From Geminicoccaceae bacterium (GTDB taxonomy: Bacteria > Pseudomonadota > Alphaproteobacteria > Geminicoccales > Geminicoccaceae), in assembly GCA_020446525.1 (NCBI GenBank), contig JAGREO010000193.1, positions 1 to 38,737 on the forward strand: 38,737 nt of DNA, read 5' to 3'. Position numbers and translations under genes: made by a program. Within the stretch, counting starts at the first letter, position 1. Each line of letters starts with the position of its first letter. Positions 1 through 38,737 of the stretch are shown one piece after another. The notes under the pieces are model-generated. The model made no database searches. It was not told where the DNA came from and saw only the letters and a list, made by a program, of their open reading frames with translations.

Positions 1-253
1 GCGTCGTCTTGCCCGAGCTCTCGGGCCCGTAGATTTCGATGATCCTGCCGCGCGGCAGGCCGCCGACACCGAGGGCAATGTCGAGACCGAGCGAGCCGGT
101 CGAGACGGTATCGATCTCGACCGCGCCTTCGGCCTGACCCAGTCGCATCAGCGAGCCTTTACCGAAGGCCCGTTCGATCTGCGCTATGGCGGCGTCGAGC
201 GCTTTTTGGCGATCGTCCGTCGTACGGCGGGTGGGCGTTGCAATGTCGGCCAT
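1..253 (-). CDS. recA: RecA recombinase, N-terminal part (runs off the left edge)
   Basis: The reverse strand encodes about 84 residues from the start of RecA. They include the typical N-terminal stretch [19 protein letters not shown], then [20 protein letters not shown] and the Walker A segment GPESSGKTT at the window edge. RecA is the ATP-dependent DNA strand-exchange protein and the LexA co-protease of the SOS response. I chose the ATG at 253-251 because family members begin close to the QKALDAA helix. An in-frame ATG at 289-287 would add 12 residues ([12 protein letters not shown]) and cannot be excluded. The gene diverges from the methyltransferase gene to its right. A perfect 12-bp palindrome lies between them at 303-314. 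The rest of the gene lies outside the window. Confidence 0.97.
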
Positions 254-302
254 AAGTCGCTCGATTTTCCTGAGAATGAGGTTGGCCATGACTTATATCG
301 GT

Positions 303-314
303 CAACCATGGTTG
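303..314. promoter_or_regulatory. 12-bp perfect palindrome between recA and the divergent methyltransferase gene
   Basis: CAACCATGGTTG at 303-314 is a perfect palindrome. It sits about 50 bp upstream of the preferred recA start and 30 bp upstream of the methyltransferase start, where an operator would be expected. It is not the alphaproteobacterial SOS box (a GTTC or GAAC direct repeat with a 7-nt spacer), and I saw no such box here. Its function is unknown; it may be coincidental. Confidence 0.3.
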
Positions 315-343
315 CGCATAGTAGGTAGGTGTCGAGCGCAGCG

Positions 344-1135
344 ATGACGACCTTCGATTCGGATTGGCTGACGCTGCGCGAGGCATACGACCATGCCGCA
401 CGCAACACGAAAGTGCTGGAGCGGGTCGGCCTTTGGGCGCAGGCTTATGACCGGTTGCAGGTTGTCGATCTCGGCGCCGGCACGGGCTCCACGTTGCGCG
501 CCGTCGCACCGGTGCTCGGGTCCGGTCAGTCCTGGCGGCTGATCGAGCACGACCCGTCGCTCATCGAGGCGGGGGAGGCGAGGCTCGCCGACACGGCCTG
601 TACATGGCGCTACGAGCGCCTGAACTTACGCGACGATCTGGAGGCGGCGATCGATGACGCACAGATCGTCACGGCCTCGGCTCTCGTCGATCTCGTATCG
701 GCAGAATGGCTGGAGGAACTGGCCGCTCTCGTCGATCGACGCAATTGCGCCCTGTATGTGGCACTCAGCTACGACGGCCGCATGCGTTGGCGGCCGGGCG
801 ATCCTTTTGATGTCGAGATCAAGTCGCTGTTCGACCGCCACCAGCAGAACGACAAGGGCATCGGCAGTCCGGCCTTGGGTCCGGGAGCCGCAAGGACGCT
901 CGAAGCGCATTTCGGTGATGCCGGCGTTATTGGACGAAGCGATTGGCGCTTGCGGCCGATCGATCGGCCCATACAGACCGCCTTGCTGCGCGGTCACGCC
1001 TCGGCTGCATCGGAAATTGCGGCGGATCGATCGCGTGAGATCGAGGACTGGCGCATCCGGCGACAGCTATGGATCGATACCGGCCGCTCGATGGCGCTCG
1101 TCGGTCATCGCGATTTCCTCAAGCTGCCAGGCTGA
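344..1135 (+). CDS. class I SAM-dependent methyltransferase
   Basis: This protein of about 263 residues carries the SAM-binding glycine motif VVDLGAGTGS followed by an acidic loop (LIEHDPSL), so it has a Rossmann-type methyltransferase fold. The N-terminus (DSDWLTLREAYDHAARN) resembles a family of small alphaproteobacterial methyltransferases of unknown substrate. The C-terminus (WRIRRQLWIDTGRSMALVGH) is basic and helical. Translation could begin at GTG 329, which adds five residues, or at ATG 344. Neither has a strong ribosome-binding site, and I prefer the ATG. It diverges from recA and is 72 bp upstream of the peptidase C26-like gene. The substrate cannot be predicted. Confidence 0.85.
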   Translation: MTTFDSDWLTLREAYDHAARNTKVLERVGLWAQAYDRLQVVDLGAGTGSTLRAVAPVLGSGQSWRLIEHDPSLIEAGEARLADTACTWRYERLNLRDDLEAAIDDAQIVTASALVDLVSAEWLEELAALVDRRNCALYVALSYDGRMRWRPGDPFDVEIKSLFDRHQQNDKGIGSPALGPGAARTLEAHFGDAGVIGRSDWRLRPIDRPIQTALLRGHASAASEIAADRSREIEDWRIRRQLWIDTGRSMALVGHRDFLKLPG

Positions 1136-1207
1136 TCCGCCCGTTGGCATACCGTCGTCTGCAGGGTTCGCTTGTATGGGGGCATGGCAACCGCTACCTG
1201 AGAGCGC

Positions 1208-1933
1208 ATGAACGAAATTGGTACCCGTCCGGTCATCGGCATCACGCTCGATAGCGAAGAAGCAGGCGGCTACTCCAAATTTCCCTGGTACGCCCTGCGC
1301 CAGAACTACGCCTCGAGCGTCGTCGCGGCGGGGGGATTGCCCATGGTCCTGCCGCACGAAGCCGAACTGGTCGATCTGTATCTCGAGCGGATCGACGGGC
1401 TGATCGTCACGGGCGGCGCGTTCGACGTGGATCCCCTTCTCTACGGGTCCGACGATCGGCATCCGAGCGTATCACTCAAGCAAAAGCGCACGGCCTTCGA
1501 GTGGGCGATCCTGCAGGGTGCGTTGAGGCGTGATGTGCCGGTGCTCGGAATCTGCGGCGGCATGCAGTTGCTCAACGTCGTGCTGGGCGGCACCTTGCTG
1601 CAGCACATCCCGGACAGCGTGCCGAATTGCCTGGCGCACGAACAGCCGAACCCGCGCGATCAGGCGGGTCACGAGGTGAGTGTGGTGGCTGAAAGCCTGC
1701 TCGACCGGCTCGTCGGTCGCCGGACCATGTCGGTCAACAGTGCACATCACCAAGCGGCCGATCGCATTGGAGAGGGCGTCTTGGTGAGTGGCCGGGCGCC
1801 CGACGGGGTCGTCGAGGCGATCGAGCATGGCGGTTACCGGTTCTGCTTGGGCGTCGAGTGGCATCCGGAATTCCTCATCGACGAAGGCGACGCACGCATA
1901 CTCGCGGGTCTCGTGCGGGCCGCGCAGCGATGA
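1208..1933 (+). CDS. gamma-glutamyl-gamma-aminobutyrate hydrolase-like class I amidotransferase (peptidase C26)
   Basis: This 241-residue protein is the PuuD type of class I glutamine-amidotransferase-like hydrolase. It has the nucleophile elbow LGICGGMQLLNVVLGG with Cys116, and the C-terminal pair EWHPE giving His219 and Glu221, so the catalytic triad is intact. The segment VTGGAFDVDPLLYG and the NSAHHQA stretch are typical of the C26 family. These enzymes hydrolyse gamma-glutamyl amides, for example gamma-glutamyl-GABA in putrescine breakdown. No other putrescine gene is nearby, so the substrate is uncertain. Its TGA overlaps the ATG of the pseudouridine synthase gene (ATGA), which points to translational coupling in one operon. 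Confidence 0.9.
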   Translation: MNEIGTRPVIGITLDSEEAGGYSKFPWYALRQNYASSVVAAGGLPMVLPHEAELVDLYLERIDGLIVTGGAFDVDPLLYGSDDRHPSVSLKQKRTAFEWAILQGALRRDVPVLGICGGMQLLNVVLGGTLLQHIPDSVPNCLAHEQPNPRDQAGHEVSVVAESLLDRLVGRRTMSVNSAHHQAADRIGEGVLVSGRAPDGVVEAIEHGGYRFCLGVEWHPEFLIDEGDARILAGLVRAAQR

Positions 1934-2739
1934 ACGTCGCAGGCGAGGCCTTCGAGGGCGAGCGCATCGCCAAACGGATCGCGCGCGCGGGTCACTGTTC
2001 GCGGCGTGCGGCCGAAGCCCTGATCCGCGAAGGCCGGGTGGCCGTCGACGGCCGTACCGTCGACGGCCCGGCGCTGAACGTGACCGACGACCAACGCGTG
2101 ACGATCGACGGCGAACCTCTGGCGGCCGCCGAGCCGGTGCGGCTGTTTCGCCTGCACAAGCCGACGGGCGTGGTAACCACGGCCCGCGATCCCGAAGGCC
2201 GACGGACGATCGACGATCTGCTCCGCCACAGCGGCACGGTTCTGCCGCGCCTGATGCCGATCGGCCGCCTCGACGTCAATTCGGAGGGCCTGCTGCTGCT
2301 GACCAACGATGGCGGCCTCAAGCGCCGTCTCGAGCTTCCGGCCACGGGCTGGCTGCGGCGGTACCGGGTGCGCGTACACGGTACGGTGGACCCGCGGGCT
2401 CTGACTGCGCTCGAGCGAGGTATCGAGATCGACGGTATCCGCTACGGATCGATCAAAGCCCGGCTGGACCGCCAGCTCGCGAGCAACGCGTGGCTCGCGG
2501 TCGGATTGACCGAAGGCAAGAACCGCGAGGTACGTCGCGTGCTCGAGCATCTGGGCCTGCAGGTGAGCCGCCTGATCCGCACCGCCTACGGCCCGTTCCA
2601 GCTCGGTGCGCTGGAGCCGCGGATGGTCGAAGAGATCACCGGCAAGGTCGTGCGCGAACAGCTCGGAGGAAAGCTGCTCGCCGGCCTGCTCGAACCCGAG
2701 AGCGGCCGCCGCGAAAAGCGGGTGCGAAAGCCGGAATGA
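1930..2739 (+). CDS. rluB: RsuA/RluB-family pseudouridine synthase
   Basis: This 269-residue enzyme has an N-terminal S4 RNA-binding domain (about 11-58, ERIAKRIARAGHCSRR onward). A pseudouridine synthase domain follows, with the family signature GRLDVNSEGLLLLTNDG and catalytic Asp115. The segment EGKNREVRRVLEHLGL is typical of the RluB/RsuA branch. RluB modifies U2605 (E. coli numbering) of 23S rRNA; RluE or RsuA activity is a less likely alternative. The chosen ATG overlaps the stop of the upstream hydrolase, and its own stop overlaps the start of rsmD. It is therefore the middle gene of a tightly coupled trio, two of which modify rRNA. The C-terminus is a short basic tail. Confidence 0.93.
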   Translation: MNVAGEAFEGERIAKRIARAGHCSRRAAEALIREGRVAVDGRTVDGPALNVTDDQRVTIDGEPLAAAEPVRLFRLHKPTGVVTTARDPEGRRTIDDLLRHSGTVLPRLMPIGRLDVNSEGLLLLTNDGGLKRRLELPATGWLRRYRVRVHGTVDPRALTALERGIEIDGIRYGSIKARLDRQLASNAWLAVGLTEGKNREVRRVLEHLGLQVSRLIRTAYGPFQLGALEPRMVEEITGKVVREQLGGKLLAGLLEPESGRREKRVRKPE

Positions 2740-3281
2740 CGGCGCCCCGGATCATCGCCGGACGGCTCAAGAATCGCAGGGTCAAGGTGCCCGAGGGCAA
2801 TCTGATCCGTCCCACGGCCGAGCGCATGCGCGAGGCGCTGTTTTCGATCTTGGGGGCGGAGATCGAAGGTGCGCGCTTTCTCGATCTCTTCGCCGGCAGC
2901 GGCGCGATCGGGCTCGAGGCTCTATCCCGCGGCGCCTCGACCGCGACCTTCGTCGAGCAGGATCCCGCCGCCCTCGCCGCTCTGCGCGACACGATCCGCC
3001 GTTTGGGCGTCGAGCGGGAGGCTCGAGTGATCGGGCGCGACGCGCGCAATCTGGGTCACGCACACGACGTCTTCGATCTTGTCTATGCCGATCCGCCCTA
3101 TCGCAGCGGTCTGCACGCCACGACCTTGGACGGTTTGCGCCAGGGCGGCTGGATCGACGGGAACAGCCTGTGCGTCACCGAGCGAGCGGCCGAGGAAGAG
3201 GTCGCGAGCTGCGCGGGCTTCATGCTGGTGGACGATCGCCGCTACGGCGCCGGGTGTGTGTCGTTTTACCGGCTCATCTGA
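2736..3281 (+). CDS. rsmD: 16S rRNA (guanine(966)-N(2))-methyltransferase RsmD
   Basis: This 181-residue protein has the full RsmD pattern: N-terminal IIAGRLKNRRVKVPE and RPTAERMREALFSIL, SAM motif LDLFAGSGAIGLEALSRGA, and catalytic motif DPPY at 119-122 (YADPPY). RsmD methylates the N2 of G966 in 16S rRNA during 30S assembly. Its ATG overlaps the stop of rluB by four bases, so the two rRNA modification genes are translationally coupled. The length is normal for the family. Confidence 0.96.
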   Translation: MTAPRIIAGRLKNRRVKVPEGNLIRPTAERMREALFSILGAEIEGARFLDLFAGSGAIGLEALSRGASTATFVEQDPAALAALRDTIRRLGVEREARVIGRDARNLGHAHDVFDLVYADPPYRSGLHATTLDGLRQGGWIDGNSLCVTERAAEEEVASCAGFMLVDDRRYGAGCVSFYRLI

Positions 3282-3296
3282 GATCGAAACCGCCTC

Positions 3297-3461
3297 TCAG
3301 GCGCGGCAGAAGCCGATCAGCACGACGAACACCACCACCGTCAGCGCGAGAGCGAGATAGAGCGTCGCGGCGAAACCCGCGGTCAAGGCCACCAGGATGC
3401 CCAAAAGGACCAGCGCCAGCGCGGCCCAGCCGGTACCGCCAAGTTTCTCACTCGCCTGCAT
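3297..3461 (-). CDS. small two-helix membrane protein of unknown function
   Basis: This 54-residue protein starts MQASEKLGG. Two hydrophobic segments follow, roughly residues 12-32 and 34-52, and it ends FCRA. The ATG at 3461 is supported by an AGGGG ribosome-binding site about 7 bases upstream; a longer in-frame version would add arginine-rich residues without such a site. It converges on rsmD, with 15 bp between the stops. No motif identifies a function. The sequence is consistent with a real short inner-membrane protein, but small size limits certainty. Confidence 0.6.
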   Translation of the reverse strand: MQASEKLGGTGWAALALVLLGILVALTAGFAATLYLALALTVVVFVVLIGFCRA

Positions 3462-3728
3462 CGAACGTCCCCTGTGTTCCTTCGCGTCTCTTAAAGCGGA
3501 CCGAGGGCGTGAGGCCAGCCCCGCGAATCGTCGCAGCACTGCTCCGGCGATCCGGGCACGGGTGCATCAGGATAAAAAATTATCAACCAGTCCGCGACTG
3601 CTGGGTGACTTGGTGCGATTTGGGATGTTTAATGAGCGACGATACGTCGGTTCGCCGCGAAAGCCGGTCGGTTCGATCGGCGACGAGTGCGTTCGAGAGA
3701 TGTGTCGCGACAACACAAAGAGGTGAAC
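3462..3728. other. divergent intergenic region before the OmpA-like lipoprotein gene
   Basis: These 267 bp separate the small membrane protein gene (minus) from the OmpA-like lipoprotein gene (plus). The stretch 3570-3635 is clearly richer in A+T than its surroundings and includes a short inverted repeat GATAA-AAAA-TTATC, which suggests promoter DNA. I could not fix a convincing -35/-10 pair. A 34-codon open frame at 3632-3736 is discussed among the rejected items. Confidence 0.4.
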
Positions 3729-4637
3729 ATGCGTAGCAGGAACATCATGGTTGTGGCCCTCGGCGGCACCGCGCTTCTGGCGGGCTGCAGCGGCGGGCCG
3801 CAGTTCAATTCGCTGGCCCAGAAATTTCAGATGATGGCGCCCGCCAAGGAAAAGCTGGCCGAGGCGAAATCCACCTCGGCGCCGTCCGATCCCTATCAGG
3901 CGGCCCTCCGCTCGGCCTATCTGGGATATGCCGATTACGAATATTCACGCATGCAGGATTACACCGACACCATCTTCCACAGCGAGAAGGCGATCGCGGC
4001 GGCCGGCGGGCGGCAAGTTCAGCCGCAGGCGATCGGCGACCGCATGCTGCCGGCGTCCGACGTCGGCAGGCTCACGGCGGCGCGTGAGCGGCTGACCACG
4101 GCACTTGCGGCCGGTGCGCCATCCATCGCACCCGGACCGGCTGCGCGCGCCGTCGCCAGCTTCGATTGCTGGATGGAGCAGCAGGAAGAGAACATCCAGC
4201 CGGACGACATCGCCGCGTGCGAGAAGACGTTTCAGCAGGCCATGGCCGAGCTCGACGCCGCCATGGCCAAGAAGCCCGAGCCGGTCGCGGTCCTGCCTCC
4301 GGTGGTCACGGTCGACGCGGATGTGCTCTTCGCTTTCGACAAGGCGGAGATTCGACCGGAATTTGCCTCCGAGCTCGACGAAGTGGCGGAGATCATCAAG
4401 GCCAATCCCGGCAAGAAACTCGAGATCCAGGGGCACACCGACAGCGTCGGATCCGAAACCTACAATCAGGGCCTCTCGGAGCGACGCGCCAAGGCTGCGG
4501 TCGAGTATCTCGTGAGCAAGGGCGTACGCGCCGATCGCATGACGGCCAAGGGATACGGCGAGAGCCGCCCGGTGGCGTCGAACGACACCGATGCGGGCCG
4601 CGCCTTGAACCGACGGGTGGAAATCCACACGCAGTAG
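3729..4637 (+). CDS. OmpA-domain outer-membrane lipoprotein
   Basis: This 302-residue protein has a lipoprotein signal peptide ending in the lipobox LLAGC, with lipidated Cys20. An N-terminal region of about 175 residues has no domain I recognise; it is rich in A and Q and contains one Cys. The C-terminal OmpA domain (about 190-302) has the peptidoglycan-binding pattern LFAFDKAEIRP, LEIQGHTDSVGS, NQGLSERRAKAVEYL-like spacing and GYGESRPVASN, ending NRRVEIHTQ. It probably tethers the outer membrane to peptidoglycan, like Pal, but the long N-terminal region makes it different from Pal itself. I chose ATG 3729, preceded by AGAGGTG, because it places the signal peptide correctly. A terminator follows directly. 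Confidence 0.92.
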   Translation: MRSRNIMVVALGGTALLAGCSGGPQFNSLAQKFQMMAPAKEKLAEAKSTSAPSDPYQAALRSAYLGYADYEYSRMQDYTDTIFHSEKAIAAAGGRQVQPQAIGDRMLPASDVGRLTAARERLTTALAAGAPSIAPGPAARAVASFDCWMEQQEENIQPDDIAACEKTFQQAMAELDAAMAKKPEPVAVLPPVVTVDADVLFAFDKAEIRPEFASELDEVAEIIKANPGKKLEIQGHTDSVGSETYNQGLSERRAKAAVEYLVSKGVRADRMTAKGYGESRPVASNDTDAGRALNRRVEIHTQ

Positions 4638-4658
4638 TTCATTCAGAACGATGCGGGA

Positions 4659-4688
4659 AGGGCCGGCTCCACGGGGCCGGCCCTTTTT
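4659..4688 (+). terminator. rho-independent terminator of the OmpA-like lipoprotein gene
   Basis: AGGGCCGGC (4659-4667) and GCCGGCCCT (4676-4684) form a perfect 9-bp GC-rich stem. The loop is 8 bases and a run of five T follows at 4684-4688. It lies 22 bp after the stop codon. Confidence 0.88.
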
Positions 4689-4778
4689 CGTCGGGGACGA
4701 TCAGGGTTCGTGAGAGCTTGCTCACGAGCCGCGGACGTGCATTCATACTCGGCCAGATCCGACTTCGTAGGGAAAACG

Positions 4779-5267
4779 ATGCTGCGTCGGTTCGCGCTCG
4801 CCGTCCTATTGTCGCCGGTGCTCGCGGCGGCTCAGGAGGTCGCGTCGATACCGGCGGAGGGTGCGCCGGTCTTCGATTATCGACAGGCGATCGCGTTGTT
4901 CGAGCAGGGAGAAAGGCGGCAGGCGACCTGCCTCCTCTATCGCGGCCAATACCGTGCGCGGGTGCATTTGCGCGCACACCCCGATCTCGAACCTTCGGCC
5001 GATCCAGCCCTCTACGCCAGCTTGAACGAAACAGTCGGCCGGCCGATCAACGAGTGGGCCGCGGGCGACGTGCCCGAGTGGGTGCAATCGATGCGGTGCG
5101 CCCTCGACTGGGCACGTGAGCACGACGATCCCTACACGCCCAAAGCGGCGTATGGCGACGCCCACGCCGAAGTTCAGGCGGGGTTCGCCCGCTTCATCGA
5201 CAGCACCGCCGCCAGAGCGGAGGAGATCAGGCGGATCCGGGCGCAAAACGGTCTCGAGAACCGCTGA
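4779..5267 (+). CDS. secreted protein of unknown function
   Basis: This 162-residue protein begins with a Sec-type signal peptide (MLRRFALAVLLSPVLAAAQ, probable cleavage near residue 18 or 19). The mature part is mostly helical and contains two cysteines, Cys51 and Cys107, that could form a disulfide in the periplasm. The segments LFEQGERRQATCLLYRGQYR and LNETVGRPINEWAAGDV look like a conserved proteobacterial family that I cannot name. The start is ATG 4779 after a TAGGGAAA ribosome-binding site. It stands alone between the terminator of the lipoprotein gene and the DUF3604 gene. Confidence 0.75.
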   Translation: MLRRFALAVLLSPVLAAAQEVASIPAEGAPVFDYRQAIALFEQGERRQATCLLYRGQYRARVHLRAHPDLEPSADPALYASLNETVGRPINEWAAGDVPEWVQSMRCALDWAREHDDPYTPKAAYGDAHAEVQAGFARFIDSTAARAEEIRRIRAQNGLENR

Positions 5268-5398
5268 TACTCCGAGCGACGGATTACGCCAACCGTCAGC
5301 GGGTGCACTCTGCAGCCACGGCTCGAACCAGCGGCGGCAGGCTCGACGCCCGGCGCACGTCGTGCCTATGGTGATCGGGACGATGCAGGGGGAACGCG

Positions 5399-7642
5399 AT
5401 GCCTTTCTCGACGTATCAGCGCGCGCGCCTGGGACATGCGGTGATCGAACCGGCGGGGCCGTTCGTCGCCGGATCGTTGCAGCATCTGGTGATCACCTAT
5501 ACCGCCGGACCCTTCGGCATCGACGATACAGGCGCGCTCAAGATCAGTTGGCGCACGGCATCGGACGCGGCGAAGCCGCAGACGAACGATCCCAAGGCCG
5601 CCAATTTCGTGAGTGCCACGGCGAGCAATGGTGCCGGCCTCTCCATCGAGTACAACCGCAACAATATACGCCCCTGGGTCAACACGCTCTTGGTGCGGGC
5701 GACCGGCGGATTCTTGCGGGTCGGCGACACGATCAGCGTCAGGCTCGGCGATCCGGCAGGCGGCTGTCCCGGTTACCGACTGCAGACCGCGGCGGAGCGG
5801 CCGTTCCCCTTCAAGGTCTTCGTCGACGCCTTTGCGACTTATGATTTCGTCGAGCTCGAAGAGAGTCCCGCCGTCGACCTCGTGCCGGGACCGGCGCGCC
5901 GCTTCAAGGCGATCCTGCCGACGCTTCGGCGGACGGGTGACAGGTTCCGCCTCGCCGTGCTCGCCGAAGACCGCTGGGGCAATCCGACGGATGAGGCCAA
6001 GGGCACCTTCCACCTGAAGTGCGACGCGCCGATCGATGGCCTGCCGGAGACGATCACGCTCGGCGACGGCCCGGCGGTGGTGGACGGGCTGTCGTCCGAC
6101 CAAGCGGCCGATCTGCGGGTCGAGGTAACGGACGAGGACGGACGCCCATGCGCGACCTCGAACCCGCTGCGCATCGCCGACGACGCATCGTTGCTGCATT
6201 ATTGGGGCGATCTGCACGGACAGTCCGGCGAAACGGTGGGAGCCGGCACGGCACGTGACTATTTCGCCTTCGCCCGCGACAGGGCGTTTCTCGACATCAC
6301 CGGACATCAGGGCAACGATTTTCAGATCGACGATGCGTTCTGGGCCGAGATCAACCGGCTCGCCGCCGAATTCGACGACCCCGGCAGGTTCACCGCCTTT
6401 CCCTCCTACGAGTGGTCCGGCAACACCGGCATGGGCGGCGACCGCAACGTTTTCTACTGCCAGCAGGACCGGCCGATCTACCGCTCATCGTCGGTACTGC
6501 TCGAGAGTCCGCACGATACCGACCGGCACCATGTGAAGGATCTCTTCGAGTCGCTCGCCGACGAGGAGGCGTTCGTGATCGCCCATGTCGGCGGTCGCTA
6601 CGCCGATCTCGGCGTCGGCCACGACGGCCGAATCGAACGGGCGGTGGAGATCCATTCCTGCTGGGGCACGTTTGAGTGGCTGCTGCACGACGCCCTGGCG
6701 CTAGGGCATCGGGTCGGCATCGTCTGCCACAGCGACGATCACAAGGGCCGACCCGGCGCGGCCTGGCCAGGCGCCGGCACCTTCGGCGCGATCGGCGGCC
6801 TGACCTGCTATCTCATGGAGCGTCTCGACCGCGAGGCGGTGTTCGAGTGTATCCGCAACCGCCGCACCTTTGGCACCACCGGCGCCCGCATCCATGTCGA
6901 TCTGCAGGCTTCCTTCGATGACGGCTGTGAGCGATTTCTCGAAGATCCGGCGCTCCTCCCACCGTCCGAGCCGGCTTCGAGCGAAAAGCAGCGGACGGCC
7001 ACCATGGGGGCCATCGTGCGCACCCGCTCGACGGAGGCCGAAATTACCGTCGAGGTTCTGGGTTCGGCGCCGATCGAGCGGCTGACCTTCTTCGACGGCC
7101 CCAAAGCCGTCGCCACCGTACGCGCCTACGACAAAGCGCAGCTCGGGCGGCGAATCAGAATCCTTTTCGAAGGCGCCGTCTATCGCGGGCGTGGCCGCGA
7201 AGTCGTCTGGCGTGGCTCGGTGCGGCTCAAAGGCGCGCGATTCTTCGACGTGCGGCCGATCAATCTTTTTCGTGCGGACAAGCCTCTCGTTCTCGCCGAC
7301 GACGGCACGCGCGTCGATTTCGACACGGTGACCACCGGCAATTTCTGCGGTTTCGATCTGTGGCTGGAGGAACGCGAACGCGGTGAAATCGAGATCGCCT
7401 CAAACGTGATCGAGCGCCACATCAAGATCGCCGACATCAGCCTCGAGGACATGGTGCTCGATGCCGGCGGACTCGGACGGCGGATGCGGCTCTTTCGTCT
7501 GCCGAACGAGAACACCCGCATGCGTGTGCACGAAACGGTCCGGCTGCCGCTGGAGCAGGGGCGTGACCATGCGCTCTATGTGCGGGTGACACAAGAGGAC
7601 GGGCATCAGGCCTGGACCAGCCCGCTTTACGTGATCGACTGA
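5399..7642 (+). CDS. DUF3604 protein (PHP-like metal-dependent hydrolase fold)
   Basis: This 747-residue protein has an N-terminal beta-rich region (1-260) and then the DUF3604 core. The core starts HYWGDLHGQSGETVGAGTA and contains DITGHQGNDFQ, FPSYEWSGNTGMGGDRNVFY, FVIAHVGGRYADLG, VEIHSCWGTFEW and IVCHSDDHKGRPG. The repeated His and Asp residues (GDLHGQ, HQGND, HVGG, HSDDH) match the metal-binding pattern of PHP-type phosphoesterases. The biochemical function of DUF3604 is not established. There is no signal peptide. The ATG follows a strong AGGGGG site. Its stop is 6 bp from the start of tctA, so the two form an operon, and a link to transported anionic substrates is likely. Confidence 0.87.
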   Translation: MPFSTYQRARLGHAVIEPAGPFVAGSLQHLVITYTAGPFGIDDTGALKISWRTASDAAKPQTNDPKAANFVSATASNGAGLSIEYNRNNIRPWVNTLLVRATGGFLRVGDTISVRLGDPAGGCPGYRLQTAAERPFPFKVFVDAFATYDFVELEESPAVDLVPGPARRFKAILPTLRRTGDRFRLAVLAEDRWGNPTDEAKGTFHLKCDAPIDGLPETITLGDGPAVVDGLSSDQAADLRVEVTDEDGRPCATSNPLRIADDASLLHYWGDLHGQSGETVGAGTARDYFAFARDRAFLDITGHQGNDFQIDDAFWAEINRLAAEFDDPGRFTAFPSYEWSGNTGMGGDRNVFYCQQDRPIYRSSSVLLESPHDTDRHHVKDLFESLADEEAFVIAHVGGRYADLGVGHDGRIERAVEIHSCWGTFEWLLHDALALGHRVGIVCHSDDHKGRPGAAWPGAGTFGAIGGLTCYLMERLDREAVFECIRNRRTFGTTGARIHVDLQASFDDGCERFLEDPALLPPSEPASSEKQRTATMGAIVRTRSTEAEITVEVLGSAPIERLTFFDGPKAVATVRAYDKAQLGRRIRILFEGAVYRGRGREVVWRGSVRLKGARFFDVRPINLFRADKPLVLADDGTRVDFDTVTTGNFCGFDLWLEERERGEIEIASNVIERHIKIADISLEDMVLDAGGLGRRMRLFRLPNENTRMRVHETVRLPLEQGRDHALYVRVTQEDGHQAWTSPLYVID

Positions 7643-7648
7643 GCGTCG

Positions 7649-9148
7649 ATGGCGGAGAACCTGCTGGCAGCACTGCATCTGGTGCTCACCTTCGAGAACC
7701 TGCTCTACGCGGCTCTGGGCATGGCAGTGGGACTGGTGTTCGGCGCCCTGCCCGGCCTGAACGGCAACGTCGCCATCGGGCTCTTGATCCCCTTCACCTA
7801 TTATCTCGACCCGATGGTCGGCATTGTCGCCTTGATGGCGATCGGCAAAGGGGCGAATTTCGGTGGTGCGGTGCCGGCCGTGCTGCTCAACATACCGGGC
7901 ACGCCGGCCGCCACCTTCACCGCAGTCGACGGCTATCAACTGACCAGGGCGGGCAAGGCGAAGAAGGCTCTGCACACGGCGCTCTGGGGCTCGACCTTGG
8001 GCGATCTGTTCAGCGATCTGGTGCTGCTTTTCGTCGCGGCACCGCTGGCGGCCATGGCACTGATGGTCGGGCCGCCCGAATATGCCGCGATCATCCTGTT
8101 TTCGCTCCTGATCGTCGGCACGATGGTCGGCGGCGCTCCGATCAAGGGTCTGCTCTCGGCGGCCTTCGGCCTGCTGCTGGGCACCGTCGGCCGCGACCTC
8201 TACACCATGGAGCCGCGCTTCACCTTCGGGTCGATCAATCTGGACGACGGCATTCCGGTGATCCCCTTGCTGATGGGCCTGCTGGTGGTGTCCGAAGTGT
8301 TCGTGCAGCTTCGCCGTGAAGCCGTCTCACCCGAGGCGATCGAGACGCGCGCGCTGAGGCTCGATCGGGGTGCGGAGCCGCTGCGCATGGCCGATCTCGC
8401 CAGACAGCTTCCGACGATCTTCAAGAGCAGCGCCATCGGGACGTTCGTCGGTGCGGTGCCGGGGCTGGGTGCCACGCTGGGTGCGTTCTTGTGCCATGCC
8501 GAGGCCAAGCGTTCGGCACCGCCGGACGAGCCCGTCGGCCGCGGCTCGCTGCGTGGCGTGGCCGCCGCCGAAGCGGGCAACAGTGCCACCAACGGCTCCA
8601 ACCTCATTCCTCTCGTGACGCTGGGCATTCCGGGCAATGTCGAGGCGGCTCTGGTGCTAGGGGCCTTCATGATCCACGGCATCACACCCGGCCCGTTCCT
8701 GATGCAGCAGCAGGGACCGATGCTCTATGCCATCTTCCTGAGCCTGATCCTGGCCAACGTCCTGTTGCTGGGTATGGGCTTCGCGTTCATCCGCATGGCC
8801 CGTCATGCGCTGAGGATCGACAAGCGTCATCTGCTGCCGGCGATCCTGTTCATGGCTTTCGTCGGCACCTACGCGACCACGCGTCAATTGTTCGACGTCG
8901 GCCTGATGTTCGTCTTCGGCATGCTCGGCTATGCGATGCGGCGGCTGGGCTTCACACCCTTGCCCCTGCTCATCGCCTTTCTTCTCGGACCGCTGTTCGA
9001 GGACGGCGTACGTCGCTCACTGACCCTCTCGGGCGGCAGTTTCTCGATCTTCTTCGAGCGACCGATCGCCATCGGCTTTCTGGCGATCGCGACGCTGGCG
9101 CTGGTGCTGATCGTCCGCCAAACGCTGGAGCGTCGAAGGCGGGCTTGA
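7649..9148 (+). CDS. tctA: tripartite tricarboxylate transporter, large membrane subunit TctA
   Basis: This 499-residue, highly hydrophobic protein has about 11-12 membrane segments and the TctA signatures: VFGALPGLNGNVAIGLLIPF near the N-terminus, LLNIPGTPAATFTAVDGYQL, and GNSATNGSNLIPLVTLGIPG in the second half. TctA is the cation-coupled permease of the TTT family. It needs the small membrane subunit TctB and the periplasmic binding protein TctC. Here tctA follows the DUF3604 gene on the plus strand. tctB and tctC lie on the opposite strand immediately downstream, with only 3 bp between the tctA and tctB stops. TctABC genes are usually co-directional, so this split is unusual. Confidence 0.95.
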   Translation: MAENLLAALHLVLTFENLLYAALGMAVGLVFGALPGLNGNVAIGLLIPFTYYLDPMVGIVALMAIGKGANFGGAVPAVLLNIPGTPAATFTAVDGYQLTRAGKAKKALHTALWGSTLGDLFSDLVLLFVAAPLAAMALMVGPPEYAAIILFSLLIVGTMVGGAPIKGLLSAAFGLLLGTVGRDLYTMEPRFTFGSINLDDGIPVIPLLMGLLVVSEVFVQLRREAVSPEAIETRALRLDRGAEPLRMADLARQLPTIFKSSAIGTFVGAVPGLGATLGAFLCHAEAKRSAPPDEPVGRGSLRGVAAAEAGNSATNGSNLIPLVTLGIPGNVEAALVLGAFMIHGITPGPFLMQQQGPMLYAIFLSLILANVLLLGMGFAFIRMARHALRIDKRHLLPAILFMAFVGTYATTRQLFDVGLMFVFGMLGYAMRRLGFTPLPLLIAFLLGPLFEDGVRRSLTLSGGSFSIFFERPIAIGFLAIATLALVLIVRQTLERRRRA

Positions 9149-9151
9149 GCG

Positions 9152-9628
9152 TCACCCGCCGAGCAGCAGGCGTTCGAGGCTGCTCGGACGGATGACGAGG
9201 CCGAAGCTCTGCTGGAACACCAGCCAGACGACGGCGAGGGTGCCGGCGCTCCAGCCCAGAAGCGGAAGCGGCCGGCGTGCACCCAGAAGCATGAACGAAA
9301 CGATCAGGGCGACGAACCCGCCCAGATAGAAACCCGTGGTGTCGATCGCCAGGGCGAAGGCGCCCCAGACCACTGCGAGAACGAGGATGTGTCCGGGCTC
9401 ACCCCCGCCGGTCTCGACGAAGGGGTCGTCGTCGGCAGGTTGCGACGTTCGATGCAGCGTCGATGCGAGCATGGCGACTGCGAGCACGCCGATCAGGACC
9501 GTATAGAGGTAGGGCAGCATCGCCTGATCGCCGCTGCCGGCGAAGCGGGGCACGAGCCACCACCACGCCAGCGCGGCGAATATGATCAGGGCCGCCGCGA
9601 CCGCCATATCGGTGCTTCGCGCAGGCAC
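9152..9628 (-). CDS. tctB: tripartite tricarboxylate transporter, small membrane subunit TctB
   Basis: This 158-residue protein has four predicted membrane helices in the order expected for TctB: one near the N-terminus (MAVAAALIIFAALAWWWL), a second at LPYLYTVLIGVLAVAML, then a hydrophilic loop (about 62-80), then two closely spaced helices. It should pair with TctA in the inner membrane. The start is GTG 9628, six bases after the tctC stop; ATG 9607 would shorten it by seven residues. It is co-transcribed with tctC and the ComA-like gene and convergent with tctA. Confidence 0.87.
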   Translation of the reverse strand: MPARSTDMAVAAALIIFAALAWWWLVPRFAGSGDQAMLPYLYTVLIGVLAVAMLASTLHRTSQPADDDPFVETGGGEPGHILVLAVVWGAFALAIDTTGFYLGGFVALIVSFMLLGARRPLPLLGWSAGTLAVVWLVFQQSFGLVIRPSSLERLLLGG

Positions 9629-9634
9629 GCCCTT

Positions 9635-10591
9635 CTATTCCTTCAGGTAGTCGCGCAACTCCTGCGCATCCTTGGTGACGCTTTGCAGCACCTCTTCATA
9701 TTCGGCCGGCTCGATCCACTGCGGAGTCAGGTCAATGGCCTTCAGTTTTTCCTGAACCGCCGGTGCTTCCACGGCGGCCTTGAAGGCGGCGCGCAGCTTC
9801 TCGAGCACGTCTGCCGGCGTATCGGCCCTGACGGCATAGCCGTAATAGACGCGGGCGACATAGTCCGCGTCGCGCTGATCGAGGCTCGGCACGTCGGGAT
9901 AGCCGAACTGTGCGAGACCGCCTGGCGTCAGGGTTGCCAGAATCTTCAGGCCGCCTTCACGGGCGGCATGCCAGGCCGAGGTGCCGACACCGGTCTCGGC
10001 GGTTGTCACGTGTCCGCCCAGGATCGCTGCCGAGCCTTCCGCACCGGAACGGAACGGTACGAGACGGATGGTGAGGTCGTGCTTCTTGGCGTAGGCCTCG
10101 ACCACGCGCGACGACCAGAAGGAGCCGCCGTCGGCGAAGGTGATGGGCGTTTCCTTGGCGTAAGCGACCATCTCCTCGAAGGTCGAGAAGGGTGCCGAAG
10201 CAGCGGCGAAGAGGACCCGTTCCTGGGGCATGTAGCCACCGACGATCGACCAGCGCGCCAGATCGAGCGGCTCGCCCTGATAGGCGGCGGTGAACGGCCC
10301 CTCGGTGAGGAAGGAGACCATCGTCTGGCCATCGGCCGGCAAGGCGTCGGTTGCCTTGATGGCGAGCAGACCGCCGGCACCGGGCTTGTTCTCGACCAGA
10401 ACCTTGGTTCCCAGTTGCGTCGCCAGTTCCTCGGCCATGATGCGCGAGGAAGTGTCGGTCATACCGCCGGCGCCGAAGCCGACCATCATGGTCACCGGCC
10501 CGTCGGGGAAACCGGCGGCCATCGCGGGTGTCGCGGTCGACGCCGCCGTCGCGATCGCGGCGGCGAGAGTGAAGAGTGTACGACGCAGCAT
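9635..10591 (-). CDS. tctC: tripartite tricarboxylate transporter substrate-binding protein TctC (Bug family)
   Basis: This 318-residue protein has a Sec signal peptide (1 to about 26, ending ATPAMAA). The Bug/TctC fold follows: FPDGPVTMMVGFGAGGMTD, then the typical VLVENKPGAGGLLAIKA and later ADTPADVLEKLRAAFKAAVE. It is the periplasmic solute receptor that feeds TctA/TctB. Bug proteins bind small carboxylates and related anions. The ligand cannot be deduced, but the ComA-like neighbour hints at a sulfonated or phosphorylated acid. ATG 10591 follows a good GGGAGG site. The gene begins 20 bp after the ComA-like stop, in one operon with tctB. Confidence 0.93.
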   Translation of the reverse strand: MLRRTLFTLAAAIATAASTATPAMAAGFPDGPVTMMVGFGAGGMTDTSSRIMAEELATQLGTKVLVENKPGAGGLLAIKATDALPADGQTMVSFLTEGPFTAAYQGEPLDLARWSIVGGYMPQERVLFAAASAPFSTFEEMVAYAKETPITFADGGSFWSSRVVEAYAKKHDLTIRLVPFRSGAEGSAAILGGHVTTAETGVGTSAWHAAREGGLKILATLTPGGLAQFGYPDVPSLDQRDADYVARVYYGYAVRADTPADVLEKLRAAFKAAVEAPAVQEKLKAIDLTPQWIEPAEYEEVLQSVTKDAQELRDYLKE

Positions 10592-10611
10592 GATAATCCT
10601 CCCTGGGTGGT

Positions 10612-11418
10612 TCATTCGCGCGGTGTGCGCTCTTTGGGCCCGACGACGCCGAGACCGCAGCGCAAGGCCTCGGTCGCCAGCAGTTCCTCCGGCTTGACGT
10701 TGGCGAGATTGACCTCGGGGCCGAGTTCGAGGATAAGCAGCTTCTTCAGGTCTTCGACCATCGAGAGCGTTGTACCGCTGATCCAGGGTCCCGGCAGCTC
10801 GATCATGACGCGGCGCATGTCGAGCTCGGCGGTGATCCGTCGCAGCATCGAGGTCGCGATCGCGCCGTCCTCGACCAGTTCGGCCGCTTCGATCAGGACC
10901 AACTCGGCGCCGGCCTCGAAGCAGACGTGCGCCTGAGCGATCAGCCGGGCGACGTCCGTTTTCTCGTCCTTGGACCCCACCTCGCCCATGACCGCGAGGC
11001 CCGCATCGGTGGCCTCGCGAACGAGCGACGCACGTTCCTGGTCGTCGATCGGCAGACAATTGTCGGAGATCTCGATCGTCGCGAAACCGAGCCTCGTGGC
11101 CTCGGTGAAGAACCGGCCCAGCGCCTTGCGACCGTGGTTCGCCAGCACATATTCCGCGAACTGGCCGCCGATGAAGGGGCGCACGGCGTGCCGTCGATAG
11201 AGATCGAGCTTGGCCGCCAACTGATCCGGCGGATAGAGGCGAGCCGTGCCGGTGACGATCTTGGCGAAATCGGCATAGGCTCCGGCCAGCGCCATCAGCC
11301 CGTCGACCGCACCCACGGTCATGCCCCAGTCGGCGATCATCGTCATGCCGGACCGGCGAGGCTTGGCCGTCGAGCGTGTGGGCGGCAGGTCGAGAAAGCC
11401 GAAGGGTGCGGACGACAA
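10612..11418 (-). CDS. ComA-like (phosphosulfolactate synthase family) protein
   Basis: This 268-residue TIM-barrel protein matches the ComA family along its length. It has SGMTMIADWGM near the N-terminus, DFAKIVTGTARLYPP, KLDLYRRHAVRPFIGGQF, FATIEISDNCLPID, GLAVMGEVGSKDEKTD, and a C-terminal NLANVKPEELLATEALRCG. Classical ComA adds sulfite to phosphoenolpyruvate to make (R)-phosphosulfolactate for coenzyme M or, in Bacillus, for spore sulfolactate. Here some positions I remember as conserved differ: IEAAELVEDG where archaeal proteins have an EARES-type segment. The reaction may therefore differ. Translation probably starts at TTG 11418, which has a perfect AGGAGG site. It heads the comA-like/tctC/tctB operon. 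Confidence 0.82.
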   Translation of the reverse strand: MSSAPFGFLDLPPTRSTAKPRRSGMTMIADWGMTVGAVDGLMALAGAYADFAKIVTGTARLYPPDQLAAKLDLYRRHAVRPFIGGQFAEYVLANHGRKALGRFFTEATRLGFATIEISDNCLPIDDQERASLVREATDAGLAVMGEVGSKDEKTDVARLIAQAHVCFEAGAELVLIEAAELVEDGAIATSMLRRITAELDMRRVMIELPGPWISGTTLSMVEDLKKLLILELGPEVNLANVKPEELLATEALRCGLGVVGPKERTPRE

Positions 11419-11651
11419 GAGCGCCTCCTGTCTTTTTGCGGGATGGCGGCGCCTCGCAACCTAGCTCGATGCGCGACGGGCGCATAGCACGATCTTGCAT
11501 GGCACGGCGTTCGGGCTGGGGCGGCGATCGCCGGATGGTGATGTCGAAGACGAACCCGACGCCGCCTCTGAAGGTTGGCCCCGCCGGTCACGTGCGCGAT
11601 AGTCATCTTGTGCGACGCGATCGGCGTGCCGCACGAACAGAGGGAACGGTC
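11419..11651. other. divergent intergenic region between the ComA-like and lectin-like genes
   Basis: These 233 bp drive two divergent genes. The minus side carries the AGGAGG ribosome-binding site of the TTG-initiated ComA-like gene. A dyad ATGCGC-GACGG-GCGCAT at 11469-11485 could be an operator for that operon. I see no convincing sigma-70 or sigma-54 site. Confidence 0.35.
11469..11485. promoter_or_regulatory. dyad symmetry upstream of the ComA-like/tctC/tctB operon
   Basis: ATGCGC and GCGCAT flank a 5-base spacer, about 50 bp upstream of the TTG start. It could be the binding site of a dimeric repressor; no regulator gene is adjacent. Confidence 0.25.
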
Positions 11652-12308
11652 ATGTCGCGAAGAGACATCTTGCGTCGTCTGACACCCGTGGCCTGTATCG
11701 CGATGGCTCTCGCGCCGGCCGTAGCGCAAGCCCAGCAGCAGCATCCGATGGGCTTTTTCGTGACCAGCGTAGGGCTCGGTGACGGGGCCAATCTGGGCGG
11801 GCTCGAGGGTGCCGACACGCATTGTGAGGCGCTGGCCGAGGCGGCCGGCGCAGGCGGGCGCGACTGGCGCGCCTATCTCTCGACCGAAAAGGACGGTGCG
11901 CGCGGAGAATCGGCCCGCGAGCGGATCGGCCTCGGTCCCTGGTACAATGCCCGGGGCGAACTCGTCGCCGCCGATCTCGATCAACTCCACCTGAATCCGA
12001 ACATCGTGCTGCGTACGGCGCTCGACGAGAACGGCCAGCCGGTCAAGGGGCGTGGCTCCAGCCCCAACGAGCACGACATCCTCACCGGTACGCAGGAGGA
12101 TGGCACGGCATACTTCCCCGACGAGCAGGATCACACCTGCAACAATTGGACCTCGAACGGCGATGGCTCGGCTCAGGTCGGGCATCACGATCGGCACGGC
12201 GGTGGAAACACGTCGTGGAACTCCGCCCATGCCAGTCGCGGCTGCAGCGCGGAGAACCTCAAGAGCACCGGCGGCAACGGCTATTTCTACTGTTTTGCGG
12301 CTGATTGA
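11652..12308 (+). CDS. secreted DUF1554-like (C-type-lectin-like) protein
   Basis: This 218-residue protein has a Sec signal peptide (1 to about 26, ending APAVAQAQ). The mature part shows the pattern of the DUF1554 / collagen-XVIII-like lectin fold: HCEALAEAAGAGGRDWRAYL, RIGLGPWYNARGELVA, HDILTGTQEDGTA, HTCNNWTS, VGHHDRHGG, WNSAHASRGCS, and a final FYCFA. Cysteines at HCEAL, HTCNN, RGCS and FYCF fit two conserved disulfides. Such proteins are exported and often of unknown role; carbohydrate or matrix binding is an inference from the fold. ATG 11652 has a GAGGGAA site. It diverges from the ComA-like gene and is followed by a gene-poor 510-bp stretch. Confidence 0.8.
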   Translation: MSRRDILRRLTPVACIAMALAPAVAQAQQQHPMGFFVTSVGLGDGANLGGLEGADTHCEALAEAAGAGGRDWRAYLSTEKDGARGESARERIGLGPWYNARGELVAADLDQLHLNPNIVLRTALDENGQPVKGRGSSPNEHDILTGTQEDGTAYFPDEQDHTCNNWTSNGDGSAQVGHHDRHGGGNTSWNSAHASRGCSAENLKSTGGNGYFYCFAAD

Positions 12309-12381
12309 GAGGCAGGCGGAGGAACGGGCTCGCGTCGATCGCGGGCTCCCCGCCATACCGCGCGTGCCGAGAAGGACTGTA

Positions 12382-12425
12382 GAAACGAAAGACCCCGCCG
12401 GCGCTCTTGCGACATCGGCGGGGTC
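12382..12425 (-). terminator. rho-independent terminator-like hairpin reading leftward
   Basis: GACCCCGCCG (12391-12400) and CGGCGGGGTC (12416-12425) pair perfectly over 10 bp around a 15-base loop. On the minus strand the stem is followed by TTTCGTTTC, a U-rich tail; on the plus strand it is followed by TGGTG. It therefore fits a leftward transcript better than the lectin-like gene. Confidence 0.6.
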
Positions 12426-12671
12426 TGGTGCCTATCGGCTTTGTCCGGATGAACCGGTCAAGTGGGTGTTCACACACCCATGCAACTCAAATTGTCGGTT
12501 TTCCGTGCCGACGCCGGCACGTCGGTCCCACGCAGGCTCAGGACCGTATCGGATGATTGGGCGGCAGGGTCTCCATCTTCACCTCACATGAAGCAGATGA
12601 ACAGTAGCCCACAAGTGCACCCGCACCTGCGGTGAACCCATCCTCGCACCTCCGAAGTTGTTTGCGAAGAC
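12391..12671 (-). ncRNA. candidate small transcript opposite the polA leader
   Basis: A predicted promoter, a structured body with two hairpins, and a terminator outline a transcript of about 270-290 nt on the minus strand. It contains a 20-codon frame with an excellent ribosome-binding site, so it could be a dual-function RNA. I do not recognise a known RNA family (not tRNA; no match that I can see to 6S, SRP or tmRNA). The start point is inferred only from the -10 position. Confidence 0.3.
12579..12641 (-). CDS. possible 20-residue peptide within the candidate small transcript
   Basis: ATG 12641 is preceded by GGAGG with 7-base spacing and opens a 20-codon frame, MGSPQVRVHLWATVHLLHVR. The stop overlaps GAGGTGAAG, which in turn precedes a second ATG (12576) opening a 12-codon frame ending at 12538. 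The ribosome-binding sites are better than at many real genes here, but the peptides have no recognisable features. Treat this as a hypothesis. Confidence 0.25.
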   Translation of the reverse strand: MGSPQVRVHLWATVHLLHVR

Positions 12672-12677
12672 TAATTG

Positions 12678-12706
12678 GATATGCGCTCGCTCGATTGTGG
12701 AGTCAA
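12678..12706 (-). promoter_or_regulatory. possible sigma-70 promoter reading leftward from the polA leader
   Basis: On the minus strand TTGACT (12706-12701) is followed after 17 bases by CATATC (12683-12678). The -35 element is strong and the -10 weak (3 of 6). It sits 25-50 bp upstream of the GGAGG site of the 20-codon frame. Confidence 0.35.
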
Positions 12707-12818
12707 CCTTCATGCAAGATTTTTTGATCGGCCGATCGGCGGGGGGACGGGCGCGGCTTGGTGATCGCTCTCGCCGGGGGAGGGTGCTAGGTTCGGTGCT
12801 CCACGAGCGCGAGTTCGC

Positions 12819-15533
12819 ATGAGCACGACCACCAGAAAACTGATCCTCGTCGACGGTTCCGGCTATATCTTCCGCGCCTTTTTCGCCCTGCCACCGATGA
12901 CCCGGCCGGACGGGACGCCGGTCAATGCGGTCTTCGGCTTCTCCGCCATGCTGTTCAAGCTGATGCAGGAACGGGCGGGCGACGACATGATCGTCGTATT
13001 CGATGCCGGTCGGGTGAGCTTTCGCAACGAACTCTATGCCGATTACAAGGCCAACCGGACCGATCCGCCGGAGGAGCTCGTGCCGCAATTCGCTCTGGTG
13101 CGTGATGCCGGGCGTGCGTTCGGCATGCCGGTGGTCGAAACTCCGGGGCTCGAGGCCGACGATCTGATCGCTTCCTATGCCCGAGCCGCCCGTGCCGAGG
13201 GACGGGAGGTGTGTATCGTCTCGTCCGACAAGGATCTGATGCAGTTGGTCGGTGACGGCATCTCGATGTGGGATCCGATGAAGAGCCGGGACATCGGGGC
13301 CGCCGAAGTGGTCGAGCGGTTCGGTGTCGGGCCCGAGCTGGTTGCGGATTGCCTGGCGCTGGCCGGCGACACGTCGGACAACGTGCCGGGAGTGCCCGGA
13401 ATCGGGATCAAGACCGCGGCGCAACTGCTCGTGGAATACGGTTCGCTCGAGAAGCTCCTGGGCAACGCGGCGCAGATCAAGCAGCCCAAGCGGCGGGAGA
13501 GTCTGCTCGCCCATGCCGACACGGCACGCCTGTCGCGCCGGCTGGTCGCCCTGCGCGAGGATGCCGAGCTGCCGATCCCGCTCGCCGATGTGGCCCGCAG
13601 GGAGCCGGATCCGGCGGTGCTGCTGGCGTTCCTGCAGGAGAACGACTTCAAGAATCTCGTCGGCCGGATCGAGCAGGTGGCCGATCACGCCGAGGTCATG
13701 CGTCAGGAGACGGTGGACGCACCGCGCTACGAGGCGATGACCGATCTCGCCGCACTCGACCGCCTGATCGGGCGTGCGAAGGCACTGGGTCGTCTTGCGA
13801 TCGACACGGAGACGGATTCGTTGCGCATCCGTTCGGCGAACCTCGCCGGCATCTGTCTTTGCGTGGAAGAGGGTGAAGGATTCTACCTGCCGCTCGGCCA
13901 TGTCGACGAGTTCGGCCACAAGGTGCCGGATCAGCTCGATCTCGAGACGGTGCTGGCGCGGTTGCGCCCGCTGCTGGCCGACCCGGCGGTGCTCAAGATC
14001 GGCCACAACATCAAATATGACTGCGGTGTTTTGGATAAGTACGACGTGCGGGTGACGCCGATCGACGACACCATGTTGCTCTCCTACGTGCTCGACGGTG
14101 CGAGCCATGGCCACGGCATGGACGAACTGGCCGAGCGTCATCTTCAGCATCACGCAATCAGTTACGAGAGCGTCTGCGGCAAGGGTGCAAAGCAGATCCC
14201 GTTCACCCAGGCACCCATCGATCGCTGCGCCATCTATGCGGCCGAGGATGCCGAGGTGACGTTGCGCCTGTGGAAGCTGTTCCGACGGCGGTTGACCGAG
14301 GAGCACATGGCGACGCTCTACGAGACGGTCGAGCGGCCGCTGGTGCCGATCATCGCGGCGATGGAACTGGCCGGCATCGCCGTCGACCGAAGCGTCTTGC
14401 AGAACCTCTCCTCGGTGTTCGGGCAAAAGATGGTGGCACTCGAGGAAGAAGCGATCAAGCTCGTCGGGCACACCTTCAACATCGGCTCGCCCAAGCAGTT
14501 GGGCGAGGTGCTGCACGGCGAGATGGGGATCGGCGGCGGCAAGAAGACCAAGACCGGCTCCTATGCGACCGGTGCCGACGTCCTCGAGGAGTTGGCTCTG
14601 CAGGGCCATGCGCTGCCGAGAGTGGTGCTGGACTGGCGGCAGTTGCAAAAGCTGACCCGGACCTACACCGAGGCCCTGACCGAAGAGATCGACGCTTCGA
14701 CGGGCCGCATCCACACCTCCTATGCGATGGCGTCGACCTCCACCGGACGCCTGTCCTCGACCGAGCCGAACCTGCAGAACATCCCGATCCGCACCGAAGA
14801 AGGACGACGCATCCGAACGGCGTTCGTCGCAGAGCCGGGCAACGTCCTGGTGTCGGCCGACTATTCACAGATCGAATTACGTGTCCTCGCGCACATGGCC
14901 GACATCGGAGCGTTGAAGGAGGCCTTCGCCAGGGACACCGACATCCACGCCGTCACCGCAGCGAAGATGTTCAAGCGGCCGGTGGAAGAAGTAGGCTCCG
15001 ATCTCAGGCGATCGGCCAAGATGATCAATTACGGCATCATCTACGGCATCGGCGCCTTCGGACTGGGGCAGAGGCTGGGTATCCCGCAAAAGGAGGCGAA
15101 AGCGTTCATCGACGCCTATTTCGACGAATATCCGGGCGTACGCGACTATATGGAGTCGACCAAGGCGAAGGCGCGGGAGCAGGGTTTCGTAACGACCCTG
15201 TTCGGCCGGCGCTGCCACGTTCCGGAGATCAACGCGAAATTGCCGGCGCGACGTTCCTATGCCGAGAGGCAGGCGATCAACGCGCCGATCCAGGGTTCGG
15301 CCGCGGACATCATGAAGCGGGCGATGATCCGGGTGGATCGGGCGCTCGAACGGCAGGAGCTGGCGAGCCGGATGCTGCTGCAGGTGCACGACGAACTCGT
15401 GCTGGAAGTGCCCGAGGGCGAGATCGAATCGGTGACCCTGCTGTTGCGGGATACGATGGCGGCGGCAGCCGAGCTCACGGTGCCGCTGGTCGTGGACGTC
15501 GGTTTCGGGCCGAACTGGGACGCGGCACACTGA
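12819..15533 (+). CDS. polA: DNA polymerase I
   Basis: This 904-residue protein has all three PolA domains. The 5' nuclease is about 1-290 (LVDGSGYIFRAFFALPP, YKANRTDPPEEL, SSDKDLMQL). The 3'-5' exonuclease is about 300-500 and keeps its acidic residues in IDTETDSLR and in YAAEDAEVTLRLW, so proofreading looks intact. The polymerase domain has motif A DYSQIELRVLAHMAD, motif B RRSAKMINYGIIYGI and motif C LQVHDELVLEVPE. It fills gaps in DNA repair and removes Okazaki primers. Full length for the family. Its last 59 bp overlap the 3' end of the flippase gene on the other strand. Confidence 0.98.
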   Translation: MSTTTRKLILVDGSGYIFRAFFALPPMTRPDGTPVNAVFGFSAMLFKLMQERAGDDMIVVFDAGRVSFRNELYADYKANRTDPPEELVPQFALVRDAGRAFGMPVVETPGLEADDLIASYARAARAEGREVCIVSSDKDLMQLVGDGISMWDPMKSRDIGAAEVVERFGVGPELVADCLALAGDTSDNVPGVPGIGIKTAAQLLVEYGSLEKLLGNAAQIKQPKRRESLLAHADTARLSRRLVALREDAELPIPLADVARREPDPAVLLAFLQENDFKNLVGRIEQVADHAEVMRQETVDAPRYEAMTDLAALDRLIGRAKALGRLAIDTETDSLRIRSANLAGICLCVEEGEGFYLPLGHVDEFGHKVPDQLDLETVLARLRPLLADPAVLKIGHNIKYDCGVLDKYDVRVTPIDDTMLLSYVLDGASHGHGMDELAERHLQHHAISYESVCGKGAKQIPFTQAPIDRCAIYAAEDAEVTLRLWKLFRRRLTEEHMATLYETVERPLVPIIAAMELAGIAVDRSVLQNLSSVFGQKMVALEEEAIKLVGHTFNIGSPKQLGEVLHGEMGIGGGKKTKTGSYATGADVLEELALQGHALPRVVLDWRQLQKLTRTYTEALTEEIDASTGRIHTSYAMASTSTGRLSSTEPNLQNIPIRTEEGRRIRTAFVAEPGNVLVSADYSQIELRVLAHMADIGALKEAFARDTDIHAVTAAKMFKRPVEEVGSDLRRSAKMINYGIIYGIGAFGLGQRLGIPQKEAKAFIDAYFDEYPGVRDYMESTKAKAREQGFVTTLFGRRCHVPEINAKLPARRSYAERQAINAPIQGSAADIMKRAMIRVDRALERQELASRMLLQVHDELVLEVPEGEIESVTLLLRDTMAAAAELTVPLVVDVGFGPNWDAAH

Positions 15534-16818
15534 GTGCGAGGAAAGGAATGAGCAGCGCCGCGAGCCGCACGGCTTCGGCCGCGGCACGGCAGGCGGCGAA
15601 GGCTTCGAGCGTGCCGTATCGGGCGGCGACCGGCAAGCCTATGGCGAGAGCGGCCAGCAACGCCAGATTGGCACGCAGGAGCTGAGGCTGACGGCGGGCT
15701 GCGGTCAGTGCGCCTTGGGTGACCGTGGTCAGCGACTGCAGCAGGAGCCAAGGGAGCAGCCACGGGATCAGGACGGTGACGGGCGCGTAAGCGGCACCGA
15801 AGGCCGCTGGAACGACGAGCGGTGCCGCGGTCGCCAGGAGACAGGCACCGAGCAGGACCACCAGACCGACGAGGCGAAGCTCGCGGGCGAGCTCGCGGGC
15901 GAAGGCGGCGGGATTGTCGCGCAGGGGCGCCATCCGGGCCATGGCGAACTGACCCGTAGCGTTGGCAAGGACCAGACCCGCACCGACGATGGCCGAGGCG
16001 AGAAAATACTGCCCGGCCTGGGCCGGACCAAACAGGTGACCGACGATCAGCAGGTCGAGCGCGAGTTGCGCCTGGCTGGTCAGGGCCACGGCCATCAGCG
16101 GCCAGCCGAGACGCAGCATGCGGGTGGCGGCGAGCGGCTCACCCTCGGCGGCATCCCGGCGGCCGTGGCGCAGCGACGGCCAGGAAAGGGCGGCCGCACA
16201 CCACCACGCGACGGCGGTCAAAGCGGCGACGCCGGTCGCAGTCTCGACCGGGATAGCGGCGAGCAGGACCAGCATGGCGCATGGACGGGCCAGCAGCAGC
16301 AGGCCGGCTTCCCCACTCCTGCCGGTCGCCAGCGGCACCCAGTCGAATTGGAGGGCGACGGCGAAGAGAGCGCCGCAGAGCCATGACACGGGCATCGCCA
16401 TCCCGGGTGCCAGGACGTACGTCGTACCGATGACGACCGTCGCGGTCGCCGCGGCACAGCTCATCCGCAGGATCATATAGGTCGACAGGAGGGGCAGGAA
16501 CGCCCGTCGCCAGCCGGTCTCCGCGGTGACGACCGAGCGCAGCCCGCATTCGGCCGCATGTTGCGCCCAGCCGAACACGGCGAGCGCCATCGAAAGCAGG
16601 CCGAGTTCGGCCGGACCCAGCGACCGAGCCACGAGTGCCACGGCGACGAAGCCGAGCAGTGCCGCAAGTGCCCGGCTGCCGCCGAGCATCGCGAGCCGGC
16701 ACAGGTGATCGGCGGCGGCCCGTCGCGTCCTGTCTGACCGCGTCGATCGATCAAGCCGATCCCGACTGCCGCTTGCGCCCGGGACAGCGCCCGCTTGGTC
16801 GGTGATTGCGTCGCTCAC
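15475..16818 (-). CDS. Wzx-like polysaccharide flippase / lipopolysaccharide biosynthesis membrane protein
   Basis: This 447-residue membrane protein has about 12 hydrophobic helices. It has the typical N-terminal ALAALLGFVAVALVARSLGP and AELGLLSMALAVFGWAQ seen in MATE/MVF-type oligosaccharide flippases. It should move lipid-linked glycan across the inner membrane, using the product of the upstream glycosyltransferases. The start is GTG 16818, and its GTGA overlaps the stop of the glycosyltransferase gene upstream. It is the last gene of the polysaccharide operon. The stop at 15475 lies inside polA, giving a 59-bp tail-to-tail overlap. The C-terminal tail is Pro/Arg-rich and encoded by that overlap. 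Confidence 0.85.
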   Translation of the reverse strand: MSDAITDQAGAVPGASGSRDRLDRSTRSDRTRRAAADHLCRLAMLGGSRALAALLGFVAVALVARSLGPAELGLLSMALAVFGWAQHAAECGLRSVVTAETGWRRAFLPLLSTYMILRMSCAAATATVVIGTTYVLAPGMAMPVSWLCGALFAVALQFDWVPLATGRSGEAGLLLLARPCAMLVLLAAIPVETATGVAALTAVAWWCAAALSWPSLRHGRRDAAEGEPLAATRMLRLGWPLMAVALTSQAQLALDLLIVGHLFGPAQAGQYFLASAIVGAGLVLANATGQFAMARMAPLRDNPAAFARELARELRLVGLVVLLGACLLATAAPLVVPAAFGAAYAPVTVLIPWLLPWLLLQSLTTVTQGALTAARRQPQLLRANLALLAALAIGLPVAARYGTLEAFAACRAAAEAVRLAALLIPFLALSVPRPSSARNRRPRPAAP

Positions 16819-17927
16819 ACGGCCTGCAGGCGTCGGTAGAGCTGGACGACCTTCGACATGATGGCGTCTTCGGAGAGGTCGTCGAGGCGACCGGTGGGCT
16901 GGTAGCGGCCTTCGAGGATCAGGCGGTGCGCGGCCAGCACGCCCTCGGCCAGGGAAGCCGCATCCTGCTGGCAGATGAAGCCGGTGCGGTCGTCCTCGAT
17001 CCAGTCGGGCACGTCGCCGACGTCGGTGGCGACGACCGGGCGCATTGAGCGCAGGGCCTCCTTCACGACAGTGGGTGAGGCTTCGTAGCGGCTGGAGAGG
17101 AGCAGGATGCCGTGCTCCTTGATGACCTGCGGCACGCGGTCGTGCGCTACACGGCCGATCCAGCGGATCGATGCTGCAGCCGGGCTCTCGGCGATGCGGC
17201 GGATCAGTGCCCGGGCGTCCTCGCCGTCACCGGCGATGGTCAGTTCGAAAGCGTGCCCCTCGGCTTGCAGGTGCTCGAGCGTGGCGATCGCCAGCGGCAT
17301 GTTCTTCTGGTGGCTGATGCGGCCGAGCACGAGGAGCTTCGCGGCTTCGCCGGCAGCGGGCGGCGCCGGCGGCTCGTCCTTGAAAAGCGCCTGGTCGAAG
17401 GCGGCCGGAATGACCCGGGCGCGATCGAAGGGGCCGCGATCGACCAGATCGGCCAGTTCCCTGCGATCGCGGTTGGAGACACAGACGATGCTGTCGGCCA
17501 GCGCCGCGACCCGGCGCTCGAAGAACAGCATGGCGCGGCGCAACGGTGCGGCGGCGCGACCGAGCACGCCCTCGATCACCCGGCCGGTGACGTTGTGATA
17601 GCTGATCATCACCCGGCCCTTGTCGGGCGCCAGTGTCAACTTGGGCCACGCCGCGTAGTTGCGGTGGAAGTGGAAGACGTCACCATCGCAAAAACGCTTG
17701 CGGTTGCTCCAGAACCAGCGCCAGAGCGCCAGATAATAGCGGCCGAAGTGCGCGCCCTGCGAGATGTAGTCTATATTCGGCGCGGTACGTTCGTCCTGCA
17801 ATCGGGCCGCCACGAGATGAAAGTCGAGACCGGACTTCAGCAGCGCGCGGTGCAGGCCGCGGAAATGCTCGGCACCACCGCCTAGGTCGTGCGCCAGTGG
17901 ATCATTGTTGTAGAAGACGTAGATCAC
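16815..17927 (-). CDS. glycosyltransferase family 4
   Basis: This protein of about 370 residues has a GT-B fold. It has an N-terminal domain with VFYNNDPLAHDLGGGAEHFR and VFHFHRNYAAWPK, and a C-terminal donor-binding domain with LLVLGRISHQKNMPLAIATL, FELTIAGDGED and the GT4 EX7E-type segment SSRYEASPTVVKEALRS. It probably adds a sugar to the surface glycan on the cytoplasmic face. The best start is GTG 17927, which begins VIYVFYNND. A longer frame to 18008 adds Ser/Arg-rich residues unlike a GT4 N-terminus. It overlaps the 3' end of the upstream fusion gene by 26 bp and is coupled to the flippase by a 4-bp overlap. Confidence 0.88.
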   Translation of the reverse strand: MIYVFYNNDPLAHDLGGGAEHFRGLHRALLKSGLDFHLVAARLQDERTAPNIDYISQGAHFGRYYLALWRWFWSNRKRFCDGDVFHFHRNYAAWPKLTLAPDKGRVMISYHNVTGRVIEGVLGRAAAPLRRAMLFFERRVAALADSIVCVSNRDRRELADLVDRGPFDRARVIPAAFDQALFKDEPPAPPAAGEAAKLLVLGRISHQKNMPLAIATLEHLQAEGHAFELTIAGDGEDARALIRRIAESPAAASIRWIGRVAHDRVPQVIKEHGILLLSSRYEASPTVVKEALRSMRPVVATDVGDVPDWIEDDRTGFICQQDAASLAEGVLAAHRLILEGRYQPTGRLDDLSEDAIMSKVVQLYRRLQAV

Positions 17928-19758
17928 GTGCCGTGCCCCCGGTGACCGGCTCGTCGTTCTGGGCGAGCCGGAGAATGGTGGCCACCGCTTGCTGCGGTGT
18001 GCCGTCATTGTCGACGATCGGCAGACCGAAGAGATCGGCCAACCGTTGGTAGAGCACCCGTCGCCGGGCGAAATGCCGGTCGGCCAGCGCGTCGGGACGG
18101 TCGTTGGCGACCAGCCTCGGATGGCGCTGGACGAGCACGATCAGGCGCGGCGCGGGCAGGCGCCGCACCAGGCTCGGGCCGAGCCGCTCGAGCACGAAGG
18201 TGTCGAGACCGGTATCGACCGCCAGATCGACCAGCGTATCGACGATGCACCGGTCGCCGAGGACGAGCCTTCCGCCGCCGCGGCGATAGCGCAGCCCGAG
18301 ATCGATCAGATTGTCGAGCGTCTGCAGGGCGATGAACGGCCAGGCCAGCCAGCGCCGGTTCTGAAAATCGTGATAGCCGGTGACGGTCTCGCCGACGCGC
18401 TCCCTTCGATTGTGGCCGGTCAGTCGGGCCAGAGCCAGAAGCGGCTTCGACGCATAGTTGCGGAACCGGCTCCAGACGATGTCGCCTGGAATTTCGCGCG
18501 CCTGCAGCTCGCGTTGCAGATGTTGCAACAGGAAGCTCTTGCCGCTGCCGTCGACACCGCAGAGGGCGATGAAGCGGTAGTCAACCAACCGGCGGCCGGG
18601 GCCCTCCATCAGCACGTCGGCGGCCCCGCACCAGCCCTGCCAGCGTCCGGTGTCGACGCCGCGCGTCCTGCCGCGGCGGACCGCGTGGATCAGGGCGTGC
18701 GCCAGGTCGCGCCGGTCCCGCACGACAATGCCGCCGAGTTCCTCGGCATATTCGGTGACACCCGGTGCCGCGAGCGTGACCACAGGCCGGCCCGAGAGAC
18801 CGGCTTCGAGCACCACCAGCGGCACCTCGGAAACCGGCGCCTGGAACGGCAGGATGAAGGCGGTGCAACCCGCCACGCGCTCGTGAAGTTGCGTGGGGCT
18901 CAACATGCCGACGTCGCAGTCGATCAGAGCTCTCACCGGGCTTCGTTCGACGCGTCGGATGAAGCGGTTCAGGGCCCGCGTGTCGACGTCGGAGCGCAAC
19001 AGCAGCAGCAAGCGGCAGCCCAGCCCGAGCGGCACCGCCCGCTCGAACGCCTCGAGCGCCAGCCAGGCACCGCGCAGCGCCAGAGGCGGCCCGAGATAGC
19101 AGACGTGCGGATCGCGGGTGGCCGACGCCTCCGGGCGGTGGACGAACGGTTCGACCTGTGGCCGCAGCCAGCGGCCCTGCGGCAGGCCGAGCGCCGCGTA
19201 TCGCGCCTGTGTCGCGCGCGAGAGATAGACGGCGTCGCAAGCGAGCGAACGCCGAAAGCCGGCACGCAGCAAAGCACCGGGCAGCAGTGCGTTGAGCAGC
19301 GGCAGAGCCAGCAGGCGGCGTTCATGCCAAAGGGTCTTCGGACCGGGCGCGGTGATCTCGGCCAGCGTCAGACGCGGACTGGCGATCAGCAGCAGCGTCG
19401 CCGGCCGCCAGTCGATCGCCCGCATCCGCACGATCCCGAAACCGCCGGTGACGACGAGAACACGGGCCGGATCGAGGCGATCGACGAGGGTCTTCAACTC
19501 GTTCGACGGGCGACCGCGGGTGGTCAGGTGGCGCACCTGCATGACCGGGTAGGTCTCGAGCCATGGCGGATCGGCGGCGTCGGTGATCACCACGACCCGA
19601 CGCCCCCGGCGGTGGAGCCCGTCGGCGAGGCCGTGCACCACGTGCCAGGGCTGGCGGCGCATCCGCTCGCGCTCGAAGCCGAAGCAGACGACGACGAGGT
19701 CCGGCCGGGCCGTCGTGGCGAGCTCACTGCGCTCGTCGCGAGGCGGGTTCGTGATCAT
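17902..19758 (-). CDS. fusion of a GT4-like glycosyltransferase and a thymidylate-kinase-like P-loop domain
   Basis: This 618-residue protein joins two modules. Residues about 18-390 resemble a divergent GT-B glycosyltransferase, with LVVVCFGFERERMRRQPWH, VCYLGPPLALRGAWLALEAF, and the donor-side segment VPLVVLEAGLSGRPVVTLA. Residues about 394-600 are a P-loop kinase with Walker A GVDGSGKS (401-408), GDRCIVDTLVDL (the TMK-like DR motif, 501-503) and LIVLVQRHPRLVANDRPDA near the lid. The C-terminal part is related to thymidylate kinases but sits in a glycan operon, so it more likely phosphorylates a sugar or lipid-linked intermediate or regulates the pathway; this is inference. ATG 19758 overlaps the upstream stop (ATGA). 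There is no sign of a frameshift joining two genes. Confidence 0.82.
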   Translation of the reverse strand: MITNPPRDERSELATTARPDLVVVCFGFERERMRRQPWHVVHGLADGLHRRGRRVVVITDAADPPWLETYPVMQVRHLTTRGRPSNELKTLVDRLDPARVLVVTGGFGIVRMRAIDWRPATLLLIASPRLTLAEITAPGPKTLWHERRLLALPLLNALLPGALLRAGFRRSLACDAVYLSRATQARYAALGLPQGRWLRPQVEPFVHRPEASATRDPHVCYLGPPLALRGAWLALEAFERAVPLGLGCRLLLLLRSDVDTRALNRFIRRVERSPVRALIDCDVGMLSPTQLHERVAGCTAFILPFQAPVSEVPLVVLEAGLSGRPVVTLAAPGVTEYAEELGGIVVRDRRDLAHALIHAVRRGRTRGVDTGRWQGWCGAADVLMEGPGRRLVDYRFIALCGVDGSGKSFLLQHLQRELQAREIPGDIVWSRFRNYASKPLLALARLTGHNRRERVGETVTGYHDFQNRRWLAWPFIALQTLDNLIDLGLRYRRGGGRLVLGDRCIVDTLVDLAVDTGLDTFVLERLGPSLVRRLPAPRLIVLVQRHPRLVANDRPDALADRHFARRRVLYQRLADLFGLPIVDNDGTPQQAVATILRLAQNDEPVTGGTARDLRLLQQ

Positions 19759-20876
19759 GCCGCGCGGCGCTCCTCGCCTCCGTAGGTCGCGAGCAGCCGG
19801 TCGACGACGACTTCCCAGTCGTAGTGACGCTCGACGAGGTCGCGTGCCGCCACCGCCCTGTCGCGGGCGGTGGCGGGTTGATCGAGTGCAGTCATGATCG
19901 TGGCAGCCAGCGAGGCGGCATCCGCGGAACAGGTCCAAAACGGTGCCTGGGGCCCGAATTCCCGGGCACCGGCGGGCGTCGAGACGATCGGCGTGCCGAC
20001 GGCCATGGCCTCGAGCAGGGTCAGCGGTGCGCCTTCATAATCGGCCGGATTGACGAAGCAGCCGGCCGACTTGAGCGCCTCGCGAAGCCGGTCACGATCG
20101 AGAAAACCCTTGAAATCGACACGCTCGGCCAATCCCAGCCGTCGTGCGCGCGTGCGCAGCTCGCCTTCGAGCGGGCCTTCTCCGGCCAGCTCGAGCCGGA
20201 TGCGCGGATCGTCCAGGCGCGCCAGCGCATCCAGAAGGCGAAAGAGGCCCTTGCGATAGCCGAGCCGGCCGACATAGAGCACATGACGCGAGCGCCGTGC
20301 GCCGTTCACGAACGGAAAGAAGCGGGCGTCGACGCCATTGGCGATCACCTCCACCGGCTTGCCGTCGAGCCGGTAGTGTCCTTCCAGTTCCCCGGCGACA
20401 GTCGAGGAGACGGCGATCAGGCGTGTCGCCGCGTCGATGTGGGATTGCTCGTAGGCCGCGCTGAATCGGCGCGCATTGGCCTTGATCAGCCAGGGCTTCA
20501 CCCCCTTTTCCGGGATGGCCGCCGTGTCGGTGAGCATCGGTGTGTGGAAGGTGACCACCCGGGGCAGGTCGGACCGCAACGGCGGCAGCAGCGGCAGGTG
20601 AACGTGCAGGAGGTCGGCGCCGTCGGCGCCGTCGTCGAGCCAACGCTGCAGCACCGGGCGCAGCAGGGCGTGATGGAAGGGACGAAGCTTGAAATAGGGG
20701 AAGTGCAGGACGTCGAGGTTGCGCAGCCGTTCGCGCCGCCAGCCCCGCAATTCACCGGGACACAAGATCATGCAGGCGTGCCCGCGGTCCTGCAGGCGCG
20801 TCGCCACCTCGAACAGATGGCGCCCGATGCCTTCTCTCGGCGGCAGACGATTGTTGGTGAGAAAGGCGATACGCAT
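19755..20876 (-). CDS. glycosyltransferase family 4
   Basis: This 373-residue GT4 enzyme starts MRIAFLTNNRLPPREGIGRH. It has an acceptor domain with HVHLPLLPPLRSDLPRVVTF, and a donor domain with ANGVDARFFPF, LYVGRLGYRKGLFRLLDAL, IRLELAGEGPLEGEL and the EX7E segment ADYEGAPLTLLEAMAVGTP. It very likely transfers a nucleotide-activated sugar to a lipid-linked glycan. Its ATG (20876) shares one base with the stop of the GT2 gene upstream, and its stop overlaps the fusion gene's start. The three genes are translationally coupled. Confidence 0.93.
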   Translation of the reverse strand: MRIAFLTNNRLPPREGIGRHLFEVATRLQDRGHACMILCPGELRGWRRERLRNLDVLHFPYFKLRPFHHALLRPVLQRWLDDGADGADLLHVHLPLLPPLRSDLPRVVTFHTPMLTDTAAIPEKGVKPWLIKANARRFSAAYEQSHIDAATRLIAVSSTVAGELEGHYRLDGKPVEVIANGVDARFFPFVNGARRSRHVLYVGRLGYRKGLFRLLDALARLDDPRIRLELAGEGPLEGELRTRARRLGLAERVDFKGFLDRDRLREALKSAGCFVNPADYEGAPLTLLEAMAVGTPIVSTPAGAREFGPQAPFWTCSADAASLAATIMTALDQPATARDRAVAARDLVERHYDWEVVVDRLLATYGGEERRAA

Positions 20877-21820
20877 CACGCCCGCGCCGCACCGCTGCGA
20901 ACCATGGCATCGCCCCGCCAGAAGAAGTCCTGACTGCTCAGCCTGGCATTCACCGCGACCGGCAACCTCCTGCCCGCCATGCCCATGCGGTACCCGATCC
21001 AGCGCAGACCGGTGTGCAAAAGAGCGTAAGGCAGCAGCGACGGTTTTTCCGCGGCCAGCGTGCGGATCAATCCTCGCAGATAGGCGGCGCCGCGGCGTTC
21101 GTCCGCTTCGCGTGCGAGCAGCAGGTCGCGCGAGGCGGCGCGGGCGTAACCGATGTCGTATTGCCGCTTGAAGTCGCCGGTCAGGCTGGTCGGGTGAGAA
21201 TGCACGACGCGCGCCTCGGCGACGTAGGCGATCCTCTCGCCGATCTCCAGCAAACGGGCGGTGGCGATCGTCTCCTCGCTCACAAGCGTCGAGGCGAACC
21301 CGCCGATGCGATCGAGAGCGTCCGTGCGCCAAGCCGCGCAGGAGTTGGAGCAGAAATGGGTATAGCTGCCGTAGACCGGCCAGTCCGCCAGGCCGCGTAA
21401 CTGGCTCGTGGCCGGGTAGTTGAACGCGCGTGCGAACCGCTCGAGTGGACCTGCACCTTCACGGGCTTCCTGGCGGGCATAGGCGACCGCGGCCTCGCCG
21501 GTGACCAGCGGCCGGACGAGCCGCTCGAGAAAAGTCTCGTCACGTGCATGCGCATCGGGCGTCATCATGACGACGATGTCCGTCGCCAGCCGACGACGGG
21601 CGGCCTCGCGCGTGGCGCCGTGATTGAAGCCGGCGCGCGAGACCACCATCGTTTCGGCACCCAGGCGCCGCGCGGTCTCGACCGTTCCGTCGTTCGACGA
21701 GGAATTGACCACGAGAATACGCGGCTCGAGCGGCGAGCGCAGAAGCGGTGCCAGACACCCGGCCAGCATGTCGCGAGCCCGGTAGGTGATGATGGCGACA
21801 CCGACGGTCGGTTGCGTCAA
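20876..21820 (-). CDS. glycosyltransferase family 2 (rhamnosyltransferase-like)
   Basis: This 314-residue GT-A enzyme has the GT2 start VGVAIITYRARDMLAGCL and NSSSNDGTVETARRLGAE. The segment AGFNHGATREAARR is common in rhamnosyl- and related 6-deoxyhexosyltransferases. The metal-binding position reads TPDAHARDE rather than a simple DxD. The stretch VYGSYTHFCSNSCAAWR probably forms the acceptor site. The CDP-6-deoxyhexose pathway lies directly upstream, so this enzyme is a good candidate to transfer that sugar (inference). The start is TTG 21820 after a GGAGAGG site. It is the first gene of the glycosyltransferase-flippase run. Confidence 0.88.
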   Translation of the reverse strand: MTQPTVGVAIITYRARDMLAGCLAPLLRSPLEPRILVVNSSSNDGTVETARRLGAETMVVSRAGFNHGATREAARRRLATDIVVMMTPDAHARDETFLERLVRPLVTGEAAVAYARQEAREGAGPLERFARAFNYPATSQLRGLADWPVYGSYTHFCSNSCAAWRTDALDRIGGFASTLVSEETIATARLLEIGERIAYVAEARVVHSHPTSLTGDFKRQYDIGYARAASRDLLLAREADERRGAAYLRGLIRTLAAEKPSLLPYALLHTGLRWIGYRMGMAGRRLPVAVNARLSSQDFFWRGDAMVRSGAARA

Positions 21821-21895
21821 GAGACCTCTCCAGGACAGAAACGGCGGACATTGGGAGAGACACTCGACCGATGCAGGAACCCGAAAGAATGGTGC

Positions 21896-21930
21896 AAAAA
21901 ATCTTGGATCAATTCAACCTAAAATTGATC
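21896..21930 (-). terminator. AT-rich hairpin with U-tract after the CDP-sugar genes
   Basis: GATCAATT (21907-21914) and AATTGATC (21923-21930) form a perfect 8-bp stem with an 8-base loop. On the minus strand six T follow five bases later (21901-21896). It begins 7 bp after the stop of the SDR gene. The low GC makes the stem weak, so termination may be partial, letting some transcripts enter the GT2 gene. Confidence 0.5.
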
Positions 21931-21936
21931 TTCTCG

Positions 21937-22932
21937 TCATCGGAGCGCGGAATGCGCAAGTGCGCGCGATTCAGGACCCGGTCGCACGGCGACGGATTTG
22001 GGTGGCCGGTAGCCGTCCGCCAGCGCATCCCAAAGACGCTCCATGTCGCCGTCGGGCATGGAGGCCAGCACGTCATCCGTGGCGTGGCGGGCGCGCGGTT
22101 CACCGGGCGGCGGCGGCTCGGCCGCCTCGACGACCGCGCACGAGCCGCCCAGGCGCGGCCGCATGGCTCGCGCCAGGCGCTCGGCGAAGGCGGCCGTGGT
22201 TTCGGCGAAACCGCTCGGGGCGATGCGATGCAGACCCCGCTTTCGGGTCAGCGCGAGTGCAAACGCCGCATGGGCTCGCGCCAGGGCCTGAATCGGCACG
22301 TGATCGCGCACGAGCCGCGGCTGGCGGAGCACGGCCGCTTCGCCGGCGATCCACCGCTCCATCATGTGCGAGACCAGTCCCGGCTTCTCGTCGGGTCCAA
22401 AGGGATTGGCGACGGCCACCTTGCCTACCGTGAAGCCGCGCTTCTCGGCCTCGTATCGCAGTGCCTGCCAGGTCAGGGTCTTGGCGAGGCCATAAGCCCC
22501 CATGGCGGCACGCGGCTGATCGCCTGCCCCCTCGTCGGCTTCGAAGACGGTGCCGGTGACCACGAGAGTGCGGCAGCCCTGTTCACCGAGTGCACCGAGC
22601 AGGGCCGGTATTCCGCGCATGTTGCGTGCGAAGGCGTCGTAGGGATCGTAGGCAGGCCTGCGAAAGTCACCCACCTCGGCCGCGTGCAGGCAGACGACGT
22701 CGAAGGCCTCCGAGCGCCGAACGAGGTCGAGCAGGCGCGACGAGCCCGTCGGATGATCCGGGATCACCCGTGCCGCAGCCCGAGCACGGCGCAGACGGGC
22801 GGTGCGCCGGACGTCGCCATCGTCGAGCGGGCCCCGAAGCGGCGCCATGACGTCGGCACCCATCTCCGCCAGCGCCGAGGCGATCCAGCTCCCGGTGAAG
22901 GAACTGGCGCCGGTCAGCAGCACACGGGTCAT
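21937..22932 (-). CDS. NAD(P)-dependent sugar epimerase/reductase (SDR family)
   Basis: This 331-residue extended SDR has an N-terminal nucleotide-binding motif LLTGASSFTGSWIASAL, in which the middle glycine of TGxxGFxG is Ser, and the catalytic YGLAK (YxxxK). It is preceded by the Thr/Ser-containing strand TLVVTGTVFEAD. It is the last of four coupled CDP-sugar genes and probably reduces the 4-keto group of a CDP-6-deoxy sugar to give the final nucleotide sugar. Its ATG (22932) overlaps the stop of the RfbC-like gene. The C-terminal 60 residues are Pro- and Arg-rich. An epimerase role is possible instead of a reductase. Confidence 0.85.
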   Translation of the reverse strand: MTRVLLTGASSFTGSWIASALAEMGADVMAPLRGPLDDGDVRRTARLRRARAAARVIPDHPTGSSRLLDLVRRSEAFDVVCLHAAEVGDFRRPAYDPYDAFARNMRGIPALLGALGEQGCRTLVVTGTVFEADEGAGDQPRAAMGAYGLAKTLTWQALRYEAEKRGFTVGKVAVANPFGPDEKPGLVSHMMERWIAGEAAVLRQPRLVRDHVPIQALARAHAAFALALTRKRGLHRIAPSGFAETTAAFAERLARAMRPRLGGSCAVVEAAEPPPPGEPRARHATDDVLASMPDGDMERLWDALADGYRPPKSVAVRPGPESRALAHSALR

Positions 22933-23513
22933 GCTGCGTGTTCGGCCCCGGTCGGCGACCCGGGCGCGCACGGCCAGTGGAAGGCCGGATCGAAGGGCGG
23001 GTGTGCACGATCGCGATCCGACACCAGCGTCGGACGCATCGGCCAGCGAATCGAGAAAGCGGGGTCGTCGAAGCGTATGCCGCGCTCGGCCTCGGGCGCG
23101 TACTCGGCGGACACGAGGTAGTGCACCAGGCAATCGTCGGTGAGCGTCAAAAAACCATGCGCACAACCTTCTGGCACGACCATCATACGGCCGTTATCGG
23201 CATCGAGAGAGGCGCCGTAGTGTCGGCCGAAGGTGGCCGATGTCGGGCGCAGGTCGAGCACCACGTCGTAGACCCGACCGGCGAGGCATTGAACGATCTT
23301 CGTCTCGGCCGCCGGCGGCAACTGATAGTGCAAGCCGCGCAGGGTGCCGGCGCGCGTGCTGCGGGAGAGGTTACCCTGTCGGATTTCGCGATCCACCCCC
23401 AGCGCCTCGAGTTCGGTCCGACAGAAGCAACGGCCGAAATAGCCGCGCGCGTCGCCGCGGCGCTCGACCTCGAGCAGATGGACGCCGGCCATCGGCGCCT
23501 CAATCACCCGCAT
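22929..23513 (-). CDS. RfbC-like 4-keto-6-deoxysugar 3- or 3,5-epimerase
   Basis: This 194-residue cupin enzyme is related to dTDP-4-dehydrorhamnose 3,5-epimerase. It shows RGDARGYFGRCFCRTE, NLSRSTRAGTLRGLHYQ with catalytic His62, VYDVVLDLRPTSATFG, and VVPEGCAHGFLTL. In this operon the partner genes make CDP- rather than dTDP-sugars, so the likely substrate is CDP-4-keto-6-deoxyglucose. ATG 23513 lies 14 bp inside the 3' end of rfbF. Confidence 0.9.
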   Translation of the reverse strand: MRVIEAPMAGVHLLEVERRGDARGYFGRCFCRTELEALGVDREIRQGNLSRSTRAGTLRGLHYQLPPAAETKIVQCLAGRVYDVVLDLRPTSATFGRHYGASLDADNGRMMVVPEGCAHGFLTLTDDCLVHYLVSAEYAPEAERGIRFDDPAFSIRWPMRPTLVSDRDRAHPPFDPAFHWPCAPGSPTGAEHAA

Positions 23514-24333
23514 CGCCACCTCCGTCGGCAACCTTGCCGAGCCAGGGCATCGCGCCCGTCTCCCAGAGCGCCTGCATGCGGTTGCGGTCGCCGATGGTGT
23601 CGAGACAGGACCAGAAGCCCTGATGATGATACAAGGCCAGTTCGTCGTCCTCGACCAGGCGGTGCAACGGCTGCTGTTCGAGCACGCAATCGGCATCGGT
23701 GGAGAGATAGTCGAGAAAGCTTCGGCGGAAGAAAAAGAAGCCTCCATTGATCCAGCTGCTCTCCAGTCGAGGCTTCTCCGTGAAGCTCGGCCGACCGTCC
23801 GCACCCATCCGGAACTCGCCGAACTGGGAAATCGGGTTGATGGTGAGCACGGTACCGAGCCGTCGGTGTGCCGTGTGGAACTCGAATTCGGCGCCGATAT
23901 CCACGTCGGTCAATCCGTCGCCGTAGGTGACCGCGAAGTGCGGCTCGTCGGTCATGTATCGAGCGGCGGCACGCGCGACGCGAGCACCCGTCATCGTTGC
24001 GGGCCCCGTATTGGCTACGGTGACGTCCCAGTCGGGTGCACGCGCCGACTGGTGAAACGCGATTTGTCGGCTGCCGAGATTGACGGTGAAGTCGTCAGCT
24101 ACGGCGGCATAGTTGAGAAAATAGTTCGAGATGACCTCATGGCGGTAACCGGTACAGAGGATGAACCGCCTGAAGCCGAACCGGCCGTAGCAGCGCATGA
24201 CGTGCGTCACCAACGGCTGGCCGCCGATGTCGACCATGGGCTTGGGGCGTCCTTCGGCATGGGTACCGAGACGCGTCCCCTGCCCGCCGCAGAGGATGAA
24301 GACCGGAACGTCCTCAGGCCGTGTGCCCGGCAT
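23500..24333 (-). CDS. rfbF: glucose-1-phosphate cytidylyltransferase
   Basis: This 277-residue nucleotidyltransferase starts VPVFILCGGQGTRLG, followed by GRPKPMVDIGGQPLVTHVM. It has the RfbF/DdhA hallmark segments YRHEVISNYFLNY, VTYGDGLTDVD and NGGFFFFRRSFLDYL. It makes CDP-glucose from CTP and glucose 1-phosphate, the first step towards CDP-6-deoxy sugars. Two ATGs lie close together: 24339 sits directly on the GGGAGG site, whereas 24333 has 6-base spacing from it, so 24333 is the likely start. It overlaps rfbG upstream by 20 bp. Confidence 0.95.
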   Translation of the reverse strand: MPGTRPEDVPVFILCGGQGTRLGTHAEGRPKPMVDIGGQPLVTHVMRCYGRFGFRRFILCTGYRHEVISNYFLNYAAVADDFTVNLGSRQIAFHQSARAPDWDVTVANTGPATMTGARVARAAARYMTDEPHFAVTYGDGLTDVDIGAEFEFHTAHRRLGTVLTINPISQFGEFRMGADGRPSFTEKPRLESSWINGGFFFFRRSFLDYLSTDADCVLEQQPLHRLVEDDELALYHHQGFWSCLDTIGDRNRMQALWETGAMPWLGKVADGGGDAGD

Positions 24334-25447
24334 GGACATCCTCCCGACGCGCGCCGCTTGTGGCGGTGCAGAGGGCGGCGGCACGCCGTTCGAGCCGCTC
24401 GATCTGCCGATAGAGCCATGACGCGCCGGCGGTGGTGACGCCGGCGCTCGGATCGAGCAGTCGCGCGTAGCCCTCCAGCGTCCAGTCGATCGTGGTCTCG
24501 ATGTCGAGCGCGGAGCGCCAGCCCAGATCGCGCGCGGCCTTGCCGGCATCCAGCCGAAGGATCGGCGCCTCGACGCTCTGCGCCGGGGGCCGAATGTCGA
24601 GCCTGCCGCCCAGAGCGGCACAAATTCGCTCGGCGACACGTCGCACGGTCCAGTGGCTGGTCGAAGACGGGCCGAAGTTCCAGGCGCCCGAGCGCCCTTG
24701 CGGATCGGTAGCGACCGCCTGAGCCAGCAGGATGTAGCCGTGCAAAGCGTCGAGAACGTGCTGCCAGGGACGAACGGCGTCCGGGTGGCGCAATTCGACC
24801 GGCCGACCGGCCGCGGCGGCGCGCACGAGATCGGGCAGGAGGCGATCGGCGCTCATATCGCCGGCGCCGATCACGTTTCCGGCACGCGCCGTCGCCAATC
24901 CGACACCATCTTCGGCGGTGAGGTAACAATGACGGTAGGTGTGGGCGATCATCTCCGCGCAGGCCTTGCTCGCCGAATAGGGGTCGTGGCCGCCCAGGTG
25001 ATCGTCTTCGGTGCAGAAGCCGGAGGTCTGCCGATAGCATTTGTCGCTCGTGACGACGACGACGGCACGCAGGTCGCGCGAACGACGCGCGGCTTCGAGC
25101 AGGTTGAGCGTGCCTTGAACGTTGACGTCGAAGGTATGCAGCGGATCTTTGAGGCCGGGCAGAACCAGCGGTTGCGCCGCGAGGTGAAAGACGATTTCCG
25201 GATCCTGCTCGGCGACGACGGCGGCGAGCGATTCCCGGTCTCGAACGTCGCCGACGAAGTGCGTCATGCGCTCGCCCAGCGCCGCGGCGCGATGCAGCGG
25301 CGCGGCATGGGTCGGCGGCTGCGCAAAGCCGATGACGTCGGCGCCCAGATCGGTGAGCCAGGCCGCCAGCCAAGTGCCCTTGAAGCCCGTGTGTCCGGTG
25401 ACGAGAACGCGCCTGTTGAGCCAGAATGTGCGATCGATGTTGTTCAT
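24314..25447 (-). CDS. rfbG: CDP-glucose 4,6-dehydratase
   Basis: This 377-residue extended SDR has VLVTGHTGFKGTWLAAWL for NAD binding and the catalytic YSASK (DPYSASKACAE). It also has the RfbG-typical segments FHLAAQPLVLPGLKDP, VVTSDKCY and ARAGNVIGAGDMSADRLLPD. It converts CDP-glucose to CDP-4-keto-6-deoxyglucose. It is the first gene of the minus-strand polysaccharide region, with ATG 25447 after an AAGGTGG site. A -35/-10 pair lies 56-84 bp upstream. Its stop lies within the start of rfbF. Confidence 0.95.
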   Translation of the reverse strand: MNNIDRTFWLNRRVLVTGHTGFKGTWLAAWLTDLGADVIGFAQPPTHAAPLHRAAALGERMTHFVGDVRDRESLAAVVAEQDPEIVFHLAAQPLVLPGLKDPLHTFDVNVQGTLNLLEAARRSRDLRAVVVVTSDKCYRQTSGFCTEDDHLGGHDPYSASKACAEMIAHTYRHCYLTAEDGVGLATARAGNVIGAGDMSADRLLPDLVRAAAAGRPVELRHPDAVRPWQHVLDALHGYILLAQAVATDPQGRSGAWNFGPSSTSHWTVRRVAERICAALGGRLDIRPPAQSVEAPILRLDAGKAARDLGWRSALDIETTIDWTLEGYARLLDPSAGVTTAGASWLYRQIERLERRAAALCTATSGARREDVHAGHTA

Positions 25448-25502
25448 GGCCACCTTGCCGGTAAGATGGGTCAGCGGTCGAGTCGATGCCCTTTGTCTAT
25501 TC

Positions 25503-25531
25503 AACCTATGCGTTAGTTTCATCACGTTCAA
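25503..25531 (-). promoter_or_regulatory. possible promoter of the CDP-sugar/polysaccharide operon
   Basis: On the minus strand TTGAAC (25531-25526) is followed after exactly 17 bases by TAGGTT (25508-25503), in a locally A+T-rich stretch upstream of rfbG. The -35 is good and the -10 moderate. Confidence 0.4.
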
Positions 25532-25672
25532 GTTTTTCGTGCCCCCGCCCGGCCATCGCCCCGGCGAGGGCATCGCAAAGGACATTGCGACGCTGCCCGA
25601 CCTCCGAACGACCCCCAGTCGCAGCTTCTGGCCCAAGCCCGAAGGCATGCGGGGGATCTCGCCCTGCGCCCG

Positions 25673-26572
25673 ATGATCGTTTTTCATCCAGCCTACGCCC
25701 CGCGGCTGCCGCCGGGCCATCGGTTTCCGATGCCGAAATTCGTACGCCTGCTCGAACGGCTGACAGAGACAGGTCTCATACGGGCGAGCGACGCGGTGAC
25801 GCCGGTGCCGGCCGCTCGCTCCTGGCTCGAACTGGCGCACGGGCACGATTATGTGCGCGCCGTGCTCGAACAGCGTCTCGATGCGGCGGCGGAGCGGCGG
25901 CTGGGTCTGCCGATGACGGCCGAGGTGGCATTGCGGTCGTGTGCCGCGGTCGGCGGCACGGTGGAGACGGCGAGACTGGCGCTCGGGCACGGTCTGGCCT
26001 GCAACATGGCCGGCGGCAGCCACCATGCCCATGCCGGTTTCGGCTCCGGCTTTTGCGTCTTCAACGACGTCGCGGTGGCGGCGCTGCTGCTTCGCGCCGA
26101 AGGTCTGGTGCGCCGGGTTCTCATCATCGACCTCGACGTGCACCAGGGCGACGGAACCGCGGCCATACTGGCTTCCGACGACGCCTTCTTCACGCTTTCG
26201 GTGCATTGCCGGACGAACTTTCCGGCACGCAAGACCCGAAGCCGGCTCGACGTGGCGCTCGAGCCGGGCAGCGGTGATGCGCTCTATCTCGCTCTTCTGG
26301 ATCGGCTGGTGCCGGACCTGCTCGCCACCGAGCGACCGGACCTGGTCTTCTACAATGCCGGTGTCGACCCGCACCAGCGAGATCGCCTCGGTCGGCTGGA
26401 ACTGAGCGACGCCGGTCTGGCGGCGCGTGAGCGATGCGTGCTCGAGAGCTGCAGGCGCGCGGGCGTCCCGCTCGCCTGTGTCGTGGGCGGCGGCTATGGC
26501 TCGGACGTCGAGGAAGTGGTCGAACGCCATGCGGTGCTGCACGAAGTCGCCGCATCACTGGGTTCGTGGTGA
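25673..26572 (+). CDS. histone-deacetylase-family amidohydrolase
   Basis: This 299-residue protein has the arginase/deacetylase fold. The tandem histidines are in AGGSHHAHAGFGSGFCVFND (His117-His118), and the zinc ligands are Asp155 and His157 in DLDVHQGDGT and Asp232 in NAGVDPHQRD. A late GGGYG carries the probable transition-state tyrosine. The catalytic set looks complete. Bacterial members deacetylate small molecules such as acetylpolyamines or acetoin-related targets, or proteins. This short form resembles class IV-like HDACs common in proteobacteria. The ATG at 25673 gives the expected FHPAYAP start. It converges with the GlcD-type gene, 7 bp away, and diverges from rfbG. The substrate is unknown. 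Confidence 0.92.
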   Translation: MIVFHPAYAPRLPPGHRFPMPKFVRLLERLTETGLIRASDAVTPVPAARSWLELAHGHDYVRAVLEQRLDAAAERRLGLPMTAEVALRSCAAVGGTVETARLALGHGLACNMAGGSHHAHAGFGSGFCVFNDVAVAALLLRAEGLVRRVLIIDLDVHQGDGTAAILASDDAFFTLSVHCRTNFPARKTRSRLDVALEPGSGDALYLALLDRLVPDLLATERPDLVFYNAGVDPHQRDRLGRLELSDAGLAARERCVLESCRRAGVPLACVVGGGYGSDVEEVVERHAVLHEVAASLGSW

Positions 26573-26579
26573 GATCCGC

Positions 26580-27956
26580 TCAGATCGGCGTGACGATCTT
26601 GCCGGGGTTCATGATGTCCTGCGGATCGAGCGCCCGCTTGATCGTGCGCATCACCTCGACCGCGGGGCCGTGCTCGGCACGAAGGCTGGCGATCTTGCCG
26701 TAACCGACGCCGTGCTCGCCGGTACAGGTGCCGCCCACGGCGATGGCGCGGGCGACCAGCCGCTCGTTGACCTCGGCGGCACGCCGCATCTCGGCCGGGT
26801 CGTCCGGATCGACGATGAACTGAAGATGGAAATTGCCGTCCCCGACATGGCCGACGATCGGGGCCGTCAGACCGCTCTGTGCGAGATCCCGCTGCGCCGC
26901 GACGACGGCCATGGCGAGCTGCGAGATCGGTACGCAGACGTCGGTCGCCCAGCCGGCCTTGCCCGGACGCAGCGCTCTCGCGGCGAGATAGGCGTCGTGC
27001 CGTGCCTGCCAGAGACGATTGCGGTCCTCGGGCCGGGTGGCCCAGGTAAAATCCGTGCCATCGTGCTGCCGGCAGATCGTCTGCGCCGTCACCGATTGCT
27101 CCTCGACGGCGCCGGCGGTTCCGTGAAACTCGAAGAACAGCGTCGGCCGGGGTGCGAAACCTTCCAGCCCGGACCAGGCGATGCTGGCCTGCATCTGCAA
27201 CTGGTCGAGCAACTCGATGCGGGCGACCGGAACGCCGCTCTGGATGATCTCCATGACCGCCTCGACGGCGGCCTCGACGCTGGAGAAGGCACAGACCGCG
27301 GCCGCCACCGCCTCGGGAATGCCGTGCAGGCGCAGGCGAACGGCGGTGATCACACCGAGCGTACCCTCCGATCCGACCATGAGACGGGTGAGATCGTAGC
27401 CGGCAGCCGATTTCCGGGCCCGGCCGCCGGTCCGGATCACACGGCCGTCGGCGAGTACGACCTCGAGGCCGAGCACGTTTTCGCGCATCGTGCCGTAGCG
27501 CACGGCATTGGTGCCCGAGGCACGGGTCGCCGTCATTCCGCCGATGCTCGCATCGGCCCCCGGATCGACGGGAAAGAAGAGGCCGCTGTCACGCAGGTGA
27601 TCGTTGAGCCGCTTGCGGGTCAGGCCGGGCTGGACCAGGCAGTCGAGATCGGCGGCGTTCACCTCGAGCACGGCGTCCATGGCACTGGTATCGATACAGA
27701 TTCCGCCGCGCAGGGCCGCCACGTGACCTTCGAGCGAGGTGCCCGTGCCGAAGGGCACGATCGGCACGTCGTGCTCGGCGCACAGGCGCACCAGCGCCGC
27801 CACCTCCGCGGTCGAGCGGACGAAAGCCACGGCATCGGGTGCGGCGACCGGCTGATAGCCCTCGCCCCGGCCGTGATGCTCCCGCACCGCCCTCGACGTG
27901 GACAGCCGCCGGCCCAGCAGTTCCGCCGCCGCACGGATGGCTCTCTCATGTCGCAT
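26580..27956 (-). CDS. FAD-binding oxidase, D-lactate dehydrogenase/glycolate oxidase GlcD type
   Basis: This 458-residue flavoprotein has a PCMH-type FAD domain (about 40-215, including PIVPFGTGTSLEGHVAA and VDPGADASIGGMTATRASGT). A C-terminal FAD-oxidase domain follows with the metal/substrate segment IVGHVGDGNFHL and GTCTGEHGVGYGK. It oxidises an alpha-hydroxy acid, most probably D-lactate or glycolate. No GlcE/GlcF partner is adjacent, which favours the single-subunit D-lactate dehydrogenase (cytochrome) type. ATG 27956 has a GGGAGG site. It starts 41 bp after the fliP stop on the same strand, so it may be read through from the flagellar operon. Confidence 0.9.
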   Translation of the reverse strand: MRHERAIRAAAELLGRRLSTSRAVREHHGRGEGYQPVAAPDAVAFVRSTAEVAALVRLCAEHDVPIVPFGTGTSLEGHVAALRGGICIDTSAMDAVLEVNAADLDCLVQPGLTRKRLNDHLRDSGLFFPVDPGADASIGGMTATRASGTNAVRYGTMRENVLGLEVVLADGRVIRTGGRARKSAAGYDLTRLMVGSEGTLGVITAVRLRLHGIPEAVAAAVCAFSSVEAAVEAVMEIIQSGVPVARIELLDQLQMQASIAWSGLEGFAPRPTLFFEFHGTAGAVEEQSVTAQTICRQHDGTDFTWATRPEDRNRLWQARHDAYLAARALRPGKAGWATDVCVPISQLAMAVVAAQRDLAQSGLTAPIVGHVGDGNFHLQFIVDPDDPAEMRRAAEVNERLVARAIAVGGTCTGEHGVGYGKIASLRAEHGPAVEVMRTIKRALDPQDIMNPGKIVTPI

Positions 27957-27997
27957 GCCCTGCCTCCCTTCGATGCGGGCGCAGGCTAGCGGAAAAG

Positions 27998-28735
27998 TCA
28001 GACCGGATTGAAACTTTCGACGAGGCTGCCGACCACGAGATACCAGCCGTCGACGAGCACGAAGAAGACCAGTTTGAACGGCAGCGACATGATCACCGGC
28101 GGCAGCATCATCATGCCCATCGACATCAGCACGCTGGCGACCACCATGTCGAGCACCAGGAAGGGTACGAAGACCAGAAAACCGATCTCGAAGGCGCGGC
28201 GCAATTCGCTGATCATGAAGGCCGGCACCAGCACGCGCAGCGGTGCCTCCTGCGCCGTCGCCGTCGGTTGCAGGTCGGCGATGTCGTAGAACAGCCGCAA
28301 ATCCTTGTCGCGCACCTGCGCCAGCATGAAGGTGCGGAACGGCTCGGAAGCCCGCTCGAAGGCCGTCGCCTCGTCGATCTCCTCGGCGATCAAGGGCGCG
28401 ATGCCGTCCTTCCATGCCTGCTCCATGGTCGGCGTCATGATGAACAGTGTCAGGAACATGGCGAGGCTGACGAGCACGGCGTTGGGTGGCGTCTGTTGCA
28501 GGCCCAGAGCCGTTCGCAGGAAGGAAAGGACGATGACCACACGGGTGAAGGAGGTGACCATCACCAGAATGGAGGGTGCGAGGCTGAGCACCGTGACCAG
28601 CAGCACGAGCCGGACGATCTGCCCCGTCACCGTGCCGTCGTTGCCGAGATCGACGCTGATCGACTGCGCCCAGACCGCCTGCGGCAGCAGCACCGCGGCA
28701 ACCGTCACGACGAGGCTCCGAATTCGCGTTCTCAT
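27998..28735 (-). CDS. fliP: flagellar type III export protein FliP
   Basis: This 245-residue protein has a cleavable-type signal peptide (1 to about 24, ending AVWAQ). The FliP core follows: SLAPSILVMVTSFTRVVIVLSFLRTALGLQQTPPNAVL, FIMTPTMEQAWKDGIAPL, LVPAFMISELRRAFEIGFLVFVPFLVLDMVVA and SMGMMMLPPVIMSLPFKLVFFVLVDGW. FliP forms the export gate with FliQ and FliR. The start overlaps the fliO stop (ATGA). FliQ and FliR are not in this window. Confidence 0.97.
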   Translation of the reverse strand: MRTRIRSLVVTVAAVLLPQAVWAQSISVDLGNDGTVTGQIVRLVLLVTVLSLAPSILVMVTSFTRVVIVLSFLRTALGLQQTPPNAVLVSLAMFLTLFIMTPTMEQAWKDGIAPLIAEEIDEATAFERASEPFRTFMLAQVRDKDLRLFYDIADLQPTATAQEAPLRVLVPAFMISELRRAFEIGFLVFVPFLVLDMVVASVLMSMGMMMLPPVIMSLPFKLVFFVLVDGWYLVVGSLVESFNPV

Positions 28736-29037
28736 GTCGCGCTCCCTGCCCGCCCGTCGACGACGGCCGTTCCGTTCGTCGCCACGACCACCGGCGCCCC
28801 CGAAGAGAGTACGAGCAGGTGTTCCTTCTCGTCGGCGCGCACCAGCACGAGACGGTTGCGTGCATCGAGAGGGAGCGTCTCGATCACCGCGAGCCGCCGG
28901 TCGGCGGTCGCCAGCCTCGCCTGCAGGCGCGGCAGGAAGCGGCGTCCGGCCGAGGCGGCGAGCAGGACCAGCCCGGCGACGAATGCCAGCGCGGCGAGCG
29001 AGCGCAGGATGTCGAGCCAGTCGACGGCCATGCTCAT
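28732..29037 (-). CDS. fliO: flagellar biosynthesis protein FliO
   Basis: This 101-residue protein has one membrane segment (about 10-28, LRSLAALAFVAGLVLLAAS). A small cytoplasmic domain follows with RRLAVIETLPLDARNRLVLVRADEKEHLLVL, the FliO pattern. FliO helps FliP assemble into the export gate. It is coupled to fliP and to the upstream gene by 4-bp overlaps. ATG 29037 is preferred over ATG 29031 because of the coupling. Confidence 0.9.
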   Translation of the reverse strand: MSMAVDWLDILRSLAALAFVAGLVLLAASAGRRFLPRLQARLATADRRLAVIETLPLDARNRLVLVRADEKEHLLVLSSGAPVVVATNGTAVVDGRAGSAT

Positions 29038-29378
29038 CGGCTCCCGCGTCGGCCATAGGCGTCGGCCGCGCGGCGCACGCGCGAGCTGTCCCGCAAACTG
29101 CCGGCGATCTCAGCCTTGGCACGACCCAGATCCTCGATCAGCGCGTCACATTCGTGCAGCAGGGAGAGCAGTGCCGGCTCGAGAGCCTTGCGCGCGGCCG
29201 CCGGCTGCGCCGAAAGTCGCGTCATCGTCGCATCGATGGCGTCCAACAGGCCGTCGAGATCGATGCTGCGGCCCGCCGCCACACGATTGCGCGCCTCGGC
29301 CAAACGCGCGGTGACGGCGCTCAGATCGGTGCCGATCCCGTCGATCGAGGCCCCGGGCGCCGGCATGTTCGCACTCAT
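29034..29378 (-). CDS. flagellar helical protein, FlgN-like export chaperone candidate
   Basis: This 114-residue, almost fully alpha-helical protein has the segment GRSIDLDGLLDAIDATMTRL, which resembles short alphaproteobacterial FlgN-like proteins. The rest is coiled-coil-like (ARKALEPALLSLLHECDALIEDLG). FlgN chaperones the hook-filament junction proteins. Identity is uncertain because FlgN-family proteins are poorly conserved. It is coupled by 4-bp overlaps to the FhlB-like gene upstream and to fliO downstream, which supports a flagellar role. Confidence 0.6.
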   Translation of the reverse strand: MSANMPAPGASIDGIGTDLSAVTARLAEARNRVAAGRSIDLDGLLDAIDATMTRLSAQPAAARKALEPALLSLLHECDALIEDLGRAKAEIAGSLRDSSRVRRAADAYGRRGSR

Positions 29379-29659
29379 CGCCGACCCTCCGCGTCCGCCT
29401 CTCGCTGGTTGGCCCGGTAGAGCAGGGCCAGGATTTCGGCCATCGCGGCGAAGGCCGCCACCGGGATGGGACTCTGCCGGTCGAGCTGCGCCAGCAGGCC
29501 GGTCAGATCGGGGTCGCGACGGACCGGAATTCCGTTCTCGACGGCGACGCGGACGATCTGCTCGGCGATCGCTCCACGGCCCTTGGCGGTGATGCGCGGC
29601 ACACCCTCTTCCTGCGGCGCATAGCGCACCGCCACGGCGGTCCTGGTCGGCTCGGCCAT
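29375..29659 (-). CDS. FhlB-like protein (stand-alone cytoplasmic domain homologue of FlhB)
   Basis: This 94-residue protein matches the cytoplasmic C-terminal domain of FlhB/YscU: AVAVRYAPQEEGVPRITAKG, then RGAIAEQIVRVAVENGIPVR, DPDLTGLLAQLD, IPVAAFAAMAEILALLYRAN. The NPTH autocleavage loop is absent, as in other FhlB-type proteins. Such proteins can partly substitute for the cleaved FlhB C-terminus in substrate switching. It heads the fhlB-flgN-fliO-fliP operon. A CtrA-like box lies about 50 bp upstream. Confidence 0.85.
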   Translation of the reverse strand: MAEPTRTAVAVRYAPQEEGVPRITAKGRGAIAEQIVRVAVENGIPVRRDPDLTGLLAQLDRQSPIPVAAFAAMAEILALLYRANQREADAEGRR

Positions 29660-29707
29660 CGCTCGCGTCCCGATATTGTCAACGGCGACGACGCTAGGCC
29701 AAGTTGG

Positions 29708-29722
29708 TGAACGAATCGTTAA
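29708..29722 (-). promoter_or_regulatory. CtrA-like box upstream of the FhlB/FliO/FliP operon
   Basis: On the minus strand the sequence reads TTAA-CGATTCG-TTCA, a TTAA-N7-TTAA-type CtrA pair with one mismatch. The 7-base spacer contains GATTC, a GANTC site for the cell-cycle methylase CcrM. It lies 49 bp upstream of the first codon. TTAA is rare in this GC-rich DNA. Confidence 0.55.
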
Positions 29723-29804
29723 AGCGCACCTCGGGCGGCGATCGAATTGCCCCTTAAGGCGCTCGCATGAATGCGGGACGACGGTACACGGCAGGAGAAC
29801 GGGT

Positions 29805-30560
29805 ATGCTCGACGACGACGATCTCCGCCGCTATGCGCGGCAAATCGTGCTCCCCGAAATCGGTGGCCGGGGCCAGGCGCGGCTGGCCGCGTCGCGCGTG
29901 CTGATCGTCGGTGCGGGAGGGCTGGGCTCGCCGCTGGCTCTCTATCTGGCGGCGGCGGGCATCGGACGGCTCGGCATCGTCGACGACGATCGCGTGCAGA
30001 TCGACAATCTCCACCGCCAGATCGCGTTCTCGACGGCCGATGTGGGCCGGCTGAAGGTCGAAGCGACGATCGAGCGCGTCCGAAGTCTCAATCCCACGGT
30101 CGCGCTGACCGCTCATCCGTTCCGGCTGGAGGCGGGCAATGCCGAGGAACTGCTTGCGCACTACGATGTCATCGCCGACGGCAACGACGATCTGACCACC
30201 CGTATCGTCGTGCACGATACGGCCATGGCACTGAAAAAGCCGCTGGTCGCCGGGGCGGTTCAAGGCATGGACGGACAGCTGACCACGTGGCAGGCCTATC
30301 TCGGGGCACCGCATCCCTGCCTGCACTGCCTGCTCGGTGAGCACCCGGACGAGAATGCGCTGCCGACATGTGCCCAGGGCGGCGTGCTCGGTCCGGTCGC
30401 GGGCGTCGTCGGCACGCTGCAGGCGGTGGAGGTGATCAAGGCTTGTCTGGACATGCCGAGTCTGTCCGGTCGCTTGGTGCATTACGACGCGCTGAGGGTC
30501 GAGACGACGGCGGTCCGGTTGGTCCGTCGGGCGACCTGCACACGCCACAGGGGAACATGA
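29805..30560 (+). CDS. moeB: MoeB/ThiF-family adenylyltransferase (E1-like)
   Basis: This 251-residue E1-like enzyme starts with DDLRRYARQIVLPEIGG. It has the nucleotide motif VLIVGAGGLGSPLALYLAAAG, the arginine segment LHRQIAFSTADVGRLK and the catalytic cysteine in PTCAQGGVLGPVAG (Cys189). The first zinc pair is Cys172-x2-Cys175, but the second is Cys245-x2-His248 instead of Cys-x2-Cys. It adenylates the C-terminal glycine of a ubiquitin-like sulfur carrier (MoaD or ThiS) for molybdopterin or thiamine synthesis. No carrier gene is nearby. ATG 29805 has a CAGGAGA site. It diverges from the flagellar FhlB-like gene. Confidence 0.93.
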   Translation: MLDDDDLRRYARQIVLPEIGGRGQARLAASRVLIVGAGGLGSPLALYLAAAGIGRLGIVDDDRVQIDNLHRQIAFSTADVGRLKVEATIERVRSLNPTVALTAHPFRLEAGNAEELLAHYDVIADGNDDLTTRIVVHDTAMALKKPLVAGAVQGMDGQLTTWQAYLGAPHPCLHCLLGEHPDENALPTCAQGGVLGPVAGVVGTLQAVEVIKACLDMPSLSGRLVHYDALRVETTAVRLVRRATCTRHRGT

Positions 30561-30770
30561 AGACCAGCAACACACCCGAGGGCGCATCGGCAGCGGATAA
30601 GGTCCAAAACCACACGCAAATACAGCTACTTATTGGAAGGTCAAGCGAAAGGTAGCGCTTGCGTCGGCAATCGGCGTTTTGGTATGGGGAGCCGCATCGT
30701 TCGAGGCCGGTTTCGCGCGGTCGTCCCGGTCCTCGAACGTCCGGCTCGGTGTGCATGCGGAGGTCGAGAC

Positions 30771-31187
30771 ATGGCGGAGCTGATCGACGAGACCTACAAG
30801 CCGAGCGACGACGAACCCTATATGAACCCCCGCCAGGTCGAGTATTTCCGCCGCAAGCTGCACGACTGGCGCGACGAAATTCTCAAGGGCTCCGGCCTGA
30901 CGCTCAAGCAGTTGCAGGAGGAGGATACCCGACTGCCGGATGCCAGCGACTGGGCGACGGCAGACGCCCAACGCAATTTCGAGCTGCGCACGCGTGATCG
31001 GGAGCGCAAGCTCTTGAACAAGATCGGAGCGGCGCTCAAACGCATCGAGGACGGCACCTACGGTTTTTGCGAGGAAACCGCCGAGCCGATCGGCGTGCGC
31101 CGGCTCGAGGCCCGGCCGATCGCCACGCTCAGCATCGAAGCGCAGGAACGCCACGAGCGCCGTGAGCGCGCCTATCGCGAGAGCTGA
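30771..31187 (+). CDS. dksA: RNA polymerase-binding transcription factor DksA (single-cysteine type)
   Basis: This 138-residue protein has the DksA layout: a coiled coil (about 22-95) with the tip residues Asp57, Asp60 and Ala62 (DxxDxA pattern in PDASDWAT), and a C-terminal globule with YGFCEETAEPIGVRRLEARP. Of the four zinc-finger cysteines of E. coli DksA only Cys100 remains; the others read Thr, Ser and Ala. DksA acts with ppGpp at the RNA polymerase secondary channel. The tip residues for activity are kept, so it is probably functional without zinc. ATG 30771 has a CGGAGG site. Confidence 0.95.
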   Translation: MAELIDETYKPSDDEPYMNPRQVEYFRRKLHDWRDEILKGSGLTLKQLQEEDTRLPDASDWATADAQRNFELRTRDRERKLLNKIGAALKRIEDGTYGFCEETAEPIGVRRLEARPIATLSIEAQERHERRERAYRES

Positions 31188-31312
31188 CGAACCTTCGGCG
31201 TCACAACCTCGCCAACTCGATTCGCCGAGCCCGCATCGCGGCCGATCAAGAAGCGCGACGCGCCTCTCCCGAGCGTACCGTCATGACCAGGGGACCGGGC
31301 AAAAAGGGTCGC

Positions 31313-31340
31313 GCACGCGGCAGGAATTTCCTGCCCGTGC
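31313..31340. promoter_or_regulatory. inverted repeat, candidate enhancer for a sigma-54 activator
   Basis: GGCAGGAA (31319-31326) and TTCCTGCC (31328-31335) form a perfect 8-bp dyad around one base. A further GCACG/CGTGC pair extends it outside a one-base bulge. It sits about 90 bp upstream of the -24 element of the fliK promoter, a typical distance for an FlbD-type activator. A dksA terminator is less likely because no U-tract follows. Confidence 0.4.
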
Positions 31341-31418
31341 CGTGAGGGACCGCCTCGCACCGCCTCTCGAACGTCGAACGACCGCGGCCCCGCCGTCGAT
31401 GCGTGGCTACGGACCGGA

Positions 31419-31435
31419 TTGGCACGGAGGTTGCT
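31419..31435 (+). promoter_or_regulatory. sigma-54 promoter of fliK-flgD-flgE
   Basis: TTGGCAC-GGAGG-TTGCT matches the sigma-54 consensus, with GG at 31421-31422 and GC at 31433-31434 separated by the required 10 bases. Hook-stage genes of Caulobacter are sigma-54 dependent. The expected transcription start, about 31445-31447, falls just before the ATG of fliK. Confidence 0.8.
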
Positions 31436-31447
31436 TCTGTCCCCGGC

Positions 31448-33157
31448 ATGATGGACAGTCAAAGCGTTTCCTCCGCCCGCCAGCCGATCCGCGCCACCAC
31501 CACCGCCCCCAACGGGTCGGAGGCGGGCTCGGGTGACCTGTTTGCCGGTCTGCTCGCCGCACTCTTCACGACCACCAGTCCGCTCCCGAGGAGCGTCGCT
31601 CGAACCGGTGCGACCGACACGAGCGCGTCCGGCCTGCCCGGCCTGGCTGGTCTGCCGATCGCCCCCGAGGCAGGCGCCGGGAACGCGGTCGCCGTGCCCT
31701 CGACACCGGCGGGTGCCGGCCCGTCGATCATGCAACCGCCGACCGCTGCGGGCACACGCGAAGAGGGTCCAGAAGGCCCGCCCGGCACGAATGTCGGATC
31801 ACCGACCGGGCAGGCGCCCGACCCGGTGCCCACGCTGCCGATCGCCCCGGCGATCGATCGGGCCGGCACAACCGCTCGACCCGACGAGATCGCGCGATCG
31901 GCTGGGGCCGGCGCAACCGTCCTGCCGCGCGACGGCTCGCCCGGCGTCGGGCCCGATCCGCGCGGTGTCGAGCCCGTGGCGATCGGATCGGCTTCCGCCG
32001 AGCCCGTGCAGGTCGAGGGAGACCGGAGCACCGAGCCCTCCTCGATGTCGAAGGCGACGATGGCGCCGACTCCGGATGCAGCCGAACACGGCACCCCCGA
32101 GGGCGCATCGCTTCCGAATGAAGCACCCGCACCCCCGCGCACCGTCTTCGACCAGCGTTCGGCCCGCCAACAGGAGCGATCCGACGTCGTGACGGATCCC
32201 GTCGAAAACGGCGTTCGTGTGACCGGATCGAATGTCGAAGACGCGGACGACACGGGCGCGCAGACCGCCGACGTCGCCCCGATGACGCGAAACGAAGATC
32301 ACCGGACACGCCGTTCCGTCGTCGAAACCGGAACGATGCCGAATCCGCAAAGCTGGGCCGACGCTCGCGCGATTCGGCCGGAGGTGGCCCGTAGCGGCGA
32401 TGCCACACGCAAAGCGTCGAACACGGCTGGGGAACCGGTCGCCGCGATCGAAGCCGGAAGCGATCAAGCCGACGATCGTGCGAGCGCACCGGCTGCGACG
32501 AGCGAACGGCCGACACCGGTCGACGGCCGAAACGGAATAGCCGTCGGCCGCTCTCAGCTTCATCGATCGGAGGTCCCGTCGAGCGACACGCCGTCCATCG
32601 CGATCTCGGGCGACGAGCCCCTGGTCATCGGGCTCGATGGTGACGCGGCGCCGGTGCACGCGCGCGAGATCGAGGAGATCGTCCAGCCGGTCCGTACCGG
32701 TGAGAATGGTCGTGCCGCAGCCCAGCCCGTGGTCGCGCAGGTCGCCGCTCATCTCGCTTCGGGCGTCGATCAGCGGCTCGAGCGCATTCATCTGCGACTG
32801 CATCCCGAAGAGCTCGGCGGTGTCGACGTGGAGCTGCGTTTCGATGCGGATCGCTCGGTGAACGTGTCGATCTCGGTCGAAAAGCCGGAGACCTACGAAC
32901 TGTTGCAGCGCGAGAGCCGGCACCTGACCCGCCTGCTGCAGGAAAGCGGCGTCGATTTGCGCAACGACATCGATCTCTCGATGCAACGCCAGGACGGCGG
33001 CCAGCACGGCGCACGCCAGCAGGGATGGAACGGTGACGGACGCAATGCGCGCGATGATGCCTCGCCGGTGCCGTCCTCCCGAGCGGCGCCGACGCCATCC
33101 TCCGCGGCCCCCCTGCCCGGCCGCTCGGGCAACCGTCTCTTCGACCTGCGCATCTGA
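31448..33157 (+). CDS. fliK: flagellar hook-length control protein FliK
   Basis: This protein of about 569 residues has a long low-complexity N-terminal region (to about 430) rich in Ala, Pro, Thr, Gly and Arg, typical of the secreted ruler. The conserved C-terminal hook-length domain includes LERIHLRLHPEELGGVDVEL, RSVNVSISVEKPETYELLQ and RHLTRLLQESGVDL. FliK measures hook length and triggers the FlhB specificity switch. ATG 31448 is immediately followed by ATG 31451. Both lie only a few bases after the predicted sigma-54 start point, so the message would be nearly leaderless or the true start lies further in. A GTG at 31403 would precede the promoter and is rejected. flgD follows after 86 bp. 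Confidence 0.87.
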   Translation: MMDSQSVSSARQPIRATTTAPNGSEAGSGDLFAGLLAALFTTTSPLPRSVARTGATDTSASGLPGLAGLPIAPEAGAGNAVAVPSTPAGAGPSIMQPPTAAGTREEGPEGPPGTNVGSPTGQAPDPVPTLPIAPAIDRAGTTARPDEIARSAGAGATVLPRDGSPGVGPDPRGVEPVAIGSASAEPVQVEGDRSTEPSSMSKATMAPTPDAAEHGTPEGASLPNEAPAPPRTVFDQRSARQQERSDVVTDPVENGVRVTGSNVEDADDTGAQTADVAPMTRNEDHRTRRSVVETGTMPNPQSWADARAIRPEVARSGDATRKASNTAGEPVAAIEAGSDQADDRASAPAATSERPTPVDGRNGIAVGRSQLHRSEVPSSDTPSIAISGDEPLVIGLDGDAAPVHAREIEEIVQPVRTGENGRAAAQPVVAQVAAHLASGVDQRLERIHLRLHPEELGGVDVELRFDADRSVNVSISVEKPETYELLQRESRHLTRLLQESGVDLRNDIDLSMQRQDGGQHGARQQGWNGDGRNARDDASPVPSSRAAPTPSSAAPLPGRSGNRLFDLRI

Positions 33158-33243
33158 CATGCCCGATCGCATCCTGCCGAGCAGGCGTTTCGCCGGCATC
33201 GGTGACCGCCCGACCCGTTTCACCGCCTGACCGAGGGACTCCG

Positions 33244-33924
33244 ATGGACGTCACTTCCGCCACGGCCGCATCCACGAAGATCGAAAACAGCAAGGCGACG
33301 CTCGCCGGCGACTTCGAGACCTTCCTGACGCTTCTCACGACCCAGCTCCAGCAGCAGGATCCCCTGAGCCCGATGGATGCGGAAAAGTTCACCGCTCAAC
33401 TGGTGCAGTTCTCGTCGGTCGAGCAGGCGATCGAGACCAACAGCCGCTTGCGTGACCTGGCCAGCATGATGAGCATGAGCCAGATCGGCGATGCGCTCGG
33501 CTTCGTCGGCCGCAACGTCGAATTCGAGGGCGACGTGCTGACGCTCACCGGCGACGGCGGTGCCACCATCGGGCTCGACCTGCCCGCCAGAGCCGCTTCG
33601 AGCCGGATCGACATCGTGAATTCCGATGGCGTCGTGGTTCGCTCGATCGACGCACCCACCGAAGCCGGAGTGCACCGGCTGACCTGGGACGGCTTGCGCA
33701 CGGACGGCAGCCGGGCATCACCCGGCACCTACACCCTGCGCGGCAAGGCCGAGGATGCCGAGGGCGAGCCGATGGACGTCGTCACGCGCAGCACCGGTCG
33801 TGTCGGGGGCGTCGAGAGCGACGGCCGCACTGCGCAACTGATCGTCGATGGACGAGCGGTGCCGCTCTCGACCGTCCGTGCCGTCGCCGACGGTCAGCAA
33901 CCGACCACCTCTCCATCCTCGTGA
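33244..33924 (+). CDS. flgD: flagellar hook assembly scaffold FlgD
   Basis: This 226-residue protein has the FlgD N-terminal core DFETFLTLLTTQLQQQDPL, SPMDAEKFTAQLVQFSSVEQ. Two beta domains follow (FVGRNVEFEGDVLTL; then SSRIDIVNSDGVVVRSID and HRLTWDGLRTDGSRASPGTY). It caps the growing hook and lets FlgE polymerise. ATG 33244 has an AGGGA site. It lies between fliK and flgE in the sigma-54 operon; flgE follows after 129 bp with no terminator seen. Confidence 0.95.
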   Translation: MDVTSATAASTKIENSKATLAGDFETFLTLLTTQLQQQDPLSPMDAEKFTAQLVQFSSVEQAIETNSRLRDLASMMSMSQIGDALGFVGRNVEFEGDVLTLTGDGGATIGLDLPARAASSRIDIVNSDGVVVRSIDAPTEAGVHRLTWDGLRTDGSRASPGTYTLRGKAEDAEGEPMDVVTRSTGRVGGVESDGRTAQLIVDGRAVPLSTVRAVADGQQPTTSPSS

Positions 33925-34053
33925 CGCAGATGGCGAACGACGCCGTCGGGACCGGGCCGTGCCGGCCTGCCCGACGACGAACCGCATAGAGACCCGCCAC
34001 CGCCTAACTGCGCCTCCCTCGAACCGCGACCCAAGTTCATCAAGGAGAAAAGA

Positions 34054-35364
34054 ATGAGCCTCTTCGGATCCCTGTTCGCCGGCGTTTCCGGCCTGAGCGC
34101 GCAGAGCCGCTCGATGGGCATGATTTCGGACAACATCGCCAACGTCAACACCACGGCCTACAAGGGCGCGGTGGCGCAGTTCTCCAATCTGGTCACGGGT
34201 CGTCTGACCTCCACCACCCACACGCCGGGCGGTGTGCGTGCCTACTCGCTCTTCGAGATCGATCGCCAGGGGCTCATCCAGGCGACCGCTTCGGGGACCG
34301 ACGCCGCGATATCCGGGGCGGGGTTCTTCGTCGTCAACACGGCCTCCGATTCGTCCTCCGAGCAGCTCTATACCCGTGCTGGATCGTTCCAGCCGGATGC
34401 CCTGGGCAATCTGGTGACGCCTTCGGGCCACTTCCTCCAGGGCTGGGCGCTGGACGCCGACGAGAACATCATCGACGTCAACAATCTGGCGACGGTGAAC
34501 GTCAACGTCATCAACCGGTTGGCGACCGCGACGACGAACGTCGACGTCGGCGCGAACCTGAGCGCCGACACGCCGGCCTATTCGAACACTCCACCCTACG
34601 ACGTGACGCTGGCGGCTCCGGGCTCCGTCAACATGGCCAGCGGCGGCGTCGAGCCGCATTTCACCCGTTCGGTGCAGGTCTACGACAAGCTCGGTCGACC
34701 GCAGAACCTGACGATGGGCTTTTTGAAGACCGCGGCGAACAACTGGGACGTGGAGATCTACGCCACCGATCCGACGGCGGTGACCGCGCCGAACGGACTG
34801 GTGACCTCGGGCACGCTCACCTTCGACGGCAGCGGCACCCTGGCCGGCAACTCGGTGGCTCCGGCGAACATCACCTGGGCGGCGGCGAGCGGCGTCGACC
34901 CCAGCACCATCAGCTTCGACTTCGGCACCATCGGCGAAGTCGACGGCATGACCCAGTTCGCCAGTCCGACGAGCGTCAGCTACGTGCTGGGCAACGGCGC
35001 GGAGGTGGGCGAGCTCAACGGCGTGAAGATCGACAATGAGGGCTTCGTCATCGCGTCCTTCACCAATGGCGAGGAACGGCCGATCTACCGCCTGCCGATC
35101 TCGACCTTCTCCAACCCGACCGGTCTCGATCCGCGCTCCGGCAACGTCTACGCCCGGTCGGATCTCGCCGGCGAGTTCAACCTGCGGACGGCGGGTGCCG
35201 GCGGTGCCGGTCTGATCACCACCAATGCGCTCGAAGCCGCCAATGTCGATCTCGCCGACGAATTCACCAAGATGATCGTCACGCAGCGCGCCTACTCCGC
35301 CAACGCCCGTATCATCACCACGACCAACGACATGCTCGAAGAGCTGATGCAGCTCAGCCGTTAG
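34054..35364 (+). CDS. flgE: flagellar hook protein FlgE
   Basis: This 436-residue axial protein has the rod/hook N-terminal helix SLFGSLFAGVSGLSAQSRSM with SDNIANVNTTAYKG. Middle beta domains follow (TRSVQVYDKLGRPQNLTM). The C-terminal D0 helix reads NALEAANVDLADEFTKMIV, TQRAYSANARIITTTNDML and EELMQL. It forms the hook. It follows flgD and has an AAGGAG site before ATG 34054. No clear rho-independent terminator follows; GACT-TTCGC-AGTC at 35391 is only 4 bp. Confidence 0.97.
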   Translation: MSLFGSLFAGVSGLSAQSRSMGMISDNIANVNTTAYKGAVAQFSNLVTGRLTSTTHTPGGVRAYSLFEIDRQGLIQATASGTDAAISGAGFFVVNTASDSSSEQLYTRAGSFQPDALGNLVTPSGHFLQGWALDADENIIDVNNLATVNVNVINRLATATTNVDVGANLSADTPAYSNTPPYDVTLAAPGSVNMASGGVEPHFTRSVQVYDKLGRPQNLTMGFLKTAANNWDVEIYATDPTAVTAPNGLVTSGTLTFDGSGTLAGNSVAPANITWAAASGVDPSTISFDFGTIGEVDGMTQFASPTSVSYVLGNGAEVGELNGVKIDNEGFVIASFTNGEERPIYRLPISTFSNPTGLDPRSGNVYARSDLAGEFNLRTAGAGGAGLITTNALEAANVDLADEFTKMIVTQRAYSANARIITTTNDMLEELMQLSR

Positions 35365-35425
35365 CAGATCATGGCGAAGGACTTTCGCAGTCACGGTTTT
35401 GACTAACAGTTGTTCACCACGAAGC

Positions 35426-35440
35426 TTAGCAGGGCATTAA
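35426..35440 (+). promoter_or_regulatory. CtrA-like box upstream of sciP
   Basis: TTAG-CAGGGCA-TTAA is a TTAA-N7-TTAA-type pair with one mismatch, 73 bp upstream of the sciP start. A TTGACT at 35399-35404 precedes it. In Caulobacter sciP transcription is activated by CtrA, which fits. Confidence 0.5.
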
Positions 35441-35512
35441 AACAAGCATGCGATATTCGGTCCTACGAGAACTCGCCACGACAATCGATGGCGACCGATC
35501 TGGAGAAGCCTG

Positions 35513-35806
35513 ATGTCGGATATCGTCGATGCACGTCCTTCGGCCGTCGTCGGTCCCAACGGCACGATGCTCGAGCTCGCCAGTCTGCCGCCGCCGGATA
35601 CGCGCCGCTGGGTGGCGCGCCGCAAGGCCGAAGTGGTGACCGCGGTACGCGCCGGCCTGTTGACCTTCGAGGAAGCCTGCGAGCGCTACAATCTGTCGGC
35701 CGAGGAATTCGGTGCCTGGGAACGGGCGATCGACCGGCACGGCATGCGCGGCCTGCGGGTCACGAGGCTGCAGGATTTCCGCACGCCGCCGCCTGCCGGC
35801 AACTGA
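35513..35806 (+). CDS. sciP: SciP, CtrA-inhibitory protein (DUF1153)
   Basis: This 97-residue protein matches DUF1153/SciP: VVGPNGTMLELASLPPPDTR, RWVARRKAEVVTAVRAGLL and TFEEACERYNLSAEEF, a helix-turn-helix of the TrpR-like type, then EWxxAIDRHG-type EFGAWERAIDRHGMRGLRVTR. SciP binds CtrA and blocks its recruitment of RNA polymerase, limiting CtrA-driven flagellar and cell-cycle genes. It sits between flgE and fliF in its own unit. Its promoter has a CtrA-like box, consistent with a feedback loop. ATG 35513 has an AGAAG site. Confidence 0.95.
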   Translation: MSDIVDARPSAVVGPNGTMLELASLPPPDTRRWVARRKAEVVTAVRAGLLTFEEACERYNLSAEEFGAWERAIDRHGMRGLRVTRLQDFRTPPPAGN

Positions 35807-36057
35807 TCCTGTCGCGGGCTTCGCCGGCGGCGCCGTGCGTGGTGTGGACGAAGCGGATCGCCGAGGGCCGGAAGTGGCGGCACGCCGCCTCTCGAAGCCG
35901 CGGCGGGGGTTGCCACTCCGTTGGGCGGGCGTCGCGGCGGTAGGCTTCGGGTGAACGTTCTTCCGGCTGCGGCGCGTTAACCCTTTGTTCAGCATGCATC
36001 CACTACCTTGTGCGGCGGTCGGTATCGCCGGCCGAAGCACGGGGCGTGGGTCGACGA
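35807..36057. other. sciP-fliF intergenic region
   Basis: These 251 bp contain an inverted repeat GGCGGC-AC-GCCGCC (35876-35889) without a U-tract, and the CtrA-like box at 35977-35991. A GTG frame extension of fliF begins at 36010. No separate gene is seen. Confidence 0.5.
35977..35991 (+). promoter_or_regulatory. CtrA-like box upstream of fliF
   Basis: TTAA-CCCTTTG-TTCA has the same half-site pair as the box before the FhlB-like gene. If it overlaps the -35 region, as in Caulobacter class II promoters, transcription starts near 36020. This favours ATG 36058 over GTG 36010 as the fliF start. Confidence 0.55.
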
Positions 36058-38001
36058 ATGGCGCGTGAGGTCGAAGCGGTGGCGGGCGGGATGGCGCAGG
36101 CGGGGCCTGCGTCGTCGGCCATGGCCGTCGGCGCACCGGCGGGCGCGCAAGGCCCGGCGGCCGAGCCGGACTCCGGGCTCGCATCGCTGCTGGACCAGTT
36201 GCGCGCTCTGGGCCCGGCGCGCATCGTCGCCGTCGGCCTCGTGCTCTTCGGCTTTCTCGCGTTCTTCGCCTATCTGGGCGCCCGCGCGCTCGAGCCGCGC
36301 TACACCCTCCTGTTCGGCGGCCTGGAGATGGAGGACAGCAGCGCCGTGCTGCAGCGCCTCGATGCGATGGGGGTCCCCTATCGCCTGACGAGCACGGGCG
36401 ATGCGGTGATGGTGCCGGCCGACCAGGTGTTGCGGCTGCGCATGGCACTCGCCGACGAAGGCCTGCCCGGCGGGAGCGTCGTCGGATACGAGATCTTCGA
36501 TTCCGGCGACAGCTTCGGCACCACCGATTTCCTTTCCAACGTCAATCTCAAGCGCGCACTGGAAGGTGAGCTGGCGCGCACGATCGGCAGCTTGCGGCAG
36601 GTGCGGGCGGCGCGCGTGCATCTGGTCCAGCCCCGGCGCCAGCTCTTCGAACGCGAGCGCGAGGAGCCGACGGCTTCGGTCTTCTTGAGCATGCGCGGCA
36701 ACAACAACCTCGCGGCGCGGGAGATCGCCTCCATTCGTCATCTGGTGGCGGCCGCGGTTCCCGGCCTCGATCCCCGCCGGGTGACGGTGCTCGACGATGC
36801 GGGCACGCTCCTGGCGCGCGGCGGTGAGGCCGACGGCGCGGGATTCGGCCTGGACGAGACGGAGAGTTTCCGGCGCGGCCAGGAGGAGCGCCTCAAGCAG
36901 AAGATCGTGGCGCTGCTCGAGCGCAGCATCGGCGTCGGGCGGGTCGACGCCGAGGTCAATCTGCAGATGGCCTTCGACGAGGTCTCCACCACCCAGGAAC
37001 TGTTCGATCCGGAAAGCCAGGTCGCCCGCAGCACCCAGACGGTGGAAGAGGCGAACGATCGCAACGAGCGGGACCCGAAGGATGCCGTGGGCGTCAGCGG
37101 CAATCTGCCCACCGGCGACGCCGCCGACGGCGAGGCGGCGACCACCGCCGAGGAAAGCTCGCGCACCGAGGAAACGGTCAATTACGAGATCTCCCGCACC
37201 GTGCGCAACGAGACCCGCCGCGGCGGACGGATCGAGCGCCTGTCGATCGCGGTACAGGTCGACGGCATCCAGCGCACCGACGAGAACGGCGATACGGTCT
37301 ACCAGCCCAGGGACGAGGCCGAGCTGGACGAGCTCGAAACGCTCGTTCGCACCGCGGCCGGCATCGACGACGAGCGCGGCGACACGGTCTCGGTGATCAG
37401 CCGCCAGTTCGTCGCGGCGGCCGAGGTCGAGCCGATCGAGGAGCCCGGATTTCTCGATCTCGCCGCGGACGAGTATCGCCGCTTCGGTGAGCTCGGTCTG
37501 ATCGGCCTCATCGCCCTTCTGGTGCTCGTGCTCGGCGTGCGCCCGGCGCTCAGGCGACTGATCCCCGAGCGCGAGCCGTCGACCAGAGGCCCCGCTCCGC
37601 TGGTCGCGGGGCCGCATGCCTCGGTGATGGTCGGGCAGGACGGACAGCCGCTGCTGGTGCATGTCGACAGCGGCACGACGATCAGTGTCGACGCCAAGGG
37701 AAGACCGATCGTCCTGCGCGGCGGGCAGCCCGTCAGCTTCGACGACCGGACCGACGAGGCAGGCGGCTCCGCCACGACCGACGGATCACCCTCGGGCACC
37801 GCCGGGCCGTCGAACGCGTCGAAGGAGGCGAAGTCCGGCAAGCCTGCAGCGAGCGTCCCGCCGGAAGAGGACGAACGGATCGATCTGGCGCAGATCGACG
37901 GCTCGGTGCGGGCGGCCCTGATCAATCAGGTATCCGAGGTGATCGAAAACCACCCCGACGACGCGCTGCGCGTCATCCGCGGCTGGCTGCAGACCGAGTA
38001 G
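36058..38001 (+). CDS. fliF: flagellar M-ring protein FliF
   Basis: This protein of about 647 residues (663 if GTG 36010 is used) has a first membrane segment (about 55-75, IVAVGLVLFGFLAFFAYLG). The YscJ/FliF ring-building domains follow (RYTLLFGGLEMEDSSAVLQRL, GGSVVGYEIFDSGDSFGTTD, RTIGSLRQVRAARVHLVQP). A periplasmic beta-collar region follows, then a second membrane segment near residue 480 (LIGLIALLVLVLGVRP). The last residues (HPDDALRVIRGWL) form the FliG-binding tail. FliF builds the MS ring in the inner membrane. The N-terminal 50 residues are Ala/Gly-rich. It is followed by fliG after 12 bp. Confidence 0.95.
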   Translation: MAREVEAVAGGMAQAGPASSAMAVGAPAGAQGPAAEPDSGLASLLDQLRALGPARIVAVGLVLFGFLAFFAYLGARALEPRYTLLFGGLEMEDSSAVLQRLDAMGVPYRLTSTGDAVMVPADQVLRLRMALADEGLPGGSVVGYEIFDSGDSFGTTDFLSNVNLKRALEGELARTIGSLRQVRAARVHLVQPRRQLFEREREEPTASVFLSMRGNNNLAAREIASIRHLVAAAVPGLDPRRVTVLDDAGTLLARGGEADGAGFGLDETESFRRGQEERLKQKIVALLERSIGVGRVDAEVNLQMAFDEVSTTQELFDPESQVARSTQTVEEANDRNERDPKDAVGVSGNLPTGDAADGEAATTAEESSRTEETVNYEISRTVRNETRRGGRIERLSIAVQVDGIQRTDENGDTVYQPRDEAELDELETLVRTAAGIDDERGDTVSVISRQFVAAAEVEPIEEPGFLDLAADEYRRFGELGLIGLIALLVLVLGVRPALRRLIPEREPSTRGPAPLVAGPHASVMVGQDGQPLLVHVDSGTTISVDAKGRPIVLRGGQPVSFDDRTDEAGGSATTDGSPSGTAGPSNASKEAKSGKPAASVPPEEDERIDLAQIDGSVRAALINQVSEVIENHPDDALRVIRGWLQTE

Positions 38002-38013
38002 GAGGACCGACGG

Positions 38014-38737
38014 ATGGCACTCGACATCGACAATCTGACGGGCCCGCAAAAGGCCGCCGTCCTCGTCCTGGCGATCAAGGAGGAGCATGCGGCGACGATG
38101 TTCTCGCGCCTCGACATCGACGAGGTGAAGGAGCTGTCGCAGACGATGGCGCAACTGGGCCGCATCGACAGCGAGATCACCGAGACCGTGCTCACGGAAT
38201 TCACCGGAAAGCTCGCCTCGTCCGGCGGCGTGCTCGGCAGCTTCGACAGCACCGAAAAACTGCTCGCGCGCGTGCTGGACGGCGGCCGCGTCGGACAGAT
38301 CATGGACGAAATCCGCGGTCCCGCGGGACGCACCATCTGGGACAAGCTCGCCAACGTCAACGAAGGCGTCCTCGCCGCCTATCTCAAGAACGAATATCCG
38401 CAGACCGTGGCCGTCGTCCTGTCGCGCATCGATGCGGCCCACGCCGCCCGGGTTCTCTCCAGTCTTCCCGAGGATTTCGCCGTCGACGTGGTGCTGCGCA
38501 TGCTGCGCATGGACGTGGTGCAAAAGGACATCGTCGCCGACGTCGAAAAGACCTTGCGTGCCGAATTCATGACGAACCTGGCGCGCACCAGCCGCCGCGA
38601 CAATCACGAGGTGATGGCCGAGATCTTCAACTATCTCGATCGCGCCACCGAGAACCGCTTCATCGTGTCGCTCGAGGAGCGGTCCAAGGAAGCGGCCGAC
38701 AGGATCAAGGCCCTGATGTTCACCTTCGAGGATCTGG
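38014..38737 (+). CDS. fliG: flagellar motor switch protein FliG, N-terminal part (runs off the right edge)
   Basis: The first 241 residues of FliG are present. The N-terminal FliF-binding domain is LTGPQKAAVLVLAIKEEHAA and FSRLDIDEVKELSQTMAQLG. The middle domain follows with the EHPQ-like motif written here EYPQTVAVVLSRI, then ERVLxxLP-type AARVLSSLPED, and the start of the C-terminal part. FliG connects rotor to stator torque. ATG 38014 has a GGAGGA site and lies 12 bp after fliF, in one operon. The EYPQ variant is a small change from the common EHPQ. Confidence 0.97.
   Translation, partial: MALDIDNLTGPQKAAVLVLAIKEEHAATMFSRLDIDEVKELSQTMAQLGRIDSEITETVLTEFTGKLASSGGVLGSFDSTEKLLARVLDGGRVGQIMDEIRGPAGRTIWDKLANVNEGVLAAYLKNEYPQTVAVVLSRIDAAHAARVLSSLPEDFAVDVVLRMLRMDVVQKDIVADVEKTLRAEFMTNLARTSRRDNHEVMAEIFNYLDRATENRFIVSLEERSKEAADRIKALMFTFEDL

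Follow-up and report, generated by a model that had tools for sequence, protein, structure and literature searches.

Phosphosulfolactate synthase (ComA) adds sulfite to phosphoenolpyruvate (PEP), a reaction established for its family (PF02679), which includes the solved structures of MJ0255 (1QWG) and YitD (1U83). In Cupriavidus and Paracoccus, sulfolactate is broken down through the sulfo-lyase SuyAB, a member of the UxaA family. Import of sulfolactate is known from SlcHFG, a tripartite tricarboxylate transporter (TTT) of Roseovarius and Chromohalobacter (PMC5812351).

The window analyzed here is a stretch of 38,737 nucleotides from a Geminicoccaceae bacterium (contig JAGREO010000193.1). Its preliminary description had placed a DUF3604 protein, all three parts of a TctABC-type transporter and a ComA-like protein side by side, and Pfam searches recover all five genes:

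5399-7642, + strand: DUF3604 protein, 747 aa (PF12228, 48.6 bits, cut-off 20.4)
7649-9148, + strand: TctA, large membrane subunit of a tripartite tricarboxylate transporter (PF01970, E 4e-132)
9152-9628, - strand: TctB, small membrane subunit (PF07331, E 1.2e-11)
9635 to ~10591 or 10615, - strand: TctC, periplasmic solute receptor with a signal-peptide-like N terminus (PF03401, E 2e-29)
10612-11418, - strand: ComA-like TIM-barrel enzyme (PF02679, E 1e-54, 185.9 bits, cut-off 25.2)

Rather than a single operon, the genes form two convergent units, DUF3604-TctA on the forward strand and ComA-TctC-TctB on the reverse strand. TctA follows DUF3604 after 6 bp, and the 3′ ends of the two units, those of TctA and TctB, lie 3 bp apart. 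The ComA-like gene is the first of its unit and has a TTG start preceded by AGGAGG. Its stop codon (10614-10612) overlaps a candidate TctC ATG at 10615, but the ATG at 10591, which has the better ribosome site (GGGAGG), is the likely start. All three Tct subunits score above their Pfam cut-offs and make up a full TTT set. The likeness to SlcHFG, a full TctABC-type system for taking up sulfonates, is one of description and does not imply orthology; a difference is that the window distributes its tctABC genes over the two convergent units. An OmpA-family gene lies upstream of the five genes, and downstream are DNA polymerase I and a DUF1554 match that stays below threshold (Pfam); these flanking genes look unrelated to the five-gene set. 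No sulfonate-specific gene is found within the window itself.

All five genes recur in this convergent layout, with an added GntR gene, in a metagenome-assembled genome (MAG) of the Rhodobacteraceae (locus L021), and in a genome of the same family as the host (G020, loci L008/L015) DUF3604 is divergent from ComA-TctC-TctB. Because of this recurrence, and because DUF3604 accompanies ComA-like genes at many further loci (see below), the grouping is not due to chance.

By sequence, the ComA-like protein matches the solved phosphosulfolactate synthases MJ0255 and YitD (phmmer, E ~1e-21 to 1e-19) and is roughly 27-33% identical to the proteins of canonical ComA loci. On the NCBIfam arch_ComA equivalog (TIGR03849) it scores 157.9 bits, under the cut-off of 280, and it is therefore treated as a relative within the family and not assigned as a phosphosulfolactate synthase. 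A scan of genome contigs with the single protein as query gave no matches; a scan with a four-row alignment gave 77 loci, whose identity to the query is mostly 37-60%. In a maximum-likelihood tree, which has long branches and in which the outermost rows (L012, L013, L078 and L072) are unsurely placed, the ComA-like proteins form a group apart from the ComA of coenzyme M clusters and from Bacillus YitD-type ComA. Its members come from the Alpha-, Beta- and Gammaproteobacteria and from Nitrospinota, and cultured carriers of ComA-like and DUF3604 genes include Aquabacter spiritensis DSM 9035 (L053), Xanthobacter tagetidis ATCC 700314 and Chelativorans sp. AA-79.

Residue columns were compared between 75 ComA-like and 12 canonical rows (MJ0255 numbering). 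Both groups have in common D20, K43, K60, E79, E103, S105, E133, K137, E168, E205, N224, N227 and R240. Lys137, Glu133/168/205 and Asn224/227 occur in 72-74 of the 75 ComA-like rows and in 11-12 of the 12 canonical rows, Lys137 and the three Glu residues being present in 74/75 ComA-like rows. The groups part at the Arg170-x-Ser172-Gly173 loop, which is present in 12/12 canonical rows and lost in the ComA-like proteins: Arg170 is replaced by Ala in 71/75, and Ser172-Gly173 align with gaps in 75/75. Gly177, also 12/12 in canonical ComA, is missing, T76 is changed to Gln, L77 to Phe and G107 to Asn, A206 is altered, and the EAPxK region of canonical ComA is replaced by a new ELPGPWIxG segment. 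Judged by conservation, from which the roles of single residues are predicted here, the lost loop is probably the phosphate site. Loss of the loop while Lys137 and Glu133/168/205 are kept is what would be expected if the substrate no longer includes phosphate, and we infer that the metal-enolate machinery has been retained whereas the pocket for phosphate has disappeared.

The neighborhoods of 69 ComA-like and 10 canonical loci were compared by searching every open frame, as called mechanically, with family profiles. The ComA-like loci were drawn by conserved ComA patterns and come mostly from MAGs, some on short contigs. With kin loci counted as separate, a member of the DUF3604 subfamily seen in the window lies within 10 kb of the ComA-like gene at 40/69 loci, and at 24 of the 38 loci that have at least 5 kb on each side. 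An S1 sulfatase is found within the same distance at 21/69 loci, always on the same strand and at a median gap of 182 bp. Also within 10 kb are TauD-like proteins (23 loci), SsuA-like receptors (19 loci; 61 bits on TIGR01728, cut-off 163), TctC (18), SdhB-like proteins (8), SuyB (6) and TauE (6, median gap 20 bp). Among the canonical loci, 0/10 have any of these eight neighbors. At least one sulfur-linked neighbor (sulfatase, TauD, SsuA-like, SuyAB, TauE or sulfotransferase) is present at 46/69 ComA-like loci versus 0/10 canonical loci, a label to be read with caution given the breadth of the TauE, SsuA-like, TauD and UxaA families. Around the ComA-like genes lie importers and regulators of the GntR and LysR types, genes of a kind typical for catabolic operons. 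The presence of DUF3604 is scattered across the whole ComA-like tree, with 12 changes of state, so the link between the two genes is not one inherited block.

The association is also seen at the level of genomes. Among 385 alphaproteobacterial genomes, ComA-like proteins (counted from rows >200 bits) are carried by 8, the DUF3604 subfamily by 32 and an SdhA-like flavoprotein by 32. ComA-like and DUF3604 proteins occur together in 7 genomes (Fisher p 1e-7; counted by genus, 5/6 versus 15/271, p 7e-6), ComA-like and SdhA-like proteins in 6 (p 5e-6), and DUF3604 and SdhA-like proteins in 20 (p 3e-17). Set against carriage in 32/385 genomes, the presence of DUF3604 at 40/69 ComA-like loci is far from chance, also when relatedness is discounted. 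The co-occurrence anticipated in the preliminary description is thus well beyond what chance would give.

The DUF3604 protein is a predicted PHP-type metallohydrolase, on the basis of its PF12228 match, intact motifs and a domain model of moderate confidence. The PHP-type motif residues D271, H273, H303, E338, H396, H419, D446 and H448 are invariant in 18 relatives. A full-length AlphaFold2 model (pLDDT 86) has a PHP-type central domain with flanking beta domains; whole-chain Foldseek searches gave only Ig-like beta-domain matches (TM <0.2 among the best), and the central domain modelled alone (pLDDT 68.9) matches the PHP-like phosphoesterase 3e38 (E 8e-5) and, weakly, the PolC PHP domain. The motifs and central-domain fold are common to CehA/McbA and other PHP-like hydrolases, but the window protein reaches no more than 20.6 bits against the CehA_McbA model (cut-off 80) and has extra beta domains, its activity being a prediction. 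No signal peptide was seen on inspection of its N terminus, and the protein is cytoplasmic by the look of its sequence. DUF3604 proteins are often found without a ComA-like protein, for example near TcuAB-like (tricarballylate) genes in L146/L147, as read by eye. A second DUF3604 gene of the host genome (contig C351) has no recognized partner nearby, and a literature search on DUF3604 returned only a passing mention, in a Chlamydia paper.

The nearest relatives of the window locus place it beside operons with a defined sulfonate enzyme. It forms a group (support 93) with L021 and with L015, a locus of the same-family genome G020, and all members carry DUF3604 and TctC. The three belong to a 22-row group (support 96), where they stand beside nine betaproteobacterial loci (support 99) that have, in whole or part, the gene order suyA-suyB-sdhB-sdhC-tauE-(comA-like)-(DUF3604 or sulfatase)-tctC. 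Two of the nine also contain fumarase-like alpha/beta genes, together with genes for an SdhA-like flavoprotein and for a malate/sulfolactate-type dehydrogenase of type 2. The products of hpsN/hpsO are dihydroxypropanesulfonate dehydrogenases. SuyB from the betaproteobacterial loci is 82% identical to a Cupriavidus pinatubonensis protein encoded within a few genes of hpsN/hpsO, this being a species in which SuyAB was identified (PMC12890257), and these loci are therefore a genuine sulfolactate sulfo-lyase setting. The SuyAB pathway thus meets the ComA-like group within related loci, which contain SuyAB and a TauE-family exporter, but SuyAB is unrelated to the ComA-like proteins and the host genome is without a close SuyB (best matches 33-34%, a paralogue), an absence that is provisional at 87% completeness. 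Nine genomes with ComA-like genes were checked for a close SuyB: five have one, so the two enzymes are not mutually exclusive, and four do not (the host G000, G020, G408, which is 100% complete, and G224, 99% complete). The window TctC shares 62-65% identity with its counterparts in L021 and L015, and ~25% with the TctC adjoining SuyAB in Betaproteobacteria; the imported compound, and with it the substrate that each locus serves, may therefore differ between lineages. A guess at the TctC ligand by comparison with the receptor beside SuyAB was dropped because the sequences are too distant.

Taken together, the five genes probably constitute a module for organosulfur catabolism, as judged from sequence and gene neighborhood. 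The sulfonate part of the sulfonate or phospho-acid module suggested earlier gains support from the SuyAB, TauE, SsuA-like, TauD-like and sulfatase genes of related operons, whereas the phospho-acid part, with phosphosulfolactate as substrate, is not supported, given the loss of the Arg170-x-Ser172-Gly173 loop. Within this module, the reading that we favor, tentatively and at somewhat less than an even chance, has the ComA-like protein acting as a C-S enzyme on a sulfo-carboxylate that bears no phosphate, with sulfite as the probable product. From the genes present, the clade, the neighborhood links and the residue changes, we infer a substrate class, a direction, an order of steps and a DUF3604 reaction as follows. 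TctABC would import a small anionic sulfo-carboxylate, and the DUF3604 metallohydrolase would process it, most likely by hydrolysis; the sulfatase that takes the place of DUF3604, between the ComA-like gene and TctC, in L023/L071 hints at ester hydrolysis. The ComA-like enzyme would then stabilize a carboxylate enolate with a metal and Lys137 and expel (less likely add) sulfite. Most likely the ComA reaction would run backwards, as a Lys/Mg2+-assisted retro-Michael loss of sulfite from a beta-sulfo-carboxylate, with 3-sulfolactate, sulfosuccinate and 3-sulfopropionate as candidate substrates and a central carboxylate and sulfite as products. With phosphate dropped, breakdown would be easier, because it would yield enolpyruvate or fumarate instead of PEP. 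If the substrate is sulfolactate, the enzyme would be an alternative to SuyAB. If confirmed, a ComA-derived lyase of this kind would mean that the label “phosphosulfolactate synthase”, now given to these genes automatically, needs correction. That it represents a new, widespread class of phosphate-independent sulfo-lyases across the Alpha-, Beta- and Gammaproteobacteria and Nitrospinota, a reversed ComA TIM barrel paired with a new PHP-hydrolase step, is a larger claim and a somewhat unlikely one.

Sulfite loss by the ComA-like protein has to be weighed against other roles for it in organosulfur catabolism. It could be an isomerase, a hydratase or another enolate enzyme acting on a sulfated or sulfonated acid, with the sulfur removed by a sulfatase, TauD, SuyAB or another enzyme, a possibility that we rate as rather unlikely yet the most serious of the alternatives. 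The S1 sulfatase is the closest steady partner of the ComA-like gene, its position in L023/L071 points to sulfate or phosphate esters, a second sulfo-lyase would be redundant where SuyAB stands beside the ComA-like gene in several betaproteobacterial loci, and T76, L77, G107, A206 and the EAPxK region have changed along with the loop. However, the full retention of the Lys137/Glu set argues for the same first chemical step as in ComA, and the four genomes without a close SuyB, two of them complete or nearly so, would need another means of desulfonation. Operation in the synthetic direction, in which sulfite freed by SuyAB or TauD is captured onto an unsaturated acid for sulfite detoxification or sulfonate synthesis, would agree with the sulfite addition of canonical ComA and with the TauE-family exporters that adjoin six ComA-like genes. 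We consider it unlikely: the surrounding importers and regulators are those of catabolic operons, the window encodes an importer while no source of sulfite is apparent there, and a ComB-type finishing phosphatase was not found in the host genome (87% complete). A futile cycle of forward ComA, DUF3604 as phosphatase and SuyAB was rejected, its net result being only PEP to pyruvate.

The remaining alternatives give up either the new chemistry or the sulfur. The window protein could be a canonical phosphosulfolactate synthase that serves coenzyme M formation or makes the sulfolactate of spores, as its strong PF02679 match and its likeness to MJ0255 and YitD would allow. This assignment, already disfavored, is rejected as highly improbable: the equivalog cut-off is missed, the otherwise invariant Arg170 and Ser172-Gly173 are lost, the clade is separate from XcbC- and YitD-type loci, catabolic neighbors replace ComB or a spore context, and ComB (PF04029) was not found in the 87% complete host genome, which bears out the earlier remark that coenzyme M and spore partners are absent. 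Plain uptake of a citrate-, tricarballylate- or hydroxyacid-like carboxylate, with the DUF3604 and ComA-like proteins as carboxylate enzymes and no sulfur involved, also appears unlikely. TctC receptors bind many carboxylates (PMC5812351), DUF3604 genes also lie near the TcuAB-looking genes of L146/L147, and aconitase and AcnX genes are found at some ComA-like loci. The sulfonate scheme accounts neither for these nor for the gamma-glutamyltranspeptidase genes of some loci. Against plain carboxylate uptake stand the sulfur-linked genes at two-thirds of the ComA-like loci and at none of the controls, and the grouping of the window clade with SuyAB operons.

The SdhA-like set extends beyond the ComA-like loci. 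The host genome contains an SdhA-like protein (69%), and fumarase-like genes on contig C286. Where no ComA-like gene is present, a Methylobacterium plasmid carries the set together with SuyAB, TauE and dehydrogenases of the SlcC/ComC type; in Paracoccus and Sulfitobacter it is accompanied by TauE and TTT genes, and in Sulfitobacter sp. S190 it adjoins DUF3604 and TctABC. In Pseudosulfitobacter, DUF3604 adjoins a complete TctABC without either the ComA-like gene or the SdhA-like set. By analogy with succinate, the SDH-like and fumarase-like set suggests conversion of 3-sulfopropionate to sulfoacrylate and then to sulfolactate. A paper according to which bacterial 3-sulfopropionate degradation was previously unreported refers to this route, citing a thesis on Roseovarius nubinhibens (PMC11489063). 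The comparative data thus provide a candidate gene set for 3-sulfopropionate breakdown via sulfoacrylate and sulfolactate: SDH-like, fumarase-like, SuyAB and TauE. A “fumarate and tartrate” cluster that includes a TauE homologue goes up when Paracoccus wurundjeri grows on sulfofucose (PMC12421959), and we suspect, likening the two by description, that this cluster is the same kind of set as the SdhA-like and fumarase-like genes described here.

An additional gene set, consisting of SDH-like genes (sdhBDCA) and class I fumarase-like genes (fumAB), is found recurrently together with SuyAB (sulfolactate sulfo-lyase), TauE-family exporter genes, and SlcC/ComC-type dehydrogenases, at the following loci:

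8311-11689, contig C286 of the host genome G000 (L182), SDH-like/fumarase-like set
6007-16528, L169, SDH-like/fumarase-like set
L170, L173 and L175, further loci with the SDH-like/fumarase-like set

On the host contig, only SdhA-like and fumarase-like genes were identified. The extra SDH-like set is separate from the housekeeping SDH, with which it shares 37% identity. The sdhBDCA and fumAB set is a candidate for the conversion of 3-sulfopropionate to sulfoacrylate and then to sulfolactate.

Further genes neighbor ComA*, the ComA clade that includes the window's ComA-like protein, at several loci. A BisC/TorA-like molybdopterin oxidoreductase gene is found close downstream of ComA* at six loci (L025, L027, L030, L031 and L072 among them), with a median gap of 52 bp, suggesting that some lineages have a step involving a sulfoxide or N-oxide. 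A sulfotransferase gene, mostly in Nitrospinota, is divergent from ComA* in L047, L058, L060, L062 and L073, and is followed in most of these by TctC or TctABC-type genes. Gamma-glutamyltranspeptidase genes, accompanied in several cases by aconitase-type genes, lie on the strand opposite ComA* in L033, L036, L039, L041, L042, L046 and L049; these transpeptidase genes are unaccounted for by the proposed scheme of TctABC import, DUF3604 processing, and ComA* C-S chemistry.

ComA relatives are found on plasmids. In Arthrobacter (L012, 8275-14115), a distant relative (34%) is flanked by a CocE/NonD hydrolase gene and by thioredoxin reductase/thioredoxin genes; beyond the latter lie a hypothetical gene and the gene for a UGSC (seleno)protein. 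In Bradyrhizobium (L013, 2325-7786), MmgE/PrpD and PrpF genes precede a relative of ~30% identity, with TctC nearby; it is possible that this relative represents another catabolic offshoot of the ComA family. The Legionella lytica plasmid (L014, 3865-7493) encodes a 970-residue protein annotated as phosphosulfolactate synthase, with the ComA portion C-terminal, whose gene adjoins those for a 2-phosphosulfolactate phosphatase and an aminotransferase. On the plasmid of the archaeon Natrinema halophilum (L174, 5418-21398), ~13 kb, including a putative sulfate exporter gene, separates DUF3604 from the ComA relative.

DUF3604 together with a TauE-family gene is also found near genes that by eye resemble TcuA/TcuB, of tricarballylate oxidation, in two genomes (L146 and L147; G331 and G408).

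Follow-up and report, generated by a model that had tools for sequence, protein, structure and literature searches.

Sequence signals of a putative stand-alone small RNA gene divergent from polA in a Geminicoccaceae bacterium

The window analysed here, a stretch of 38,737 nucleotides, belongs to the draft assembly of a Geminicoccaceae bacterium (3.77 Mb), in which it forms contig G000:C8. The candidate region is a 510-bp gap between two plus-strand genes, one encoding a DUF1554-like secreted protein and the other polA (Table 1). The signals that had been predicted on the minus strand of this gap (promoter, Shine-Dalgarno site, reading frames, hairpins and terminator) were all found in place when the sequence was read directly. 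The nearest matches of the polA gene were its counterparts in a draft genome of Geminicoccaceae and in those of other Alphaproteobacteria. The DUF1554-like protein gave a weak match to Pfam PF07588 (E = 5.8e-5, below the cut-off). The latter protein is patchily distributed, with relatives of 57–63% identity in 4 of 30 other genomes of the family. The DNA downstream of these four copies is unrelated, and an RNA that travels with the DUF1554-like gene was rejected on this ground. Gene context is given by a codon-score caller only, which replaced a poor one relying on codon-position G+C and which itself overlooks some genes, such as a TctC-type frame. Elsewhere in the window (5399–11500), a DUF3604 protein gene adjoins a TctA-type transporter gene, and the TctC-type frame, which would encode a receptor, is on the other strand. 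The next called minus-strand gene (10612–11418) lies about 1 kb past the terminator and is separated from it by the plus-strand DUF1554-like gene, in agreement with the original prediction that no larger gene follows. A leader-peptide RNA, one of the two roles offered by that prediction, is not upheld, as there is no downstream minus-strand gene to be led.

Table 1. Positions in the window of the candidate region's features and of the two flanking genes.
Feature	Position	Strand	Details or basis
DUF1554-like secreted protein gene	11652..12308	+	start set at signal-peptide-like ATG
Intrinsic terminator	12380..12426	-	11-bp stem 12426-12390, tail TTCGTTTCTA
Internal hairpins of predicted RNA	12437..12633 (approximate)	-	MFE and centroid folds
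ORF2, 12 codons, METLPPNHPIRS, very weak candidate	12538..12576	-	sequence; too short to test
ORF1, 20 codons, MGSPQVRVHLWATVHLLHVR, weak candidate	12579..12641	-	sequence
Shine-Dalgarno GGAGG (SD1)	12649..12653	-	7 nt before ATG 12641
Sigma-70-type promoter GTTGAC-N17-GCATAT	12679..12707	-	9/12 to CTTGAC-N17-CTATAT
polA	12819..15533	+	Pfam; putative -10 TAGGTT at 12788-12793

The minus-strand promoter, whose -35 hexamer reads TTGACT (12706–12701), has the exact spacing of the alphaproteobacterial consensus and three mismatches to it. According to the available text of a study of Sinorhizobium meliloti, this consensus occurs upstream of 101 sRNA candidates (PMC2873474), and an alphaproteobacterial sRNA screen, as far as its available text describes, allowed up to four mismatches to it (PMC2573895). 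We searched with the pattern CTTGAC-N(16-18)-CTATAT at 9 of 12 positions, and the promoter was the only such match on either strand of 12300–12830 (531 bp). A promoter of this quality was present in 7.2% of 2000 shuffles, and the whole window contains 13. The promoter sits in a local dip in G+C content (0.47, versus 0.67 for the window). Taken alone, it is an unremarkable signal of moderate weight (p = 0.07), with a weak -10 element. From the promoter spacing, transcription would be expected to start at about position 12672. A stock scan using the E. coli consensus and loops of up to 8 nt detected neither promoter nor terminator, because the -10 matches TATAAT at only 3 of 6 positions and the loop of the terminator, at 15 nt, exceeds that limit.

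The terminator is the more distinctive of the two signals when judged against the genome itself. Its stem is uninterrupted over 11 bp and is followed by a U-rich tail (TTCGTTTC), and a strand-specific scan found it to be the sole such site in the window. Both strands were then scanned in a 352,067-bp sample made up of the window and 20 other stretches of the same genome (about 9% of the assembly), which yielded 22 terminator-like sites, three of them with a stem of at least 11 bp. In Markov-resampled sequence, 0.1 sites with stems of at least 11 bp were expected, compared with 11.2 at a 7-bp stem, so that only long stems are informative. The 62-nt terminator stretch also folds far better than expected (z = -4.18), with equally good folds in none of 200 shuffles. 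One of the two other long-stem sites lies 43 nt after a co-oriented called gene, and the second has none directly ahead of it; the terminator in the gap is preceded by no minus-strand gene.

The two signals were also examined as a pair. A co-oriented promoter 40–500 nt upstream was found for 2 of the 22 terminator-like sites, and the second of these pairs (L072, 523–545) falls within a called gene, leaving the candidate as the sole intergenic pair in 352 kb. Pairs with a stem of at least 11 bp numbered one in the sample and none in eight resampled sets, while for stems of at least 7 bp two were observed versus 0.5 per resampled set. An orphan promoter and terminator, co-oriented and 40–500 bp apart, receive the top transcription score in the alphaproteobacterial sRNA screen, in the available text of that work (PMC2573895), and the candidate has its own promoter and a co-oriented terminator within this range. 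It is also intergenic and antisense to both flanking genes (the type 1 layout), and a promoter–terminator pair antisense to both neighbours is the usual signature of a trans-encoded sRNA gene.

We therefore favour, with a probability of roughly 55%, a stand-alone intergenic transcription unit on the minus strand (12707–12380), likely a lineage-specific trans-acting sRNA in which the reading frames are incidental. RNA polymerase would initiate near 12672 at a sigma-70 promoter divergent from polA, and the transcript, of about 290 nt with several hairpins, would end at the 11-bp intrinsic terminator. Such an RNA may base-pair in trans through putative contact sites in the unpaired linkers that join its hairpins. 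The sequence itself shows the signals, how rare they are, and the strand bias of the region described below; that the RNA exists, where it begins and ends, and how it acts are inferred.

The principal rival, which we regard as somewhat unlikely, dispenses with the minus-strand transcript: the GC-rich stem would close the plus-strand DUF1554-like mRNA, as a 3'-end terminator or RNase barrier, and the promoter and frames would be there by chance. A distance of 81 nt from the DUF1554-like stop codon to the stem fits this proposal, the stem can form on either strand, and the chance levels of the promoter (p = 0.07) and of the frames (p = 0.02–0.2) are compatible with it. However, on the plus side the stem is followed by GGTGCC, which is not U-rich; the U-rich tail is on the minus side only, and the scan scores the minus strand alone. 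Folding of the remaining region also argues against it. The 299-nt minus-strand RNA has a predicted energy of -126.9 kcal/mol (z = -3.09, with 1 of 200 shuffles as good), and with the terminator left out (12430–12680) the z-score is -1.84 for the minus strand versus -0.22 for the plus strand. Most of the excess stability is thus due to the terminator, with a mild preference for the minus strand elsewhere. The predicted hairpins comprise a 10-bp stem within ORF1, a hairpin holding the ORF2 ribosome site (SD2), and the two short stem-loops GTGCCG-GCGT-CGGCAC and GGGTGT-GTGA-ACACCC.

We assessed whether the two tiny frames are more than incidental. The ATG of ORF2 (12576) is preceded by GAGGTGAAG, and SD2 overlaps the ORF1 stop codon and falls in its hairpin. 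An ATG frame of at least 20 codons led by GGAGG occurred in 1.65% of shuffles, and two ATG frames of at least 12 codons with a 4-base Shine-Dalgarno site in 3.4%, rising to 21.5% when GTG and TTG starts were admitted. The codon score of ORF1 under the genome's own codon model (-4.31) is equalled by 52.5% of random open 60-mers, although the test is weak at 20 codons because the first 20 codons score lower than ORF1 in 24% of 205 called genes. A search for relatives of the ORF1 peptide in the 30 other family genomes gave none beyond one match at the level of chance (47% identity, E = 0.13). A dual-function or small-protein mRNA, in which ORF1 translation would open the hairpin hiding the ORF2 ribosome site and so couple two micro-peptides, would account for the ideally spaced GGAGG (p = 0.0165), for the tight overlap of ORF1 stop, SD2 and second ATG, and for the nearly complete pairing of SD2 with its AUG (mean unpaired probability 0.19 in the 290-nt fold). 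Yet SD1 is itself mostly paired (0.30), the ORF1 codon score lies at the random median, and the peptide is without a relative. We consider this reading distinctly unlikely. The overlap is a tidy coupling layout and nothing beyond layout, the coding claims for both frames are weak, and the frames are most likely incidental. The original prediction thus holds up in part: a stand-alone minus-strand transcript is supported by the signal statistics and by strand-biased folding, while its dual-function or leader-peptide part finds no support, given the random-like ORF1 codons and the missing peptide relative.

Only a slim chance is left for a relic that has lost its downstream partner, be it a leader, an attenuator or what remains of the end of a decayed minus-strand gene. 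The region does resemble a leader (ribosome site, short frame with three codons for His and one for Trp, hairpins and terminator, and no gene after). However, none of eight stop-to-stop frames across it (48–107 residues) matched Pfam, so that a pseudogene of a minus-strand protein was rejected; there is no run of codons for a single amino acid, the RNA folds without a clear competing antiterminator, and no similar leader lies upstream of polA in any relative.

The location of the candidate had been described as the polA leader. Across the family, a TA[GC]nn[TAC] box lies 6–8 nt before a start codon at 19 of 29 polA loci, compared with 1.0 expected from shuffles, and a stricter form of the box at 12 loci versus 0.025 expected, which suggests that the box is a -10 element and that polA mRNA may be leaderless in much of Geminicoccaceae. 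The polA gene of the window was counted among the 29 and is one of the 10 misses, as its TAGGTT lies 25 nt from the ATG, so that its leader would be about 20 nt. With the putative -10 placed there, the minus-strand RNA would be located upstream of where polA transcription putatively starts and would run in the opposite direction, and the description as a polA leader is not supported. Between the minus-strand promoter and polA, beside a plus-strand T run, there is also a perfect 12-bp palindrome (GATCGGCCGATC, 12726–12737), possibly an operator or else a product of chance. A more elaborate proposal, that of a genus-private dual-function RNA in which ORF1 translation feeds ORF2 and which is divergent from polA under GATCGGCCGATC as a shared palindromic operator, appears very unlikely.

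Conservation in close relatives, which the original prediction had made a test of the RNA, was not observed: none of the relatives has a related region upstream of polA, and this holds too for the one congeneric genome searched, whose PolA is 75% identical and which has a different gene upstream of polA. The gene upstream of polA likewise differs in ten relatives inspected. No significant blastn or nhmmer match was found upstream of 36 other polA loci, a number that includes duplicates (one genome is present in two collections) and is confined to loci with PolA at least 54% identical, with L001, L020 and L052 left out; a conserved RNA at polA was rejected on this basis. Searches with the RNA itself revealed no true homologue in 39 relatives or in the 30 other family genomes, the four short DNA matches in relatives (20–31 nt, E = 0.003–0.008) being scattered over the query. 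Among 384 other genomes of the class there was no true relative either. Two of these genomes, with E = 2e-4 and 3e-4, matched 28–32 nt around the start of ORF2, and both matches were rejected as RNA relatives because they lie within open frames reading VKIETL and were hence taken as coding. From their sequence, we take one of these frames to be dehydrogenase-like and the other RimP-like. The genome holds no paralogue of the candidate (next best E = 0.08), none of 4227 Rfam 15 families matched the window at the gathering score, and at a relaxed threshold the best hit was a microRNA taken as chance (E = 4.5). Plasmids and phages gave no relative, nor did viral contigs by exact 24-mer. Sequence conservation, a supporting criterion for sRNAs, is thus absent from the genomes searched, which counts against a broad role and not against the RNA's existence, and a fast-evolving sRNA could be missed because PolA of the nearest genome is only 75% identical.

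The favoured sRNA reading has its closest parallels in S. meliloti, whose trans-encoded sRNAs share the intergenic type 1 layout, the sigma-70 N17 consensus, a Rho-independent terminator and structured RNA, in the available text of two studies (PMC2873474, PMC2573895). At about 290 nt the candidate is longer than the 53–259 nt given there for these sRNAs (PMC2873474), and it differs from them in being known here from sequence signals alone. It is also conserved in none of the genomes searched, whereas in the first S. meliloti list of 2008, so far as the available text reports, all but one of the candidates are conserved in a related species. In S. meliloti, the sRNA rnTrpL derives from an attenuator and encodes in addition a leader peptide of 14 residues, peTrpL (PMC7298713). 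The candidate resembles it as a short RNA with an intrinsic terminator and a tiny frame, of which RNA and peptide both could act. However, rnTrpL precedes trpE(G) and has its frame at the RNA 5' end, whereas no gene follows the candidate and ORF1, whose coding is unsupported, would begin about 31 nt from the 5' end, behind a strong Shine-Dalgarno site. In E. coli, the sRNA Spot 42 (spf), of about 109 nt, adjoins polA on its downstream side. The candidate is likewise beside polA, but upstream of it and about 290 nt long, and the shared adjacency is most likely coincidental because the candidate has no Rfam match. EcpR1 was ruled out as a relative, since the available text places it by divK-pleD and not by polA (PMC4414408).

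If confirmed, the candidate would give Geminicoccaceae a small RNA gene; for this family, one full-text literature search returned no paper that also contained 'small RNA'. It is fairly ordinary and modest in its implications and settles no long-standing question, and it shows that an orphan terminator is a useful pointer to RNA genes in a genome such as this one, where canonical terminators are few. Elsewhere in the same genome (L076, 2283–2355, on contig C172), the sample contains a terminator-like stem longer than any other (12 bp, with six U). No called gene of the same orientation immediately precedes it and Rfam gave no match, and it is a candidate for another orphan RNA or for a missed gene.
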